Source of the DNA: Lysobacter sp. TY2-98
Lineage (GTDB): Bacteria; Pseudomonadota; Gammaproteobacteria; Xanthomonadales; Xanthomonadaceae
Reading direction: 5' to 3'
Assembly: GCF_003367355.1 (NCBI RefSeq)
Contig: NZ_CP031413.1
Location: 1,964,921 to 2,028,920, forward strand
DNA: 64,000 nt
The notes under the pieces are model-generated. The model searched no databases and had not been told where the DNA came from. It worked only from the letters and a program-made list of their open reading frames with translations. The translations under genes and the position numbers were made by a program. This document shows positions 1-64,000 of this stretch, piece by piece (position 1 is the first letter of the stretch; every line of letters starts with the position of its first letter).

Positions 1-632
1 CGGGCGGTCACCTCGCGACATGGAATGCGGGCCGCTGCTGCGCCGCCGCGCGCGATCGCAACGTCGACGATGTGGGCTTCATCCGCAGCGTCGTCGACAA
101 CGTCGAACACCAGCTCGACGTCGACCACTCGCGCGTCTACGCGACCGGCATGTCGAACGGCGGAATGATGGCGTACCGCCTCGCCTGCGACGCCGCGGAT
201 GTGTTCCGCGCGATCGCACCGGTGGCGGGCACCGACAACACCGCGCGCTGCGCGCCATCGCGTCCGGTCGCGATCGCGCATTTCCACGCGCGCGACGACG
301 ACCACGTGCTGTTCAACGGCGGTGCGGGCGCCGAGGCGTTCCGCGATCGGTCGATGGTCACCGACTTCACGTCGGTGCCGGCGACGATCGATCGCTGGAC
401 GCGTTACGACGGGTGCAGTGCACCGCCACGTCGCGTGCTCAGCGTGCCGGGCGCGTACTGCGAGCTGCGCGCGCCCTGCAACGGTGGTGCCCAGGTGCAG
501 CTTTGCGTCACAGAAACCGGCGCGCACTCCTGGCCGGGCGGCCACAAGGATCGCGGCGAGCCGGCTTCGCAGGCGATTTCCGCGAACGACGTGATGTGGC
601 GATTCTTCGAATCGCTGCCACCGCGGTCGTGA
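1..632 (+). CDS. PHB depolymerase/LpqC-type esterase, 3' part
   Basis: The reading frame is open from base 3 to the TGA at 630-632, and its beginning lies outside the window; the 210 or so visible residues are the alpha/beta-hydrolase core and C-terminus. The motif TWNAGRCC near the start and VYATGMSNGGMMAYRLAC contain the oxyanion region and the G-x-S-x-G nucleophile elbow (GMSNG) typical of secreted esterases of the polyhydroxybutyrate depolymerase/feruloyl esterase (LpqC) family. A histidine in GAHSWPGG near the C-terminus fits the catalytic His. Several cysteines suggest disulfides and an exported protein, but the signal peptide is not visible. True substrate (PHB, feruloyl esters or other) cannot be told from this fragment. 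A strong hairpin follows the stop codon. Confidence 0.85.
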   Translation, partial: GGHLATWNAGRCCAAARDRNVDDVGFIRSVVDNVEHQLDVDHSRVYATGMSNGGMMAYRLACDAADVFRAIAPVAGTDNTARCAPSRPVAIAHFHARDDDHVLFNGGAGAEAFRDRSMVTDFTSVPATIDRWTRYDGCSAPPRRVLSVPGAYCELRAPCNGGAQVQLCVTETGAHSWPGGHKDRGEPASQAISANDVMWRFFESLPPRS

Positions 633-670
633 CGTCAAGACGCGGGATGCCGCCGACTCCGTCAACGAAA

Positions 671-692
671 AAGCCCCGCTTTCGCGGGGCTT
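671..692. terminator. Bidirectional intrinsic terminator
   Basis: A nine-base-pair stem (AAGCCCCGC with GCGGGGCTT) closes a TTTC loop and is followed by a T-run on the plus strand and, because of the preceding A-run, on the minus strand too. It separates the convergent esterase gene and the bTHX gene, and probably serves both. Confidence 0.9.
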
Positions 693-716
693 TTCTGCAT
701 CAGCCGAAGCCGGTGC

Positions 717-911
717 TTATTCCTTCGACGCCGCCTTCTTCACCGCGACCTTCTTGGTCGCCGGCGCCTTGGCCACGGTCTTGGTCGCCTTCTTCGCCAC
801 CGGCGCGGCGGCCGCGCCCGTGCTCACGGTCGTCGCCTTGCTGCTGCGCGCGTTGCCGTAGCTGGAGTTGTAGCGCTTGCCCTTGGCGGTCTTGCGGTCG
901 CCCTTACCCAT
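717..911 (-). CDS. 30S ribosomal protein bTHX with Lys/Ala-rich tail
   Basis: A 64-residue very basic protein starting MGKGDRKTAKGKR, the signature of the small ribosomal peptide bTHX, which binds in a pocket at the top of the 30S head and stabilises rRNA packing. In Thermus the mature protein is only about 26 residues; here the THX core (about residues 1-25) is followed by a low-complexity tail of alternating Ala, Lys, Val and Thr, resembling the C-terminal tails of bacterial histone-like proteins. The upstream AGGAGC, read on the minus strand just before the ATG, is a good ribosome-binding site. It stands alone, 128 bp downstream of merC and convergent with the esterase gene. Confidence 0.85.
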   Translation of the reverse strand: MGKGDRKTAKGKRYNSSYGNARSSKATTVSTGAAAAPVAKKATKTVAKAPATKKVAVKKAASKE

Positions 912-1039
912 CGTGGTGCTCCTGGAATCTGAGAAGTGAATCGGCGCCGCGATCGCGGGCCTGCGGACGAGCCGCGTGAAAGATCGCGCCTGCGCGCGAG
1001 GCTGCGAAGCCTAGCACAGCCGGCGCCGCCGCCGGCCCG

Positions 1040-1471
1040 TCAGGGCGTGCAGCAGGTCGCGTCGTGGCGGTTCTGCAGGCGCAGGTTGAGCACGTGGGCG
1101 ACACCCACCAGCGTGCCGCCGATGGTCATCGACACGGCGTGCAGCAGCGGCGATGCGTGCAGCGGGGCGTAGAGCACGCCCAGCCACAGCGCGACGAGGC
1201 CGGGCACCAGCAGCCTCAACGCCCGCAGCACGCCATGCCGGCGGTAGCCACGGATCAGGCTGTAGAAGCCCAGTGCGCTGGCGAACAACACGAAGCCCAG
1301 CTCGAAATCGTCGTCGAGCCAAGCCGCGAGCCCCAGCGACGGCAGCAGCGCGATGATCAGAGGCAGCGCCGCACAATGCACCGCACACAGCAGCGACCCC
1401 GTGGCGCCGATCCGGTCCAGGATCGGCGTTGCAGGGGGATGCGGAGTCGCGTGCGGAGGCGAGGCGGCCAT
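1040..1471 (-). CDS. MerC-domain inner membrane protein, probably Zur-controlled
   Basis: A 143-residue protein with four predicted membrane segments. The first contains LLCAVHCAALPL, the paired-cysteine (CxxxC) motif of MerC, which carries Hg(II) across the inner membrane in mercury operons. A second Cys pair (TCC) sits at the extreme C-terminus. Chromosomal MerC-domain proteins outside mer operons are of unknown function; lying directly behind znuA-znuB and carrying a Zur-box-like sequence at its own start suggests a role in zinc or another divalent metal. No Shine-Dalgarno sequence is visible before the ATG, and a possible -10 element ends only a few bases upstream, so the mRNA may be leaderless. 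No merR, merT, merP or merA is nearby. Confidence 0.8.
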   Translation of the reverse strand: MAASPPHATPHPPATPILDRIGATGSLLCAVHCAALPLIIALLPSLGLAAWLDDDFELGFVLFASALGFYSLIRGYRRHGVLRALRLLVPGLVALWLGVLYAPLHASPLLHAVSMTIGGTLVGVAHVLNLRLQNRHDATCCTP

Positions 1472-1475
1472 TTGA

Positions 1476-1489
1476 AACACTATAACATT
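1476..1489 (-). promoter_or_regulatory. Zur-box-like site over the merC promoter
   Basis: Read on the minus strand this is AATGTTATAGTGTT: the first nine bases are identical to the half site seen upstream of the outer membrane protein gene, the second half is degenerate. It ends four bases before the merC ATG. A TTGACG at 1505-1510, overlapping the znuB stop codon, could be the -35 element with this site covering the -10. AT-rich ATGTTATA half sites are the known Zur operator pattern in E. coli; Zur binding here is inferred. Confidence 0.55.
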
Positions 1490-1506
1490 GCGGGGCGAAC
1501 GCCCCG

Positions 1507-2307
1507 TCAATGCTCCAGCGCCACCGCCGCGCGGGCCGCATGCGCACGCCGCACCGACGGCACGGCCTGCGCCAGGATCGCCGCCACCGCCAGCATCCAC
1601 ACGATGAGCGCGCCGCTCGGCAGGTCGAGCACGGCCGAGACGGCGAGCCCGAGCACGTAACCCGCGATGCCGATCAGGTAGGCCGCGACGAGCTGTTTGC
1701 GCCCCACCATGCCCGCCGTCGCCAGCGCCGGCACGATCAGGCTCGCGAACACGAGGTAGACGCCGACCAGCTGCACCGACGCGGTGATCGCCAGCGCGAA
1801 CAGCGCATAGAAGACGAGGCCCTTCAGCTGGCCGCGGCGCATCCACATGAAGGCGAGCAGCACGACCGACAGGATCAGCGCCGGGATCAGCTGCGCGTAG
1901 CTCACCCACAGAATCTGCCCGACCAGAAGATCCTTGAGGTGCTCACCGCCCTGCGGATTGTTCGCGAGGAGCAACAGTCCGCCGGTCGCGGCCAGCGCGA
2001 ACAGCGTGCCGATCAAGGGCTCCTGGTACTGCGGCCAGCGCTTGTCGGTCCACGACAGCAGGCCCGCACCGAGCAGCGCCGCGGCCGCCGCCGCGGCCTG
2101 CACACCGTAACCGTGCTCATCGATGCCGAGGAACTGCGCGAGGATGACGCCGAGCCCCGCGATCTGCGCGATCGCGAGGTCGATGAAGATGATGCCGCGC
2201 GACAGCACCTGACGACCCAGCGGAACGTGCGTCGACAGCACGATCAGGCCCGCCGCACAGGCGGGCCCGAGGATGCTGAGATCGAGCCCTTCCCAGTTCA
2301 GCGTCAC
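1507..2307 (-). CDS. znuB: Zinc ABC transporter permease ZnuB
   Basis: A 266-residue integral membrane protein of the ABC-3 family (metal permeases for Zn/Mn), with about eight hydrophobic segments, for example LDLSILGPACAAGLIVLSTH at the N-terminus and GIIFIDLAIAQIAGLGVILA, the cytoplasmic-loop region that contacts the ATPase. It would form the channel through which zinc delivered by ZnuA enters the cytoplasm. The ATG overlaps the end of znuA by four bases (ATGA), so the two are translationally coupled. An ATPase subunit gene (znuC), which the permease needs, is not present anywhere in this window. A small GC-rich hairpin (1491-1506) follows the stop. Confidence 0.92.
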   Translation of the reverse strand: MTLNWEGLDLSILGPACAAGLIVLSTHVPLGRQVLSRGIIFIDLAIAQIAGLGVILAQFLGIDEHGYGVQAAAAAAALLGAGLLSWTDKRWPQYQEPLIGTLFALAATGGLLLLANNPQGGEHLKDLLVGQILWVSYAQLIPALILSVVLLAFMWMRRGQLKGLVFYALFALAITASVQLVGVYLVFASLIVPALATAGMVGRKQLVAAYLIGIAGYVLGLAVSAVLDLPSGALIVWMLAVAAILAQAVPSVRRAHAARAAVALEH

Positions 2308-3203
2308 TTGGCGACCTTCAGCAGCTTGGAGATCGTCGAGTCGAACAGGCCGAAGAGATCCTTCGACTGGGCATCACCGCCCACGGTGAGCGGCAGCGTC
2401 ACCGCCGGCACGCCGGTGCGGTCGGCCAGCCAGTCGGCCGGCTTCGGATCCTGGTAGGCCGCACGAACGATCGCGAGCGTGTTCGCGCTCTTCGTCGTCG
2501 CGATCAGGCTCGCGAGATGCGCGCTGGTCGGCGGCACGCCGGGCTTCGGCTCGAGTGCACCGATCTGCTGCATGCCGAGCCAATCCCACAGGTAGACCCA
2601 GCTGATGTGGTGCACGACGACCTTGCGACCCACGAGCGGCGCGGCCTGCGCCTTCCAACGCACCATCGCCGCTCTCCAGCGGTTCTGGAAGTTCGTCAGG
2701 TTCTGCTGGTACGCGGCGGCGTTCGACGGATCGAGCTGCGCGAGGCGCGCATCGAGGCGTTGCGCCACGATCAGCACGCGACGCGGATCCATCTGGATGT
2801 GCGGATTGCCGTCCGGATGCACGTCGCCGTTCGCCCGATCCAGTGCCGACGGCTTCTCGAGCGTCTTCACCTGCTTCGCCGCTTCGAAGTAGCCGGGGCC
2901 CGACGCCACCTTGGTGTTGCCCGACTGGCGGATCAGCTGCGGCAACCAGCCCACTTCGAGTTCGGCGCCGGTGCAGACGACCATGTCGGCCGCGCGCACC
3001 TTCGCGATCAGGCTGGGCTTCGCTTCGATGACGTGCACGTCCTGCAGCGCGGACGTGCCGACGTCGACGTCGACCTTGTCGCCAGCAAGCTCGTGCACCA
3101 GCGAACCCCATTCGGGCTCGCACGCGAAGACGCGCATCTTGGCCTGCGCGGGCGCGGCGACCGCACCGGCGAGCAGGACCGCGGACATCAGCAGGGACTT
3201 CAT
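2304..3203 (-). CDS. znuA: Periplasmic zinc-binding protein ZnuA
   Basis: A 299-residue cluster A-I solute-binding protein with a signal peptide (hydrophobic stretch ending around APAQA-K, residue 21). It captures zinc in the periplasm and hands it to ZnuB. Candidate metal ligands are the histidines in DVHVIEAKPS (around residue 57), in VHPDG-PHIQMDP and in VVHHISWVYLW, plus a C-terminal acidic residue. The loop between the first two ligands is short and lacks the long His/Asp-rich insert of E. coli ZnuA, resembling the simpler loop of AztC-like or manganese-type homologues. It lies 11 bp behind the outer membrane protein gene and overlaps znuB, so it is part of one operon probably controlled by the Zur box at 4725-4738. 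Confidence 0.9.
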   Translation of the reverse strand: MKSLLMSAVLLAGAVAAPAQAKMRVFACEPEWGSLVHELAGDKVDVDVGTSALQDVHVIEAKPSLIAKVRAADMVVCTGAELEVGWLPQLIRQSGNTKVASGPGYFEAAKQVKTLEKPSALDRANGDVHPDGNPHIQMDPRRVLIVAQRLDARLAQLDPSNAAAYQQNLTNFQNRWRAAMVRWKAQAAPLVGRKVVVHHISWVYLWDWLGMQQIGALEPKPGVPPTSAHLASLIATTKSANTLAIVRAAYQDPKPADWLADRTGVPAVTLPLTVGGDAQSKDLFGLFDSTISKLLKVAK

Positions 3204-3214
3204 CGATCGAATCC

Positions 3215-4702
3215 TCAGAACTTGTGGGCGCCGTGGGCGCCGAGGCTGGTCTGGTACTGCACGGTCACGGCGTTGTCCGTGTCGACCGCATTGGGCTTGT
3301 CATGGCTCAACTGCAGCCTGAACAGGCTGAACTCGCTGTTGCGCCAGGTCGCTTCGATCGTGTGGCGGGTGGGATCGGTGTCGCTCGCGAACGGGCCGTC
3401 ATTCGCCGCCCACAGGCGATCGAAGCGATAGCCGACGTCCCACTGGCGGTTGATGCGATACACGGCTTCGGCGTACGCACCCCGACGCTTGCCGCTCCAG
3501 TCGAATACGACCGACGGATCCGCCGCATCGACCACCGTGCCATCGCGGTGATCGATCATGTATTCGCTGCGCAGCGTCAGGCCGCCGTCCTTGAAGTTGC
3601 CCTGCGGGGCCCACTTCCAGGTGCCGTCGACGATGTACAGCGTGCCGTCGCCGGTGAAACCGTCTTCGCCGCCGATCGCGCTCGTGCGCAGCGCCGAAAC
3701 GCCCGCGAGCCATTCGTTCTCGTCTCCGACGTCGCCGCCGACGTGCGCGAACAGCGTCTTGGTGCCGACGCCGCCATGGCCCGCGCCGGCGGCCGGGTAG
3801 CTCTCGCCGCGGAAGGCTTCACCACCGACTTCGAAGAACAGCGACGTCGGCGCGACCCAACGCACCTGCACACCGTCGTCGCCGTACTGGTTGCCGAGGA
3901 AGGCCTGGTAGGCGAGCGGGCGATCGAAGAAGTTGTCGGTGTGCGCGTGGTGGCTGTTGAGGTAGCCGATGTTCGAATAGAACCGGCCCAGGCGCATGTT
4001 CCAGCCTGCCGGCAGAGCGGTGGTGTCGATGAACGCTTCTTCGACGCCGATGTGATCCTGACCGTTCTCGCTCGCCGCGGTCAGCGTGAGCTGACCGTAG
4101 AACTTCTCGTCGATGTTCGCCGCGAACGAGATTTCGCTCTCGCCGAGCGAGAAGCCATCCGGTGCGGGACCACCCTCGCCCACGATCGGGAAACCCGCGC
4201 GGATGTAGTTCGCCGGATCGAGCGAGTGATGCGTGTAGCTGCCGTTGAGGATGATCGAGATCGCAGGATTGAACGCGTTCGGGTTCGAACTCGAGCCGCC
4301 GCCGTCCGCGCTCGCGACGTTGTCGTTGGACTCTCCGGTCGCGACGGGTGCAGGCGCGGCAGCGCTCGCGGTGTCGTCAGGCACGGCGAGGTCGTCGTTC
4401 GCGGCGAGATCCGACGTGTCGGCCGCGGCGGGTGCGGATGTCGCGGCACTGCCGCCGGGCGTCGGCGCGGCCGGCGCTGCGACGTTCGCGGTCGACGCGC
4501 CCTTGAGTCGCGCAACCTCTGCCTGAGCGGCCTCCGCTTCGGCGCGTGCCTTTGCAGCGTCTGCGCGCGCGGCCTTGGCGTCGGCTTCGAGCTGCGCCAT
4601 GCGCGCTTCCAGCGCCTTGAACTGCGCCTGCGAGACGCCTTCGGCCGCGTGGGCGGTGCCCAGCGCGACGGCAAGCGCGAGGGCCAGGAGGGTTTTGGTC
4701 AT
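3215..4702 (-). CDS. Zur-linked beta-barrel outer membrane protein with coiled-coil N-terminus
   Basis: A 495-residue exported protein: signal peptide to about residue 19 (GTAHA-A), then an Ala/Glu/Lys heptad region (about 20-65) predicted to form a trimeric coiled coil, a Pro/Ala/Asp-rich linker (about 70-140), and a 350-residue C-terminal region with alternating hydrophobic/polar strands and the terminal aromatic (HKF) of outer membrane barrels. A His-rich segment, LNSHHAHTDNFFDRP, might bind metal. The architecture recalls porins with an N-terminal coiled coil (OprO/OprP type), not a TonB-dependent receptor: no plug domain is visible. As first gene of the znuA-znuB operon behind a Zur box, it is a candidate zinc-uptake porin. 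Exact substrate unknown. Confidence 0.75.
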   Translation of the reverse strand: MTKTLLALALAVALGTAHAAEGVSQAQFKALEARMAQLEADAKAARADAAKARAEAEAAQAEVARLKGASTANVAAPAAPTPGGSAATSAPAAADTSDLAANDDLAVPDDTASAAAPAPVATGESNDNVASADGGGSSSNPNAFNPAISIILNGSYTHHSLDPANYIRAGFPIVGEGGPAPDGFSLGESEISFAANIDEKFYGQLTLTAASENGQDHIGVEEAFIDTTALPAGWNMRLGRFYSNIGYLNSHHAHTDNFFDRPLAYQAFLGNQYGDDGVQVRWVAPTSLFFEVGGEAFRGESYPAAGAGHGGVGTKTLFAHVGGDVGDENEWLAGVSALRTSAIGGEDGFTGDGTLYIVDGTWKWAPQGNFKDGGLTLRSEYMIDHRDGTVVDAADPSVVFDWSGKRRGAYAEAVYRINRQWDVGYRFDRLWAANDGPFASDTDPTRHTIEATWRNSEFSLFRLQLSHDKPNAVDTDNAVTVQYQTSLGAHGAHKF

Positions 4703-4724
4703 TGAGGCCGGGTCCGAAGTTCGG

Positions 4725-4738
4725 AAGGTTATAACATT
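4725..4738 (-). promoter_or_regulatory. Zur box upstream of the zinc import operon
   Basis: On the minus strand it reads AATGTTATAACCTT, a nearly perfect palindrome (AATGTTATAACATT with one change). It lies 23 bp upstream of the ATG of the outer membrane protein gene. TATAAC within it can act as the -10 element, so a bound repressor would block transcription of the barrel-znuA-znuB operon when zinc is ample. The match is to the AT-rich operator class known for Zur in E. coli. Confidence 0.7.
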
Positions 4739-4787
4739 ACGTTACGGGCCCGGCGGCCGCTCGCTCAATAGCCCGGAAGTCAGGGAT

Positions 4788-5282
4788 TCAGTCGCCGTCC
4801 GGGTGGGCGGCGCAATCGGCGCAGAGGCCGTGGACCTCCAGCGTCTGCGCGCGCGGGGTGAAGCCGAGGGCACGGGCGCGAGCATCCAGCGCACCGACGA
4901 TCTGCTCGTCTTCCAGTTCGGTCGCCGCGTGGCAGCGGTCGCAGATCAGGAACGGCACCGCGTGCTGCGCGCCACCCGGATGGTGGCAACCGACGAACGC
5001 ATTGATCGACGACAGCTTGTGGATGAAGCCGTGTTCGAGCAGGAAGTCGAGCGCGCGATACACCGTCGGCGGCGCCGCGCCTTCGTGCGTCGCCTTCATG
5101 CGATCGAGCAGGTCGTACGCCTTGAGCGGTCGGTCGGCATCGGCGATCAGCCGCAACGCGCTCGCACGCAACGGCGTCAGGCGCAGGCCGCGTTGTTCAC
5201 AGGCACGTTCGACCTGCGCGACGAACGCATCGCCCGTGTGGACGTGATGACGCGGATCGGTGCAGGTCTCGTGGTGTGCCAT
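4788..5282 (-). CDS. zur: Zinc uptake regulator Zur (Fur family)
   Basis: A 164-residue Fur-family repressor. The start at 5282 (MAHHETC) is chosen over an upstream in-frame start because it matches family length and lies just after gltX. Residues about 15-85 form the winged-helix DNA-binding domain (RLTPLRASALRLIADADRPLKAYDLL, with the recognition helix near PPTVYRALDFLLEHGFIH). The C-terminal dimerisation domain has two CxxC pairs, ICDRC and LCADC, typical of the structural zinc site in Zur, and a GCHHPGG sequence. It senses zinc and should repress the adjacent import operon through the box at 4725-4738. It is separately transcribed from that operon or read through from gltX, whose stop is 7 bp upstream. 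Confidence 0.92.
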   Translation of the reverse strand: MAHHETCTDPRHHVHTGDAFVAQVERACEQRGLRLTPLRASALRLIADADRPLKAYDLLDRMKATHEGAAPPTVYRALDFLLEHGFIHKLSSINAFVGCHHPGGAQHAVPFLICDRCHAATELEDEQIVGALDARARALGFTPRAQTLEVHGLCADCAAHPDGD

Positions 5283-5289
5283 GGGGACC

Positions 5290-6696
5290 TCAGGCGTGCG
5301 CGGGCACTTTCGCGAGCGCCGCGTCGATGCGACGCAGTGCTTCGTCGTGACCCGCAAGGTAGATGGTGTGCGCGATATCCGGACTCACCTGCGTGCCGGT
5401 GATCGCAACGCGCAGCGGCTGCGCGACCTTGCCCATGCCGACTTCGCAGGCGGTGGCGACATCGTTCAACGTCGCGTGGATCGCTTCGGGCGTCCATGCG
5501 GCGAGCTGCGCGAGGCGCGAGCGTGCTTCTTCGAGCGGTGCGCGCGCGCCCGCGTTGAGATGCTTGGCGACGGCGGCGGCGTCATAGGTTTCGAGCGGCT
5601 GGAACCACACCGCCGCACGCTCGGCCATGTCGCTGAGCGTCTGCACGCGATCACGCAGCGCGACGACGATGTCGGCCGGCGCCGGACCGCGCGACAGGTC
5701 GTAGCCCTTGCGCTCGAGATGCCAGACGAGGTGCTTGGCGACGTCGGCCGCATCGTCGCTCTTGAGGTACTGCTGGTTGAGCCAGCCGAGCTTCGCCGAG
5801 TCCAGGCGTGACGCCTTCGGATTGACGTCCTTGAGATCGAACAGTCGCGTGAGTTCGGGGATCGAGAAGATCTCCTGATCGCCGTGCGACCAGCCCAGGC
5901 GCGCGAGGTAATTGAGCAGCGCGTGCGGCAGGTAGCCGATCTCGCGGTACTGCATGACGTCGGCCGCACCCGTGCGCTTGGACAGCTTGGCGCCCTGCTC
6001 GTCGAGGATCATCGGCAGGTGCGCGAAGTGCGGCACCGGCGCGCCGAGCGCCTTGTAGATGTTGATCTGGCGCGGCGTGTTGTTGACGTGGTCATCGCCG
6101 CGCACCACGTCGGTGATGCGCATGTCGATGTCATCGACGACGACGGCGAAGTTGTAGGTCGCGTAGCCGTCGGAACGGAAGATCACCAGGTCGTCGAGCT
6201 CGCTGTTGGCGAACTCGATGCGGCCCTTGACCTTGTCGTCCCACACCACCGTGCCGTCCTGCGGATTGCGGAAGCGGATCACGCGGTTCGGATCGTCGCG
6301 GTACGGCAGGTTGGCGTCGCGCGCGGCGCCGTTGTAGCGCGGCTTGACGCCCTCGGCCATCGCCTTCTCGCGCGCGGCCTCGAGCTCTTCCCTGGTCTCG
6401 TAGGCGTAGTACGCCTTGCCGTCGGCGACGAGCTGCTCGGCGACCTCGCGATACCGATCGAGCCGCTGCGTCTGATAGATCGGGCCTTCGTCGTAGTCGA
6501 GGCCGAGCCAGTCCATCGCTTCGAGGATCGCGTCGATCGCGCCCTGCGTGCTGCGCTCGCGATCCGTGTCCTCGATGCGGAGGACGAACGCGCCACCCTG
6601 GCGGCGGGCTTCGAGCCAGCAATAGAGCGCGGTGCGGGCACCACCGATATGGAGGTAGCCGGTGGGGCTCGGCGCGAAACGGGTACGCGTACTCAT
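5290..6696 (-). CDS. gltX: Glutamyl-tRNA synthetase
   Basis: A 468-residue class I aminoacyl-tRNA synthetase that charges tRNA-Glu. The HIGH-type motif HIGG is at residues 16-19 with FAPSPTG before it, the KMSKS-type motif KLSKR at about residue 237, and [11 protein letters not shown] before that. Length is normal for bacterial GluRS. The E. coli enzyme has a zinc ligand set Cys-x-Cys...Cys-x-His after the HIGH region; here those places read YAY (about residues 97-99) and AARD, so no zinc is expected. It precedes zur with a 7-bp gap, an arrangement that may make the two co-transcribed. Confidence 0.97.
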
Positions 6697-6754
6697 TGCG
6701 AAGCTCGGACGAACGTGGGGGCGATGATTTTACGCCTGCCGTCGAGCGGCCCGT

Positions 6755-7006
6755 TCAGCCGTCGGGCGTGATGTCGACCATCAGCCAGAAGCCGTCGTCG
6801 TCATCGGGTTGCCGCGGCAGTGCTTCGAGGCGTGTGGGCACCGGCCAGCCCGCCGTGCGCACGTGCTGCATGACGGCTTCGCGGACCGCGCGATTGAGCG
6901 CGACGAGCCGCTCGGCCTGCGCGCTGCAGCCCGGGAAGTCGGGCAGCGTGGCGTGATAGTGGCGCTCGGCGTCGCGCCGGACGAACGCGAAGTAACCGCG
7001 ATTCAA
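6755..7006 (-). CDS. Solitary HicB-like protein
   Basis: An 83-residue protein if translation begins at the TTG at 7006, which gives a start of (M)NRGYFAFVRRDAERHYHATLPDFPGC. This is the HicB N-terminal fold: beta strand, YHATLPDFPGC core, then the helix with AVREAVMQHV. HicB antitoxins neutralise the mRNA interferase HicA, but no hicA is adjacent, and the usual C-terminal DNA-binding domain is absent, so it may be a stand-alone HicB-fold protein. The C-terminal half is acidic (QPDDDDGFWLMVDITPDG). The start is uncertain: no ATG is available in this frame near the conserved region; a short upstream reading frame ends over the TTG. Confidence 0.6.
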   Translation of the reverse strand: MNRGYFAFVRRDAERHYHATLPDFPGCSAQAERLVALNRAVREAVMQHVRTAGWPVPTRLEALPRQPDDDDGFWLMVDITPDG

Positions 7007-7053
7007 GCGGGCACCCGGGCGTCCGCGCCCTCCATCTGCGTGTACATCCCCAT
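7003..7053 (-). CDS. 16-codon upstream ORF coupled to the HicB-like gene
   Basis: A small frame beginning MGMYTQMEGADARVPA ends in a TGA that overlaps the proposed TTG start of the HicB-like gene as TTGA. This is the classical arrangement for termination-reinitiation coupling and would explain why the HicB-like gene lacks its own Shine-Dalgarno sequence. No homology is recognised. Whether it is translated is inferred from position only. Confidence 0.35.
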   Translation of the reverse strand: MGMYTQMEGADARVPA

Positions 7054-7227
7054 ACCGTCCGCCCCCCGGCCGTGATCGGTTCGGATCGACTATACGCCCG
7101 CCGGTCGGCGCGTCACCGGCGCGGCGTCGCGGACGTGCGGCCCGTCGCATTCGTAAAGGCCGCTTGAGGTGGAAGACGCCGTTTCGGCCCGGGCCGGCCG
7201 CGCGGAACGGCCGCCTACAATGAGCCC

Positions 7228-7962
7228 ATGGCGACTCTCTTCATCTCCGACCTGCACCTCGACGCCGAGCGTCCGCAGGTCACGGACCTGTTCCTGCGCT
7301 TCCTGCGCGATGAAGCACGCGGCGCATCGGCGCTGTACATCCTCGGCGACCTGTTCGAGGCGTGGGTGGGCGATGACGATCCGTCGGAAACGGGCGCTGC
7401 CGTCGCGCGCGGCGTGCGTGAACTGGTCGACAGCGGAACGCCAACGCATTTCATCCGCGGCAATCGCGACTTCCTGCTGGGTAGCGAGTACGCGCGACGC
7501 GCCGGCATGACGATCCTGCAGGATCCGTCGGTGGTGATGCTGGACGGCCGTCCCGCACTGATCCTGCATGGCGATCTGCTCTGCACGGCGGACACCGGCT
7601 ACATGGCGTTTCGCGCGCAGACGCGCGATCCCAAATGGCAGGCGCAGTTCCTGTCGCAGCCGTTGGCCGCGCGCATCGCTTTCGCGCAGCACGCCCGCGC
7701 GCAAAGCCGCGATGCACAGGCCGCGCTGAAGAGCGCCGGCACGATGGAAACGATTACCGACGTCGCGCCGTCGACCGTGAACGAATACTTCGTGCGCTAC
7801 GGCGTCGACCTGATGATTCATGGCCACACGCATCGCCCGGCCATCCATCCGCTGGACGTGGGCGGTCGCGCGCGTCGTCGCGTCGTGCTCGGCGACTGGT
7901 ACGACCACGGTTCGGTATTGCGCGTCGACGGCGATCGCGTGGAGCTGCAGGGCTTGGCGTGA
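7228..7962 (+). CDS. lpxH: UDP-2,3-diacylglucosamine diphosphatase LpxH
   Basis: A 244-residue calcineurin-like metallophosphoesterase that hydrolyses UDP-2,3-diacylglucosamine to lipid X and UMP in lipid A synthesis at the inner membrane face. Metal-binding motifs are all present: SDLHL (residues 7-11), [11 protein letters not shown] (about 39-49), GNRDF (about 78), HGD near 112, and HGHTHRP near 194. The ATG at 7228 begins directly with the first beta strand ([11 protein letters not shown]). It is divergent from the HicB-like gene and convergent with the DUF455 gene, 21 bp away. Confidence 0.95.
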
Positions 7963-7983
7963 AGCGGCGCGCTCGCGCGGACG

Positions 7984-8790
7984 TCAGTTCGCCAGCGTCT
8001 CCAGTGACGCGAGTTCCCCGGCGTCGAACCCGGCTTCCAATCGCGCCTCGCGATTGAACGGGCCGTAGAGCACGGCGCGGGCGTATTCGGCGAGCAGCGC
8101 CTTGAACGTCGCCTGCGGTTCGATGCCGCGTTGCGCGCAGTGCCAGCGGAACCAGCGACTGCCCGCAGCGACGTGCCCGACTTCCTCGCGCAGGATCACC
8201 TCGAGGATGTCGGCGGTGGCATCGTCGCCGCGGGCGCGCAGTTTCACGATCATTCCCGGCGTGACGTCCAGGCCACGCGCCTCGAGCACGCGCGGTACCA
8301 GTGCCATCCGCGCGAGGCCGTCGTGCGCCGTCTTCTCGGCCATTTCCCACAGGCCGTTGTGCGCGTCGAAATCGCCGTAGTCAAAACCGAGCTCACGCAG
8401 ACGGCCGCGCAGCATCATGAAGTGGCGCGCTTCATCGTTCGCGACCGACGCCCAGTCGACATAGAACTGCGCCGGCATGCCGCGGTAGCGATACACCGCG
8501 TCCCAGGCCAGATCGATCGCATTGAATTCGATGTGCGCGATGGCGTGCACGAACGCGGCGAGGCCTTCGGTGGTGCCGAAGCCGCGCTTGGGCAGGTCGC
8601 GTGCATGCACGAGTCGCGGACGCGCGGGTCGGCCCGGCATACCGATCGGTTCAGGTGCATCGGCGTCATCGCGCGGCGTGAGTTCGCCGCGCGAGAAACA
8701 TGCGAACACGTCGAACGTGCGCTCGACTTTGGATTCGGGGGTGGCCGCACGCAGGCACTCCCGCGCAGCAGCGTGCAGATCGCCGCGCAT
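7984..8790 (-). CDS. DUF455 ferritin-like protein
   Basis: A 268-residue protein of the DUF455 family, a ferritin-like four-helix bundle. Likely di-metal ligands are in the helices containing HIEFNAIDLAWDAVYR and ANDEARHF, and EVILREEVGHVAAG: two E-x-x-H-type pairs as in di-iron carboxylate proteins. The function of the family is not established; some members lie near tRNA- or MiaE-like hydroxylases. The ATG (8790) overlaps the TGA of the RraB-like gene as ATGA, making it the last cistron of the purF series. Confidence 0.8.
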   Translation of the reverse strand: MRGDLHAAARECLRAATPESKVERTFDVFACFSRGELTPRDDADAPEPIGMPGRPARPRLVHARDLPKRGFGTTEGLAAFVHAIAHIEFNAIDLAWDAVYRYRGMPAQFYVDWASVANDEARHFMMLRGRLRELGFDYGDFDAHNGLWEMAEKTAHDGLARMALVPRVLEARGLDVTPGMIVKLRARGDDATADILEVILREEVGHVAAGSRWFRWHCAQRGIEPQATFKALLAEYARAVLYGPFNREARLEAGFDAGELASLETLAN

Positions 8791-9167
8791 CACGCGACCG
8801 TGTCGTCGTCCCCGTCGACCGGACCCGCGGCGCGCGAGCACTCCCAGCCGTCGGGATAGCCGCCGAACGATTCCGCAAGCACCGTGAGTTCCTGCTCGAG
8901 CCGGGTGATATCGGCGTGCTTCGGCGCCATGTGGCGGCGCGCGACGACCTGCCAGATGCCTTCGTCGTCCACTTCCGGGGTGAACACCACGACCTCGGGC
9001 AGCGCATTCGCGCCCTCGACGAACGCCTTCGCCGCCGCCTCGTCGCCGAACACGAGCAGGAAATCGACATCGCGCGGAAGGGTTAGGTCGTCACCGTCCT
9101 CGAGCATCGCGCGCAGAACCTGGCCGTTCTCGTCGTCCGGCAGCATCGCGAATTGCAGCGACTTCAT
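8790..9167 (-). CDS. RraB-like ribonuclease E inhibitor family protein
   Basis: A 125-residue acidic protein. The pattern VLRAMLEDGDDLTLPRDVDFLLVFGDEAAAKAFVEG followed by a C-terminal FGGYPDGWE matches the RraB domain, whose E. coli member binds the C-terminal scaffold of RNase E and inhibits it. The family also occurs outside RNase E control, so the target here is unproven. The start at 9167 (MKSLQFAM) is favoured because it lies immediately after the purF stop (1 bp between), giving tight coupling. A few extra acidic residues (VDGDDDTVA) form the C-terminus. Confidence 0.7.
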   Translation of the reverse strand: MKSLQFAMLPDDENGQVLRAMLEDGDDLTLPRDVDFLLVFGDEAAAKAFVEGANALPEVVVFTPEVDDEGIWQVVARRHMAPKHADITRLEQELTVLAESFGGYPDGWECSRAAGPVDGDDDTVA

Positions 9168-9168
9168 A

Positions 9169-10638
9169 TCAGGCGACCTTGCGCGCCTGCTTGGCGGCAT
9201 CCGAACGCAGTTGCTTGATGCGTTCGAAATAGCCGGGCTCGACGCCCGTCACGTAGTCGCCATTGAAGCAGGACGAATCGAAGGCTTCGATGCGGTGCTT
9301 CGGGCCCGACACGGCCTCTTCCAGGTCTGCGAGATCCTGGTAGATCAGCCAGTCACACCCGAGCAGCTCCTGTACCTCATCGTCGGTGCGATCGTGCGCG
9401 ACCAGTTCGTCGGCCGAAGGCATGTCGATGCCGTAGATGTTCGGATACCGCACCGGCGGCGCCGCGGAGGCGAGATAGACCTTGTTGGCACCCGCATCGC
9501 GCGCCATCTGCACGATCTGCTTGGACGTGGTGCCGCGCACGATCGAATCGTCGACCAGCAGCACGTTGCGGTTGCGGAACTCGAGCGGAATCGGATTGAG
9601 CTTGCGACGCACCGACTTCGCGCGTTCGCCCTGCCCCGGCATGATGAAGGTGCGGCCGACGTAGCGGTTCTTGATGAAGCCCTCGCGGTACTTCACGCCG
9701 AGCACGTTGGCGATTTCCAGCGCCGCATCGCGAGACGTATCCGGGATCGGGATGACGACGTCGATGTCGTGGTCCGGCCGCAGGCGCAGGATCTTCTCGC
9801 CGAGCTTCTGGCCCATGCGCATGCGCGCCTTGTGCACCGACACGTCGTCCATCATCGAGTCGGGACGCGCGAAGTAGACGTATTCGAAGATGCATGGCGT
9901 CGGCTCGCGCTCACCGGCGCACAGGCGCGTGTGCAGCGTGCCGTCGGCGGTGACGACCACACCCTCGCCCGGGCGCACGTCGCGCAGGCGCTCGTAGCCG
10001 AGCAGGTCGAGCGCGACGGATTCGGACGCGATCGCGTATTCGTCGCGACCATCACGTACGCGCTTGCCCAGCACCAGAGGGCGGATGCCGTGCGGATCGC
10101 GGAACGCGACGAGGCCAAAGCCCAGCACCGTCGCGACCACCGCATAGCCGCCGACGCAACGACGATGCACGCCCTCGATCGCCTTGAAGATCGATTCCGG
10201 GGACAGCACGCCCTGCACGTCCAGCTCGTGCGCGAACACGTTGAGCAGCACTTCCGAATCGGACTCGGTGTTGACGTTGCGCTTGTCCTGCTCGAACACC
10301 TCGCGGCGCAGCGCATCGGTGTTGATGAGGTTGCCGTTGTGCGCGAGCGCGATGCCGTAGGGCGAGTTCACGTAGAACGGCTGCGCTTCGTCGCAGCCCG
10401 CGCTGCCGGCGGTCGGGTAGCGGCAGTGGCCGATGCCGAAATGGCCTTGCAGCAGCTGCATCGCCGCTTCGTCGAATACATCGCTGACGAGGCCGTTGCC
10501 CTTGTGCACGCGGATCTTGGAGCCGCTCGCGGTGGCGATGCCCGCGGCGTCCTGCCCGCGGTGCTGGAGCACGGTCAGCCCGTCGTAGAGCTGGCCGGCG
10601 ACGTCGCTGTGGCCGACGATTCCGATGATGCCGCACAT
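9169..10638 (-). CDS. purF: Amidophosphoribosyltransferase PurF
   Basis: A 489-residue enzyme for the first committed step of purine synthesis: glutamine plus PRPP to 5-phosphoribosylamine. It starts MCGIIGIVG, giving the N-terminal nucleophile Cys2 of the class II glutaminase domain (residues 1-230; further motifs [18 protein letters not shown]). The C-terminal phosphoribosyltransferase domain has the PRPP-binding motif [14 protein letters not shown] (about residue 365). The in-frame open region upstream overlaps cvpA and is not used. cvpA precedes it by 22 bp. Confidence 0.97.
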
Positions 10639-10660
10639 GGTTCGATGTCCTGCAGAAAAA

Positions 10661-11209
10661 TCAGGCGGGGAGCTGCGGAAGTGGGGGCAGCGCGGGAAGA
10701 TTTCGAGCGGGCGTAACGCCGTCGAGGTCGAGGTGGGCACGCACGCCGACCGGAAGCCAGGTCGACAGCCAGAGTGCGCCCGGCTTGAACACCGGCACGA
10801 GCGCCGAGGCCTGCCACGGCCGCTGGCGCGGCACGGGCGTGAAACCGAGCAGCAGCACGACCGCGCAGGCCATCGCGACGCCACGCAGGCCCCCGAGTGC
10901 GAGCCCGAGCATGCGATCGACGCCGTCGAGTCCCGCCGCCTTGAGCGCACGTCGCATCAGGTAGGCGATGACGGCGACGACGAGCGACGTCGCGACGAAA
11001 CACAGCGCATAGCCCATCAACATCTGCACGGGCGACGCGTTCGGGCCGCCCGCGATCATGTGCGCCGCGCCGCCGCCGAACAGCAGCGCCGCGCTACCGC
11101 CCAGCAGCCACGCCGCGAACGACGCGACCACGCCGACGAAGCCGCGCATCAGGCCCGTCAGCGCGGAGACGCCGAGGATCGCGATCAGCAGCCAGTCGAT
11201 CGGGCTCAT
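10661..11209 (-). CDS. cvpA: CvpA family membrane protein
   Basis: A 182-residue inner membrane protein with four or so hydrophobic segments ([20 protein letters not shown] at the N-terminus; later [13 protein letters not shown]). CvpA is required for colicin V production in E. coli and is widely found directly before purF, as here; its molecular role is unsettled, with envelope homeostasis proposed. A proline-rich cytoplasmic tail ends the protein. It starts 6 bp after the SPOR gene stop, so the two are surely co-transcribed. Confidence 0.88.
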
Positions 11210-11215
11210 CGTCGC

Positions 11216-12238
11216 CTAGGGATGCGGACGGACGATGCCGTTTACGCCGAGCTTGGCCGCCACCTGCGTGCGCAGCGTGTCGGCCGCCGCGCGATCCGGC
11301 ACCGGGCCGACGCGCACGCGACTGAGATCGCCACGATCGGTGTGGACCTGTTCGACGAACGCAGCGAAACCGGCGGCGCGCGCGCGATCACGCAGGTGCG
11401 TGGCTTCGTTCGCGTCGGCGAACGCGCCCAGCTGCACGGCGAAGCCGACGTTCGATGCAGCCGGTGCGGCGGATGCGGTCGTTGGCGCTGGCGGTGCGGG
11501 CGGCGTCGCGGGCTTGGCGGGCGCGCTCGCGGCAGTTGCCGGGCGTTGCGTGCCTGCGGTGACAGTGGTGGTGGTTGACGCTGCGGGCTTCGGCACCGTC
11601 GCGACCGGGCCGGTCGGCGTCGAAGGCAGCGGCGCGACCGCAACGGCCGGCGCTGTGGGCGCCGCGGTCGTGCTCGCCGCGGGCTTGGCCGGCGTCGAGG
11701 CGTCGGCGTCGAGTACGACCACCTTGGCGTTGACATCGCTGCGCACGCGCCCCGCGGCAAGACGCGCGGCCTCGGCGTCGGCGGACGTGGCGAACGGGCC
11801 GATGCGCACGCGATGCACAGTGCGGACGCCGAGTGGCGCGGGTTCCTGGTACGCCGGCAGATGCGCGGCGGCGAGCGCTGCGATCACGCGTCCCGCATCC
11901 GACGGCGTCGCATAGCTGCCGAAATTCACCGCGTAATTGCCGGCGGCGGTGGTCGGGGTGGTCGGAACCGCAGGCGCGGGCGCGCTCGTCGCGGCGGCCG
12001 TGGTCGACGCCTCGACCGGCGCGGACAGCACCGGCTTGCCGGTCGGTTCCGGCGCGAGCGGCAGATCGAGCGTGCGGGTGTCACCCGCGGACGCTTCGGG
12101 CGCCGGCGGCACCTTGAGCGGAACGCGCGACGCGCCGCTGTCGGGCGCGGGATCCATCACAAGGAGGGGGAGGAAGACCACGGCCAGGGCAACAAGCACC
12201 GCCGCGCCGAGCAGCCGCTGTTTCAGGGCAGGTTCCAT
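11216..12238 (-). CDS. SPOR-domain protein (DedD-like) with two SPOR repeats
   Basis: A 340-residue bitopic protein: short N-terminal cytoplasmic part (MEPALKQRLLGA), one membrane helix (VLVALAVVFLPLLVM, about 12-27), a long Pro/Ala/Thr linker, and two SPOR-like modules, about residues 100-175 (NYAVNFGSYATPSDA...HRVRIGPFATSADA) and about 263-338 (GFAVQLGAFADANEA...SRVRVGPVPDRAAA). SPOR domains bind denuded septal peptidoglycan. E. coli DedD in the same genomic place (folC-dedD-cvpA-purF) has one. The duplication is unusual and the linker between repeats is very low in complexity. Confidence 0.85.
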   Translation of the reverse strand: MEPALKQRLLGAAVLVALAVVFLPLLVMDPAPDSGASRVPLKVPPAPEASAGDTRTLDLPLAPEPTGKPVLSAPVEASTTAAATSAPAPAVPTTPTTAAGNYAVNFGSYATPSDAGRVIAALAAAHLPAYQEPAPLGVRTVHRVRIGPFATSADAEAARLAAGRVRSDVNAKVVVLDADASTPAKPAASTTAAPTAPAVAVAPLPSTPTGPVATVPKPAASTTTTVTAGTQRPATAASAPAKPATPPAPPAPTTASAAPAASNVGFAVQLGAFADANEATHLRDRARAAGFAAFVEQVHTDRGDLSRVRVGPVPDRAAADTLRTQVAAKLGVNGIVRPHP

Positions 12239-12280
12239 CGCGTCCGCATGCGGCGGGGGCGGCCCGCCTTGTCGCGGCGA

Positions 12281-12286
12281 ATTATA
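12281..12286 (-). promoter_or_regulatory. Possible -10 element upstream of the SPOR-cvpA-purF genes
   Basis: The minus strand reads TATAAT 42 bp upstream of the SPOR gene ATG, in an otherwise extremely GC-rich 87-bp gap behind folC. No good -35 hexamer is seen at the proper distance, so this internal promoter is only a suggestion. Confidence 0.35.
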
Positions 12287-12325
12287 CCCGCCGGGTCGAA
12301 TCGCCCCGCCCGGCGTGTTCCGCGT

Positions 12326-13594
12326 TCAGCGGCCGGTCGCTCCCAGCGCGTGCAGCGCGTCGGCGGCGGTGTGGAACGAGCCGAAGATCAACACGCGATC
12401 GCCCGCCTGCGCGTCGATGCCAGCAATCGCGCGGGCGACGTCGGGCCAGCGCGTGGCGACGGAAGCGGCGGTACCCGCCAGGCGGTCGGCGAAGGCGTCG
12501 ACCTCCAGTGCTCGCGGCCCATGCCCCGGCAGGCCCGCGACGTGCCAAATGTCGACCGACGCCGCCACGGCACCGACCACGCCTGCCACGTCCTTGTCCC
12601 CGAGCGCGGCGAACAGCGCGATCGTGCGGCCGCGGACCGGCGTGCGAGCCAGCCACGTGGCGAGCTCACGCGCCGCCTGCGGGTTGTGCGCGACGTCGAC
12701 GACGTAGTCGACGCCACCCCGTTCGATGCGTTGCAGCCGCGCGGTGATGCGCGCTCCGGCGACGCCTTCGGCGATCGCACGTGCGTCGATGTCGAGCGGA
12801 CTCGAGCGCAGCGCGGCGATCGCGACCGCTGCATTGCGCAGCTGGGACGGAGCCGCCAGCGCGGGGCGCGGCAGGTCGTACTGCTCGCCGACCGCGCGCC
12901 ATCGCCACGTGTCGGCGTCGTGCTGCGGGTCGAAGAAGAAGTCACAGCCGATCCGCAGCGCCGTCGCACCGATCGCGTAGGCATGCCGCAGCACGCTCGA
13001 TGGCGGATCGTCGTCGCCGAGGATCAGCGGCGTCCACGCACGCGCGATGCCGGCCTTCTCGAAGCCGATCGATTCGATATCGGGGCCCAGCCAGTCCGTA
13101 TGGTCGATGTCGACGGTGGTGATCACCGCGACATCGGCGTCGACGAGATTCGTCGCGTCGAGCCGGCCGCCGAGGCCGACCTCGAGGATCGCCAGATCGA
13201 GGTTCGCGCGCTCGAACAGCCATAACGCCGCGAGGGTTCCGACCTCGAAATAGGTCAGCGTCGTCTCGCCGCGCGCGGCTTCGATCGCCTCGAATGCCTC
13301 GACGATCGCCGCGTCCCCTGCGTCTTGGCCATCGATGCGGATGCGCTCGTTGTAGCGCAGCAGATGCGGCGAGGTGTACGCGCCGACGCGCAGGCCCTGC
13401 GCCCGCGCGATCGCTTCGATGAACGCGACTGTCGAGCCCTTGCCGTTGGTGCCGCCGACGGTGATCACCACCGGTGCAGGCTTCGTCAATCCAAGGCGCG
13501 CGTGCACGGCGCGGATGCGGTCGAGGCCGAGATCCACGCTGCGCGGGTGCTGTTGCTCGAGGCGGGCGAGCCAGTGGTCGAGGTCGGACGTCAT
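12326..13594 (-). CDS. folC: Folylpolyglutamate synthase / dihydrofolate synthase FolC
   Basis: A 422-residue Mur-ligase-family enzyme that adds glutamate to dihydropteroate and extends folate polyglutamate tails. The ATP-binding P-loop is VGGTNGKGSTVAFIE (about residue 47), followed by YTSPHLLRYNERIRIDG; the second domain contains DVAHNPQAARELATWL near residue 295. Length is usual. In many gammaproteobacteria accD precedes folC; here a histidine phosphatase and serA do instead. Confidence 0.95.
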   Translation of the reverse strand: MTSDLDHWLARLEQQHPRSVDLGLDRIRAVHARLGLTKPAPVVITVGGTNGKGSTVAFIEAIARAQGLRVGAYTSPHLLRYNERIRIDGQDAGDAAIVEAFEAIEAARGETTLTYFEVGTLAALWLFERANLDLAILEVGLGGRLDATNLVDADVAVITTVDIDHTDWLGPDIESIGFEKAGIARAWTPLILGDDDPPSSVLRHAYAIGATALRIGCDFFFDPQHDADTWRWRAVGEQYDLPRPALAAPSQLRNAAVAIAALRSSPLDIDARAIAEGVAGARITARLQRIERGGVDYVVDVAHNPQAARELATWLARTPVRGRTIALFAALGDKDVAGVVGAVAASVDIWHVAGLPGHGPRALEVDAFADRLAGTAASVATRWPDVARAIAGIDAQAGDRVLIFGSFHTAADALHALGATGR

Positions 13595-13663
13595 GCGGAA
13601 ATTGTAGGCGGCCCGTCACCCGCCATCGTCCCGGCCGGGACAACGACGGGTGCCCGAATCGAC

Positions 13664-14305
13664 CTACAGCGCGCGGTGCACGGCTTCGCCGAACAGTGCG
13701 GTGTGGTGGCTGCAGTCATTCAGGCGAACGACGTCCAGATGATCGACGTCCGGGCCTTCGAGGAGGTTCAGCGTGGTCGGTGCCTGGCGGAAGCGCCAGA
13801 GGTTCGCGAGCGGCAGGCCGAGCACGCGGCACAGCAGCACGCGGTTCACCGCGTCGTGCGCGACGATCAGCAGCGTGTCGTCCGCATCGAGGCCTTCGCA
13901 GGCGCGCGCGAACGCGGGCCACGCGCGATCGAGCACGTGCTGCAGCGATTCGCCGCCGGGCATCAGCACGTCATGCGGCGTGTCGCGCCATGCGGTCAGG
14001 CGTTCGCCGTCGCGGTCGCGGATTTCGGCGGCGAGCAGGCCCTCCCACTCGCCGTGCGCGATCTCCATGAGGCCCGCGTCGGTGCCGAGCATCGGCGCGC
14101 GATCGCCGAGTGCGATTTCCGCGGTGCGACGCGCGCGCGTGAGCGGCGACGCGATGGCGCGCGTGATCGGCACGTCGTGCAGGCGCTGCGCGAGTGCGCG
14201 CGCCTGCCCTTCGCCGACCGACGACAGCGGAATGTCGACCTGTCCCTGGTAGCGACCTTCTGCGTTCCACGGCGTTTCGCCATGACGGGCGAGGATGATC
14301 TTCAT
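13664..14305 (-). CDS. Histidine phosphatase family protein
   Basis: A 213-residue member of the phosphoglycerate-mutase-like histidine phosphatase superfamily. The phosphohistidine motif LARHGETPWN is at residues 5-14, the second catalytic core at SPLTRARRTAE and the distal His in IVAHDAVNRVLL. Lacking the inserts of dPGM, it is more like broad-specificity phosphatases (GpmB, CobC, PhoE). Lying 20 bp behind serA, it could be a phosphoserine-type phosphatase analogous to the PspA/GpmB-like enzymes described in other bacteria, but that is inference from position only. Confidence 0.85.
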   Translation of the reverse strand: MKIILARHGETPWNAEGRYQGQVDIPLSSVGEGQARALAQRLHDVPITRAIASPLTRARRTAEIALGDRAPMLGTDAGLMEIAHGEWEGLLAAEIRDRDGERLTAWRDTPHDVLMPGGESLQHVLDRAWPAFARACEGLDADDTLLIVAHDAVNRVLLCRVLGLPLANLWRFRQAPTTLNLLEGPDVDHLDVVRLNDCSHHTALFGEAVHRAL

Positions 14306-14325
14306 GGGATGTCGTCCTGCCGCGG

Positions 14326-15903
14326 TCAGATCTGCTGGATCGACAGCACGCCCGGCGTCGCACGCAACGCGCCGAGCTGGGCGTCGTCGATTTCGCGATC
14401 GATGGTGATCGCGGCGCGCGCATAGCCGTCGCCCGCGGCACCGAGTGCGAAATTGATGATGTTGATGCCGGCCGCGCCGAGCTGCGACCCCACCGTGCCG
14501 ACCATGCCGGGGCGGTCCTCGTTGCGCATGAGCAGCACGTGCGCGAGCGGGTCGAATTCGATTTCAACGCCGTCGAGCGCCACCACGCGGGGTGCGCGGT
14601 GCAGCGTCGCATCGATCTCGCGTCGCACGGCACGATCCCCGTTGTCGCCCTCGATCGTGAGTCGCACGAGACGGTCGTAGCCATCACCTTCGCCGCCGAT
14701 CGTTTCCGACACTTCGAGCCCGCGCGCTGCGGCTTCCTGCAGCGCATTGACCGGCGTCACGCGTCCTGAAGCTGCACCGAGGAGTGATGCGACGAGCAGG
14801 CGCGTCAGCGGCCGCGTATCGAGTCCGTCGGTGCGGCCCGCGTAACGGATCTGCAGGCGCGTCGGCGCGGGGACGAGACGCGACGCGACGCGACCGAGCG
14901 CCGTCATCAGCGGCATCCATGGCCCAACTTCGCGTGCGGCTTCCGCGGTGAGTGGCGGCAGGTTGACGCAGCCGGCGACGGCACCGGTCGCGACGAAATC
15001 GATGATCTGGCGCGCGAGGATCGTGCTCACGGCCTGCTGCGCTTCACTGGTCGACGCGCCGAGATGCGGCGTCAGCACCAGGTTCGGATGCGCACGCAGC
15101 GACGAATCGGACGCGAGCGGCTCGGTCACGAACGTGTCGAGGGCCGCGCCGGCGAGGTGGCCCTCGTCGAGCAGGCGCAGCAACGCCGCTTCGTCGACGA
15201 GACCCCCGCGCGCCGCGTTGATCAGCATCGCGCCCGGCTTCATCGCGCGCATGCGCGCTTCCGACAGCAGGTTGGTCGTTTCCTTGGTGCGCGGGATGTG
15301 CAGCGTGATGATGTCGGCCCAGGCGAGCAGGTCGTCGAGCGCCATCAGCGGCACGCTGCCCTTGCCGGCCGCGGACGCCGGGAGGAACGGGTCGTACGCC
15401 GCGACCTCCATGCCGATGCCGCGTGCCTTGCGCGCGACCGTGCTGCCGATGCGCCCGAGGCCGATCACGCCGAGCCGCTTGCCTTCGAGTTCGAAGCCGG
15501 TGAGCCCCGCCTTCGGCCACTCGCCGGCCTTCATGCCGGCATCAGCGCGCGGGATGTGACGCGCGAGCGCGAACAGCAATGCGATCGCGTGCTCCGCCGC
15601 GGCGAGCGTGTTGCCGTCGGGCGCATTCATTACCGCGATGCCGCGTGCGGTGGCGGCGTCGACGTCGATCGTGTCGACGCCCGCGCCGGCACGGCCGATC
15701 ACCTTCAGCTTCGACGCCTGCGCCAGGGCGTCGGCCGGCACTTTCGTGGCCGATCGCACGAGCACTGCATCGACGTCGGCCAACGCCAGCGCGAGCGTGT
15801 CGGTGTCCTTGATCGGTTCGGGGGCGACGAGAACGTCCCAGCCCGCATTGCGGAACAGGGTCAGGCCGTCGTCATGGATTCCATCGCATGCCAGCACTCG
15901 CAT
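14326..15903 (-). CDS. serA: D-3-phosphoglycerate dehydrogenase SerA (long form)
   Basis: A 525-residue enzyme, first step of serine synthesis from 3-phosphoglycerate. Domains: substrate-binding halves (1-100 and 285-315), Rossmann NAD-binding domain with GVIGLGRIGSTVAR (about 145-158) and the catalytic Arg/Glu/His region (INAARGG; TPHLGASTSEAQ), an allosteric substrate-binding domain (about 320-450), and a C-terminal ACT domain (VLLMRNEDRPGMVGTVGSQL...). This is the Mycobacterium/Bacillus type long form rather than the 410-residue E. coli type, and ACT domains usually give serine feedback. A strongly structured leader lies upstream (15943-16051). Confidence 0.95.
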   Translation of the reverse strand: MRVLACDGIHDDGLTLFRNAGWDVLVAPEPIKDTDTLALALADVDAVLVRSATKVPADALAQASKLKVIGRAGAGVDTIDVDAATARGIAVMNAPDGNTLAAAEHAIALLFALARHIPRADAGMKAGEWPKAGLTGFELEGKRLGVIGLGRIGSTVARKARGIGMEVAAYDPFLPASAAGKGSVPLMALDDLLAWADIITLHIPRTKETTNLLSEARMRAMKPGAMLINAARGGLVDEAALLRLLDEGHLAGAALDTFVTEPLASDSSLRAHPNLVLTPHLGASTSEAQQAVSTILARQIIDFVATGAVAGCVNLPPLTAEAAREVGPWMPLMTALGRVASRLVPAPTRLQIRYAGRTDGLDTRPLTRLLVASLLGAASGRVTPVNALQEAAARGLEVSETIGGEGDGYDRLVRLTIEGDNGDRAVRREIDATLHRAPRVVALDGVEIEFDPLAHVLLMRNEDRPGMVGTVGSQLGAAGINIINFALGAAGDGYARAAITIDREIDDAQLGALRATPGVLSIQQI

Positions 15904-15942
15904 CGTCGTCGCGCTCCGTGTGTAGGGGATGCGCGGATGTCC

Positions 15943-16051
15943 TGCCAGCCGGCCGTCGGTTGCGTGAAACGCGCGACGGTAATGCGGTCCTGCGGTGCCA
16001 CGTGCATGCAGCGCATGCGATCTTGCGGTCGGGAGACGGGGCCGGCTGGCA
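15943..16051 (-). ncRNA. Candidate structured RNA leader upstream of serA
   Basis: A perfect 12-base inverted repeat (15943-15954 with 16040-16051) encloses 85 bases. Inside are two further hairpins: GCATGC-x3-GCATGC at 16004-16018, and CGTCG/CGACG (15954-15958 with 15974-15978) capped by GCGT/ACGC. Together they can form a three-way junction ending 39 bases before the serA ATG. It does not match any riboswitch class I can recall, and the strand is assumed from serA; it could act in the opposite direction for the DUF3224 gene. No sequence conservation data are available. Confidence 0.4.
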
Positions 16052-16160
16052 TGGGAATCCGCGACGCGTTGGAGCCTAGCAGACGCCTCGTTATCGACAA
16101 GCGCTGGCCGACCGGCGGCATCGGCGCGATGATCGGACCTCGACTTCCACGGAGACCGCC

Positions 16161-16559
16161 ATGCCCGTCGCCCACGGACGCTTCGACGTCAAACGCGCCC
16201 CGCAGGGCATGCTGGATCTGGGTGGCGACGCGCAGGCCATGCACCTGCGCTTCGACAAGACGTTCGAGGGCCCACTGCGGGCAACCAGCGTCGTGCACAT
16301 GGTGGCGGTGGGAACGGCGGTCGAAGGTTCGGCCGGTTATGTGGCGGTCGAACGCGTCGACGGCACGCTCGACGGCCGCAGCGGCGCGTTCTCGATGATG
16401 CATGTCGGCGTGATGGATCGCGGGCAGCCGTCACTGCGTGTGGAGGTGGTGCCGGATTCCGGTATGGGCGAGCTCGCCGGTCTGCGCGGTTCCATGAAGA
16501 TCGACATCACCAACGGCGAGCACGCCTACACGCTCGACTACACGCTGCCTACCGCCTGA
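16161..16559 (+). CDS. DUF3224 domain protein
   Basis: A 132-residue protein of the DUF3224 family, a small beta-barrel fold distantly like allene-oxide-cyclase barrels. Recognisable features are the opening GRFDVKR, the central MHLRFDKTFEGPL, and the C-terminal GTGEL-like segment DSGMGELAGLRGSMKI. It has no signal peptide, so it is cytosolic; function of the family is unknown. A clear ACGGAG ribosome-binding site precedes the ATG. The gene is divergent from serA. Confidence 0.8.
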   Translation: MPVAHGRFDVKRAPQGMLDLGGDAQAMHLRFDKTFEGPLRATSVVHMVAVGTAVEGSAGYVAVERVDGTLDGRSGAFSMMHVGVMDRGQPSLRVEVVPDSGMGELAGLRGSMKIDITNGEHAYTLDYTLPTA

Positions 16560-16580
16560 CCCGCTCACGTGACGCAATGA

Positions 16581-16608
16581 AAAAGGCCGGCGATTTCGCC
16601 GGCCTTTT
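16581..16608. terminator. Bidirectional intrinsic terminator
   Basis: A 12-base-pair stem (AAAAGGCCGGCG with CGCCGGCCTTTT) closes an ATTT loop between the convergent DUF3224 gene and the first S46 peptidase gene. The flanking A and T runs make it work for both strands. Confidence 0.9.
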
Positions 16609-16622
16609 CGCGTCCGAAGCCG

Positions 16623-18791
16623 TCACTTCTTCTCGGGAACGTTGAGCTCCTGCAACAGCTGCGGCGCCGGGTAGACCTCCTGCATGATCCAGCGCATGTA
16701 GCGCTGGTCGACCGAAATCATGCGCGTCATCGCGGGATCGAACACCCAGTTGCTGCTGACCGACTCCCAGTTGCCGTCGAACGCAAGACCGACGAGCTTG
16801 CCCTGCGCGTCCAGCACCGGTGAGCCCGAATTGCCGCCGGTGATGTCGAGGTCGGACAGGAAGTTCACCGGCACCGTGCCGAGGCGCCGATCGGCGAGCC
16901 CCCCGTAGTTCTTCGCGCGGATCGCATCAAGTTCCACCTGCGGCGCGTCGAACGGCTCCTTGCCCGTCGCCTTCTCCGCGACCTGCTCCAGCGTGGTGAA
17001 CGAGGGCTGCTTGGCGCGGTCAGGCTTCGTGTAGCCCGTCACGTGGCCATAGGTGATGCGCAGCGACGAGTTGGCATCCGGATACACCGCCTGCCCGTGC
17101 GACTTGCGGTAGTCGGCAATCGCCTGCAGCACGGCCGGACGAGCGACCAACGAATCGCCCGCGCGCGTCTTGGCTTCTTCTTCCAGACGCAGCACGTCCG
17201 GCATCACCGCCACGGCGAACTGGATCGCCGGATCCTTCGACTTCTCCAGCGACGCGCGATCGGCCGACAGCAGCGCGACGCGTGCCTGCGTGTCGCCGAG
17301 GCGCGTCTTGGCGAGGCGGTCGAGCGCTTTGTCGACCGCCTTGGCATCCGTCCCGCCCAACCACTTGTCGAGCGAGGCGATGTGTTCCGCCGCCGGCAAC
17401 TTCGCGTATTCGCGCAGCCAGTAGCCGATGAGCTCACGGTCCATCTGCGGCTGGTAACGACGCTCCATCTGCCGCAGCGCACCTTCCAGCGACGGCATGT
17501 CGCGCTGCATGTAGCCGGCTTCGCGATCGTTGTCGGGCTTCTCGCGTTCGATCGACGTGCGATAGATCTGCATCGCCGCGCCGAGGACGCCCGTGCTGCG
17601 CAGCTGGCCGAAGGCAATGTCGCGCTCGCGATGGGCACGCGCTTCCTCGCCGAGCTGCTCCAGACGCTCGTACGCGGCGAGACCCGCTTCGCCGCGCGCG
17701 CCCTGGCCGCGCAGCCATGCGAGCACCGCTTCGTCCTCGCGATGCTTGCGCGTGCCGGCGTCGATGCGGCGGAAGCCTTCGAGCTGGCCGTCGTAATTCT
17801 TCAGCGTGTTCTGCCAGCCGCGCACCGTCGCCGCGTACTTCACGGCGATATCCGGATTGCGGCGACCGGCGTTCTCCACCAGCGCGACGAGGTTCTTGTA
17901 GTGACGGCTGACGGTCGGATACGTCCAGTTCGACGTCGCATCGAATTCGCTCGCGAGCGCGTAGCGGCTGGTGCTGCCGGGATACCCCGCCACCATCACG
18001 AAGTCGCCCTCGCCCAGCGGCTTGTCGGCGATCTTCAGGAAATGCTTCGGCGTATACGGCACGTTGTCGGGCGAGTACGCGGCCGGACGACCGTCCTTGC
18101 CGACGTAAGCGCGATAGAACGAGAAATCGCCGGTGTGGCGCGGCCACATCCAGTTGTCGACCTCGCCACCGTAGTTGCCGACGCTGCGTGGCGGCGCGTA
18201 GACGAGGCGGACGTCCTTGATCTCGAGATTCTTGAACAGGCGATACGTGTTGCCGCCGCTGAAGCTGTACAGGCGGCAGCGGTACCCGGTCGGCGCTTCG
18301 CAGTCGGCGACAAGCTTCTTCTCGATCGCATCGAGCGCCTTCGTCCGGCCCAGCGCATCCGGCGCATCGGCGATCGCTGCCTTCACCGTCTTGGTCACGT
18401 CCTGTATCGAATCGAGCGCGTAGATGCGTGCGTTCGGGCCGGCGGAGAGTTCCTCGCCCGGCGTCGTCGCGTTGAAGCCGGTTTCGATGAGGTTCTTCTG
18501 GGCTGAGGAATTCAGCTGGATCGCGCCGTAGGCGCAGTGATGATTGGTGACGACGAGACCCTTCGGCGAGACGAAGCTCGCCGTGCAGCCACCGAGCGAC
18601 ACCACCGACGCCATCGGATCGCCCGTCAGATCCGCGAGCTGGCGCGCGTCGAGCTTCAGGCCCACCTTCTTCAGCTGCGCGGAGATTTCCGGCAATTGCT
18701 GCGGCACCCACATGCCTTCGACCGCGACCGCGCTCGTGGAAATGGCCGCGAGCGCGGCGAACGTGGCGAGGGCGAGGCGGTGCATGCGCAT
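16623..18791 (-). CDS. S46 family dipeptidyl-peptidase, DPP7-type
   Basis: A 722-residue exported serine exopeptidase that removes N-terminal dipeptides from peptides in the periplasm. A signal peptide (hydrophobic to about residue 23, STSAVA) is followed by the chymotrypsin-like fold with the catalytic His in VVTNHHCAYGAIQ, Asp in WMWPRHTGDF and Ser in [10 protein letters not shown], and the alpha-helical lid domain between. Eighteen residues after the catalytic Ser lies Gly (FDGNW), the residue that marks DPP7, which prefers hydrophobic P1 residues, in contrast to Arg in Asp/Glu-specific DPP11. Length matches the family (about 720). A second paralogue lies upstream in tandem. Confidence 0.93.
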   Translation of the reverse strand: MRMHRLALATFAALAAISTSAVAVEGMWVPQQLPEISAQLKKVGLKLDARQLADLTGDPMASVVSLGGCTASFVSPKGLVVTNHHCAYGAIQLNSSAQKNLIETGFNATTPGEELSAGPNARIYALDSIQDVTKTVKAAIADAPDALGRTKALDAIEKKLVADCEAPTGYRCRLYSFSGGNTYRLFKNLEIKDVRLVYAPPRSVGNYGGEVDNWMWPRHTGDFSFYRAYVGKDGRPAAYSPDNVPYTPKHFLKIADKPLGEGDFVMVAGYPGSTSRYALASEFDATSNWTYPTVSRHYKNLVALVENAGRRNPDIAVKYAATVRGWQNTLKNYDGQLEGFRRIDAGTRKHREDEAVLAWLRGQGARGEAGLAAYERLEQLGEEARAHRERDIAFGQLRSTGVLGAAMQIYRTSIEREKPDNDREAGYMQRDMPSLEGALRQMERRYQPQMDRELIGYWLREYAKLPAAEHIASLDKWLGGTDAKAVDKALDRLAKTRLGDTQARVALLSADRASLEKSKDPAIQFAVAVMPDVLRLEEEAKTRAGDSLVARPAVLQAIADYRKSHGQAVYPDANSSLRITYGHVTGYTKPDRAKQPSFTTLEQVAEKATGKEPFDAPQVELDAIRAKNYGGLADRRLGTVPVNFLSDLDITGGNSGSPVLDAQGKLVGLAFDGNWESVSSNWVFDPAMTRMISVDQRYMRWIMQEVYPAPQLLQELNVPEKK

Positions 18792-18880
18792 GAAGAAAAC
18801 TCCGTTGATGCGTGTGGGCGGTCGAGTCTAGCCAATGCGTGCGCTGCAACACGCAGGACGCGTGTCACAGCGCGCGATGT

Positions 18881-21028
18881 TCATTCCGCGGGCAGGCCCA
18901 TTTCCGCGAGGAGCTGCGGCGCCGGATACACCTTCGCCATCAGCCAGCGCATGTAACGCATGTCGACATGAATGGCGCGCTTGTAACGCGGGTCGTACAT
19001 CCAGCTCGCACTCACCGCTTCCCAGTTGCTGTCGAAGTTCAGCGCGATGAGCTTGCCATCCGCGTCGAGCACCGGTGATCCCGAATTGCCGCCAGTTGTG
19101 TCGAGATCGGTCAGGATGTCGACGGTCTGCGTGTTCAGCTTGGGATCGGCGGTGCTGCCGAAATCGCCCTTGGCGATCGCGTCGCGGAGCGGCTTCGGCG
19201 CATCGAATGGCTTCACGCCGGTGTGCTTTTCGGTGATGCCGGCCACCGTCGTCACCGGGACGTAGTGCACGCCGTCGCGCGGATCCATGCCACGCAGGTT
19301 GCCGTAGCTGACGCGCAGCGTGGAGTTCGCGTCCGGATACACCGCACGGCCCTGCGACTTCCGGTACGCGATCAGCGCCTTCATGTACGACGGCCGCAGA
19401 CGCAGCAGCTCGCCATCGCGCACCTTCGCCTCGTCCTCGATGCGCAGGAGCGCGGGCTGCAGCGTTGCCGCGGCGCGCAGGAGCGGATCGGGGTCGGTGG
19501 ACAGCGACGCCGCGTCGCTCGACATCGCGGCCAGGCGTGTCGCCTCGTCGCCGAGCTTGGTGCCGGCGTAGAGGGCGTCGAGGCGCGTACGCAGCTCGTC
19601 CGGTGTACGACCGAATACCGCATCGACTTCAGTGACGTGCTGCGCCGCCGGCAGCGTCTGGTACTGCGACACAAGATACGTCAGCACCGCCTTCTCGACC
19701 GCCGGATCGAATCGACGCTGCACCTGCTTCATCTGCCCGGTAATCAGCGCTTCGTCGCGCTGCTGATAGCCGAGTTCACGTTGCGCGTCCGGCTTGGCGC
19801 GTTCGTGTGCGAGACGCTGCAGCGTGATGGCAGCGCGCATCAGCTGCGTCTGCGACCGGATCATGCCGAGCAGCTGGTCGCGGTCGCGCACGGTGGCGGC
19901 CTGGTCGAGCAGCGCCTGCACCGCGGCGATGTCGGCGCGCGTCGCCTTCGCGGAAGGCTGCTTCGCCAGCCACGCGAGCATCTGCGCTTCGTCGTTCTTG
20001 CGCACGGTGGCCGCATCGCTGCGACGCAGGCCATCCAGTTCGCCCTGCGCGCGCTTCAGCGTGTTCTTCAGGCTCTGCACCTGCGAGGCGTAGAGCACCT
20101 TCGCCTCGGGTGTCGCGGCGGATTTGTCGATCGTGTCGATGACGCCCTGGCTCAGCGCGACGCGCGTCGGCAGCTGCCAGCCGATCTGCTGCACGAATTC
20201 GCTGGCCATGCGATGGCGGTAAGTGATGCCTGGATAGCCCGCGAGCATCGCAAAGTCGCCCTCGCCGACGTTACGCGTCGACACCTGCAGATGCGCCGGC
20301 GGGTTGTAGGGCACGTTGTCCGCGCTGTAGTCGGCCGGCTTGCCGTCGCGACCGACATAGGCGCGCAGCACGGTGAAGTCGCCGGAGTGACGCGGCCACA
20401 CGAAGTTGTCGACCTCGTCGCCGTAGTTGCCGATGGAATCCGGCGGCGCGTAGACGAGGCGGATATCGCGCAGCTCGAGCTGGCGGATCAGGTAGAAGTC
20501 GGTGCCGTAGTACATGTTGGCGACGCTGCAGCGGATGCCCGCCTCGCGCTCGCAGTCGGCGATCGCGGCCTTCGTCGCGGCGTCGACAGCGTCGTAGTAC
20601 GCACGGCCGCTCTTGCCCTTCGCGCCGGCGAGGATGCGGTCGGTGATGCGATCGAAACCGGTGGTCACCAGCACACGGTAGTCCGGCGCGGCGGGCAGTT
20701 CCTCGGCGCGGGTCTTGGCGACGTAGCCGTTGCCGATCAGGTCGCGATCGGCTCGACTGTTGTACTGGATGACCGGGAACGCGACGTGGTGGTTGGTCAG
20801 CACCAGACCGTCCTTCGACACGAACGCGCCGGTCGCACCGCCCACCTTCACCACGGCACTGAGCGGCGGACGCGTGAGGTCGGCGAGCGCGGCGGGGTCG
20901 CCTTCGAAGCCGGCGGCCTTCAGCTGCGGTGCGAGGTCGGGAAGTTGTGACGGCATCCACATGCCTTCCGACGCGACGGCCGGGGCGATGGACAGGGACA
21001 GGGCGGTAGCGAGCAGACGGCGGCGCAT
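18881..21028 (-). CDS. S46 family dipeptidyl-peptidase, atypical specificity residue
   Basis: A 715-residue paralogue of the next gene with signal peptide ([20 protein letters not shown]). Catalytic elements: [13 protein letters not shown] (His), [10 protein letters not shown] (Asp) and [10 protein letters not shown] (Ser). At the position 18 residues after the catalytic Ser, which is Gly in DPP7 and Arg in DPP11, this protein has Ser (FDSNW), so its substrate preference may differ. The His motif also has Val where its neighbour has Cys. The ATG at 21028 is preceded by AAGGGAA; the open frame running further upstream is antisense to tdh and is not part of the gene. There is an 89-bp gap before the downstream paralogue. 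Confidence 0.92.
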
Positions 21029-21111
21029 GGTGGTTCCCTTCGATCGGCCGCCGACCATAGCGGCAGCGACGCGGGCGCGGCAATCCGGCAAGGCCTTCAG
21101 GCGGGCGTCCG

Positions 21112-21117
21112 TATAAT
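21112..21117 (+). promoter_or_regulatory. Likely -10 element of tdh
   Basis: A perfect TATAAT lies 40 bp upstream of the tdh ATG in the 129-bp gap shared with the divergent S46 gene. No convincing -35 hexamer is visible 16-18 bp upstream, so an activator or a weak promoter is likely. Confidence 0.45.
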
Positions 21118-21157
21118 TCGCGCTCCATCGCGCACCGCGCGTCGCAGGCCTTCCGCA

Positions 21158-22219
21158 ATGTCCGAGACCGCCACCCTCTCCCCCACCGCGCCGACGATGC
21201 GCGCCCTCGTGAAGCGCGAAGCCGCCAAGGGCATCTGGATGGAGGAGGTGCCGGTGCCGGTGCCCAGCCCGAACGAGGTGCTGATCAAGTTGGAGAAGAC
21301 CGCGATCTGCGGCACCGACCTGCACATCTACATGTGGGACGAGTGGAGCCAGCGCACGATCAAGCCGGGCCTGGTGATCGGTCATGAATTCGTCGGCCGC
21401 ATCGCGGCGCTCGGCACCGGCGTGACGGGCTACAGCGTCGGCCAGCGCGTGTCGGCCGAAGGCCACATCGTCTGCGGCCACTGCCGCAACTGCCGCGCGG
21501 GCAAGCAGCACCTCTGCCCCAACACGGTCGGCATCGGCGTGAACCGCAACGGCGCGTTCGCGGAATACATCGTGATGCCGGCTTCGAACCTGTGGCCGAT
21601 CCCGGACCAGATCCCGAGCGAGCTGGCCGCGTTCTTCGATCCTTACGGCAACGCCGCGCACTGCGCGCTGGAATTCGACGTCGTCGGCGAAGACGTCCTG
21701 ATCACCGGCGCAGGCCCGATCGGCATCATCGCCGCGGGCATCTGCAAGCACATCGGCGCCCGCAACGTCGTCGTCACCGACGTCAACGACTACCGCCTGA
21801 AGCTCGCCGCGGACATGGGCGCGACGCGCGTGGTCAACGTCGCGAACACCTCGCTCAAGGACGTCATGAAGGACCTCCACATGGAGGGCTTCGACGTCGG
21901 CCTCGAGATGAGCGGCAATCCACGCGCGTTCAATGACATGCTCGACTGCATGTACAACGGCGGCAAGATCGCGATGCTCGGCATCATGCCCAAGGGCGCC
22001 GGCGCCGACTGGGACAAGATCATCTTCAAGGGGCTCACGCTGCACGGCATCTACGGCCGCCGCATGTACGAGACCTGGTACAAGATGACGCAGCTCGTGC
22101 TCAGCGGCTTCCCGCTCGGCAAGGTGCTGACGCATCAGTTGCCCGTCGACCGTTTCCAGGAAGGCTTCGACCTGATGGAAGCCGGCAAGAGCGGCAAGAT
22201 CGTCCTGAGCTGGAACTGA
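21158..22219 (+). CDS. tdh: L-threonine 3-dehydrogenase
   Basis: A 353-residue zinc-dependent medium-chain dehydrogenase that oxidises L-threonine to 2-amino-3-ketobutyrate with NAD. Catalytic zinc ligands are in [10 protein letters not shown] and GHEFVG; the four-Cys structural zinc loop is [15 protein letters not shown]; the cofactor motif is [11 protein letters not shown]. It begins with a 13-residue extension before MRALVKREA, the usual start in E. coli, and either ATG could be used. It feeds Kbl, encoded two genes downstream; between them is a small membrane protein gene 10 bp after the tdh stop. Confidence 0.95.
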
Positions 22220-22229
22220 GGACGCGACG

Positions 22230-22481
22230 ATGGGTTTCGTGCTCATCGTCCTCGTCATCGTGATCGCGGGCTGGGTGTTCCTGGCCCGCAACGGCAGTAC
22301 TGGCACTGGGACGTCGAGCTCGATGTCCGACGACTACGTGCCGGTGAACGCGTACGACAATCCGTACGACACCAACGAAAACAACGATCGGCCGTTCGAG
22401 CCCGATAGCTGCGAAGACACGTCCGACGACTCGTCGTCGAGCGACACGTGCGACAGCGGCGACAGCGCCAGCAGCGACTGA
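22230..22481 (+). CDS. Small membrane protein with Ser/Asp-rich acidic tail
   Basis: An 83-residue protein I do not recognise. Residues 3-19 (FVLIVLVIVIAGWVFLA) form one membrane helix or uncleaved signal anchor; the rest is strongly acidic and disordered, ending in a Ser/Asp-rich segment with two cysteines (DSCEDTSDD...SDTCDSGD). It sits between tdh and kbl with only 10 and 27 bp to its neighbours, with a plausible ribosome-binding site (GAGGAC), so it is co-translated with the threonine degradation enzymes. The acidic tail may bind cations or carry modification, but no function can be stated. Confidence 0.65.
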   Translation: MGFVLIVLVIVIAGWVFLARNGSTGTGTSSSMSDDYVPVNAYDNPYDTNENNDRPFEPDSCEDTSDDSSSSDTCDSGDSASSD

Positions 22482-22508
22482 TCCCATCGCCCGAGGGCAG
22501 GAACCCGC

Positions 22509-23702
22509 ATGTCACTCACCGAACGCTACGAAACCACCCTCGACGAGATCCGCGACGCCGGCCTGTTCAAGTCGGAGCGCATCATCACGTCGCCGCAGTC
22601 GGCCGAGATCACGCTCGCCGACGGCCGCACGGTGCTGAACTTCTGCGCGAACAACTACCTCGGTCTCGCCGACCATCCGGACATCATCGCGGAAGCGAAG
22701 AAGGCGCTGGACACCCACGGCTTCGGCATGGCCAGCGTCCGCTTCATCTGCGGCACGCAGGACCTGCACAAGGACCTCGAACGGACCATCGCGACGTTCC
22801 TCGGCAAGGAGGACACCATCCTCTACGCCGCCTGCTTTGACGCCAACGGCGGCCTGTTCGAGCCGCTGCTCGACGAGAACGACGCGATCATCTCCGACGC
22901 GCTCAACCACGCCTCGATCATCGACGGCGTGCGCCTGTGCAAGGCCAAGCGCTACCGCTATGCGAACTGCGACATGGCGGATCTGGAGAAGCAGCTGCAG
23001 CAGGCCAAGGCCGATGGCGCGCGCACCATCATGATCACCACCGACGGCGTGTTCTCGATGGACGGCTTCATCGCGCCGCTCGACGAGATCACCGCGCTCG
23101 CCGCGAAGTACGGCGCGCTGGTGCACATCGACGAATGCCACGCGACGGGCTTTCTCGGCGCGACCGGCCGCGGCTCGGCCGAGGTGAAGGGCGTGCTCGA
23201 GAAGATCGACATCATCACCGGCACGCTCGGCAAGGCGATGGGCGGCGCGCTGGGCGGCTTTACCACCGCGAAGCGGGAAGTCATCGAGCTGTTGCGCCAG
23301 CGCTCGCGTCCGTACCTGTTCTCGAACTCGCTGCCGCCGCATGTCGTGGCCGCGGGCATCAAGGCGTTCGAGATGCTCGACGCCGCGGGCGACCTGCGCA
23401 CGCAGCTGCAGGAGAACACGCGCTATTTCCGCGAGCGCATGACGGCCGCCGGCTTCGACATCAAGCCGGGCGTGCATCCGATCAGCCCGGTCATGCTCTA
23501 CGACGCGCCGCTCGCGCAGCGCTTCGCCGAGCGCCTGCTCGAGGAAGGCATTTACGCGATCGGGTTCTTCTTCCCGGTGGTGCCGAAGGGCCAGGCGCGC
23601 ATTCGCACGCAGATCTCGGCGGCGCATACGCGCGAACACCTCGACCGCGCGATCGACGCGTTCACGCGCATCGGTCGCGAGCTGGGCGTCATCAAGGCCT
23701 GA
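22509..23702 (+). CDS. kbl: Glycine C-acetyltransferase (2-amino-3-ketobutyrate CoA ligase)
   Basis: A 397-residue PLP enzyme of the alpha-oxoamine synthase family that cleaves 2-amino-3-ketobutyrate with CoA into glycine and acetyl-CoA. Family motifs: [13 protein letters not shown] near residue 45, the aspartate loop [12 protein letters not shown] (about 210), and the PLP-binding lysine in [14 protein letters not shown] (about 245). Length equals the E. coli enzyme. With tdh it makes the two-step threonine-to-glycine route; the gene order tdh-X-kbl is the reverse of the E. coli kbl-tdh operon. A GC-rich hairpin at 23713-23740 lies behind it. Confidence 0.96.
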
Positions 23703-23712
23703 CCGACGCACA

Positions 23713-23740
23713 CGCCATCGGACGCAGCGTGCCGATGGCG
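23713..23740 (+). terminator. Hairpin after kbl
   Basis: A nine-base-pair stem (CGCCATCGG with CCGATGGCG) closes a ten-base loop 11 bp after the kbl stop. There is no T-run behind it, so it may protect the 3' end or act as a weak or Rho-assisted terminator. Confidence 0.45.
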
Positions 23741-23815
23741 TCGACGCGCGATCGGCCCCACCGCGCGTAGGCTCTGCGCACCGCGGCCGACGAGCCGCCG
23801 TTGCGCGGAGCCGCG

Positions 23816-24775
23816 ATGAAAGCCCTCACGTTCGATCGCTTCGGCGGTCCCGACGTCCTCGTGTATCGCGACGTCGCGGATGCGACGCCGGGTGCGGGGC
23901 AGGCCCTCGTGCGACTGCGCGCGATCGGCCTCAACTTCGCCGACATCTATCGCCGGCAGGGCCACTACCACCTGGCCGGCGATCCACCGTGGATCGCCGG
24001 TTACGAAGGCTCGGGCGAGATCGTGTCCGCGCCGGAGGGTTCGGGTTTCGCCGTTGGCGATCGCGTCGCGTTCGCCGATGCGCCGTTCGCGAATGCCGAA
24101 CTCGCCGCCGTCGATGTGGATCGCCTGATTCCCCTCCCCGACGACATCGAGCACGACGTCGCCGCTGCGCTGCTTCTGCAAGGCCTCACCGCGCAGTACC
24201 TCGTGCGCGACAGCTTCGCGCTGCGCAGCGGACACGTCGCGCTCGTGCACGCCGCAGCGGGCGGCGTCGGCCAGCTGCTCGTGCAACTTGCAAAGGCGGC
24301 TGGTGCGCGCGTGATCGCATTGGCATCGACGGCTGCGAAATGCGAAGTCGCCCGTCGTGCTGGCGCCGACGAAGCAACCACCTATGAGGGCGACTGGGTC
24401 GCGCGTGTGCAGGAGTTCGCGCCTGGTGGCATCGACGTCGCGTACGACTCGGTCGGCCGCACGCTGCACGATTCGCTATGCGCGCTGCGCACGGGCGGCG
24501 CCGTCGTGTTCTACGGCATGGCAGGCGGCGACCCTGACCCCGTCGATCCGCGCGTGCTCATGGACGGTTCGAAGACGATCACCGGCGGCGATCTGTGGAA
24601 CGTCTTGCGCACGGCAGAGGATCGCCGCACGCGCGCCGCGGAGCTCTTCGACGCGGTTCGACGCGGCGATCTCAACGTCGCGATCGATGCGCGTTTCCCG
24701 CTCGCGGACGGCGCTGCCGCGCATGCGCTTCTCGAAAGCCGACGCGCGCTCGGCAAGGTGCTGCTGATTCCCTGA
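23816..24775 (+). CDS. NADPH:quinone oxidoreductase (zeta-crystallin type)
   Basis: A 319-residue medium-chain dehydrogenase without zinc ligands, of the QOR/zeta-crystallin group that reduces quinones with NADPH. It starts MKALTFDRFGGPDVL (ATG 23816 with GCGGAG upstream); other motifs are LNFADIYRRQGHY, GYEGSGEIVSAPEGSGFAVGDRV and the nucleotide-binding VHAAAGGVGQLLVQLAK (about residue 145-160). The NADPH-specific substrate cannot be told. The stop overlaps the start of the following HNH gene (TGATG). Confidence 0.88.
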   Translation: MKALTFDRFGGPDVLVYRDVADATPGAGQALVRLRAIGLNFADIYRRQGHYHLAGDPPWIAGYEGSGEIVSAPEGSGFAVGDRVAFADAPFANAELAAVDVDRLIPLPDDIEHDVAAALLLQGLTAQYLVRDSFALRSGHVALVHAAAGGVGQLLVQLAKAAGARVIALASTAAKCEVARRAGADEATTYEGDWVARVQEFAPGGIDVAYDSVGRTLHDSLCALRTGGAVVFYGMAGGDPDPVDPRVLMDGSKTITGGDLWNVLRTAEDRRTRAAELFDAVRRGDLNVAIDARFPLADGAAAHALLESRRALGKVLLIP

Positions 24776-25164
24776 TGCGCCCTGCCCTGCGCCGCCTGTT
24801 CCTGCTCGCGCTCGCCACCTATCGCGAGGCGCAGCTCGACGGCGAGGTGTGGAGCACGCGGTGTCTCCACTGCCGCACGCGTCTGCAGGTCGCAGTCGAC
24901 GGTGCTGCACTCGGCGCGAGCTCGCTCGAACACGTCGTGCCGCAGGCATGGTTCGGCAAACGCGCGGCCGCGGGTCTCACCGCCCGTGTCGGCAACGCGC
25001 CGGACGACGCGCGCAATCTCGCCGTCGCGTGCGTGCGCTGCAATCAGGACAAGGGCAAAGGCCCGGACGCGCGCGGCCCCGCCGATGCGCGCGCGCACGA
25101 CGTGGTCGCGTCGTTGCTCGACACGCGGCTCGCGCGCTGGCGTGCACCGTGCGGGGATGAGTGA
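24775..25164 (+). CDS. Small HNH endonuclease-like protein
   Basis: A 129-residue protein with a zinc-finger-type HNH motif: CLHC (about residue 30), then SSLEHVVPQAWFGK carrying the first His of the beta-beta-alpha metal motif, RNLAVACVRCNQDKG with the Asn and second CxxC, and KGPDARGP. The ATG overlaps the quinone reductase stop as TGATG, so both are co-translated. Chromosomal genes of this kind are unassigned; it could be a nicking enzyme or a restriction/repair remnant. No methylase or phage gene is nearby. Confidence 0.75.
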   Translation: MRPALRRLFLLALATYREAQLDGEVWSTRCLHCRTRLQVAVDGAALGASSLEHVVPQAWFGKRAAAGLTARVGNAPDDARNLAVACVRCNQDKGKGPDARGPADARAHDVVASLLDTRLARWRAPCGDE

Positions 25165-25269
25165 GGAAACGGCGGCACGACGTGTCCCATGACGACCGCC
25201 GGAGCGGTCCTCACACCTTCACTTCGTCGCACGCTCGCGCGCGTCGACGGACGATCGCCAAACGGCGGC

Positions 25270-25437
25270 TCAGTACGAGCAGCGATTACCGCAGACGCGC
25301 GGCTTGGCGTCGGAGCCGCCGTCGCTGGGATCGGTGGTGCCGTCCGCGGTCAGCGCCGCCGTGGTCGGCGGCGCGCCGGTCGCGTCCGGCGATGGAATGA
25401 GCCCGAAGTACAGGAGGATCGCGAACAGGATGTCCAA
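25270..25437 (-). CDS. Short membrane-anchored protein, TTG start
   Basis: A 55-codon frame read (M)DILFAILLYFGLIPSPD... and ending PRVCGNRCSY. It has one hydrophobic helix (residues 2-14), a Gly/Ala/Thr/Asp-rich middle and a C-terminal pair of cysteines. The TTG at 25437 has a GGAG eight bases upstream, and third codon positions are almost all G or C, as in the real genes around it. No competing frame in the 336-bp gap between the HNH and pseudouridine synthase genes has these features. No homologue recognised; could be secreted or membrane-bound. Confidence 0.5.
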   Translation of the reverse strand: MDILFAILLYFGLIPSPDATGAPPTTAALTADGTTDPSDGGSDAKPRVCGNRCSY

Positions 25438-25500
25438 GGTGGCGCTCCGTGGTGCGTAGCGGTGACCGCCGGGCGCACCGGCCGCGGCGGTCGACGGACG

Positions 25501-26280
25501 CTACGCCCGCTGGCCTGAAGACGGCGTCGACGCGGCCTTCACGTCGGCGGCCCGGCTCGGGCCGAGGGACGCCGCTTCGTCGGCGGTGAGCAGCCGCCAT
25601 GCACCCTTCGGCAGATCGCCAAGCACCAGCGGGCCGATCGCGACCCGCACCAGTCGCAACACGCCAATGTCGAACGCCTCGAGCAGCCGACGGATGTGGC
25701 GGTTGCGACCTTCGTCCAGCACGACCTCGAGCCAGGCGTTACGCGCGCCCTCGCGCAGCAGCGCCACCGCCGCAGCGGCAAGGTGCTCGCCGTCGACCTC
25801 GACACCCACTTCCATCGCACGGAGCGTCGCCTCGTCCGGAATGCGATCGACCTGCACGTGATAGGTCTTCGGCGGGCCGGTCTCCGGGTCGGTGATCGAC
25901 GCCGCCCAGCGCGGATCGTTGGAAAACAGCAGCAGGCCTTCACTCGCCTTGTCGAGCCGCCCGACCGGCGCGATCCACGGCAGCCCGGCGCCGTCGAAGC
26001 AGCGATACACGGTGTCGCGACCGCGCTCGTCGCGCACGGTCGTCACCAGCGCGCGCGGCTTGTTGAGCGCGAGGTAGATCGGCGTCGTCGCATCGACGTC
26101 GAGATCGCGTACATCGACGCGATCGACGTCCATGCGCACCGGAAATTCAGGGTCGCGAACGGTGCGGCCATTCACTGCGACGCGCCCGTCCCGGATCCAC
26201 GTCGCCGCCTGCGTGCGCGAACACAGCCCGCGCTTGGACAGCACGCGCGCCAGCCCGTGCCGGGGCACCGCCGGCGGCAT
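25501..26280 (-). CDS. Pseudouridine synthase, RsuA/RluB/E/F family
   Basis: A 259-residue enzyme that isomerises uridine to pseudouridine in rRNA. An N-terminal S4 RNA-binding domain (about residues 8-50: GLARVLSKRGLCSRTQAATWIRDGRVAVNG) is followed by the catalytic domain with the Asp-containing motif GRLDKASEGLLLF (about 125-137) and ARNAWLEVVLDEGRNRHIRRLLEAF near 190. Presence of the S4 domain and lack of a long C-terminal tail fit RluF- or RsuA-like enzymes better than RluE; the exact target base is uncertain. The catalytic Asp is present. Confidence 0.88.
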   Translation of the reverse strand: MPPAVPRHGLARVLSKRGLCSRTQAATWIRDGRVAVNGRTVRDPEFPVRMDVDRVDVRDLDVDATTPIYLALNKPRALVTTVRDERGRDTVYRCFDGAGLPWIAPVGRLDKASEGLLLFSNDPRWAASITDPETGPPKTYHVQVDRIPDEATLRAMEVGVEVDGEHLAAAAVALLREGARNAWLEVVLDEGRNRHIRRLLEAFDIGVLRLVRVAIGPLVLGDLPKGAWRLLTADEAASLGPSRAADVKAASTPSSGQRA

Positions 26281-26286
26281 GCGCGA

Positions 26287-26760
26287 TTACTTCTTGTCGG
26301 CGTCGGCCGGCGGAGGCGGCGGCGGAGGCACCGGCTGCGCGCCCTTGGCGACACGCACGCCGCGCGCCTTCATCCAGGCGTCGAATTCGTCGGCCGTCAT
26401 GCGCTTGCCGTTCTGGTTCATGTCGAACCGCCACGGCGTGTTGTCGAACTGGGTCTGCGGCTTGTACGACGCCGGATCCATGCCCGGCACGAACTGCCCG
26501 GCGTTGCCGACGTTCGCCGTGGACCGGCACTTGTCTATGCGCATGCGCAGCAGCACGGCGTCGACCGTCTGTGTCTGATCGAACGCCTGCGCGAGCACGC
26601 CGCTGGGCGCGCCGAGTTGCGGCGCGGGCGCGACGAGTTCAGGTGCGAGTGCAGGCGCCGAAACGGGCGCCGTCGCCGAACGCGCGAGGCCGGTGCAGGC
26701 GTCCTGCGCGAACGCGCTTCCACTGGCGAGCACGAGGGACAGGAGGACGAAGCGACGCAT
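26287..26760 (-). CDS. Exported protein with EF-hand-like loop, unknown function
   Basis: A 157-residue protein with signal peptide (MRRFVLLSLVLASGSAFAQ-D). The mature part has an Ala/Pro-rich stretch, several cysteines (DACTG, KCRST) and an EF-hand-like calcium loop DMNQNGKRMTADEFDAW (about residues 115-130) in which positions 1, 3, 5 and 12 are D, N, N and D. The C-terminus is a proline run (VPPPPPPPADADKK). No family is recognised. It lies 6 bp after the pseudouridine synthase start in reverse order, meaning it is transcribed first and the synthase follows. Confidence 0.65.
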   Translation of the reverse strand: MRRFVLLSLVLASGSAFAQDACTGLARSATAPVSAPALAPELVAPAPQLGAPSGVLAQAFDQTQTVDAVLLRMRIDKCRSTANVGNAGQFVPGMDPASYKPQTQFDNTPWRFDMNQNGKRMTADEFDAWMKARGVRVAKGAQPVPPPPPPPADADKK

Positions 26761-26997
26761 GGCGATCTCCGACGGCCGAATTAGACGGACAGCATACGTC
26801 GCGTTTGGTGAAAGCGTGTATGCGGGCTCGATGGTTTGAAGCGGCACCTGCGTCGGTGCCGCATCGCAGGCGTCGTGGGCTGGTCAGAGCGCTTGCAGCG
26901 CTGTCGTCCTTCTTCGCGGAACACGGTGAAAGGTGCGACGCCACGGCTCGCGTGCGTGGTGCGTGGTGCGAAAACCTCACTCGCCCCAAGAAAAAAC

Positions 26998-27022
26998 GAA
27001 GCCCGGCGCAAGGCCGGGCTTC
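26998..27022 (-). terminator. Intrinsic terminator of the downstream OmpA gene
   Basis: Ten-base-pair stem GAAGCCCGGC with GCCGGGCTTC and a GCAAG loop, followed on the minus strand by a run of six T. It lies 25 bp after the OmpA stop. Its twin, differing by one loop base, is at 28261-28287 behind the second OmpA gene. Confidence 0.9.
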
Positions 27023-27047
27023 GGATTACCGCAATGGAACCGAACGC

Positions 27048-28136
27048 TTACTGGTTCTGGACGTTCAGCTCGGTACGACGGTTGCGCTCGCTCTTGCACG
27101 CCGGCAGCGTCTGCGGCGTCGTCTCGAGCGGACGGCTCTCACCGTAACCGGTCGGGCCGACGAGGCGCGACGCGTCGATGCCGTGACCGGTCAGGTAGTC
27201 GTACACCGCGCGGGCGCGGCGCTCCGACAGCGACTGGTTGTAGGCGTCGGTGCCGCACAGGTCGGTGTGGCCGGCGACTTCAACCTTCAGCTGCGGGTAG
27301 CGGCCGAGGATCTGCACGGCCTCGTCGAGGATCGCGATCGAATCCGGACGCAGCGTCGACTTGTCGAAGTCGAAGTTCACGCCCTTCAGGTCGATCGTGA
27401 GCGGCACGGCGCAGCCGTCCGGACCCACGGCCTGACCCGCCGTCGAACCCGGGCACTTGTCGTCGCAGTTGTTCACGCCGTCGCCGTCGTCATCCTTGTC
27501 CGCGCAGGTCACGACCGGCGGCGGGGTGACCGGCGCAGCAGCGGCGCCGAGCGGGATGATCACGCCGACCGAAGCCAGCAGGTCACCGAAGCCGCTCTTG
27601 TCCGGAGCCGCGTGGCTCTGGTCGTCGAACGTCGTGCGCCAGGCGAGTTCGCCACGGATGCGGACCGGACCGGCGTCGGCCTCGAGACCCGCGCCCACCT
27701 TGGCGGCGAAGTTGCCGTCCTTACGCTGGCCCGGCGAGTTCGGGCTCGGGAAGGCGTCGTACTCTTCTTCCGACTCCTGCCAACCGGCACCGACCAGCAC
27801 GTACGGGTTCCACGAACGGCCTTCCGCACGGAAGTGGCGACGGGCATCGAACGAGATGCCGTACTGGCTCCACCACAGATCCTGGTTCGCGTCGAAGCGC
27901 GGGTTCTGGTAGTTCAGCTGGGTCTCGAACGACCAGTTCGCGTTGATGGGCTTGCCGATGCCAATCGCGCCGAACGGCGCGTTGCGCGTGCCACGGGCGT
28001 TGTCCTGGATGTTGAAGCCAACGTCGCCGGACAGGTACCAGCGGTCGTCGAACGCCTGCGCCTGCGCGACTTGGGCGAAGGCGAGGCCGGCGAGCAGAGC
28101 GGTGCTCAGCATGCGGATCTTCATGTGCAACTCCAA
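27048..28136 (-). CDS. OmpA/OprF-like outer membrane protein (copy 1)
   Basis: A 362-residue outer membrane protein. Signal peptide to about residue 25 (LAFAQVAQAQA), an eight-stranded beta-barrel of about 190 residues (FDDRWYLSGDVGFNIQDN... to GVIIPLG), a calcium-binding thrombospondin type 3-like segment (CADKDDDGDGVNNCDDKCPG), and a C-terminal OmpA peptidoglycan-binding domain (FDFDKSTLRPDSIAILDE, VAGHTDLCGTDAYNQSLSERRARAVYDYL). It tethers the outer membrane to peptidoglycan. The C-terminal 150 residues are nearly identical to copy 2 while barrels differ. A promoter is seen at 28194-28222. Confidence 0.93.
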   Translation of the reverse strand: MELHMKIRMLSTALLAGLAFAQVAQAQAFDDRWYLSGDVGFNIQDNARGTRNAPFGAIGIGKPINANWSFETQLNYQNPRFDANQDLWWSQYGISFDARRHFRAEGRSWNPYVLVGAGWQESEEEYDAFPSPNSPGQRKDGNFAAKVGAGLEADAGPVRIRGELAWRTTFDDQSHAAPDKSGFGDLLASVGVIIPLGAAAAPVTPPPVVTCADKDDDGDGVNNCDDKCPGSTAGQAVGPDGCAVPLTIDLKGVNFDFDKSTLRPDSIAILDEAVQILGRYPQLKVEVAGHTDLCGTDAYNQSLSERRARAVYDYLTGHGIDASRLVGPTGYGESRPLETTPQTLPACKSERNRRTELNVQNQ

Positions 28137-28193
28137 AAGAAGGTCGGAAACGGCAGCCAGGCCGTAACGCTCCTGAACAGGCCGAGCTGAATG

Positions 28194-28222
28194 ATTGCAC
28201 GATCGTCAGGTTTTTTTAACAA
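28194..28222 (-). promoter_or_regulatory. Promoter of OmpA copy 1
   Basis: Minus-strand -35 TTGTTA (28217-28222) and -10 TGCAAT (28194-28199) are separated by 17 bp, with an A-tract of seven between. It lies about 58 bp upstream of the ATG. The position just behind the copy 2 terminator supports separate transcription of the two genes. Confidence 0.6.
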
Positions 28223-28260
28223 CCCTGAACGAAGTGCCGACCAGCGGCCGTAGATAAAGA

Positions 28261-28287
28261 CGAAGCCCGGCGCGAGGCCGGGCTTCG
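28261..28287 (-). terminator. Terminator of OmpA copy 2
   Basis: Eleven-base-pair stem CGAAGCCCGGC with GCCGGGCTTCG and a GCGAG loop, then a short T-rich tail (TCTTTATCT) on the minus strand. It differs from the terminator of copy 1 by one base in the loop. Confidence 0.8.
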
Positions 28288-28310
28288 AGGTACTGCGGGA
28301 AACCGAACGC

Positions 28311-29441
28311 TTACTGGTTCTGGACGTTCAGCTCGGTACGACGGTTGCGCTCGCTCTTGCACGCCGGCAGCGTCTGCGGGGTGTTCTCCAGCGGACGGCT
28401 CTCGCCGTAGCCATTCGGGCCGGCCAGACGCGAAGCGTCGATACCGTGGCTCGTCAGGTAGTCGTACACCGCACGGGCGCGGCGCTCGGACAGCGACTGG
28501 TTGTACGCATCGGTGCCGCAGAGGTCGGTGTGACCCGCGACTTCGACGCGCAGCGCCGGGTAACGGCCGAGGATCTGCACCGCCTCGTCCAGGATCGCGA
28601 TCGCGTCCGGACGCAGCGTCGACTTGTCGAAGTCGAAGTTCACGCCCTTCAGGTCGATCGTGAGCGGCACGGCGCAGCCGTCCGGACCCACGGCCTGACC
28701 GGCCGTCGAACCCGGGCACTTGTCGTCGCAGTTGTTCACGCCGTCGCCGTCGTCATCCTTGTCCGCGCAGGTCGGAACCGGAGCCGGGGCGACCGGGGCC
28801 GCCGGCGGCGGGCCCAGCGGGATCACGACGCCGACCGACGCCAGCACGTCCTGGAACCAGTCTTCGCCGTCGTTGTGGTCGTTGTCCTGCAGCAGGGCGC
28901 CGACGCTGTCGTTGTCGGCGTCGAGGCGCAGCGCGAGCTCGGTGCGGATCTTGACGCGGCTACCGACGTCGCCCTGGAGACCGACGCCGATCTTGCCGGC
29001 GACGTGGCTGTCTTCGCGCTGGCTCGGCGCACCGTTACGCTCGAAGCGCGCCGGGATCAGCGGGTTGGACGGATCGAACTCCTCTTCCGACTTCTGCCAG
29101 CCCAGACCCATCACGACGTACGGGTTCCAGTTGCGGCCTTCGGCGATGAAGTGACGGCGAGCGTCGAACGACACGCCGTACTGGCTCCACCACAGGTCCT
29201 GGTTGTAGTCGGCACGCGGATTCTGGTAGTTCGCCTCGACGTCGAACGACCAGTTCGGGTTCCACATCTTGCCGAAACCGATGGTGCCGAACGGCGCGTT
29301 GCGCGTGCCGCGATCGTTGTCCTGCAGGTTGAAGCCAGCGGAACCGGTGATGTACCAGCGATCGTCAAACGTCTGGGCCTGAGCGGCCTGCGCCAGCGAC
29401 AAACCGCCGAGCAGGGCGGCGCAGAGGAGTTTCTTGTTCAT
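28311..29441 (-). CDS. OmpA/OprF-like outer membrane protein (copy 2)
   Basis: A 376-residue paralogue of copy 1 with the same layout: signal peptide (ALLGGLSLAQAAQAQ), barrel (FDDRWYITGSAGFNLQDNDRGTRNAPFGTIGFG... about 25-220), TSP3-like CADKDDDGDGVNNCDDKCPG and C-terminal OmpA domain. The barrel diverges in its loops (DPSNPLIPARFERNGAP insert), yet the last 150 residues are almost identical to copy 1. Ribosome-binding site AGGAG ten bases before the ATG. Expected to be abundant. Its upstream region is shared with fadH. Confidence 0.93.
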   Translation of the reverse strand: MNKKLLCAALLGGLSLAQAAQAQTFDDRWYITGSAGFNLQDNDRGTRNAPFGTIGFGKMWNPNWSFDVEANYQNPRADYNQDLWWSQYGVSFDARRHFIAEGRNWNPYVVMGLGWQKSEEEFDPSNPLIPARFERNGAPSQREDSHVAGKIGVGLQGDVGSRVKIRTELALRLDADNDSVGALLQDNDHNDGEDWFQDVLASVGVVIPLGPPPAAPVAPAPVPTCADKDDDGDGVNNCDDKCPGSTAGQAVGPDGCAVPLTIDLKGVNFDFDKSTLRPDAIAILDEAVQILGRYPALRVEVAGHTDLCGTDAYNQSLSERRARAVYDYLTSHGIDASRLAGPNGYGESRPLENTPQTLPACKSERNRRTELNVQNQ

Positions 29442-31836
<2,395 letters not shown>

Positions 31837-31937
31837 GGGCCGTCGGCCCACGGATGGAACCCTCCATCGCAGCCATCGCGTCGCCGTGAGGCGGCGCGTG
31901 GCCCGATAGTCGCGCCTTTCGTCCGCCGGAGTCGTCC

Positions 31938-32549
31938 ATGAAGCTCTACACCAAGCCCGGTGCGTGCTCGACCGCGTGCCACATCTCGCTGCACTGGTCC
32001 GGCGCGCCGTTCAGCGTGCAGGTGCTGACGGCGGACGAGATGAAGTCGCCGGCGTATCTGGCGATCAATCCGGTCGGTGCGGTGCCGGCGCTCGAGGACG
32101 GCGACTTCGTGCTGACGCAGAACGCTGCGATCGTCGGCTACATCGCCGACCTGTATCCGGCGTCGGGCCTTGGCGGCGACGGCAGCCCGCGCGAGCGTGC
32201 CGAAGCGAATCGCTGGCTCGCCTACTGCAATGCCGACCTCCACCCCGCCTTCCACCCGCTGTTCGGACCGGGCCGTTTCATCGCCGACGAGTCGCAGTTC
32301 GACGCGGTGAAGGCGATCGCGCGCAAGCGTCTGCGCGACATGTATGCGCGCGCGAACGCGCAGCTCGACGGCCGCGAGTGGATCGCCGGCTTCCGCAGCT
32401 ACGCTGATCCGTATCTCTACATCACGCTGCGCTGGGCGGCGAAGACGGGCGTCGACCTGTCGGGCTACGACAACCTTGCCGCATTCGTGCGCCGCATGGA
32501 TGCGGATCCGGGCGTGCAGGCCGCACTCGTCGCCGAGGGCCTGGCCTGA
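31938..32549 (+). CDS. Glutathione S-transferase, beta class
   Basis: A 203-residue GST. The N-terminal thioredoxin-like domain begins MKLYTKPGACSTACHISLHWSG, with Cys10 as the conserved beta-class cysteine that can form a mixed disulfide with glutathione; NPVGAVPALEDG and LTQNAAIVGYIAD bind the gamma-glutamyl group. The all-helical C-terminal domain spans about 90-200. E. coli GstA is the nearest known relative. It is followed by a convergent ion channel gene and a hairpin at 32557-32581. Confidence 0.92.
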   Translation: MKLYTKPGACSTACHISLHWSGAPFSVQVLTADEMKSPAYLAINPVGAVPALEDGDFVLTQNAAIVGYIADLYPASGLGGDGSPRERAEANRWLAYCNADLHPAFHPLFGPGRFIADESQFDAVKAIARKRLRDMYARANAQLDGREWIAGFRSYADPYLYITLRWAAKTGVDLSGYDNLAAFVRRMDADPGVQAALVAEGLA

Positions 32550-32556
32550 TGTGAGC

Positions 32557-32581
32557 GCGACCGGTGCATCGTGCCGGTCGC
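32557..32581. terminator. Hairpin between convergent GST and channel genes
   Basis: Eight-base-pair stem GCGACCGG with CCGGTCGC and a nine-base loop, 7 bp after the GST stop and 8 bp before the channel stop. No T-runs follow, so termination efficiency is uncertain. Confidence 0.5.
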
Positions 32582-32589
32582 TGGTGGAT

Positions 32590-33063
32590 TCAACGGAGAT
32601 CGTCGCGCCAGTGGCGCGACATCTCCATGAAGGCGAATGACGCGGACCAGGCGATCATCATCAGCCCGACCAGCGCTTCGGCGCCCGCCAGCCAGCGGAT
32701 GGGACCTTTGGGCACCAGATCGCCGAACCCGACCGTCGAGTACGTCATCGCCGACAGATAGAACGCGTCGAACATGCCCGCGTGATGCGCGCCATCGATG
32801 CTGCCGGCTTCGGGCACCTGCAACAGCGCCCAGAAGCCGACGCCGAACACCAGCATCGATGCGACGTGCAGGCACAGCAGCCCGAACACCATATGCAGCA
32901 TCGAGTGATGCCCCACCGGCCCGCCGACGCGCTCGCGGTGCCGGTTGTACAAGCCACCCAACCATTTCATGCCGACGAAGTTGAGCGAGACGGTGGCGAC
33001 GATCGCGATGATCGCCGCCCCGATGGCGAGCGCATGGATGCCGTAGGGCGCGCCCGCCTGCAT
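32590..33063 (-). CDS. Two-pore-helix potassium channel family protein
   Basis: A 157-residue inner membrane protein with an N-terminal helix (IHALAIGAAIIAIVATVSLNFVG), a second helix (HMVFGLLCLHVASMLVFGVGFWALL), a pore loop with the selectivity filter in STVGFGDLVP (about residues 112-121) and a last helix (GAEALVGLMMIAWSASFAF). The TVGFGD filter is a common variant of TVGYGD and predicts potassium selectivity. No cytosolic gating (RCK/TrkA) domain is attached. Its ATG lies three bases after the prpC stop, so it is probably co-transcribed with prpC; a functional link is not known. Confidence 0.85.
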   Translation of the reverse strand: MQAGAPYGIHALAIGAAIIAIVATVSLNFVGMKWLGGLYNRHRERVGGPVGHHSMLHMVFGLLCLHVASMLVFGVGFWALLQVPEAGSIDGAHHAGMFDAFYLSAMTYSTVGFGDLVPKGPIRWLAGAEALVGLMMIAWSASFAFMEMSRHWRDDLR

Positions 33064-33066
33064 TGA

Positions 33067-34212
33067 TCAGCGCTTGTCGATCGCCACGTACTCGCGATCT
33101 TCCGGCCCGATGTAGTTCGCGCTCGGGCGGATGATCTTGCCGTCCTCGCGCTGCTCGATGACGTGCGCGCTCCAGCCGGTGGTACGCGCGATCACGAACA
33201 GCGGCGTGAACATCGGCGTCGGAATGCCCATCATGTGATAGGCCGACGCGCTGTACCAGTCGAGGTTCGGGAACATCTTCTTGGTGTCCATCATCAGATT
33301 CTCGATGCGCTCGGACACGTCGAACAGCGTCATGTTGCCGCCGTCCGCGCAGAGCTTGCGCGAGATCTCCTTGATGATGGGATTGCGCGGATCGCCGATC
33401 GTGTAGACCGGATGGCCGAAGCCGATGACGATCTCCTTGCGCTCCATGCGCGCGCGGATGTCGGCTTCCGCCTCGTCCGGAGTCGCGTAGCGGCTGATGA
33501 TGTCCATCGCCACTTCGTTCGCGCCGCCGTGCTTCGGGCCGCGCAGCGCGCCGATCGCACCGGTGATACACGAATGCAGGTCCGAGCCCGTGCCGGCGAT
33601 GACGCGCGCGGTGAACGTCGACGCGTTGAACTCGTGCTCGGCGTAGAGGATCAGCGACTTGTCGAGCGAGTCGGCGTGCAGCGACGACGGGCGCTCGCCG
33701 TGCAGCAGGTGGAGGAAATGCGCGGCGACAGAATCGTCGTCGGTCAGCGTCTCGATGCGCTCGCCGTTGCGGGTGAAGTGCCACCAGTACAGCAGCATGG
33801 AGCCGAAGCTCGCGATGAGCTTGTCGGCGATGTCGCGCGCCTCCGACGCCGGATGACCTTCGCGCTCAGGCAACACGGTGCCGAGTACCGAGCAACCGGT
33901 GCGCAGTACGTCCATCGGGTGCGCATTGGCAGGCACGAGCTCGAGCGCTTCCGCCACGATCGCCGGCAGGCCGCGCAGGCGCTTGAGCTTGGTCTTGTAC
34001 GCGCGCAGCTGGGCCGTGGTCGGCAGCGTGCCGTGCACCAGCAGGTGCGCGACCTCCTCGAACGTCGACTTGGTCGCGAGGTCGTGGATGTCGTAACCGC
34101 GGTAATGCAGGTCGTTGCCGCTGCGGCCGACCGTGCACAGCGCGGTGTTGCCCGCGGCGGTGCCGGACAGCGCGACGGACTTCTTGGCCTTGGGAAGCAC
34201 TTGCTCGCTCAT
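33067..34212 (-). CDS. prpC: 2-methylcitrate synthase PrpC
   Basis: A 381-residue citrate-synthase-family enzyme that condenses propionyl-CoA with oxaloacetate. The catalytic elements are [12 protein letters not shown] (His), [14 protein letters not shown] (His) and the Asp in [14 protein letters not shown]. The N-terminal [17 protein letters not shown] and overall length fit PrpC better than the 430-residue hexameric GltA. Neighbouring prpB supports the assignment. Methylcitrate dehydratase (prpD or acnD-prpF) is not here, so the cycle is encoded in more than one place. Confidence 0.92.
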
Positions 34213-34231
34213 GTCATTTCTCTCATTGCGA

Positions 34232-34274
34232 CTTCCGCGACGCGGAAGCGGAGTGCGCGGCCGTGTGGCCGCGC
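34232..34274 (-). other. Two hairpins between prpB and prpC
   Basis: Two adjacent perfect stems: CTTCCGC/GCGGAAG (34232-34248) and GCGCGGCC/GGCCGCGC around GTGT (34255-34274). Neither has a T-run. They sit in the 67-bp intercistronic space and may set the ratio of prpB to prpC mRNA by blocking 3' decay. Confidence 0.6.
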
Positions 34275-34279
34275 TGGAT

Positions 34280-35167
34280 TCAATCGTTCTTCGACGACGC
34301 GAAGAGTTCGTCGAGCTTGTCCTCGTAGGCGTGGTAGCCGAGGAAGTCGTAGAGCTCCGCGCGCGTCTGCAGCGTGTCGACGATGTTCTTCTGCGTACCT
34401 TCGCGACGCACGGTCTCGTAGAAGTTCAGCGCGGCCTTGTTCATCGCGCGATACGCGCCGCAGCAGTAGAGCGCGATGTCGACGCCGGCGTCGCGCAGCT
34501 CGTCCGTGGTGAAGAACGGCGTCGAACCGAACTCGGTGAGGTTGGCCAGGATCGGCACCTTCACCGCGGCCTTGAACTTGCGGTAGTCGTCGAGCGAGTT
34601 CATCGCTTCGGGGAAGATCATGTCGGCACCGGCCTCGACGTAGGCGAGCGCGCGTTCGATCGCCGAATCCACGCCTTCGACCGCCGCGGCATCGGTGCGC
34701 GCCATGATGACGAACGACGCGTCGGTGCGGCCGTCCACCGCCGACTTCACGCGGTCGACCATTTCCTGCGTCGACACCACTTCCTTGCCGGGGCGATGGC
34801 CGCAGCGCTTCTGCCCGACCTGGTCTTCCATGTGCACCGCAGCCACGCCGACGCGCTCGAAGTTGCGGATGGTGCGCGCGATGTTGAACGCACCGCCCCA
34901 ACCAGTGTCGATGTCGACGAGCAGCGGCATCTGCGTGGCGTCGACGATGCGACGCGCGTCGGTCAGCACGTCCTCCATCGTCGAGATGCCGAGGTCCGGC
35001 ATGCCCAGCGAATTCGCGGCGACACCGCCGCCGGAGAGATACAGCGCCTTGTAACCCGTGCGCTTGGCCATCAGGCCGGCATAGGCGGTGATGGCGCCCA
35101 TCACCTGCAGCGGAGTTTCCTCGGAGAGTGCGGCGCGGAAGCGCGCGCCTGCGGACTGTTGCGTCAT
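34280..35167 (-). CDS. prpB: 2-methylisocitrate lyase PrpB
   Basis: A 295-residue isocitrate-lyase-superfamily enzyme that splits 2-methylisocitrate to pyruvate and succinate. The active-site [12 protein letters not shown] motif with the catalytic Cys is at about residue 125, metal ligand region [11 protein letters not shown] at about 86 and [11 protein letters not shown]; the C-terminal helix swap region is present. The start at 35167 ([10 protein letters not shown]) is typical. The next upstream gene is mdh, in the same direction with a hairpin between. Confidence 0.95.
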
Positions 35168-35240
35168 TGCGGCCTCATCGAATGCGGCCCGCGACGTGCG
35201 CGAGCGATGGCGGGCTCATGCCTCGCCGGACCACCAAAGC

Positions 35241-35268
35241 GACGAAGGCGACCAAGGCCGCCTTCGTC
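35241..35268 (-). terminator. Hairpin between mdh and prpB
   Basis: Ten-base-pair stem GACGAAGGCG with CGCCTTCGTC and an eight-base loop, within the 116-bp gap after mdh. No T-run follows on the minus strand. It may attenuate read-through from mdh into prpB. Confidence 0.45.
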
Positions 35269-35283
35269 ATCGTGCGTGATGCG

Positions 35284-36267
35284 TTACAGCAGATGCGCGA
35301 CGCCCTGCCGCTCTTCCTCGAGCTCGGCCAGCGTCTTGTCCATCGCGGCGCGGCTGAAGTCGTCGATCGGCAGGCCTTCGACGCGCGTGTACTCGCCGTT
35401 CGCGCAGGTCACCGGCACGCCGTAGATCACGCCTTCCGGAATGCCGTAGCTGCCGTCCGACGGCACGCCCATCGTCACCCACTTGCCGTTGGTGCCGAGC
35501 ACCCAGTCGCGGATGTGGTCGATCGCGGCATTCGCCGCCGACGCCGCCGACGACAGGCCGCGCGCTTCAATGATCGCCGCGCCGCGCTTGCCGACCTTCG
35601 GAATGAACTCGTTCGCGTTCCACTCGGGGTCGTTGATCATGTCCTTCAGCGACTTCCCGTTGACCGTCGCGAAGCGGTAGTCCGGATACATCGTCGGCGA
35701 GTGGTTGCCCCACACGACGAGCTTGTCGATATCGCCGACCGGCACGCCCGCCTTGTTCGCGAGCTGCGACAGCGCACGGTTGTGATCGAGGCGCAGCATC
35801 GCGGTGAAGTTCTTCGCCGGCAGGTCCGGCGCCGACTTCATCGCGATGTAGGCATTGGTGTTCGCCGGGTTGCCGACGACCAGCACCTTCACGTTGCGCG
35901 AGGCGACCTTGTTCAGCGCTGCGCCCTGCGCGGTGAAGATCTTCGCGTTCTCGAGCAGCAGGTCCTTGCGCTCCATGCCCGGGCCGCGCGGACGCGCGCC
36001 GACCAGCAGCGCGATGTCGGCGTCCTTGAACGCGACTTCCGCATCATCCGTGCCGACCATGCCGGCGAGCAGCGGGAACGCGCAGTCCTCGAGTTCCATC
36101 ATCACGCCCTTGAGCGCGGCCTGCGCCTTCTCCATCGGCAGCTCGAGCATCTGCAGGATCACGGGTTGATCCTTGCCGAGCATTTCGCCACTGGCGATGC
36201 GGAACAGCAGCGAGTAACCGATCTGGCCGGCTGCACCGGTGACGGCGACGCGGACGGGGGTCTTCAT
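35284..36267 (-). CDS. mdh: Malate dehydrogenase
   Basis: A 327-residue NAD-dependent malate dehydrogenase of the cytosolic-eukaryote-like (LDH/MDH group 2) type found in many beta- and gammaproteobacteria. Motifs: [21 protein letters not shown] (NAD), [15 protein letters not shown] (mobile loop with the two substrate Arg), [13 protein letters not shown] (catalytic His). Start at 36267 (MKTPVRVAV) is chosen because the longer frame upstream is low-quality sequence. It interconverts malate and oxaloacetate, the substrate of the PrpC encoded downstream. Confidence 0.96.
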
Positions 36268-36375
36268 GTACGAACTCCGTGGATCAAGCGTGGGGTTGTC
36301 GGACGAATCTTCCTGGATGCCGTCGCGTTTGCCGGACGGCTTGGACGCGGAGCTGAGCGCTTCCGCGTCCATGGA

Positions 36376-37581
36376 TCACACGAGCTCTGCGAAGAATTCG
36401 CGGAAGCGCTCGAGGCCCGGCTGCAGTTGCGGCGTCGGGCAGGTGTAGCTGATGCGCAGCGCGCGCGGCTCGCCGAATGCCGAGCCCGGCACGCAGGCCA
36501 CGCCCTTGGCTTCGAGCAGCGCATTGCAGAAGTCGGCGTCGTTGCTGATCGCGAGACCCGTCGGGCCGTGCGTCTTGCCGAACGCGGCGCTGATGTCCGG
36601 GAATGCGTAGAACGCGCCCTGCGGACGCGGGCACTTCACGCCGGGGATGCTGTCCATCACCGCCATGACCTGGTCGCGCTTGGCCTGGAACTCGAGGTTC
36701 TTCTGCTGCGGCACGTCCTGCGGACCGGTGAGCGCGGCGATCGCGGCGGCGGTCGTCACTTCGGGCAGGTTGGTGATGTGGTTCGAGTTCATCGTCACGC
36801 AGGCCTGCGCGATGACTTCCGGCCCGGCCATGAAACCGACGCGCCAACCCGGCATGCCGTACGTCTTCGACAGCGAGTCGATGAAGATCACACGCTCGCG
36901 CAGTTCGGGGCGGGCATGCACGAAGTTGTGATAGCCGATGCCGTCGAACACCATGCGGTTGTAGATGTCGTCGGTGATGACCCACGTGTCGGGGTACTTC
37001 ACCAGCACGTCGGCGAGCGCGTTGATCTCGTCCTTCGAATAGACCATGCCGGTCGGATTCGAGGGGTTGTTGAAGAGGAACACGCGCGGCTTCTTCGCGA
37101 GCGCGGCATCGAGCTGCGCGGGCGTGAGCTTGTAGTTCTGCTCGGCCGGGCACGGCAGCAGGTCGATCTTCGCGTTGACGATCTCGGCGATGTCGACGTA
37201 GCTGGTCCAGTACGGCGTCGGGAACGCGATCGTGTCGCCTTCGTCGAGCAACGCTTCGGCGAGGTTGTAGATGACGTGCTTGGCGCCGATGCCCGTCGCG
37301 CAGTTGGCGCGCGTGTAACCGGTCAGGCCGATCTCGGCCATGTGCGCGAGGAACGCATCGATCAGCGCGTCGGCGCCGCGGTTGCTGCCGTACTGGCCGC
37401 TGTCGTGCTTGAGCGCGTTGGCCGCCGCTTCGTACACATGCGGGCCCGGCAGGAAGTTCGGGACGCCGATCGAGAAGCTGATGATGTCGCGGCCTTCGGC
37501 CTTGAGACGCTTGGCCTTTTCGGCGACCTGCATGATCGCGGAGGGCTTGGCGCGACCGATGCGCGAGGCGAGACGGGGCAT
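36376..37581 (-). CDS. Class I aminotransferase (aspartate aminotransferase-like)
   Basis: A 401-residue PLP enzyme of aminotransferase subgroup I-gamma. Motifs: SIGVPNFLPGPHV near residue 38, FNNPSNPTGMVYSK near 170, and the PLP lysine in SLSKTYGMPGWRVGF (about 235-250), with the substrate Arg near LRISYTC. It most likely transaminates aspartate and 2-oxoglutarate, linking to mdh just downstream; prephenate as substrate is possible. The ATG at 37581 gives MPRLASRIGRAKPSAIM, the usual family start. Confidence 0.9.
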   Translation of the reverse strand: MPRLASRIGRAKPSAIMQVAEKAKRLKAEGRDIISFSIGVPNFLPGPHVYEAAANALKHDSGQYGSNRGADALIDAFLAHMAEIGLTGYTRANCATGIGAKHVIYNLAEALLDEGDTIAFPTPYWTSYVDIAEIVNAKIDLLPCPAEQNYKLTPAQLDAALAKKPRVFLFNNPSNPTGMVYSKDEINALADVLVKYPDTWVITDDIYNRMVFDGIGYHNFVHARPELRERVIFIDSLSKTYGMPGWRVGFMAGPEVIAQACVTMNSNHITNLPEVTTAAAIAALTGPQDVPQQKNLEFQAKRDQVMAVMDSIPGVKCPRPQGAFYAFPDISAAFGKTHGPTGLAISNDADFCNALLEAKGVACVPGSAFGEPRALRISYTCPTPQLQPGLERFREFFAELV

Positions 37582-37703
37582 CGCGGAACCTCGAAAAATA
37601 CGGCGGTGGAGGCCGGCCGAGGCGCAACGGCGCAGGGGCCGGAACAGGGCCGAAATGGTATCACGTGAAACTATCGGGCCGCGGCGGCCGGCCCGGACGC
37701 GAC

Positions 37704-37730
37704 GACGCCCGCCGGATCCCGGCGGGCGTC
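37704..37730. terminator. GC-rich hairpin behind the cyclophilin gene
   Basis: A perfect 12-base-pair stem (GACGCCCGCCGG with CCGGCGGGCGTC) and a three-base loop, 15 bp after the cyclophilin stop. No T-run on the minus strand. It separates this gene from the aminotransferase gene. Confidence 0.6.
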
Positions 37731-37745
37731 GCGAAAACGAGTCGC

Positions 37746-38252
37746 TTACGGGCGCGCGTTGGCGTCGAGCGTCTTGTTCCACTCGGCGACGCGGTCGGCC
37801 TTGGCGGCCAGCACGGCGTCGCTGTCACCCTCGATCTTGACCGAGCGGATGATGTCGCCCTGCTTCACCGAGTCGACGATCTCCTGGCCTTCCAGCACCT
37901 TGCCGAACACGGTGTGCTTGCCGTCGAGCCACGGCGTGGCGACGTGGGTGATGAAGAACTGGCTGCCGTTGGTGTTCGGGCCGGCGTTGGCCATGGAGAG
38001 CACGCCGCGGTCGTGGGTGAGGCCGTTGCGCGCCTCGTCCTCGAACTTGTACCCCGGGCCGCCGGTGCCGGTGCCCTTGGGGCAGCCGCCCTGGATCATG
38101 AAATCGTTGATGACGCGGTGGAACGACAGGCCATCGTAGAAGCCGCGCTTGGCGAGGTTCACGAAGTTGGCGACGGTCAGCGGCGCCTTGTCGGCGGCGA
38201 GTTCGACGCGGATCGGGCCGCGGTCGGTGTCGAAATGGGCGACGAGGGACAT
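37746..38252 (-). CDS. ppiB: Peptidyl-prolyl cis-trans isomerase, cyclophilin type (PpiB-like)
   Basis: A 168-residue cytosolic cyclophilin, a single domain with the active-site Arg in [13 protein letters not shown] (about residue 43), and the FFITH and [14 protein letters not shown] motifs. No signal peptide is present ([13 protein letters not shown]), so it is the cytosolic PpiB kind. It catalyses proline isomerisation in protein folding. A small membrane protein gene lies 19 bp upstream. Confidence 0.93.
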
Positions 38253-38271
38253 GGAAGCTCCTGGGGGAGTG

Positions 38272-38508
38272 TTAGCGGGACGATTTTGACGCGTTCGCCG
38301 TGCGGACGAATCGCATGATCTGGATGGCGGTGCCCAGCATTGCAAGGCCACCGAGCGCGAAAAGCAGCAGGTGCGTGCCGGGCGGAATCCCTGGCAGATC
38401 GATCGCACCGGTGTGGATTAGCAGCCCGGCCAGCACGCACAGGGCGCCGGCAGCGTCGATGGCGATCAGCCACATCGGAAACGGCAGTACGGACGGCTGT
38501 TCAGACAT
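38272..38508 (-). CDS. Small two-helix membrane protein, unknown
   Basis: A 78-residue protein with two hydrophobic segments, about residues 10-30 ([21 protein letters not shown]) and 45-63 ([20 protein letters not shown]), separated by a short GIPPGT turn, and a basic C-terminus ([11 protein letters not shown]). It is 19 bp before the cyclophilin gene. I do not recognise a named family. Codon use is like its neighbours, and its start has in-frame [11 protein letters not shown], typical of real genes. Confidence 0.7.
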
Positions 38509-38535
38509 GGCGGGCGTCCGCGGCGGCTCGCTGGC

Positions 38536-38541
38536 TATAAT
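38536..38541 (+). promoter_or_regulatory. Likely -10 element of typA
   Basis: TATAAT in a perfect 13-base palindrome, GGCTATAATAGCC (38533-38545), 44 bp upstream of the typA ATG. No matching -35 is seen. The shared 77-bp gap with the divergent small membrane protein gene suggests one compact regulatory region. Confidence 0.45.
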
Positions 38542-38585
38542 AGCCGGCTTCCCTTCCCTGCTTGCGCCTTAAGGCGTCTCTTCGC

Positions 38586-40415
38586 ATGTCCATCGAACGC
38601 CTGCGCAACATCGCCATCGTCGCCCACGTCGACCACGGCAAAACCACTCTGGTCGACTGTCTCCTGAAGCAGTCCGGCACGCTCAACGAGCGCACCGTGC
38701 TCGCCGAACGCGTCATGGACAGCAACGACCAGGAAAAGGAACGTGGCATCACGATCCTCTCCAAGAACACTGCCATCACGTGGCAGGGCAACCGCATCAA
38801 CATCGTCGACACCCCGGGCCACGCCGACTTCGGCGGTGAGGTCGAGCGCGTGCTGTCGATGGTCGACTCGGTGCTGATCCTCGTCGACGCGATGGACGGC
38901 CCGATGCCGCAGACCCGCTTCGTCACGCAGAAGGCGTTCGCGATGGGCTTCAAGCCGATCGTCGTCGTCAACAAGATCGACCGCCCGGGCGCGCGTCCGG
39001 ACTGGGTCATCGACCAGGTGTTCGACCTGTTCGACAAGCTCGGCGCAACCAACGAACAGCTCGACTTCCCGATCGTGTACGCGTCCGCGCTGCACGGTTA
39101 CGCGAGTCTCGACGACTCCGCGCGCAGCGGCGACATGACCCCGCTCTACGAAGCGATCATGAAGCACGTCGAGCCGCCGAAGGTCGACCTCGATGGCCCG
39201 TTCCAGATGCGCATCAGCCAGCTGGACTACAGCAACTTCGTCGGCCTGATCGGCATCGGTCGCGTGCAGCGCGGCAAGGTGCGCACGAACATGCCGGTGA
39301 GCGTGGTCGACCGCGAAGGCAAGAAGCGCCAGGGCAAAGTGCTGCAGGTGCTGGGCTTCATGGGCCTCGAGCGTATCGAAGTACCGGAAGCCGGAGCGGG
39401 CGACATCATCGCGATCTCCGGCGTGCAGGATCTGAGCATCTCCGACACGGTCTGTGCGCTCGATGCGCCGGAAGCGCTGCCGGCGCTCACCGTCGACGAG
39501 CCGACGATCTCGATGACCTTCCAGGTCAACAACTCGCCGTTCGCGGGTAACAAGGATCTGTCGGGCGGCAAGTTCCTGACGAGCCGCCAGCTGCGCGAGC
39601 GCCTCGAGCGCGAGACGCTGCACAACGTCGCGCTGAAGGTCGAGGAAGGTTCGGATCCGGACAAGTTCCTGGTCTCGGGCCGCGGCGAACTGCACCTGTC
39701 GGTGCTGATCGAGAACATGCGTCGCGAAGGCTACGAGCTCGCGGTGTCGCGCCCGGAAGTCATCATCAAGGAAATCGACGGCCAGCTCATGGAGCCCGTC
39801 GAGCAGCTCGTCGTCGACATCGAGGAGCAGCACCAGGGCGGCGTGATGGAAAAGCTGGGCACCCGCAAGGCGCAGCTCAAGAACATGGAATCCGACGGCA
39901 AGGGCCGCGTGCGCCTGGACTACATGATCCCGGCGCGCGGCCTGATCGGCTTCCAGAACGAGTTCCGCACGCTCACGCAGGGTTCGGGCCTGCTGTTCCA
40001 CGTGTTCGACCACTACGGCCCGAAGGAACAGGGCGCGATCGCCAAGCGCATCAACGGCGTGATGATCGCCAATGCCGCGGGCGCGACGCCGGCGTACTCG
40101 CTCGGCCCGCTGCAGGAGCGCGGTCGCCTGTTCGCGGCGGAAGGCGACATGGTCTACGAGGGCCAGCTGGTCGGCATCCACTCGAAGGACAACGACCTCA
40201 CCGTCAACGCGATCAAGACCAAGCCGCTCACCAACATGCGCGCTTCGGGCAAGGATGATGCGATCCAGCTGAGCCCGGCGATCAAGTACTCGCTCGAGCA
40301 GGCGCTGGACTTCATCGAGGACGACGAACTCGTCGAAGTCACGCCGAAGGAAATCCGCCTGCGCAAGAAGCTGCTCACCGAGAGCGAGCGCAAGACGGCG
40401 TCGCGTCGCGGCTAA
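38586..40415 (+). CDS. typA: Ribosome-associated GTPase TypA/BipA
   Basis: A 609-residue translational GTPase related to EF-G that binds the ribosome and aids 50S assembly and stress or cold adaptation. G domain: [10 protein letters not shown] (G1), ERGITI (G2), [12 protein letters not shown] (G3), NKIDRP (G4), YASAL (G5). Domain III and the BipA-specific C-terminal domain follow, the latter with [14 protein letters not shown] and NMRASGKDD. Start at 38586 (MSIERLRN) is supported by homology. Length matches the family (about 605-610). Confidence 0.96.
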
Positions 40416-40433
40416 GGCGTTAGACTCGCGCCG

Positions 40434-40919
40434 GTGACGGACCACCCCCGCCCGTACGACACGAATCCGCGCGCCCATCCCGGGTTGCGCGCGATCGCAC
40501 TGGTCGAAGGCATCAAGGGCCTGCTCGCCCTGTTGGCTGCGAGCGGGCTCGAGATTCTCGGGCCCCTGCCTCTGCGCAATGCGGTGCATGCGCTGATCCG
40601 CCATTTCGAACTCAGCTCCACCGATGGCCCGCTCGCCTGGCTTGCCAGCGCGATCAGTTCGGGCACGGTGCATGCGACCGCCGCGATCGCCGCGGCCTAC
40701 GGCCTGCTGCATCTCGTTGAAGCCTGGGGCCTGTGGCGCGACAAGGCTTGGGCGTCGTGGCTGGGCTGCATTGCCGCGGCGATCTATCTGCCCGCGGACG
40801 TGTTCGCGCTGTCGCGCCACTGGGGCTGGGTGACGATGACCGTGCTCGTCGTCAACGTGGTGGTCGTCTACGTGCTCGCACGCGATCTCCTGCGCCGTCG
40901 AGCTCGCTTGCCCGGCTGA
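40434..40919 (+). CDS. DUF2127 membrane protein
   Basis: A 161-residue inner membrane protein of the DUF2127 family, with four hydrophobic segments: LRAIALVEGIKGLLALLAASG, the middle SGTVHATAAIAAAYGLLHLVEAWGLW, SWLGCIAAAIYLPADVF and the final VTMTVLVVNVVVVYVLARDLL. The family function is unknown. The GTG start at 40434 has no clear ribosome-binding site and lies 18 bp after the typA stop. Amidase follows on the same strand. Confidence 0.8.
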   Translation: MTDHPRPYDTNPRAHPGLRAIALVEGIKGLLALLAASGLEILGPLPLRNAVHALIRHFELSSTDGPLAWLASAISSGTVHATAAIAAAYGLLHLVEAWGLWRDKAWASWLGCIAAAIYLPADVFALSRHWGWVTMTVLVVNVVVVYVLARDLLRRRARLPG

Positions 40920-40962
40920 TCGCTTGGGCGGATGCTGGCGCGTCGCCCCACGGAAGACCGCC

Positions 40963-42594
40963 ATGCGCCGCGCCCTGCCCGCCCTCGTCGCCGTACTGGC
41001 CGCGGCCGGTTGCGCAACGGTGCCTCCCGCCGAGCCCGATACGGGCGGCCCGACGATGACCGTCACCGCACCCTCGGCCATCAACTTCCACTTCCCGTTT
41101 GAAGACGCCGACATCGCGACGCTGTCGGCGCGCATGGCCGATGGCCAGCTCACCAGCCATTCGCTGACGCAGTCCTACCTCGACCGCATCGCCGCGCTCG
41201 ACGACGGCGGCCCGCGGCTCAACGCCGTGCTGGCGCTCAATCCCCAAGCGCTGCGTGAAGCCGACCAGCGCGACGCCGAACGCCGCGAAGGCCACATCCG
41301 CGGCCCGCTGCACGGCATCCCGATCCTGATCAAGGACAACATCGACGCCACGCCGATGGCGACCACCGCCGGTTCGCTCGCGCTCGCCGACCACCGACCC
41401 TCGCGCGACGCCGTGCTCGTCGCACGCCTGCGCGCTGCCGGCGCGGTGATCCTCGGCAAGGCCAACCTCAGCGAATGGGCGAATTTCCGCTCGACGCGTT
41501 CGATCTCCGGCTGGAGCGGCGTCGGCGGGCAGACACGCAGCCCGTACGCGCTGGATCGCAATCCCTGCGGCTCGAGTTCGGGCAGCGGCACCGCCGTCGC
41601 CGCCAGCCTCGCCGCTGCGGCGATCGGCACCGAGACCGACGGCAGCATCATCTGCCCCGCGGCGGTGGCGGGCGTCGTCGGCATCAAGCCGACCGTGGGC
41701 CTGGTGAGTCGACGCGGCATCGTGCCGATCTCCTCCAGCCAGGACACTGCAGGGCCGATGGCGAGATCGGTGGCCGACGCGGCGACGCTGCTGTCGGTCA
41801 TCGCCGCGGCCGACGCGAAAGATCCCGCGAGCGGCGGCAAGGCGCGACCGAAGCCGGTCGACTACACCGCGCATCTCAAGCCCGGCGCACTCACGGGTGC
41901 GCGCATCGGCGTGCTGCGCCGGACCGCGAACTATCCGCCGGAAGTCGACGCCGCATTCGATCGCGCGATCGAAGCATTGAAGGCCGCCGGCGCGACCATT
42001 GTCGACACCGCCATTCCTACCGCGGGCAAGTGGGACGACGCGGAAAACACGGTGATGCTGGCTGAGTTTCGTCCGAGTCTCGAGTCGTATCTCAAGGACA
42101 CGGACGCGCCCGTGCGAACTCTGAGCGACATCGTCGAATTCAATCGCACGCACGAATCACAGGAAATGCCCTACTTCGGACAGGACCTGTTCGAGCAGGC
42201 GTTGAAAGCACCGGCGTTGTCGTCAGCGGCGTACAGGAAGGCACGCGACGCCGCGCGACAGCTCGCCGGTCCGCAGGGCATCGATGCCGCGCTGAAGAAG
42301 CAGAAGCTCGATGCACTCGTCGCACCGTCGACCGGCCCGTCGTGGCGCATCGACACCGTGCTCGGTGATCACTTCAGTGGCGCGGGCTACGGTGCGGCGG
42401 CGGTCGCCGGCTATCCGAGCATCAGCGTGCCGATGGGCGATGCGCACGGCCTGCCACTGGGCATCGTCTTCCTCGGCAAGAAGTGGAGCGAGCCGCGACT
42501 GATCGAACTCGCGTACGCGTTCGAACAGGCGACGCATGCGCGCACGCCACCGAAGTTCCTGCCCTCGGTCGACGACGCGATGGCGGGACGCTGA
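40963..42594 (+). CDS. Lipoprotein amidase (amidase signature family)
   Basis: A 543-residue amidase with the Ser-cisSer-Lys triad: Lys in ILIKDNIDAT (about residue 125), the Gly/Ser-rich CGSSSGSGTAVAASLAAAAIGTET-type segment (about 205-225) and DGSIICPAA. A lipobox LAAAGC at residue 12-17 predicts lipid attachment at Cys17, placing the enzyme on the outside of the inner or inside of the outer membrane. It is a GatA-like amidase, but the lipoprotein form is typical of Xanthomonadaceae amidases such as peptide amidase of Stenotrophomonas. Substrate is unknown. Start at 40963 is set by the signal peptide. Confidence 0.88.
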   Translation: MRRALPALVAVLAAAGCATVPPAEPDTGGPTMTVTAPSAINFHFPFEDADIATLSARMADGQLTSHSLTQSYLDRIAALDDGGPRLNAVLALNPQALREADQRDAERREGHIRGPLHGIPILIKDNIDATPMATTAGSLALADHRPSRDAVLVARLRAAGAVILGKANLSEWANFRSTRSISGWSGVGGQTRSPYALDRNPCGSSSGSGTAVAASLAAAAIGTETDGSIICPAAVAGVVGIKPTVGLVSRRGIVPISSSQDTAGPMARSVADAATLLSVIAAADAKDPASGGKARPKPVDYTAHLKPGALTGARIGVLRRTANYPPEVDAAFDRAIEALKAAGATIVDTAIPTAGKWDDAENTVMLAEFRPSLESYLKDTDAPVRTLSDIVEFNRTHESQEMPYFGQDLFEQALKAPALSSAAYRKARDAARQLAGPQGIDAALKKQKLDALVAPSTGPSWRIDTVLGDHFSGAGYGAAAVAGYPSISVPMGDAHGLPLGIVFLGKKWSEPRLIELAYAFEQATHARTPPKFLPSVDDAMAGR

Positions 42595-42649
42595 GCGGCA
42601 TCATCGACGGCGCGATCTCCACATCGTTTTCGATCCGCGCATAAACGAA

Positions 42650-42677
42650 CGGTCCGCGCTCTTTCGATCGCGGACCG
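42650..42677. terminator. Hairpin between amidase and DAHP synthase genes
   Basis: A nine-base-pair stem CGGTCCGCG with CGCGGACCG around a ten-base loop, in the 116-bp gap of these convergent genes. No long T-run on either side, so termination is likely but unproven. Confidence 0.55.
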
Positions 42678-42710
42678 CGTGATTCGTGTCGCCATTCGAC
42701 AACCCGCGAC

Positions 42711-44099
42711 TTACACCGGCGCCGTGATCTGCGTCTGCTTGCGCACGATCAGCATCGCGACTTCCAGCGCCTGCTCATAGTTGAGACGTGGATCGACGCA
42801 GCTGCGGTACGCGCGTTCAAGGTCGGTCTCGGTCAACTCGCGTGCGCCGCCGAGGCACTCCGTCACGTCCTCGCCAGTGAGTTCGAGATGCACGCCACCG
42901 AGGCGCGTGCCCGCCGCGGCATGCAGGTCGAACGCCTGCTCGACTTCGCCCGCGATGTTCGCGAAGCGACGCGTCTTGTAACCGTTCGCGGTCGACTCGG
43001 TGTTGCCGTGCATGGGATCGCAGACCCACAGCACGCGGCGACCGTCGCGACGCATCGCCTCCAGCAGGGGCGGCAGCTTCGTCGCGATCTGGGACGCGCC
43101 CATGCGATGGATGAAGGTGAGGCGTCCCGGCTCGTCTTCCGGATTCAGCACGTCGACGAGCTTGAGCAGCATGTCGGGCGTCACCGACGGCCCGACCTTC
43201 ACCGCGATCGGATTGCGAATGCCGCGCAGGAATTCGACGTGCGCGCCATCGATCTGCGCGGTGCGCATGCCGATCCACGGGAAGTGCGTGCTGAGATCGA
43301 ACCAGCCCCAATTGCGCGGCACCTGGCGCGTGATCGCTTCCTCGTAGGGCAGCAGCAGCGCTTCGTGCGACGTATAGAAGTCGACACGATTGAGGTTGTG
43401 CACCTCCTCGCCCGACAGCGTCTCCATGAAGCGCACGGCATCGCCGATCGCGGCGACCATGCGGCGGTATTCGTCGGCGAGCGGCGAGTGACCGACCCAG
43501 CCGAGATCCCAGTATTCCGGGTGATGCAGGTCGGCGAAACCGCCGTCGATCAGCGCACGGACGAAGTTCATCGTCATCGCCGAACGCGCATGCGCCTTGA
43601 TCATGCGACGCGGATCCGGACGTCGCGCATCCGCAGTGAATGCAGGGCCGTTGACGATGTCGCCGCGATAACTCGGCAGGCTCACGCCCTCGATCGTCTC
43701 CATGTCGGCGGAGCGCGGCTTGGCGTACTGGCCCGCGAAACGACCTACGCGCACCACGGGCTTTCGCATGCCGTGCACGAGCACCAGCGACATCTGCAGC
43801 AGCACTTTCAGGCGATTGGAAATCACCTCCGACGAACACTCGTCGAAGCTCTCTGCGCAATCACCGCCCTGCAGCAGGAAGCGCTTGCCGTCCTGCGCCT
43901 CGGCAAGCTGCTGCTTGAGACTGAGGATCTCCCACGACGTCACCAACGGCGGCAGGCGACGCAGCTCGGCGAGTGCGGCTTCGAGCTCGCCGGCGTCGGC
44001 GTACTGCGGCATCTGCGTCGCGGCGCGCGTGCGCCACGACTGCGCGCTCCACTCACGTGGAAGCGTTACAGCCTGCAGGTTGGGATCATTCGTTGCCAT
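42711..44099 (-). CDS. 3-deoxy-7-phosphoheptulonate synthase, class II
   Basis: A 462-residue class II (plant/Mycobacterium type) DAHP synthase, joining PEP and erythrose 4-phosphate at the entry of aromatic synthesis. Recognisable segments: LLQGGDCAESFDEC (metal-binding Cys), GRFAGQYAKPRS, KAHARSAMTMNFVRALIDGG and WVCDPMHGNTESTANGYKTRRF, with the His and Asp ligands. Class II enzymes are common in Xanthomonas, where the E. coli type is also present. The ATG at 44099 is used; it lies 6 bp after the dsbB stop, so both are one transcription unit. Confidence 0.94.
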   Translation of the reverse strand: MATNDPNLQAVTLPREWSAQSWRTRAATQMPQYADAGELEAALAELRRLPPLVTSWEILSLKQQLAEAQDGKRFLLQGGDCAESFDECSSEVISNRLKVLLQMSLVLVHGMRKPVVRVGRFAGQYAKPRSADMETIEGVSLPSYRGDIVNGPAFTADARRPDPRRMIKAHARSAMTMNFVRALIDGGFADLHHPEYWDLGWVGHSPLADEYRRMVAAIGDAVRFMETLSGEEVHNLNRVDFYTSHEALLLPYEEAITRQVPRNWGWFDLSTHFPWIGMRTAQIDGAHVEFLRGIRNPIAVKVGPSVTPDMLLKLVDVLNPEDEPGRLTFIHRMGASQIATKLPPLLEAMRRDGRRVLWVCDPMHGNTESTANGYKTRRFANIAGEVEQAFDLHAAAGTRLGGVHLELTGEDVTECLGGARELTETDLERAYRSCVDPRLNYEQALEVAMLIVRKQTQITAPV

Positions 44100-44104
44100 G
44101 CATG

Positions 44105-44611
44105 TCACCTACGACGAAACGCTGCGAATGCGATCCACAGCGCGAGCACCACCAAACAGACCAGCGTCCAGACCGGCATCGACTGGCCGAGGAACGTCCA
44201 CTCGATCTTCGCGCACTGGCCGTCGCCGGTCAGTACTTTGCGGATGAGCTTGATGAACGGCAGCGTCTCGCGCAGGAACGCGAACGGCGGGCCGCAGGAC
44301 GGGATCTGATCCGGCGGCAGATGCTGGATCCACACGTGGCGTCCGGCGACACCGATGCCCGCCAGCGCCGGAATCAGCGCGAGCACGCCCCAGGCGCGAC
44401 GTCCGCCCGGCCGCTTGGGTCCCACCAGCCCACCGATCAGGAAGACGACGCCGAGCGACATCACCGCGATGCGCTGGAAGATACACAGCGGGCACGGCTC
44501 GAGCCCGAGCACGTGCTCGGCATAGAGCGCATACGCCATGAGCGCGACGCAGGCGGCGAAGCCCAGCAGGAACTGGGTGCGGAATGACGCGCGGAACGGA
44601 TTGAGAGTCAT
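44105..44611 (-). CDS. dsbB: Disulfide bond formation protein DsbB
   Basis: A 168-residue inner membrane protein with four hydrophobic segments that reoxidises DsbA and passes electrons to quinones. The two functional Cys pairs are CPLC (about residue 40-43) after the first helix and C-x24-C in the second periplasmic loop (PSCGPPF ... GQCAKIEW). It starts the dsbB-DAHP synthase unit. Confidence 0.94.
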   Translation of the reverse strand: MTLNPFRASFRTQFLLGFAACVALMAYALYAEHVLGLEPCPLCIFQRIAVMSLGVVFLIGGLVGPKRPGGRRAWGVLALIPALAGIGVAGRHVWIQHLPPDQIPSCGPPFAFLRETLPFIKLIRKVLTGDGQCAKIEWTFLGQSMPVWTLVCLVVLALWIAFAAFRRR

Positions 44612-44909
44612 GTGACGACGTGAACCCCGGATGCGGCCATGGTCGCAGGGCGGCGCGCGCTAAGCAAAGCGCGGAAGGTCATGACGGTCGCGGATTTCGG
44701 CCGAGCTGGCGCAGACGAATGGCTTTCGACGCTGCGCATCACCAGTTCCGCGGCGCACTGCGCCTTCACTCGGTTCGCCGTCGTTCTGGCCACGGCATCC
44801 ACCCAACAAGGCAACCGGCACGCATGCCCGGGAAACGAAAAACCCCGGCATCGGCCGGGGCTTCCGTGCGATCGGCAGCGCAAGCCACCGATCGAAAACT
44901 CAGCAACGC
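44612..44909. other. 298-bp gap between dsbB and rplQ
   Basis: Contains the rplQ terminator at 44837-44860 and the presumed upstream region of dsbB. A few short frames occur but have no ribosome-binding sites. Nothing else recognised. Confidence 0.5.
44837..44860 (-). terminator. Intrinsic terminator of the ribosomal protein operon
   Basis: A seven-base-pair stem CCCCGGC/GCCGGGG (44843-44849 with 44854-44860) followed on the minus strand by TTTTTC. It stands 49 bp behind rplQ, the last gene of the cluster. Confidence 0.85.
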
Positions 44910-45281
44910 TTACTGCGCAGCGTCCGGACGGTCGACGAGCTCGACGTACGCCATCGGGGCGTTGTCGCCGGCGCGGAAGCCGCACTTCAGGATGCGCAGG
45001 TAGCCGCCCGGACGCTCGCGGTAACGCGGGCCGAGCTCGATGAACAGCTTGCCCACCGCTTCCTTGTCGCGCAGGCGCGAGAACGCAAGGCGGCGATTGG
45101 CGACGCCGTCGGTCTTGCCGAGCGTGATGAGCGGCTCAGCGACGCGGCGGAGCTCCTTGGCCTTCGGGAGCGTGGTACGGATCAGGCCCGTCTTGATCAG
45201 CGACGCGGCCATGTTGGTGAACATGGCATCGCGGTGCGCGCTGGTGCGGCTGAACTTGCGGCCGGCTTTCTGGTGGCGCAT
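44910..45281 (-). CDS. rplQ: 50S ribosomal protein bL17
   Basis: A 123-residue basic protein, [17 protein letters not shown] at the N-terminus, [11 protein letters not shown] at the end. bL17 lies near the peptide exit tunnel of the 50S subunit. It is the last gene of the cluster, but here 299 bp separate it from rpoA, much longer than in E. coli, and the gap holds two hairpins. Confidence 0.97.
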
Positions 45282-45580
45282 GGCGTTGGATTCCTAGTGA
45301 ATGTTGGAACTGCTGGATTTCGCTGTCGCCATCCCGGCGCTGGAGCTGTGGACTGCGGATGGTCCGATTCCGATCGTCCTGACCGGATGGCCGCGCACTT
45401 CTGGGTGCGTCGGCGGGTGGTGCGGTGCTTCTGTGTCGACGCCACGACCGGTGAGGATCGTGGCGTCATTTCAAGCGAAGCGACTCGAAGCGCCTTGACG
45501 TTTCTCGTCGCCCTGCCCGCGCCAGCGGCGCGGGCCTGATCTCAAGCCGCGCGGCGGTGCCGCGCAAGCTTGGCTTGTGA
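45282..45580 (-). other. 299-bp rpoA-rplQ gap with two hairpins
   Basis: No gene seen. It contains a ten-base-pair stem GACGCCACGA/TCGTGGCGTC (45438-45447 with 45458-45467) and a nine-base-pair stem GCCCGCGCC/GGCGCGGGC around AGC (45515-45535). Neither has a T-run on the minus strand. Confidence 0.6.
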
Positions 45581-46579
45581 TCAGCCCATCATCCCGTGCG
45601 AGGCGACACCGGCCGGCGGCCAGTTCTCCAGACGCATGCCGAGGGCAAGACCGCGCTGCGCGAGCACTTCCTTGATCTCGGTGAGCGACTTCTTGCCCAG
45701 GTTCGGGGTCTTGAGCAGCTCGACTTCGGTCTTCTGGATCAGGTCGCCGACGTAGTAGATGTTCTCGGCCTTGAGGCAGTTGGCCGAACGCACCGTCAGT
45801 TCGAGATCGTCGATCGGACGCAGCAGCAGCGGGTCAACGCCACCGGTCGCCGGCTTCGCCGCACCGCGCTCGCGGTGGGTGAAGTCGCCGAACACCGACA
45901 GCTGGTCGGTGAGGATGTCGGCCGCGGTGCGGACGGCTTCCTCGGCATCGATCGTGCCGTTGGTTTCGATGTCGAGCACCAGCTTGTCGAGGTCGGTGCG
46001 CTGTTCGACGCGCGCAGCTTCCACAGCGTAGGCAACGCGACGGACCGGCGAGAACGACGCATCCAGCATCAGGCGACCGATGGCGCGGGTCTCCTCGTCC
46101 GGACGGCGACGCGCGGCGGCCGGCTGGTAGCCATAGCCACGCTCGATCTTCAGACGCATGTTGAGCGCGGTGTCCTTGGTCAGGTGCGCGACAACGTGTT
46201 CCGGATTGATGATCTCGACGTTGTGGTCGGTGCGGATGTCACCGGCGGTGATGACGCCCGGGCCCGACTTGTTGAGCGACAGCATCGCGCTGTCACCCGT
46301 GTGCATGCGAATCGCGACGTCCTTGAGATTCAGCAGAACCTCGAGCACATCCTCTTCGAGGCCTTCGACCGTGGTGTACTCGTGGAGCACGCCATCGATC
46401 TCCACCTCGGTAATTGCGAACCCGGGGATCGACGAAAGCAGGACGCGGCGCAGCGCATTGCCGAGGGTGTGGCCGTAGCCGCGCTCCAGCGGCTCGATCA
46501 CGACCTTGGCGCGATTGCCGGTCAGGCGCTCGATCTGGGGACCACGCGGGCGCAATACCTGGTTGGCGGTAACCGTCAT
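45581..46579 (-). CDS. rpoA: RNA polymerase alpha subunit
   Basis: A 332-residue protein. The N-terminal domain (1-235; [23 protein letters not shown]) drives dimerisation and enzyme assembly; the C-terminal domain (about 250-320; [39 protein letters not shown]) contacts UP elements and activators. Start at 46579 ([13 protein letters not shown]) is chosen by comparison with homologues, as the longer frame overlaps rpsD. It lies 49 bp after rpsD. Confidence 0.97.
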
Positions 46580-46628
46580 GTTGTGGCTTCTCCTGGGGGC
46601 CGACGTCGTCACGCCGGCCCGGATGAAA

Positions 46629-47258
46629 TTACTTCGAGTACAACTCGACGATGAGCGCTTCGTTGATGTCGGCCGGCAGGTCTGCACGGTCCGGAACCGA
46701 CTTGAAGACGCCGGCGAACTTCTTCGCGTCGACTTCGATCCACGACGGCGACAGGTCCATCTGCTGGGCGACCGTCAGGGCCTCCTGCACACGGAGCTGC
46801 TTCTGCGCGCGCTCGGCGAGAGCGATCGCATCACCGGCCTTCACCTGGTACGACGGCAGATTGACGATCTTGCCGTTGACGGTGACACCGCGGTGGCTGA
46901 CCAGCTGGCGCGCGGCAGCGCGCGTCACGGCAAAGCCCATGCGGTAGATGACGTTGTCGAGACGCGTCTCGAGAAGCTGCAGCAGGTTCTCGCCGGTGTT
47001 GCCCTTCCGGTTCGAAGCCTTCTTGTAGTAGTTGCGGAACTGACGCTCCAGCAGGCCGTAAATACGCTTGACCTTCTGCTTCTCGCGAAGCTGGGTGGCG
47101 TAGTCGGACAGCTTGCCCTTGCGGGCGGTGGCGCCGTGCTGGCCGGGCTTCTGCTCGAGCTTGCACTTCGAGTCGAGGGCGCGGGCCGGCGACTTCAGGC
47201 TGAGGTCGGCGCCTTCGCGGCGCGCGAGCTTACAGGTAGGACCGATATAGCGTGCCAT
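46629..47258 (-). CDS. rpsD: 30S ribosomal protein uS4
   Basis: A 209-residue primary 16S rRNA-binding protein with an S4 RNA-binding domain ([31 protein letters not shown]). It nucleates 30S body assembly and, in E. coli, represses the alpha operon by binding its leader. Only two Cys ([15 protein letters not shown]) remain of the four-Cys zinc site, so it is probably zinc-free. Confidence 0.97.
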
Positions 47259-47271
47259 GTCTTATTCCTCC

Positions 47272-47664
47272 TCAGACGCGGCGCTTCTTCGGCGGACGGC
47301 ATCCGTTGTGCGGGATGGGCGTCACGTCGATGATGTTGAGGATCTTGTAGCCGACGTTGTTGAGCGAACGTACGGCCGACTCACGACCCGGACCCGGGCC
47401 CTTGATGCGGACTTCCAGCGCCTTGACGCCGTAATCCATCGCGGCGCGACCGGCCTTTTCGGCGGCGACCTGCGCGGCGAACGGGGTCGACTTGCGCGAA
47501 CCGCGGAAACCCGCGCCGCCCGACGTCGCCCACGAGAGCGCGTTGCCCTGGCGGTCGGTGATCGTGATGATGGTGTTGTTGAACGAAGCGTGGACGTGCG
47601 CGATGCCGTCGGTGACGACGCGCTTGATCTTCTTCTTCGGAGCTTTCGCGGCAGGCTTGGCCAT
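47272..47664 (-). CDS. rpsK: 30S ribosomal protein uS11
   Basis: A 130-residue protein that lies on the 30S platform near the Shine-Dalgarno helix and the exit site. Identified by [22 protein letters not shown] and the C-terminal [13 protein letters not shown]. Gaps of 9 and 13 bp to rpsM and rpsD indicate one transcript. Confidence 0.97.
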
Positions 47665-47673
47665 GTCGGTTCC

Positions 47674-48030
47674 TTACTTCTTGATGGCCTTGCGCGGACC
47701 CTTGCGGGTGCGTGCATTGGTCCGGGTGCGCTGGCCGCGCAGCGGCAGGCCGCGGCGGTGACGGAGGCCGCGGTAGCAACCGAGGTCCATCAAGCGCTTG
47801 ATCGCCATACCGATCTCGCGGCGGAGGTCACCCTCGACCACGAACTTGCCGATCTCGCCACGAAGGCGCTCGACTTCCGGCTCCGACAGGTCGCGGATCT
47901 TGGTCGTCGGCTTGACGCCGGCCGACTCGCAGACCTGCTTGGAACGGGTACGGCCGATGCCGTAGATGCTCTGCAGCCCCACCCAGACGTGCTTCTGGGC
48001 AGGCAGGTTTACACCTGCAATACGCGCCAT
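47674..48030 (-). CDS. rpsM: 30S ribosomal protein uS13
   Basis: A 118-residue protein of the 30S head that makes bridges to the 50S subunit and touches P-site tRNA through its basic C-terminal tail ([18 protein letters not shown]). The N-terminus [20 protein letters not shown] is typical. It is the first gene of the alpha-operon block, 434 bp from secY; no rpmJ lies between. Confidence 0.97.
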
Positions 48031-48464
48031 GAGGCGATCTCCAAACTGAAATGCGCCAGGCTCGCGCCCGGCGGTGAACTCTCGAGAAAAACCCGAAATT
48101 GGTGTGTCCCGGCTTGCTTGGAGCCGACGCGATGACCCGCTTCGACCCGGCATGGGGAGTGTGCCCATGCTCCGGCGACGAACCCCGGCTGTACCGGACA
48201 GCGCGGCGAACCGCCCTGCCCGGCCCCGCGCGCTCCTCAGGCGCGCGTATGGCCAAGGGTCCACCCGTGCGCGGGACTGCCGCCCGGGTCGCCCATGTGC
48301 GGCCGCCGACTCAGAGGTCAACGCACCGCGTCGTGTTCCGTTTCGCCGTCCAGGCCGGGGTTCAAACCGATCGGCCGTCCTGGCCCTGAAGCAGCTGAGC
48401 GCTACTCAGCGCGCCATTATGCCACCAAAGTGGGGGCTGTGCAGCCCGCGTGACGCCGCCAGCC
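48031..48464 (-). other. 434-bp secY-rpsM gap, long leader of the alpha operon
   Basis: I find no gene here, in particular no rpmJ (bL36), which lies at this place in E. coli. The minus strand has a plausible promoter at 48416-48443 and a stem GCTGAG/CTCAGC (about 48394-48410) right behind it, plus GCGCGC/GCGCGC near 48229-48247. This would give rpsM a leader of more than 370 bases, possibly holding an S4-type control site. Confidence 0.55.
48416..48443 (-). promoter_or_regulatory. Possible alpha-operon promoter upstream of rpsM
   Basis: Minus strand: -35 TGCACA (48438-48443), 16-bp spacer, -10 CATAAT (48416-48421). It lies just downstream of the secY stop and would transcribe rpsM-rpsK-rpsD-rpoA-rplQ as a separate unit. 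Confidence 0.4.
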
Positions 48465-49814
<1,350 letters not shown>

Positions 49815-49821
49815 CAGGCCC

Positions 49822-50259
49822 TTACTCCGAGATCGAACCGCCAGCGGCTTCGAGCGCCGCCTTCGCGCCAGCCGTAGCCGACACACCCTTGAGGGTGAAG
49901 GCCTTGGTGACGTCGCCCTTCTTCACCACCTTCACCTTCTTCGCGTTCGGCGGGACGAGGCCCGCTTCCTTCAGCGAGGTGATGGTGATTTCGCCGGCTT
50001 CAAGACCGTCGAGTGCGTACAGCAGCACCTCGGCGGATTCCTTGGCCGTCGTCGAGCGGAAGCCGATCTTCGGCAGGCGACGCTGCATCGGCATCTGACC
50101 GCCTTCGAAGCCCGCCTTGATCTTGCCCTTGCCCGAGCGCGCGAACGAGCCCTTGTGGCCGCGGCCGCAGGTCTTGCCCAGGCCGGAACCGATACCGCGA
50201 CCGACGCGCTTGGGCTCGGTACGCGCGCCCTCACCGGGCTGCAGAGTGTTGAGACGCAT
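49822..50259 (-). CDS. rplO: 50S ribosomal protein uL15
   Basis: A 145-residue protein with a Gly/Arg/Lys-rich extended N-terminus ([47 protein letters not shown]) that penetrates 23S rRNA, and a globular C-terminus. Important in late 50S assembly. It starts six bases after rpmD ends. Confidence 0.96.
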
Positions 50260-50265
50260 GGTCGA

Positions 50266-50466
50266 TTACTCCTCGACGCGAACGAGGTAGTGAACCTTAT
50301 TGATCAGACCGCGCACCTGCGGGCTGTCCTTCAGTTCACGCACATCGTTGAGCTTGTTGAGACCCAGCGCGCGCACCGACAGACGATGAATCGACTGCGT
50401 GCCGCGAAGACCCTTGACCAGACGGACCTTCACGGTGCCGCCCTCGACAGACTGGTTCTTAGCCAT
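50266..50466 (-). CDS. rpmD: 50S ribosomal protein uL30
   Basis: A 66-residue protein, [31 protein letters not shown] being the family core, with a longer acidic end ([12 protein letters not shown]). It overlaps the end of rpsE by eight bases, indicating translational coupling. It binds 5S/23S rRNA near the central protuberance. Confidence 0.95.
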
Positions 50467-50998
50467 GGACCAGGTCCTCCACCTTCTTGCCGCGCTTGGC
50501 CGCGATCTGCGACGGCGACCGGATGTCGGTCAGGCCGCGCATCGTGGCGCGCACGAGGTTGATCGGATTGCGCGAACCGACGGCCTTGGCGAGGACGTTC
50601 TTGACGCCCGCCGCTTCGAGCACGGCACGCATCGCGCCGCCGGCGATCACGCCGGTACCTTCGGACGCGGGCTGCATGAACACGCGAGCCGCGCCGTGGC
50701 CGGCCTTGACCGTGTGCCACAACGTGCCGTTGTTCAGATCGACATTGGTCATCGACTTGCGCGCGTGCTCCATCGACTTCTGGATCGCGACCGGCACTTC
50801 GCGCGCCTTGCCGTAACCGAAGCCGACCTTGCCATTGCCGTCGCCGACCACCGTCAGTGCGGTGAAGGTGAACTGGCGACCACCCTTGACGGTCTTGCTG
50901 ACGCGATTGACCGCGATCAGCTTCTCGATCATGCCGTCGTCGATTTCTTCGCGGTTGCGATCACGATCGCGGCCGCGGCTCTGACGCTCTTCTGCCAT
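50459..50998 (-). CDS. rpsE: 30S ribosomal protein uS5
   Basis: A 179-residue protein of the 30S body that helps set decoding accuracy and touches the mRNA entry path. It begins with an Arg/Asp-rich extension ([18 protein letters not shown]) before the double-stranded-RNA-binding-like domain ([39 protein letters not shown]). It is separated from rplR by an unusual 138-bp gap. Confidence 0.96.
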
Positions 50999-51071
50999 TT
51001 GAGTATCTCGGTAGTTGAAAGGACTTGCGGCTTTGCCGCTTATCGTTGTGATGTACCGCGGGCGTACCGAC

Positions 51072-51089
51072 GGCGCGGAAATCCGCGCC
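51072..51089 (-). other. GC-rich hairpin in the rplR-rpsE gap
   Basis: A perfect eight-base-pair stem GGCGCGGA/TCCGCGCC around AA, in a 138-bp gap where spc operon genes usually touch. No T-run. It may be a processing or regulatory hairpin. Confidence 0.6.
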
Positions 51090-51136
51090 GACGTCCGATG
51101 CTCAACCGCACCGGCGGGGTGAACGGCGAACCGTTC

Positions 51137-51490
51137 TTAGAACTGCAGGCCACCTTCGCGGGCAGCATCGGCGAGCGCCTTGATGCGGCCGTGGTAGCGG
51201 TAACCCGACCGATCGAACGCGATCTTCTCAATGCCTGCGGCCTTGGCCTTCTCGGCGATCGCGCGGCCGACCTTGGCGGCGGCGTCGGCGTTCTTGCCGT
51301 TCTTCAAGCCGTCCTTGATGTCCGACTGGAGGGTCGACGCCGAAGCGAGGACCTTCGACCCGTCGGCCGAGAAGATCTGGGCGTACAGGTGCTGACCGGT
51401 GCGCAGCACCGACAGGCGCGGCACGCCGAGCACACGGATGTGCGAGCGAGTCGACTTGGCGCGGCGAAGGCGGGCGATTTTCTTAAGCAT
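51137..51490 (-). CDS. rplR: 50S ribosomal protein uL18
   Basis: A 117-residue protein that binds 5S rRNA together with uL5. Basic N-terminus ([19 protein letters not shown]) and the family core [20 protein letters not shown] and [28 protein letters not shown] 63-bp gap precedes it after rplF. Confidence 0.97.
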
Positions 51491-51553
51491 GGTCTTGTCC
51501 TCGAAAGCTGAAGGCGGAAGGTCCGGCGCCGCGTTCGGCGGCGCCCGGCCGGA

Positions 51554-52081
51554 TTAGGCCTTCTTGGCTTCCTTACGAATGATCACTTCGCCCGCGTACT
51601 TCACGCCCTTGCCCTTGTAGGGCTCCGGCGGACGGAAGCCACGGATCTTGGCGGCGACTTCGCCGACGCGCTGCTTGTCAGCGCCCGTCACCACGATTTC
51701 CGTCTGCGACGGCGTGGCGATGGTGATGCCTTCCGGCGCCGGGAACAGGACCGGGTGCGAGAAACCCAGCGACAGGTTCAGGTCCTTGCCCTGCATCGAC
51801 GCGCGGTAACCGACGCCGACCAGCTCGAGCTTGCGCTCGAAACCTTCCGAAACGCCCTTCACCATGTTGGCGAGGATGGCGCGCAGCGTGCCGGTGAGCG
51901 GAATCAGCGCGGCGTCTTCGGTGGTGAACACGGCGGTGCCGTCTTCGACCTTGACCTGGATCGCGGCCGGCTTGGCGACGCTCAGCGTGCCCTTCGGACC
52001 CTTGGCGCTGATCGATTCGGCCTGGACATTGAGCTCGACACCCTTCGGCAGGGCGATCGGCTTCTTGGCAACTCGGGACAT
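51554..52081 (-). CDS. rplF: 50S ribosomal protein uL6
   Basis: A 175-residue protein with two tandem alpha/beta repeats that binds near the sarcin-ricin loop and the GTPase centre. The C-terminal signature is [18 protein letters not shown]. Start [17 protein letters not shown] is conserved. Confidence 0.97.
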
Positions 52082-52094
52082 GTCTATTCCTCCC

Positions 52095-52493
52095 TTAGGC
52101 CACGAAGCACAGGACTTCGCCGCCGACGCCCTGCTGGCGCGCCTGCGAGTCGGTCATGATGCCCTTCGAGGTGGAGATGATGGCGACGCCGAGGCCGTTG
52201 AGCACCTTCGGCAGCTCCGACTTGCCGCGGTACTGGCGGCGGCTCGAACGCGAGAAGCGCTCCAGACGCTCGATCACCGGACGGCCTTCGTAATACTTCA
52301 GCGCGATCTCGAGCTCGGTCTTGCCGGCGCCCGCTTCAGCGGTACGGTAGTCGAGGATGTAGCCCTCGTCCTTCAGCACCTTGGCGATTGCGACCTTGAC
52401 CTTCGAGGACGGCAGGGTGACCGACTGCTTGCGCACGGCAGCCGCATTCTTGATGCGGACCAGCATGTCGGCGATGGGATCAGTCATGCTCAT
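52095..52493 (-). CDS. rpsH: 30S ribosomal protein uS8
   Basis: A 132-residue primary 16S rRNA-binding protein at the central domain; in E. coli it represses the spc operon by binding the rplE leader. Start [22 protein letters not shown] and end [11 protein letters not shown] are typical. It is 95 bp from rpsN, with a long hairpin between. Confidence 0.97.
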
Positions 52494-52550
52494 GAGAGTT
52501 TCCTTATGAGAAGCACCGATATCCGCGGGATTGCGAATTTCAGTTGTAAG

Positions 52551-52574
52551 CCGCGGCGGATCGCTCCGCCGCGG
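52551..52574 (-). other. GC-rich hairpin between rpsN and rpsH
   Basis: A perfect ten-base-pair stem CCGCGGCGGA/TCCGCCGCGG with a TCGC loop in the 94-bp space between rpsN and rpsH. No T-run follows on the minus strand, so it is not a terminator; it may be an mRNA processing or regulatory element. Confidence 0.65.
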
Positions 52575-52588
52575 TGAAGCCGGCTAGT

Positions 52589-52894
52589 TTACCAGCTTGC
52601 CTTGCGCAGACCAGGCACGTCGCCGTTCATGGTCGCCTTGCGAAGCATGTTGCGGCCGAGGCCGAACTTGCGATAGACGCCGCGCGGACGGCCCGACAGC
52701 TCGCAGCGGTTGCGCTGACGGCTCGGCGAGGAGTCACGCGGAAGCTTCTGCAGCTTGACGACGGCGTCCATCTTGTCGTCATACGAAGCGGTGGTGCTGG
52801 CGATGATCTTCTTGAGCTCGATGCGCTTCGCGCCGTAGCGCTTGGCGAGCTTCGCGCGCTTGATCTCGCGGTTGACCATGGAGGTCTTGGCCAT
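52589..52894 (-). CDS. rpsN: 30S ribosomal protein uS14, zinc-free type
   Basis: A 101-residue protein of the 30S head. The long form (about 100 residues) with [23 protein letters not shown] and no CxxC...CxxC zinc ribbon, the C-minus type that needs no zinc. Binding the 3' major domain of 16S rRNA. It starts 18 bp after the rplE stop. Confidence 0.97.
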
Positions 52895-52912
52895 GTGTGT
52901 CGTCCTGTGGGA

Positions 52913-53455
52913 TCAGTTGCGGAACGGGAAGCGGAACGCTTCGAGCAGCGCCTTGGCTTCGGCGTCGGTCTTCGCGGTGGTGGTGATCGCGATGTCCATG
53001 CCACGCAGCGCGTCGACCTGGTCGAAATCGATCTCCGGGAAGATGATCTGTTCCTTGACGCCCATGTTGTAGTTGCCGCGGCCGTCGAACGACTTGCCCG
53101 ACACGCCGCGGAAGTCGCGGACGCGCGGCAGCGAGATGTTCACGAGACGGTCGAGGAACTCGAACATCTTGGCCCGACGCAGCGTGACCTTGGCGCCGAT
53201 CGGCCAGCCGTCGCGGATCTTGAACGAAGCGACCGACACGCGGCTCTTCGTCACGATCGGCTTCTGACCAGCGATCTTGGTCATGTCAGCGACGGCGTTT
53301 TCGAGGATCTTCTTGTTCGTGGCGGCTTCGCCCACGCCCATGTTGATCGTGATCTTGCTCAGGCGCGGCACTTCCATCGGGTTCTTGTAGCCGAACTTCT
53401 GGATGAGCTGCGGGACGACTTCGTCCTTGTAGAACTTTTCGAGACGGGTGGTCAT
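52913..53455 (-). CDS. rplE: 50S ribosomal protein uL5
   Basis: A 180-residue 5S rRNA-binding protein, forming the inter-subunit bridge to uS13. Features: [25 protein letters not shown] and [26 protein letters not shown]. It starts 11 bp after rplX; in E. coli the S8 repressor site is at this start. Confidence 0.97.
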
Positions 53456-53466
53456 TTCTGCATTCC

Positions 53467-53781
53467 TCAGGCGTCAACCGCCTCACCGCTGGAGCGGAAC
53501 ACACGCAATTTGCGTCCATCCTCCAGCACCTTGAAAGCAACGCGCTCGCCCTTGCCCGTCGCCGGGTTGAAGACCATCACGTTGGACGCGTGGATCGGCG
53601 CTTCGCGCTCGATCACGCCACCCGGCTGACCCGCCTGCGGGTTCGGCTTGGTGTGGCGCTTGACCACGTTGACGTTGGACACGACGACCTTGTCGCCGAG
53701 CACGCGGACGACTTCGCCCTGCTTGCCCTTGTCCTTGCCGGTAATGACGACGACCTGGTCGCCCTTGCGGATACGGTTCAT
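53467..53781 (-). CDS. rplX: 50S ribosomal protein uL24
   Basis: A 104-residue assembly initiator of the 50S subunit with a KOW motif ([25 protein letters not shown]). Short gap of 14 bp to rplN. Confidence 0.97.
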
Positions 53782-53795
53782 GAGTCTTCCTCCGC

Positions 53796-54164
53796 TCAGA
53801 GCACTTCAGGGGCGAGCGACACGATCTTCATGAACTTTTCGGTACGCAGCTCGCGCGTGACCGGTCCGAAGATGCGGGTGCCGATCGGCTCCTGCTTGTT
53901 GTTGAGCAGCACGGCGGCATTGCCGTCGAAACGAATCAGCGAACCGTCGGGACGACGGACGCCCTTGCGGGTGCGCACGACGACGGCGTCGTACACGTCA
54001 CCCTTCTTCACCTTGCCGCGCGGAATGGCGTCCTTGACGGACACCTTGATGATGTCACCGATGCCGGCGTAACGGCGCTTCGAGCCGCCCAGCACCTTGA
54101 TGCACATCACTTCCTTCGCGCCGGAGTTGTCGGCCACGTCGAGGTAGCTCTGCATCTGGATCAT
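53796..54164 (-). CDS. rplN: 50S ribosomal protein uL14
   Basis: A 122-residue protein at the 30S-facing side of the 50S subunit, where it bridges to helix h14 and is bound by the silencing factor RsfS. Identified by [37 protein letters not shown]-type core. It begins the spc operon in E. coli; here it lies 15 bp after rpsQ with no visible promoter. Confidence 0.97.
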
Positions 54165-54179
54165 GTTTCGCTCCTCCTC

Positions 54180-54449
54180 TTAGCCGGCCGCGCGGGTGAC
54201 GATCTGCACCACGCGCCAGTTCTTGGTCTTCGACATCGGCGCGATTTCCTGCAGGCGAACGACGTCGCCCTCGTTGCAGGAGTTGTCAGCGTCGTGCGCG
54301 TGCAGCTTGGTCGAGCGGCGGATGTACTTGCCGTACAGCGCGTGCTTGACCTGGCGCTCGATGAGCACAGTGACGGTCTTGTCCATCTTGTTGCTGACGA
54401 CGCGACCTTCGACCGTGCGAATCGCCTTCTCTGTATTGTTGTCGGTCAT
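54180..54449 (-). CDS. rpsQ: 30S ribosomal protein uS17
   Basis: An 89-residue OB-fold protein binding the 5' domain of 16S rRNA. Start [28 protein letters not shown]17 signature [17 protein letters not shown]. Nine-base gap to rpmC. Confidence 0.96.
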
Positions 54450-54458
54450 GGCGGGTCC

Positions 54459-54644
54459 TTACTTGTTCTGGCCCAGCAGCATCTTCGTGCGAGCGATCTC
54501 GCGACGGACGCGGCGGACGTCATGGCTCTTGGCGAGCTGGCCGGTGGCCTGCTGCATGCGGAGCGCGAATTGCTCCTTGTGCAGGTCGGTCAGGTGGGCA
54601 TTCAGCTCGTCGGCCGACTTCGTGCGGAGTTCCTTGAGGTCCAT
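54459..54644 (-). CDS. rpmC: 50S ribosomal protein uL29
   Basis: A 61-residue alpha-helical hairpin protein beside the exit tunnel, a docking place for SRP and trigger factor with uL23. Sequence [18 protein letters not shown] and the [17 protein letters not shown] end. Its ATG overlaps the rplP stop by one base (TAATG). Confidence 0.95.
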
Positions 54645-55057
54645 TAGCGCACCGTGCGGGTAACGAAAGTGGTGGTCACGGAGAGCTTCGCCGAGGCAAG
54701 ACGGAACGCTTCGCGCGCAACTTCCTCGCTGACGCCCTCGATCTCGTAAATCATGCGGCCCGGCTGGATCTGCGCGACCCAGTACTCGACGTTGCCCTTA
54801 CCCGAGCCCATTCGGACTTCGATCGGCTTCTGGGTAATCGGCTTGTCGGGGAACACGCGGATCCACATCTTGCCGCCACGCTTCACGTAACGGCTGATCG
54901 CACGACGTGCCGCTTCGATCTGACGCGCGGTGAGCTGGCCGTGGGCGGTTGCCTTCAGACCGAACTCGCCGAAGCTGACAGCGTTGGCGCTCCACGCCAG
55001 GCCGTCATTGCGGCCCTTGTGCATCTTGCGGAATTTGGTTCGCTTGGGTTGCAGCAT
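54644..55057 (-). CDS. rplP: 50S ribosomal protein uL16
   Basis: A 137-residue late-assembly protein beside the A- and P-site tRNA elbows. Signatures [15 protein letters not shown] and [25 protein letters not shown]. It follows rpsC by six bases. Confidence 0.97.
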
Positions 55058-55063
55058 GGCGAA

Positions 55064-55804
55064 TTACCTCTGCTCGCGGTCGCGACGATCACGACGATCG
55101 CCCCGGTCACCGCGCTCGGAGCGCTCGCCGCGCGGCGACGAGTTCTCTTCCTGCTTCTCCTGGCCCACCTGGGAGAAGTCGAACACTTCGCCCTTGTAGA
55201 TCCAGCACTTGATACCGATGATCCCGTACGTGGTCTTCGCTTCGGCGAAGCCGTAGTCGATATCGGCGCGAAGGGTGTGCAGCGGCACGCGGCCTTCGCG
55301 GTACCACTCCGAACGGGCGATTTCCGCACCGTTGAGGCGGCCAGCCACGTTGACCTTGATGCCCAGCGCACCGAGGCGCATCGCGTTGCCGACCGCACGC
55401 TTCATCGCACGACGGAACATGATGCGGCGCTCGAGCTGCTGCGCGATCGATTCGGCGACGAGCTGCGCGTCGAGCTCCGGCTTGCGGACCTCGGACACGT
55501 TGATGTGCGCCGGAACGCCCATCACGTCGCTGACTTCCTTACGCAGCTTCTCGATGTCTTCGCCACGCTTGCCGATCACCACGCCCGGACGGGCGGTGTG
55601 AATCGTGACGCGCGCGTTGTTCGCGGGACGCTCGATCAGGATCTTCGAGATGCCGGCCGCGGCCAGCTTCTTGCGAAGCAGTTCACGGACCTTGAGGTCG
55701 GCGGCCAGGTAGCCGGCGTACTGCTTCTTGTTGGCGAACCACTTCGAGTTCCAGTCCTTGGCGATGCCGAGACGGATACCGGTGGGATGAACTTTATGAC
55801 CCAT
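55064..55804 (-). CDS. rpsC: 30S ribosomal protein uS3 with extra charged tail
   Basis: A 246-residue protein with a type II KH domain ([22 protein letters not shown]) that forms the mRNA entry channel with uS4 and uS5 and acts in helicase activity. The E. coli protein has 233 residues; here the C-terminus carries an additional, highly charged Arg/Asp/Glu tail ([16 protein letters not shown]). Start [18 protein letters not shown] is conserved. Confidence 0.96.
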
Positions 55805-55818
55805 AGTCAGTCTCCGCC

Positions 55819-56154
55819 TTACTTGCCCGCGCCCACGACCACAGTGATGTGGCTGGTGCGCTTGAGGATGCGGGTGCCGCGGCCTTTGGCCCGCGCCATG
55901 AAGCGCTTCAGCGTCGGACCTTCGTCGACCATGATGGTCTTGACGCGCAGGTCGTCGGCATCCGCGCCGAGGTTATTCTCGGCGTTCGAAGCAGCGGAGA
56001 ACACGACCTTGTAGATCATGCCCGCGACCTTCTTGTCGGAGAACTTGAGGAGGCTGAGGGCGCGCTCGACCGGCAGGCCACGGACCTGGTCGGCGACGAG
56101 GCGGGCCTTCTGGGGGGAGATGCGCGCGCTGCGCAGGATGGCTTTCGCTTCCAT
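55819..56154 (-). CDS. rplV: 50S ribosomal protein uL22
   Basis: A 111-residue protein lining the exit tunnel with a beta-hairpin ([19 protein letters not shown]). The start at 56154 ([20 protein letters not shown]) is chosen because GGAG lies six bases upstream; an ATG six bases earlier is too close to that sequence. Confidence 0.95.
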
Positions 56155-56164
56155 GGTCATCTCC

Positions 56165-56431
56165 TTACTTCGACTTCTTGTCCGCGACATGACCCTTGAA
56201 CGTCCGGGTCATGGCGAACTCGCCGAGCTTGTGACCGACCATGTTCTCGTTGACGAGAACCGGGATGTGATTCTTCCCGTTATGGACGGCGATCGTGAAG
56301 CCGATCATTTCCGGCAGCACGGTCGAACGACGCGACCAGGTCTTGATCGGCTTCTTGTTGTTACCCGCGGTCTCCACCTTCTTGATGAGGTGGTGGTCGA
56401 CGAACGGGCCCTTCTTGAGTGAACGTGGCAT
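56165..56431 (-). CDS. rpsS: 30S ribosomal protein uS19
   Basis: An 88-residue protein of the 30S head that pairs with uS13 near the A-site. Conserved [40 protein letters not shown] and HKLGEFA. Six bases after the rplB stop. Confidence 0.97.
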
Positions 56432-56437
56432 GGCCGA

Positions 56438-57265
56438 TTAGCTCCTGCGGTCGCGGACGATGAACTGCGCGGTCCGCTTGTTCTTGCGGGTCTTGTAACC
56501 CTTGGTCGGGACACCCCAGGGGGTGACCGGATGCGGATTACCCTGGCCTGCCTTCGCCTCACCACCACCGTGCGGGTGGTCGACCGGGTTCATGGCGGCG
56601 CCGCGGACGGTCGGCTTGACGCCGCGCCAACGCTTCGCACCGGCCTTGCCCAGCTTCTCGAGGTTGTGCTCGTCGTTACCGACTTCGCCGATCGTGGCGC
56701 AGCATTCGGCCGGCACCTTGCGCATCTCACCGGAGCGAAGACGCAGCGTGGCGTAACCCTGCTCACGCGCAACCAGCTGCACGCCAGCACCCGCCGCACG
56801 CGCGATCTGCGCGCCCTTGCCCGGCTTCATCTCGATGCAATGCACCGTGGAGCCGACCGGAATGTTGGTGAGCGGCAGCGTGTTGCCCGCGCGGATCGGC
56901 GCATCACGGCCCGCGATCACCTGATCGCCGGTCTTGAGGCCCTTCGGCGCGATGATGTAGCGGCGCTCACCATCGACGTAGCACAGCAGCGCGATGTGCG
57001 CGGTGCGGTTCGGATCGTATTCGATCCGCTCGACACGGGCCGGAATACCGACCTTGTCGCGCTTGAAGTCGATGATGCGGTAGTGCTGCTTGTGGCCACC
57101 ACCGATGTGACGGGTGGTGATGCGGCCGTGGTGGTTACGACCACCGGTCTTGCCCTGCTTCTCCACGAGGCCCTGGTACGGGTCGCCCTTGTGGAGGCCG
57201 GGGGTCACCACGCGGACCGCGCTACGGCGACCGGCAGAGGTGGGCTTGAAGGTCATCAATGGCAT
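56438..57265 (-). CDS. rplB: 50S ribosomal protein uL2
   Basis: A 275-residue protein, one of the most conserved of the 50S, required for peptidyl transferase activity and subunit joining. The key histidine is in [21 protein letters not shown] near residue 230; the N-terminal RNA-binding domain precedes it. Confidence 0.97.
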
Positions 57266-57275
57266 CGATCTATCC

Positions 57276-57572
57276 TCAGGCCGTGGCCATCACGTCGATG
57301 GACTGGCCTTCGGCCAGCGTGACGTAGGCCTTGCGCCAATCGCTGCGGCGGCCCATGCGGAACTTGAAGGCCTTGTTCTTGCCCTTCACGTTGACCACGT
57401 TCACCGCACGGACATTCACGCCGAAAATCTTCTCGACGGCTTCCTTGATCTCGATCTTGTTGGCTTCCGTCGAAACCTCGAACACGTACTGGTTCGAGAC
57501 TTCCTGCAGACGGGCCGTCTTTTCCGAGATGCGCGGCGCGCGGATGATGCTGTAGAGCTTGGCGTCGTTCAT
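57276..57572 (-). CDS. rplW: 50S ribosomal protein uL23
   Basis: A 98-residue protein at the tunnel exit, the docking site of trigger factor and SRP. The start at 57572 ([19 protein letters not shown]) overlaps the rplD stop as ATGA with GGAG upstream; a GTG nine bases earlier is less likely. Confidence 0.95.
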
Positions 57573-58174
57573 GCCAGCCACTCCTCGATCTTCTTGACGG
57601 CCTCGGTCGTGAACACGACGGAGTCGGCGCCGACGAGCGCGACCGGATCGAGGCCCTGGACATCACGGACTTCGACGTACGGCAGGTTGCGCGCCGACAG
57701 GTACAGGTTCTCCGTCGCGTCCTCGGTGACGATGAGCGGACGGCGGCCGGTGCCGAGATCCTTGAGCTTGGCGATCAGACCCTTGGTCTTCGGCGCGTCC
57801 AGCTCGAGCGTCTCGACGACGGACAGACGGCCCTGACGGTTGAGCTCCGACAGGATCGACGCCATCGCGGCGCGATACATCTTGCGGTTGACCTTCTGCG
57901 CGAAGCTGCGCGGCTTGGCCGCGAACGTCACGCCGCCGCCGACGAAGATCGGAGCGGTCAGGGCGCCGTGACGTGCACCGCCACCCTTCTGCTTCTTCGA
58001 CTTCTTCGTGGTGCCGTTCACTTCGGCGCGCGTCTTCTGCGCCTTCGTGCCCGAGCGACCGGCGTTGCGGTAGGCGACGACGACCTGATGCACCAGGTCT
58101 TCGCTGAAATCACGGCCGAAGACGGCGTCGGAGACCGAGAGCGTCTTGCCGCTGTTGTTAATGGCGAGTTCCAT
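57569..58174 (-). CDS. rplD: 50S ribosomal protein uL4
   Basis: A 201-residue protein with a long loop in the exit tunnel ([20 protein letters not shown]-type). In E. coli L4 also represses its own S10 operon by stimulating termination in the leader; a leader terminator is present here at 59272-59291. Start at 58174 ([15 protein letters not shown]). Confidence 0.96.
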
Positions 58175-58184
58175 CGTCTTCTCC

Positions 58185-58838
58185 TCAGCCCTTGGTGGTC
58201 GGGCGAACGATGACGTCGCCACCCGGAGCACCCGGGACCGCACCCTTGACGGCGATCAGGCCGCGCTCGGCGTCCACGCGGACGACCTCGAGGCCCTGCA
58301 CGGTCTTGGTCTCGGCGCCCATGTGGCCGGACATCTTCTTGCCCGGGAACACGCGGCCCGGCGTCTGGCGCTGGCCGATCGAACCCGGCGAGCGGTGCGA
58401 GAGCGAGTTACCGTGGGTGGCGTCACCCATGGTGAAGTTCCAGCGCTTGATCGTGCCCTGGAAGCCCTTGCCCTTGCTGACGCCCTGCACGTCGACCATC
58501 TGGCCCGGCTGGAAGATGTCGGCCTTGATTTCGCCGCCGACTTCGAAGCCGTTGATCTGGTCGTTCTCGACGCGCAGCTCCCACAGGCCACGGCCGCCTT
58601 CGACCTTCGCCTTGGCGAGGTGACCGGCTTCCGGCTTGGTGTGCAGCGACGCGCGGCGCACGCCGGCAGTGACCTGCACTGCGGTGTAGCCGTCGGTATC
58701 GAGCGTCTTGATCTGGGTGATGCGGTTCGGCGTCGCTTCGATGAGCGTCACCGGCACCGACTTGCCGTCTTCGAGGAAGACGCGGCTCATGCCGGCCTTG
58801 CGACCGACAATGCCCAACGAATATTTCTTCGCGGTCAT
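58185..58838 (-). CDS. rplC: 50S ribosomal protein uL3
   Basis: A 217-residue protein that initiates 50S assembly and reaches the peptidyl transferase centre. Characteristic [21 protein letters not shown] and [23 protein letters not shown], which carries the glutamine that PrmB methylates in E. coli. Twelve-base gap to rpsJ. Confidence 0.97.
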
Positions 58839-58849
58839 GGTGGGAGGCC

Positions 58850-59161
<312 letters not shown>

Positions 59162-59271
59162 GGCGGTGATTTCCTTCGTTTAAAGAGCGACGGGCACGGC
59201 GGCTTCATGCGCCGAACCCCACGGTGGCCACGTATCCACGCCTTGCGGCCGCTAACACGCGTAAAACAAAA

Positions 59272-59291
59272 CGAGCCGGTTTCCCGGCTCG
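59272..59291 (-). terminator. Terminator hairpin inside the S10 leader (attenuator candidate)
   Basis: An eight-base-pair stem CGAGCCGG/CCGGCTCG with a four-base loop followed on the minus strand by TTTTGTTTTAC. It lies about 150 bases after the predicted transcription start and 110 bases before rpsJ, so it can stop transcripts before the operon. In E. coli an L4-dependent terminator has this role. Confidence 0.75.
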
Positions 59292-59443
59292 CCTGACAGA
59301 AAGTACAAAGCGCGTGCAGCACTGCGGCAAGCAGCGGTGGCTGCGGCCGGTGCGACACACGACGTTTCCCTGTCGGGCGAATACGAGGAGCGTCCTGCCC
59401 CACATTTCGCTGTCGATCCCCTCGACGGATCGAAGGGACCGCG

Positions 59444-59473
59444 ATTCTAGCCTGTATGCGAAGACCGCGTAAA
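59444..59473 (-). promoter_or_regulatory. Promoter of the S10 operon
   Basis: Minus strand: -35 TTTACG (59468-59473), 18-bp spacer, -10 TAGAAT (59444-59449). Transcription would begin near 59437. It is the best promoter match in this stretch and stands behind the tuf terminator. Confidence 0.65.
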
Positions 59474-59608
59474 GGGCCGGGCTCCACAAATTCAGACCGG
59501 GCGACGTACGGCTGCGCCCGCCGGCTATTGCCGGCCGAGAGGCGACGTCCGTTGGAAGCCGTCGTACGGCCGCCGGAGGCGAGTGGACGTCCCTCATAAA
59601 TAAGGAAA

Positions 59609-59624
59609 GGGCGCCGAAGCGCCC
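59609..59624 (-). terminator. Terminator of tuf / str operon
   Basis: Stem GGGCGC/GCGCCC closed by a UUCG-type tetraloop on the RNA (minus strand), followed by TTTCCTTATTTAT. It is 42 bp behind the tuf stop and ends the str operon transcript. Confidence 0.85.
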
Positions 59625-59665
59625 CTCCCTGAGCCAGCACCGCCCTCAGGCGATGGCGGCAGGTC

Positions 59666-60856
59666 TTACTTGATGATCTTCGCCACCACGCCGGCGCCGA
59701 CCGTACGGCCGCCTTCGCGGATCGCGAAGCGCAGGCCCTCGTCCATCGCCACCGGGTTGATCAGCGTCACCACCATCTTGATGTTGTCGCCCGGCATCAC
59801 CATCTCGACGCCTTCCGGCAGCTCGATCGAACCCGTGATGTCCGTCGTGCGGAAGTAGAACTGCGGGCGGTAGCCCTTGAAGAACGGCGTGTGGCGGCCG
59901 CCCTCGTCCTTCGACAGCACGTACACCTCGGCCTCGAAGTCCGTGTGCGGCTTGATCGAACCCGGCTTGCACAGCACCTGGCCACGCTCGACGTCGTCAC
60001 GCTTGGTGCCGCGCAGCAGCAGACCGGCGTTGTCGCCCGCCTGACCTTGGTCCAGCAGCTTGCGGAACATCTCGACGCCGGTGACCGTCGTCTTCTGCGT
60101 CGGACGGATGCCGACGATTTCGATTTCGTCGCCAACCTTGATGATGCCGCGCTCGATACGGCCCGTGACCACCGTGCCGCGACCCGAGATCGAGAACACG
60201 TCCTCGACCGGCATCAGGAACGGCATGTCGATCGCACGCTCCGGCTCCGGGATCCAGGTGTCCAGCGCGTCGACCAGCTTGATGATCGCCGGCACGCCGA
60301 TCTCCGACTGGTCGCCTTCCAGCGCCAGACGGGCCGAGCCCGCGATGATCGGGGTGTCGTCGCCCGGGAAGTCGTACTTCGACAGCAGCTCACGCACTTC
60401 CATCTCGACCAGCTCGAGCAGCTCGGCGTCGTCGACCATGTCGGCCTTGTTCAGGAACACGACGATGTACGGCACGCCGACCTGGCGCGAGAGCAGGATG
60501 TGCTCACGCGTCTGCGGCATCGGGCCGTCCGCGGCCGAGCACACCAGGATCGCGCCGTCCATCTGCGCCGCACCCGTGATCATGTTCTTCACGTAGTCCG
60601 CGTGGCCCGGGCAGTCGACGTGCGCGTAGTGACGATTCGCGCTTTCGTATTCCACGTGCGCCGTCGAGATCGTGATGCCGCGCGCCTTCTCTTCCGGCGC
60701 CGCGTCGATCTGGTCGTAACCCTTGAACTCACCACCGAAACGCTCCGCACCGATCTTCGTCAGCGCCGCCGTCAGCGTCGTCTTGCCGTGGTCCACGTGA
60801 CCGATCGTGCCCACGTTCACGTGGGGCTTGGTGCGCTCGAACTTACCCTTGGCCAT
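59666..60856 (-). CDS. tuf: Elongation factor Tu
   Basis: A 396-residue GTPase that brings aminoacyl-tRNA to the ribosome. G1 [11 protein letters not shown]3 [13 protein letters not shown]4 NKADMVDD; domains II and III follow, ending [11 protein letters not shown]. Xanthomonads usually have a second tuf elsewhere. It stands 65 bp after fusA, with a hairpin (60888-60907) in the gap. Confidence 0.98.
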
Positions 60857-60887
60857 TGCAAATACCTCAGTCTTCAGTTGATCCGTG

Positions 60888-60907
60888 CCCCGGACTTGAG
60901 TCCGGGG
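60888..60907 (-). other. Hairpin between fusA and tuf
   Basis: A nine-base-pair stem CCCCGGACT/AGTCCGGGG with a two-base apex (functionally a four-base loop). No T-run after it on the minus strand, so it is not a terminator; it may be a processing site or stabilise tuf mRNA. Confidence 0.6.
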
Positions 60908-60921
60908 CGATTGGTTTTTGA

Positions 60922-63012
<2,091 letters not shown>

Positions 63013-63065
63013 GGGACCCTCTCGTATGTTTTCGGATTCTCAAATGGCCGGACGCCGCCCTTGAA

Positions 63066-63100
63066 GGCGGCCTCCGGTGGGAGGGCGGCCGGAGGCCGCC
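63066..63100 (-). other. Long perfect hairpin between rpsG and fusA
   Basis: A perfect 12-base-pair stem GGCGGCCTCCGG/CCGGAGGCCGCC with an 11-base loop in the 111-bp gap. There is no T-run. Being so stable in the middle of the str operon, it must be read through and may mark an RNase cleavage or S7-type control site. Confidence 0.7.
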
Positions 63101-63123
63101 CCGTCAGCGCTCGAAGCGCTGGA

Positions 63124-63591
63124 TCACCAGCGGTAGTGCGCGAACGCCTTGTTGGCCTCGGCCATACGGTGCGTCTCTTCGCGCTTCTTGATCGCGCCGC
63201 CGCGGTTCTCGCTGGCGTCGAGCAGCTCGGCCGCGAGCTTGCGCGGCATCGAGTTCTCGCCACGCTTGCGCGCGGAATCGATCAGCCAACGCATGGCGAG
63301 GGCCGAACGACGCGAAGCGCGCACTTCGACCGGCACCTGGTACGTCGCACCGCCGACGCGGCGGGACTTGACCTCGACCGCCGGAGCGACGTTGGTCAGG
63401 GCCTTCTCGACGAGCTCGAGGGCGTTCGGATTCTTCTGGCCGATGACATCCATCGCGCCGTACACGATCTTCTCGGCGACCGACTTCTTGCCGCTCTGCA
63501 TGACCATGTTGATGAAGCGGGCGATCGTCTCGCTTCCGTGCTTCGGATCGGGCAGCACCGAGCGCTGCGGGGTGGAACCTTTACGCGACAT
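63124..63591 (-). CDS. rpsG: 30S ribosomal protein uS7
   Basis: A 155-residue primary 16S rRNA binder of the 30S head and, in E. coli, the translational repressor of the str operon. Features: [61 protein letters not shown], and the end [11 protein letters not shown]. It follows rpsL by 50 bp. Confidence 0.97.
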
Positions 63592-63641
63592 TGGCGTGTA
63601 CCTCTCGTATCAGTCGGCGGCGCGGAAAGCGCCCGCCGGAA

Positions 63642-64000
<359 letters not shown>

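Follow-up and report, generated by a model that had tools for sequence, protein, structure and literature searches.

The Locus and the Inverted Repeat

The leader of serA in Lysobacter sp. TY2-98 raises the question of whether a perfect inverted repeat upstream of the gene marks a functional RNA and, if so, in which fold and with what effect. In the window, i.e., the whole stretch of 64,000 nucleotides that was analysed, serA lies at 14326–15903 on the minus strand and encodes 525 aa; its product is, as we take it, the first enzyme of serine synthesis. An earlier note on this DNA had described a perfect 12-base repeat 39 bases before the serA ATG, and both points were borne out: the arms at 15943–15954 and 16040–16051 are complementary at 12/12 nt (100%) with 85 nt between them, and the gap between the end of the repeat and the ATG is 39 nt. 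The note had further suspected that the pairing goes beyond the effect of GC content. The minus-strand fold of the 109-nt region has −50.8 kcal/mol (z −2.63; 4 of 200 dinucleotide shuffles as good), the plus-strand fold has −60.5 (z −2.69; 1 of 200), and the duplex of the hairpin block described below with the rest of the leader in the window has −47.3, where the shuffles average −32.1 (z −4.2, 0 of 100). Since fold and duplex scores beat the shuffles, folding of the repeat region is above chance, as suspected. The interval 15943–16051 covers only part of the conserved element, which extends to about 16066 (Table 1).

Two other features of the neighbourhood were observed by eye. At 16580–16607, a strong GGCCGGCGAUUUCGCCGGCC hairpin with flanking A and T runs sits between the DUF3224 gene and a convergent peptidase gene and is probably a two-way terminator. 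The adjacent minus-strand ORFs 16623–18791 and 18881–22306 have similar translations and are probably paralogous serine peptidases.

Table 1. Features of the serA leader in the window, with positions and the basis of each assignment.
Feature	Positions	Strand	Basis or remark
−35-like hexamer TTGTCG, 16 nt before −10	16095–16100	−	by eye
−10-like hexamer TAGGCT	16073–16078	−	by eye; loose box in relatives
Conserved receptor-like hairpin, probable serA mRNA 5′ end	16028–16065	−	model R1 match 16027–16066 (converted from genome coordinates), E 1.2e-12
P1 5′ strand, GUCGCGGA, one bulged base	16058–16065	−	alignment
Internal loop 5′ side, UUCCCAU (relatives YUCCCAU)	16051–16057	−	alignment
P2 stem-loop GCC-AGCC-GGC	16041–16050	−	alignment and shuffle test
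Internal loop 3′ side, CCCGUC (relatives MCCGUY)	16035–16040	−	alignment
P1 3′ strand, UCCCGAC	16028–16034	−	alignment
Variable spacer with inner hairpins	15955–16027	−	not conserved
3′ arm of 12-bp repeat, GGCCGGCUGGCA	15943–15954	−	contains GCCGGC core
AUCCGCG, pairs with CGCGGAU at 16057–16063, extends competing long helix	15932–15938	−	folding, duplex energy
Predicted hairpin burying the Shine-Dalgarno region, CGCGC-A-UCC / GGAGCGCG	15910–15935	−	prediction only; 4-nt overlap with long helix
Shine-Dalgarno GGAG of serA	15914–15917	−	sequence

The Conserved Hairpin

In total, 95 serA relatives were confirmed, the nearest being that of Lysobacter terrigena (98% identity), and 80 of these loci were kept for comparison of the leaders. 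A nearly invariant block was found in 77 distinct leaders and one duplicate (L033), the leaders of L080 and L094 being without it. Later counts refer to 78 leaders, namely 76 of the 77 distinct ones, the duplicate and the window; the Thermomonas leader L049, whose P1 is without GGA, was left out. The altered P1 of L049 (2353–2400), GUCACGA versus UCCUGAC, shows an apparent compensating change.

The conserved element is a hairpin of about 40 nt. Forty-eight distinct hairpins, drawn from 49 pattern matches in the collected loci after removal of L121 (a second match in the genome of the window, see below), need a single gap column in their alignment and follow the same order: P1, YUCCCAU, P2 with a short loop, MCCGUY and the 3′ strand of P1. 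The internal loop is nearly invariant and pyrimidine-rich. The P2 stem occurs as GCC/GGC, GCU/AGC or GCG/CGC, and in 44 distinct rows its third pair is C–G in 30, G–C in 7 and U–A in 7, with none broken. In a shuffle test of five measures, standard pairs filled 90.4% of the pair cells versus 83.4% in the shuffles (0 of 500 as high), and two measures, pairs with double changes (127 of 500 shuffles) and pair types (242 of 500), were not above chance.

In a fixed alignment, 71% of the cells of the outer P1 helix are paired. With a movable bulge, the P1 pair adjoining GGA is G–C in 56, U–A in 11, A–U in 10 and C–G in 1 of the 78 leaders; here the bulge was placed in each sequence so as to give the most pairing, a choice that benefits the two middle P1 pairs. 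In a tree-based test, made with the serA tree and the 56 Lysobacter-type sequences only, the second P1 pair ranked first among the 36 variable column pairs, and none of 4000 simulations reached its value; no covariation was observed for the outermost P1 pair, this test included. Across all clades, clade-wide changes also couple unpaired columns. Since such changes and the choice of bulge bias the other tests, the claim of covariation is based on two results, namely that for the second P1 pair among Lysobacter-type sequences alone and that of the shuffle test of the 48 hairpins. Covarying pairs, which the earlier note had wanted to see among homologues, are therefore present, and the element is, as far as the alignments tell, a conserved, covarying domain of receptor-like kind. 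When 36 hand-picked leaders out of the 77 were given to RNAalifold, 10 pairs were predicted within the 5′ block and the long helix discussed below did not appear; the spacer is unalignable.

The hairpin probably forms the very start of the serA mRNA. Upstream regions of 77 relatives, of which 55 are Lysobacter-type, were aligned on the block. In the Lysobacter-type set, the 50 bases before the block hold no more than about 0.7 bits per position, and conservation jumps to 2.0 bits from the second base of the block. A loose −10-like box, TRNNYT, lies 5–10 nt before the block in 65 of the 77 relatives and is missing from the stretch scanned in 6, the pattern having been devised after sight of the sequences. 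The sharp onset of conservation and the box just before it point to a start at the hairpin. A start downstream of 15943, against which the earlier note had warned, appears unlikely in view of the promoter-like −10 hexamer upstream of the repeat.

The Proposed Competing Long Helix

The 5′ arm of the 12-bp repeat consists of the hairpin's own P2 and flanking loop bases. A complementary segment follows the hairpin in many leaders, which are related, so that the counts are not independent. Of the 56 Lysobacter-type leaders, 55 have GCCGGC downstream of the hairpin, where 8.8 were expected; this core stands about 48 nt before the ATG (range 45–66). In 50 of the 56 (1.2 expected) it runs on into UCCGY, which is complementary to the opening bases of the block. 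Seven of the remaining 22 leaders (0.3 expected) carry a different segment, GCATGGG, at 55–72 nt before the ATG; this is complementary to the invariant CCCAUGC of the hairpin. The long-range duplex energy has a mean z of −2.0 over 77 leaders and is below −2 in 37 of them; in several leader groups the complementarity is near or above the shuffled mean (z near zero or positive). Because the second segment is complementary to the 5′ strand of the hairpin, the two folds would be mutually exclusive, and the best reading of the 12-bp repeat is that of an alternative fold competing with the conserved hairpin. As arm counts and duplex z differ by group, the competition appears strong in the window's lineage and partial elsewhere, and the hairpin seems to be the more constant part.

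The consequence for translation was approached by two-state folding of 75 leaders with soft constraints. By energy, 50 of these favour the long helix and 14 the hairpin; for the window the values are −76.4 and −69.4 kcal/mol, respectively. Compared with the hairpin, the long helix leaves the Shine-Dalgarno region more open in 30 of the 75 leaders and less open in 5; in the window the openness is 0.41 with the long helix versus 0.12 with the hairpin (constrained folds). In the unconstrained fold of the window, the 12-bp helix and the Shine-Dalgarno hairpin coexist. There is a moderate excess of CUCC just ahead of GGAG (42 of 73 leaders, 24.7 expected), and a final hairpin sequestering the ribosome site is predicted in some leaders. 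From these models we infer, as the weakest step of the argument, that the receptor hairpin may lower serA translation.

Several leaders have unusual layouts. In Luteimonas lumbrici (L089, 2458–2498; L113 has the same sequence), the 42-nt leader is the hairpin alone, ending 2 nt before the serA ATG, and neither a Shine-Dalgarno sequence nor a competing arm was found in it. In the metagenome-assembled genome L080 (2300–2510), the leader is seemingly without the spacer and the hairpin's 3′ half, which leaves CCCATGC and GCATGGG close together, so that only the competing helix can form; this may be an assembly error. Leaders from Arenimonas and one mislabelled-looking bin (L053, L054, L058, L061, L063, L065, L068 and L069) measure about 290 nt and show additional conserved stretches downstream of the hairpin, and the open frame of 67–68 codons that runs through leaders of this type has no coding signature.

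Linkage to serA

The block pattern matched 88 of 297 family genomes, nearly always once, and the reversed control pattern gave no match in any genome row of the same scan. The window's own genome gave a second pattern match (L121), which is shorter in its middle and absent from the matches of model R1; it was treated as chance and not as a true copy. With model R1, a strong match (E ≤ 6.2e-6) was obtained in 62 of 149 family genomes, one each, and the next family matches come only from E 0.17 (range 0.17–0.47). A SerA search of the same 149 genomes found 64 at E ≤ 1e-100. The hairpin is carried by 62 of these 64, and the 85 genomes that lack this serA are all without it (Fisher p 3.5e-40, with no correction for relatedness); all 62 hairpins lie on the contig and strand of serA, 2–257 nt upstream. 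The element holds a constant position upstream of one metabolic gene. The two serA genomes in which it is absent (G032 and G125) belong to one genus; a genome of the window's own genus (G001, 99% complete) has neither the hairpin nor a match of this SerA, the latter at E 1e-60 or 1e-100. The earlier note had also considered a regulator of DUF3224 on the opposite strand, a candidate that is not supported, DUF3224 having been found in only 32 of the 80 serA loci, some of which were fetched with short flanks, as against 78 of 80 for the conserved block.

Outside the family, no strong match was found in samples of the order (250 genomes), class (369) and phylum (299), searched with strict filters such that rare or distant copies could escape; the 9 strong matches in the order sample are all within the family. 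Weak matches outside it (E 0.006–0.04) came from five genomes. By eye, one lies at the start of a helicase-like gene (L163), one inside an apparent gene (L164) and one adjoins a small ORF (L197), with no serA seen near these three; the others are in G429 and G383. This SerA was not found at E 1e-60 in G429, G492 or G383.

Judged by comparative analysis, the element is a conserved cis-regulatory leader RNA of serA and apparently a new RNA family. Of the cis-regulator that the earlier note thought possible on the serA transcript, the structured element holds, through covariation and near-perfect co-occurrence with serA, and the proposed shape does not.

Relation to Known Leader RNAs

That the RNA belongs to no recognised class, as the earlier note had it, agrees with the search of Rfam 15, which gave no match to the window at gathering score or at lax E (up to 5 in 15850–16200 and up to 10 in 16020–16075). 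The covariance model of the serC motif (RF00517) did not match the serA leader at lax E, and its best match in the whole genome is elsewhere (16.6 bits, E 0.48, cut-off 35). The serC motif is described from alpha-proteobacteria, where it precedes serC–serA operons and begins at the predicted start of transcription; a hairpin that sequesters the ribosome site was proposed for it, and the element was unaffected by L-serine, L-threonine and five PLP-related compounds (PMC1273637). Both are short leader RNAs of serine-synthesis genes; the serA leader differs in its sequence, in its association with serA alone, in its long variable spacer and in its competing 5′/3′ helix. The likeness to the ilvB-II uORF leader of Corynebacterium is that of a conserved leader of an amino-acid gene with an invariant start codon (PMC10272879). 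Unlike it, the serA leader shows no conserved short reading frame with a nearby stop and a coding signature, such as marks a uORF attenuator.

Like translational riboswitches, the serA leader has a conserved receptor-like domain, probably at the 5′ end of the mRNA, is tied to one metabolic gene and, at least in Lysobacter-type leaders, may form exclusive folds near the ribosome site; the differences are the pyrimidine-rich loop here and the lack of a match to the riboswitch families of Rfam 15. No description of this leader was found among the titles and abstract starts listed. The main texts of the 26-genome and 50-genome screens, in the portions available, make no mention of serA, serine, Xanthomonad, Lysobacter or Stenotrophomonas, and in the available portion of the 104-motif paper the sole match to serA is an author's name. 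With neither Rfam 15 nor the literature screened giving a match, the RNA is apparently undescribed.

Proposed Mechanism and Alternatives

We propose that the leader works as a two-state, riboswitch-like switch of serA translation, a reading for which we see the balance as even. The hairpin at the very 5′ end of the mRNA would form first. A small molecule of serine, glycine or one-carbon metabolism could then bind the internal loop and hold the hairpin, so that the Shine-Dalgarno region would stay buried and serA would be off; without the ligand, the 3′ arm would invade the hairpin and translation of serA would rise. The leaders made of the hairpin alone (L089/L113) count against a two-state switch, as do the 14 of 75 leaders in which the hairpin state is the more stable. 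In its most specific form, the proposal is that of a new riboswitch class: serine, or a metabolite close to it in the pathway, would be sensed by the 40-nt hairpin itself, and serA translation would be switched as the segment before the start codon exchanges strands with the 5′ end of the mRNA. We offer this form tentatively, as a possibility somewhat short of probable. We know of no natural serine riboswitch. Metabolite aptamers seldom have a loop rich in pyrimidines, which counts against a metabolite as the ligand.

The same two-state leader could instead have a protein as its sensor, SerA itself or a dedicated regulator bound at the hairpin. The association with a single gene and the small hairpin with its fixed internal loop fit this, and the authors of the serC element raised a protein sensor after the null results with compounds (PMC1273637); the competing helix, however, suits a metabolite or a protein receptor alike, and we consider the protein rather unlikely. 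A small RNA that acts in trans, identical with the 5′ piece or made from it and pairing through its C-rich loop with G-rich ribosome sites, is improbable, as is a role of the piece as the target of such an RNA: C-rich seed loops are known from other small RNAs and the invariant UCCCAU and CCCGUYUCC segments are C-rich, but none of the 85 family genomes without this serA keeps the element, which argues for a function in cis. If the block were a DNA site, an operator or a promoter element, its place immediately after the −10 box would be explained. Such a site would not be expected to change its stem positions in complementary pairs or to keep a segment 45–72 nt before the ATG complementary, and we regard it as very improbable.

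Highly improbable, too, is a leader peptide starting at the invariant AUG of the loop, with serA under attenuation or coupling. This AUG is present in 48 of 48 distinct hairpins, its ORF in L089 stops 2 nt before the serA ATG, and conserved leader regions have proved to be uORFs before, according to one report (PMC10272879). Against this, the AUG falls in all three frames relative to serA (20, 29 and 29 of 78), the frame shifts between lineages, the ORF runs from 8 to more than 300 codons with its stop by the serA start in only 39 of 78, and no excess of third-position changes was found in the three groups tested. The three-way junction closed by the 12-bp stem, which the earlier note put forward and which nearly coincides with the fold of lowest predicted energy for the window, is barely credible as the functional fold and was rejected as the conserved one. 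The exact repeat is present in 6 of 78 leaders, and the junction excludes the covarying hairpin. Its two inner hairpins are indeed predicted for the window's sequence, but they lie in a spacer that varies widely in length and sequence among relatives.

Significance

The serA leader provides a compact RNA family that, throughout one bacterial family, accompanies a single biosynthetic gene almost without exception. Natural variants, with the hairpin alone in Luteimonas lumbrici (L089) and the arms of the competing helix alone in L080, are useful in this respect, and the short RNA may serve for asking whether RNA senses metabolites of the serine pathway directly.
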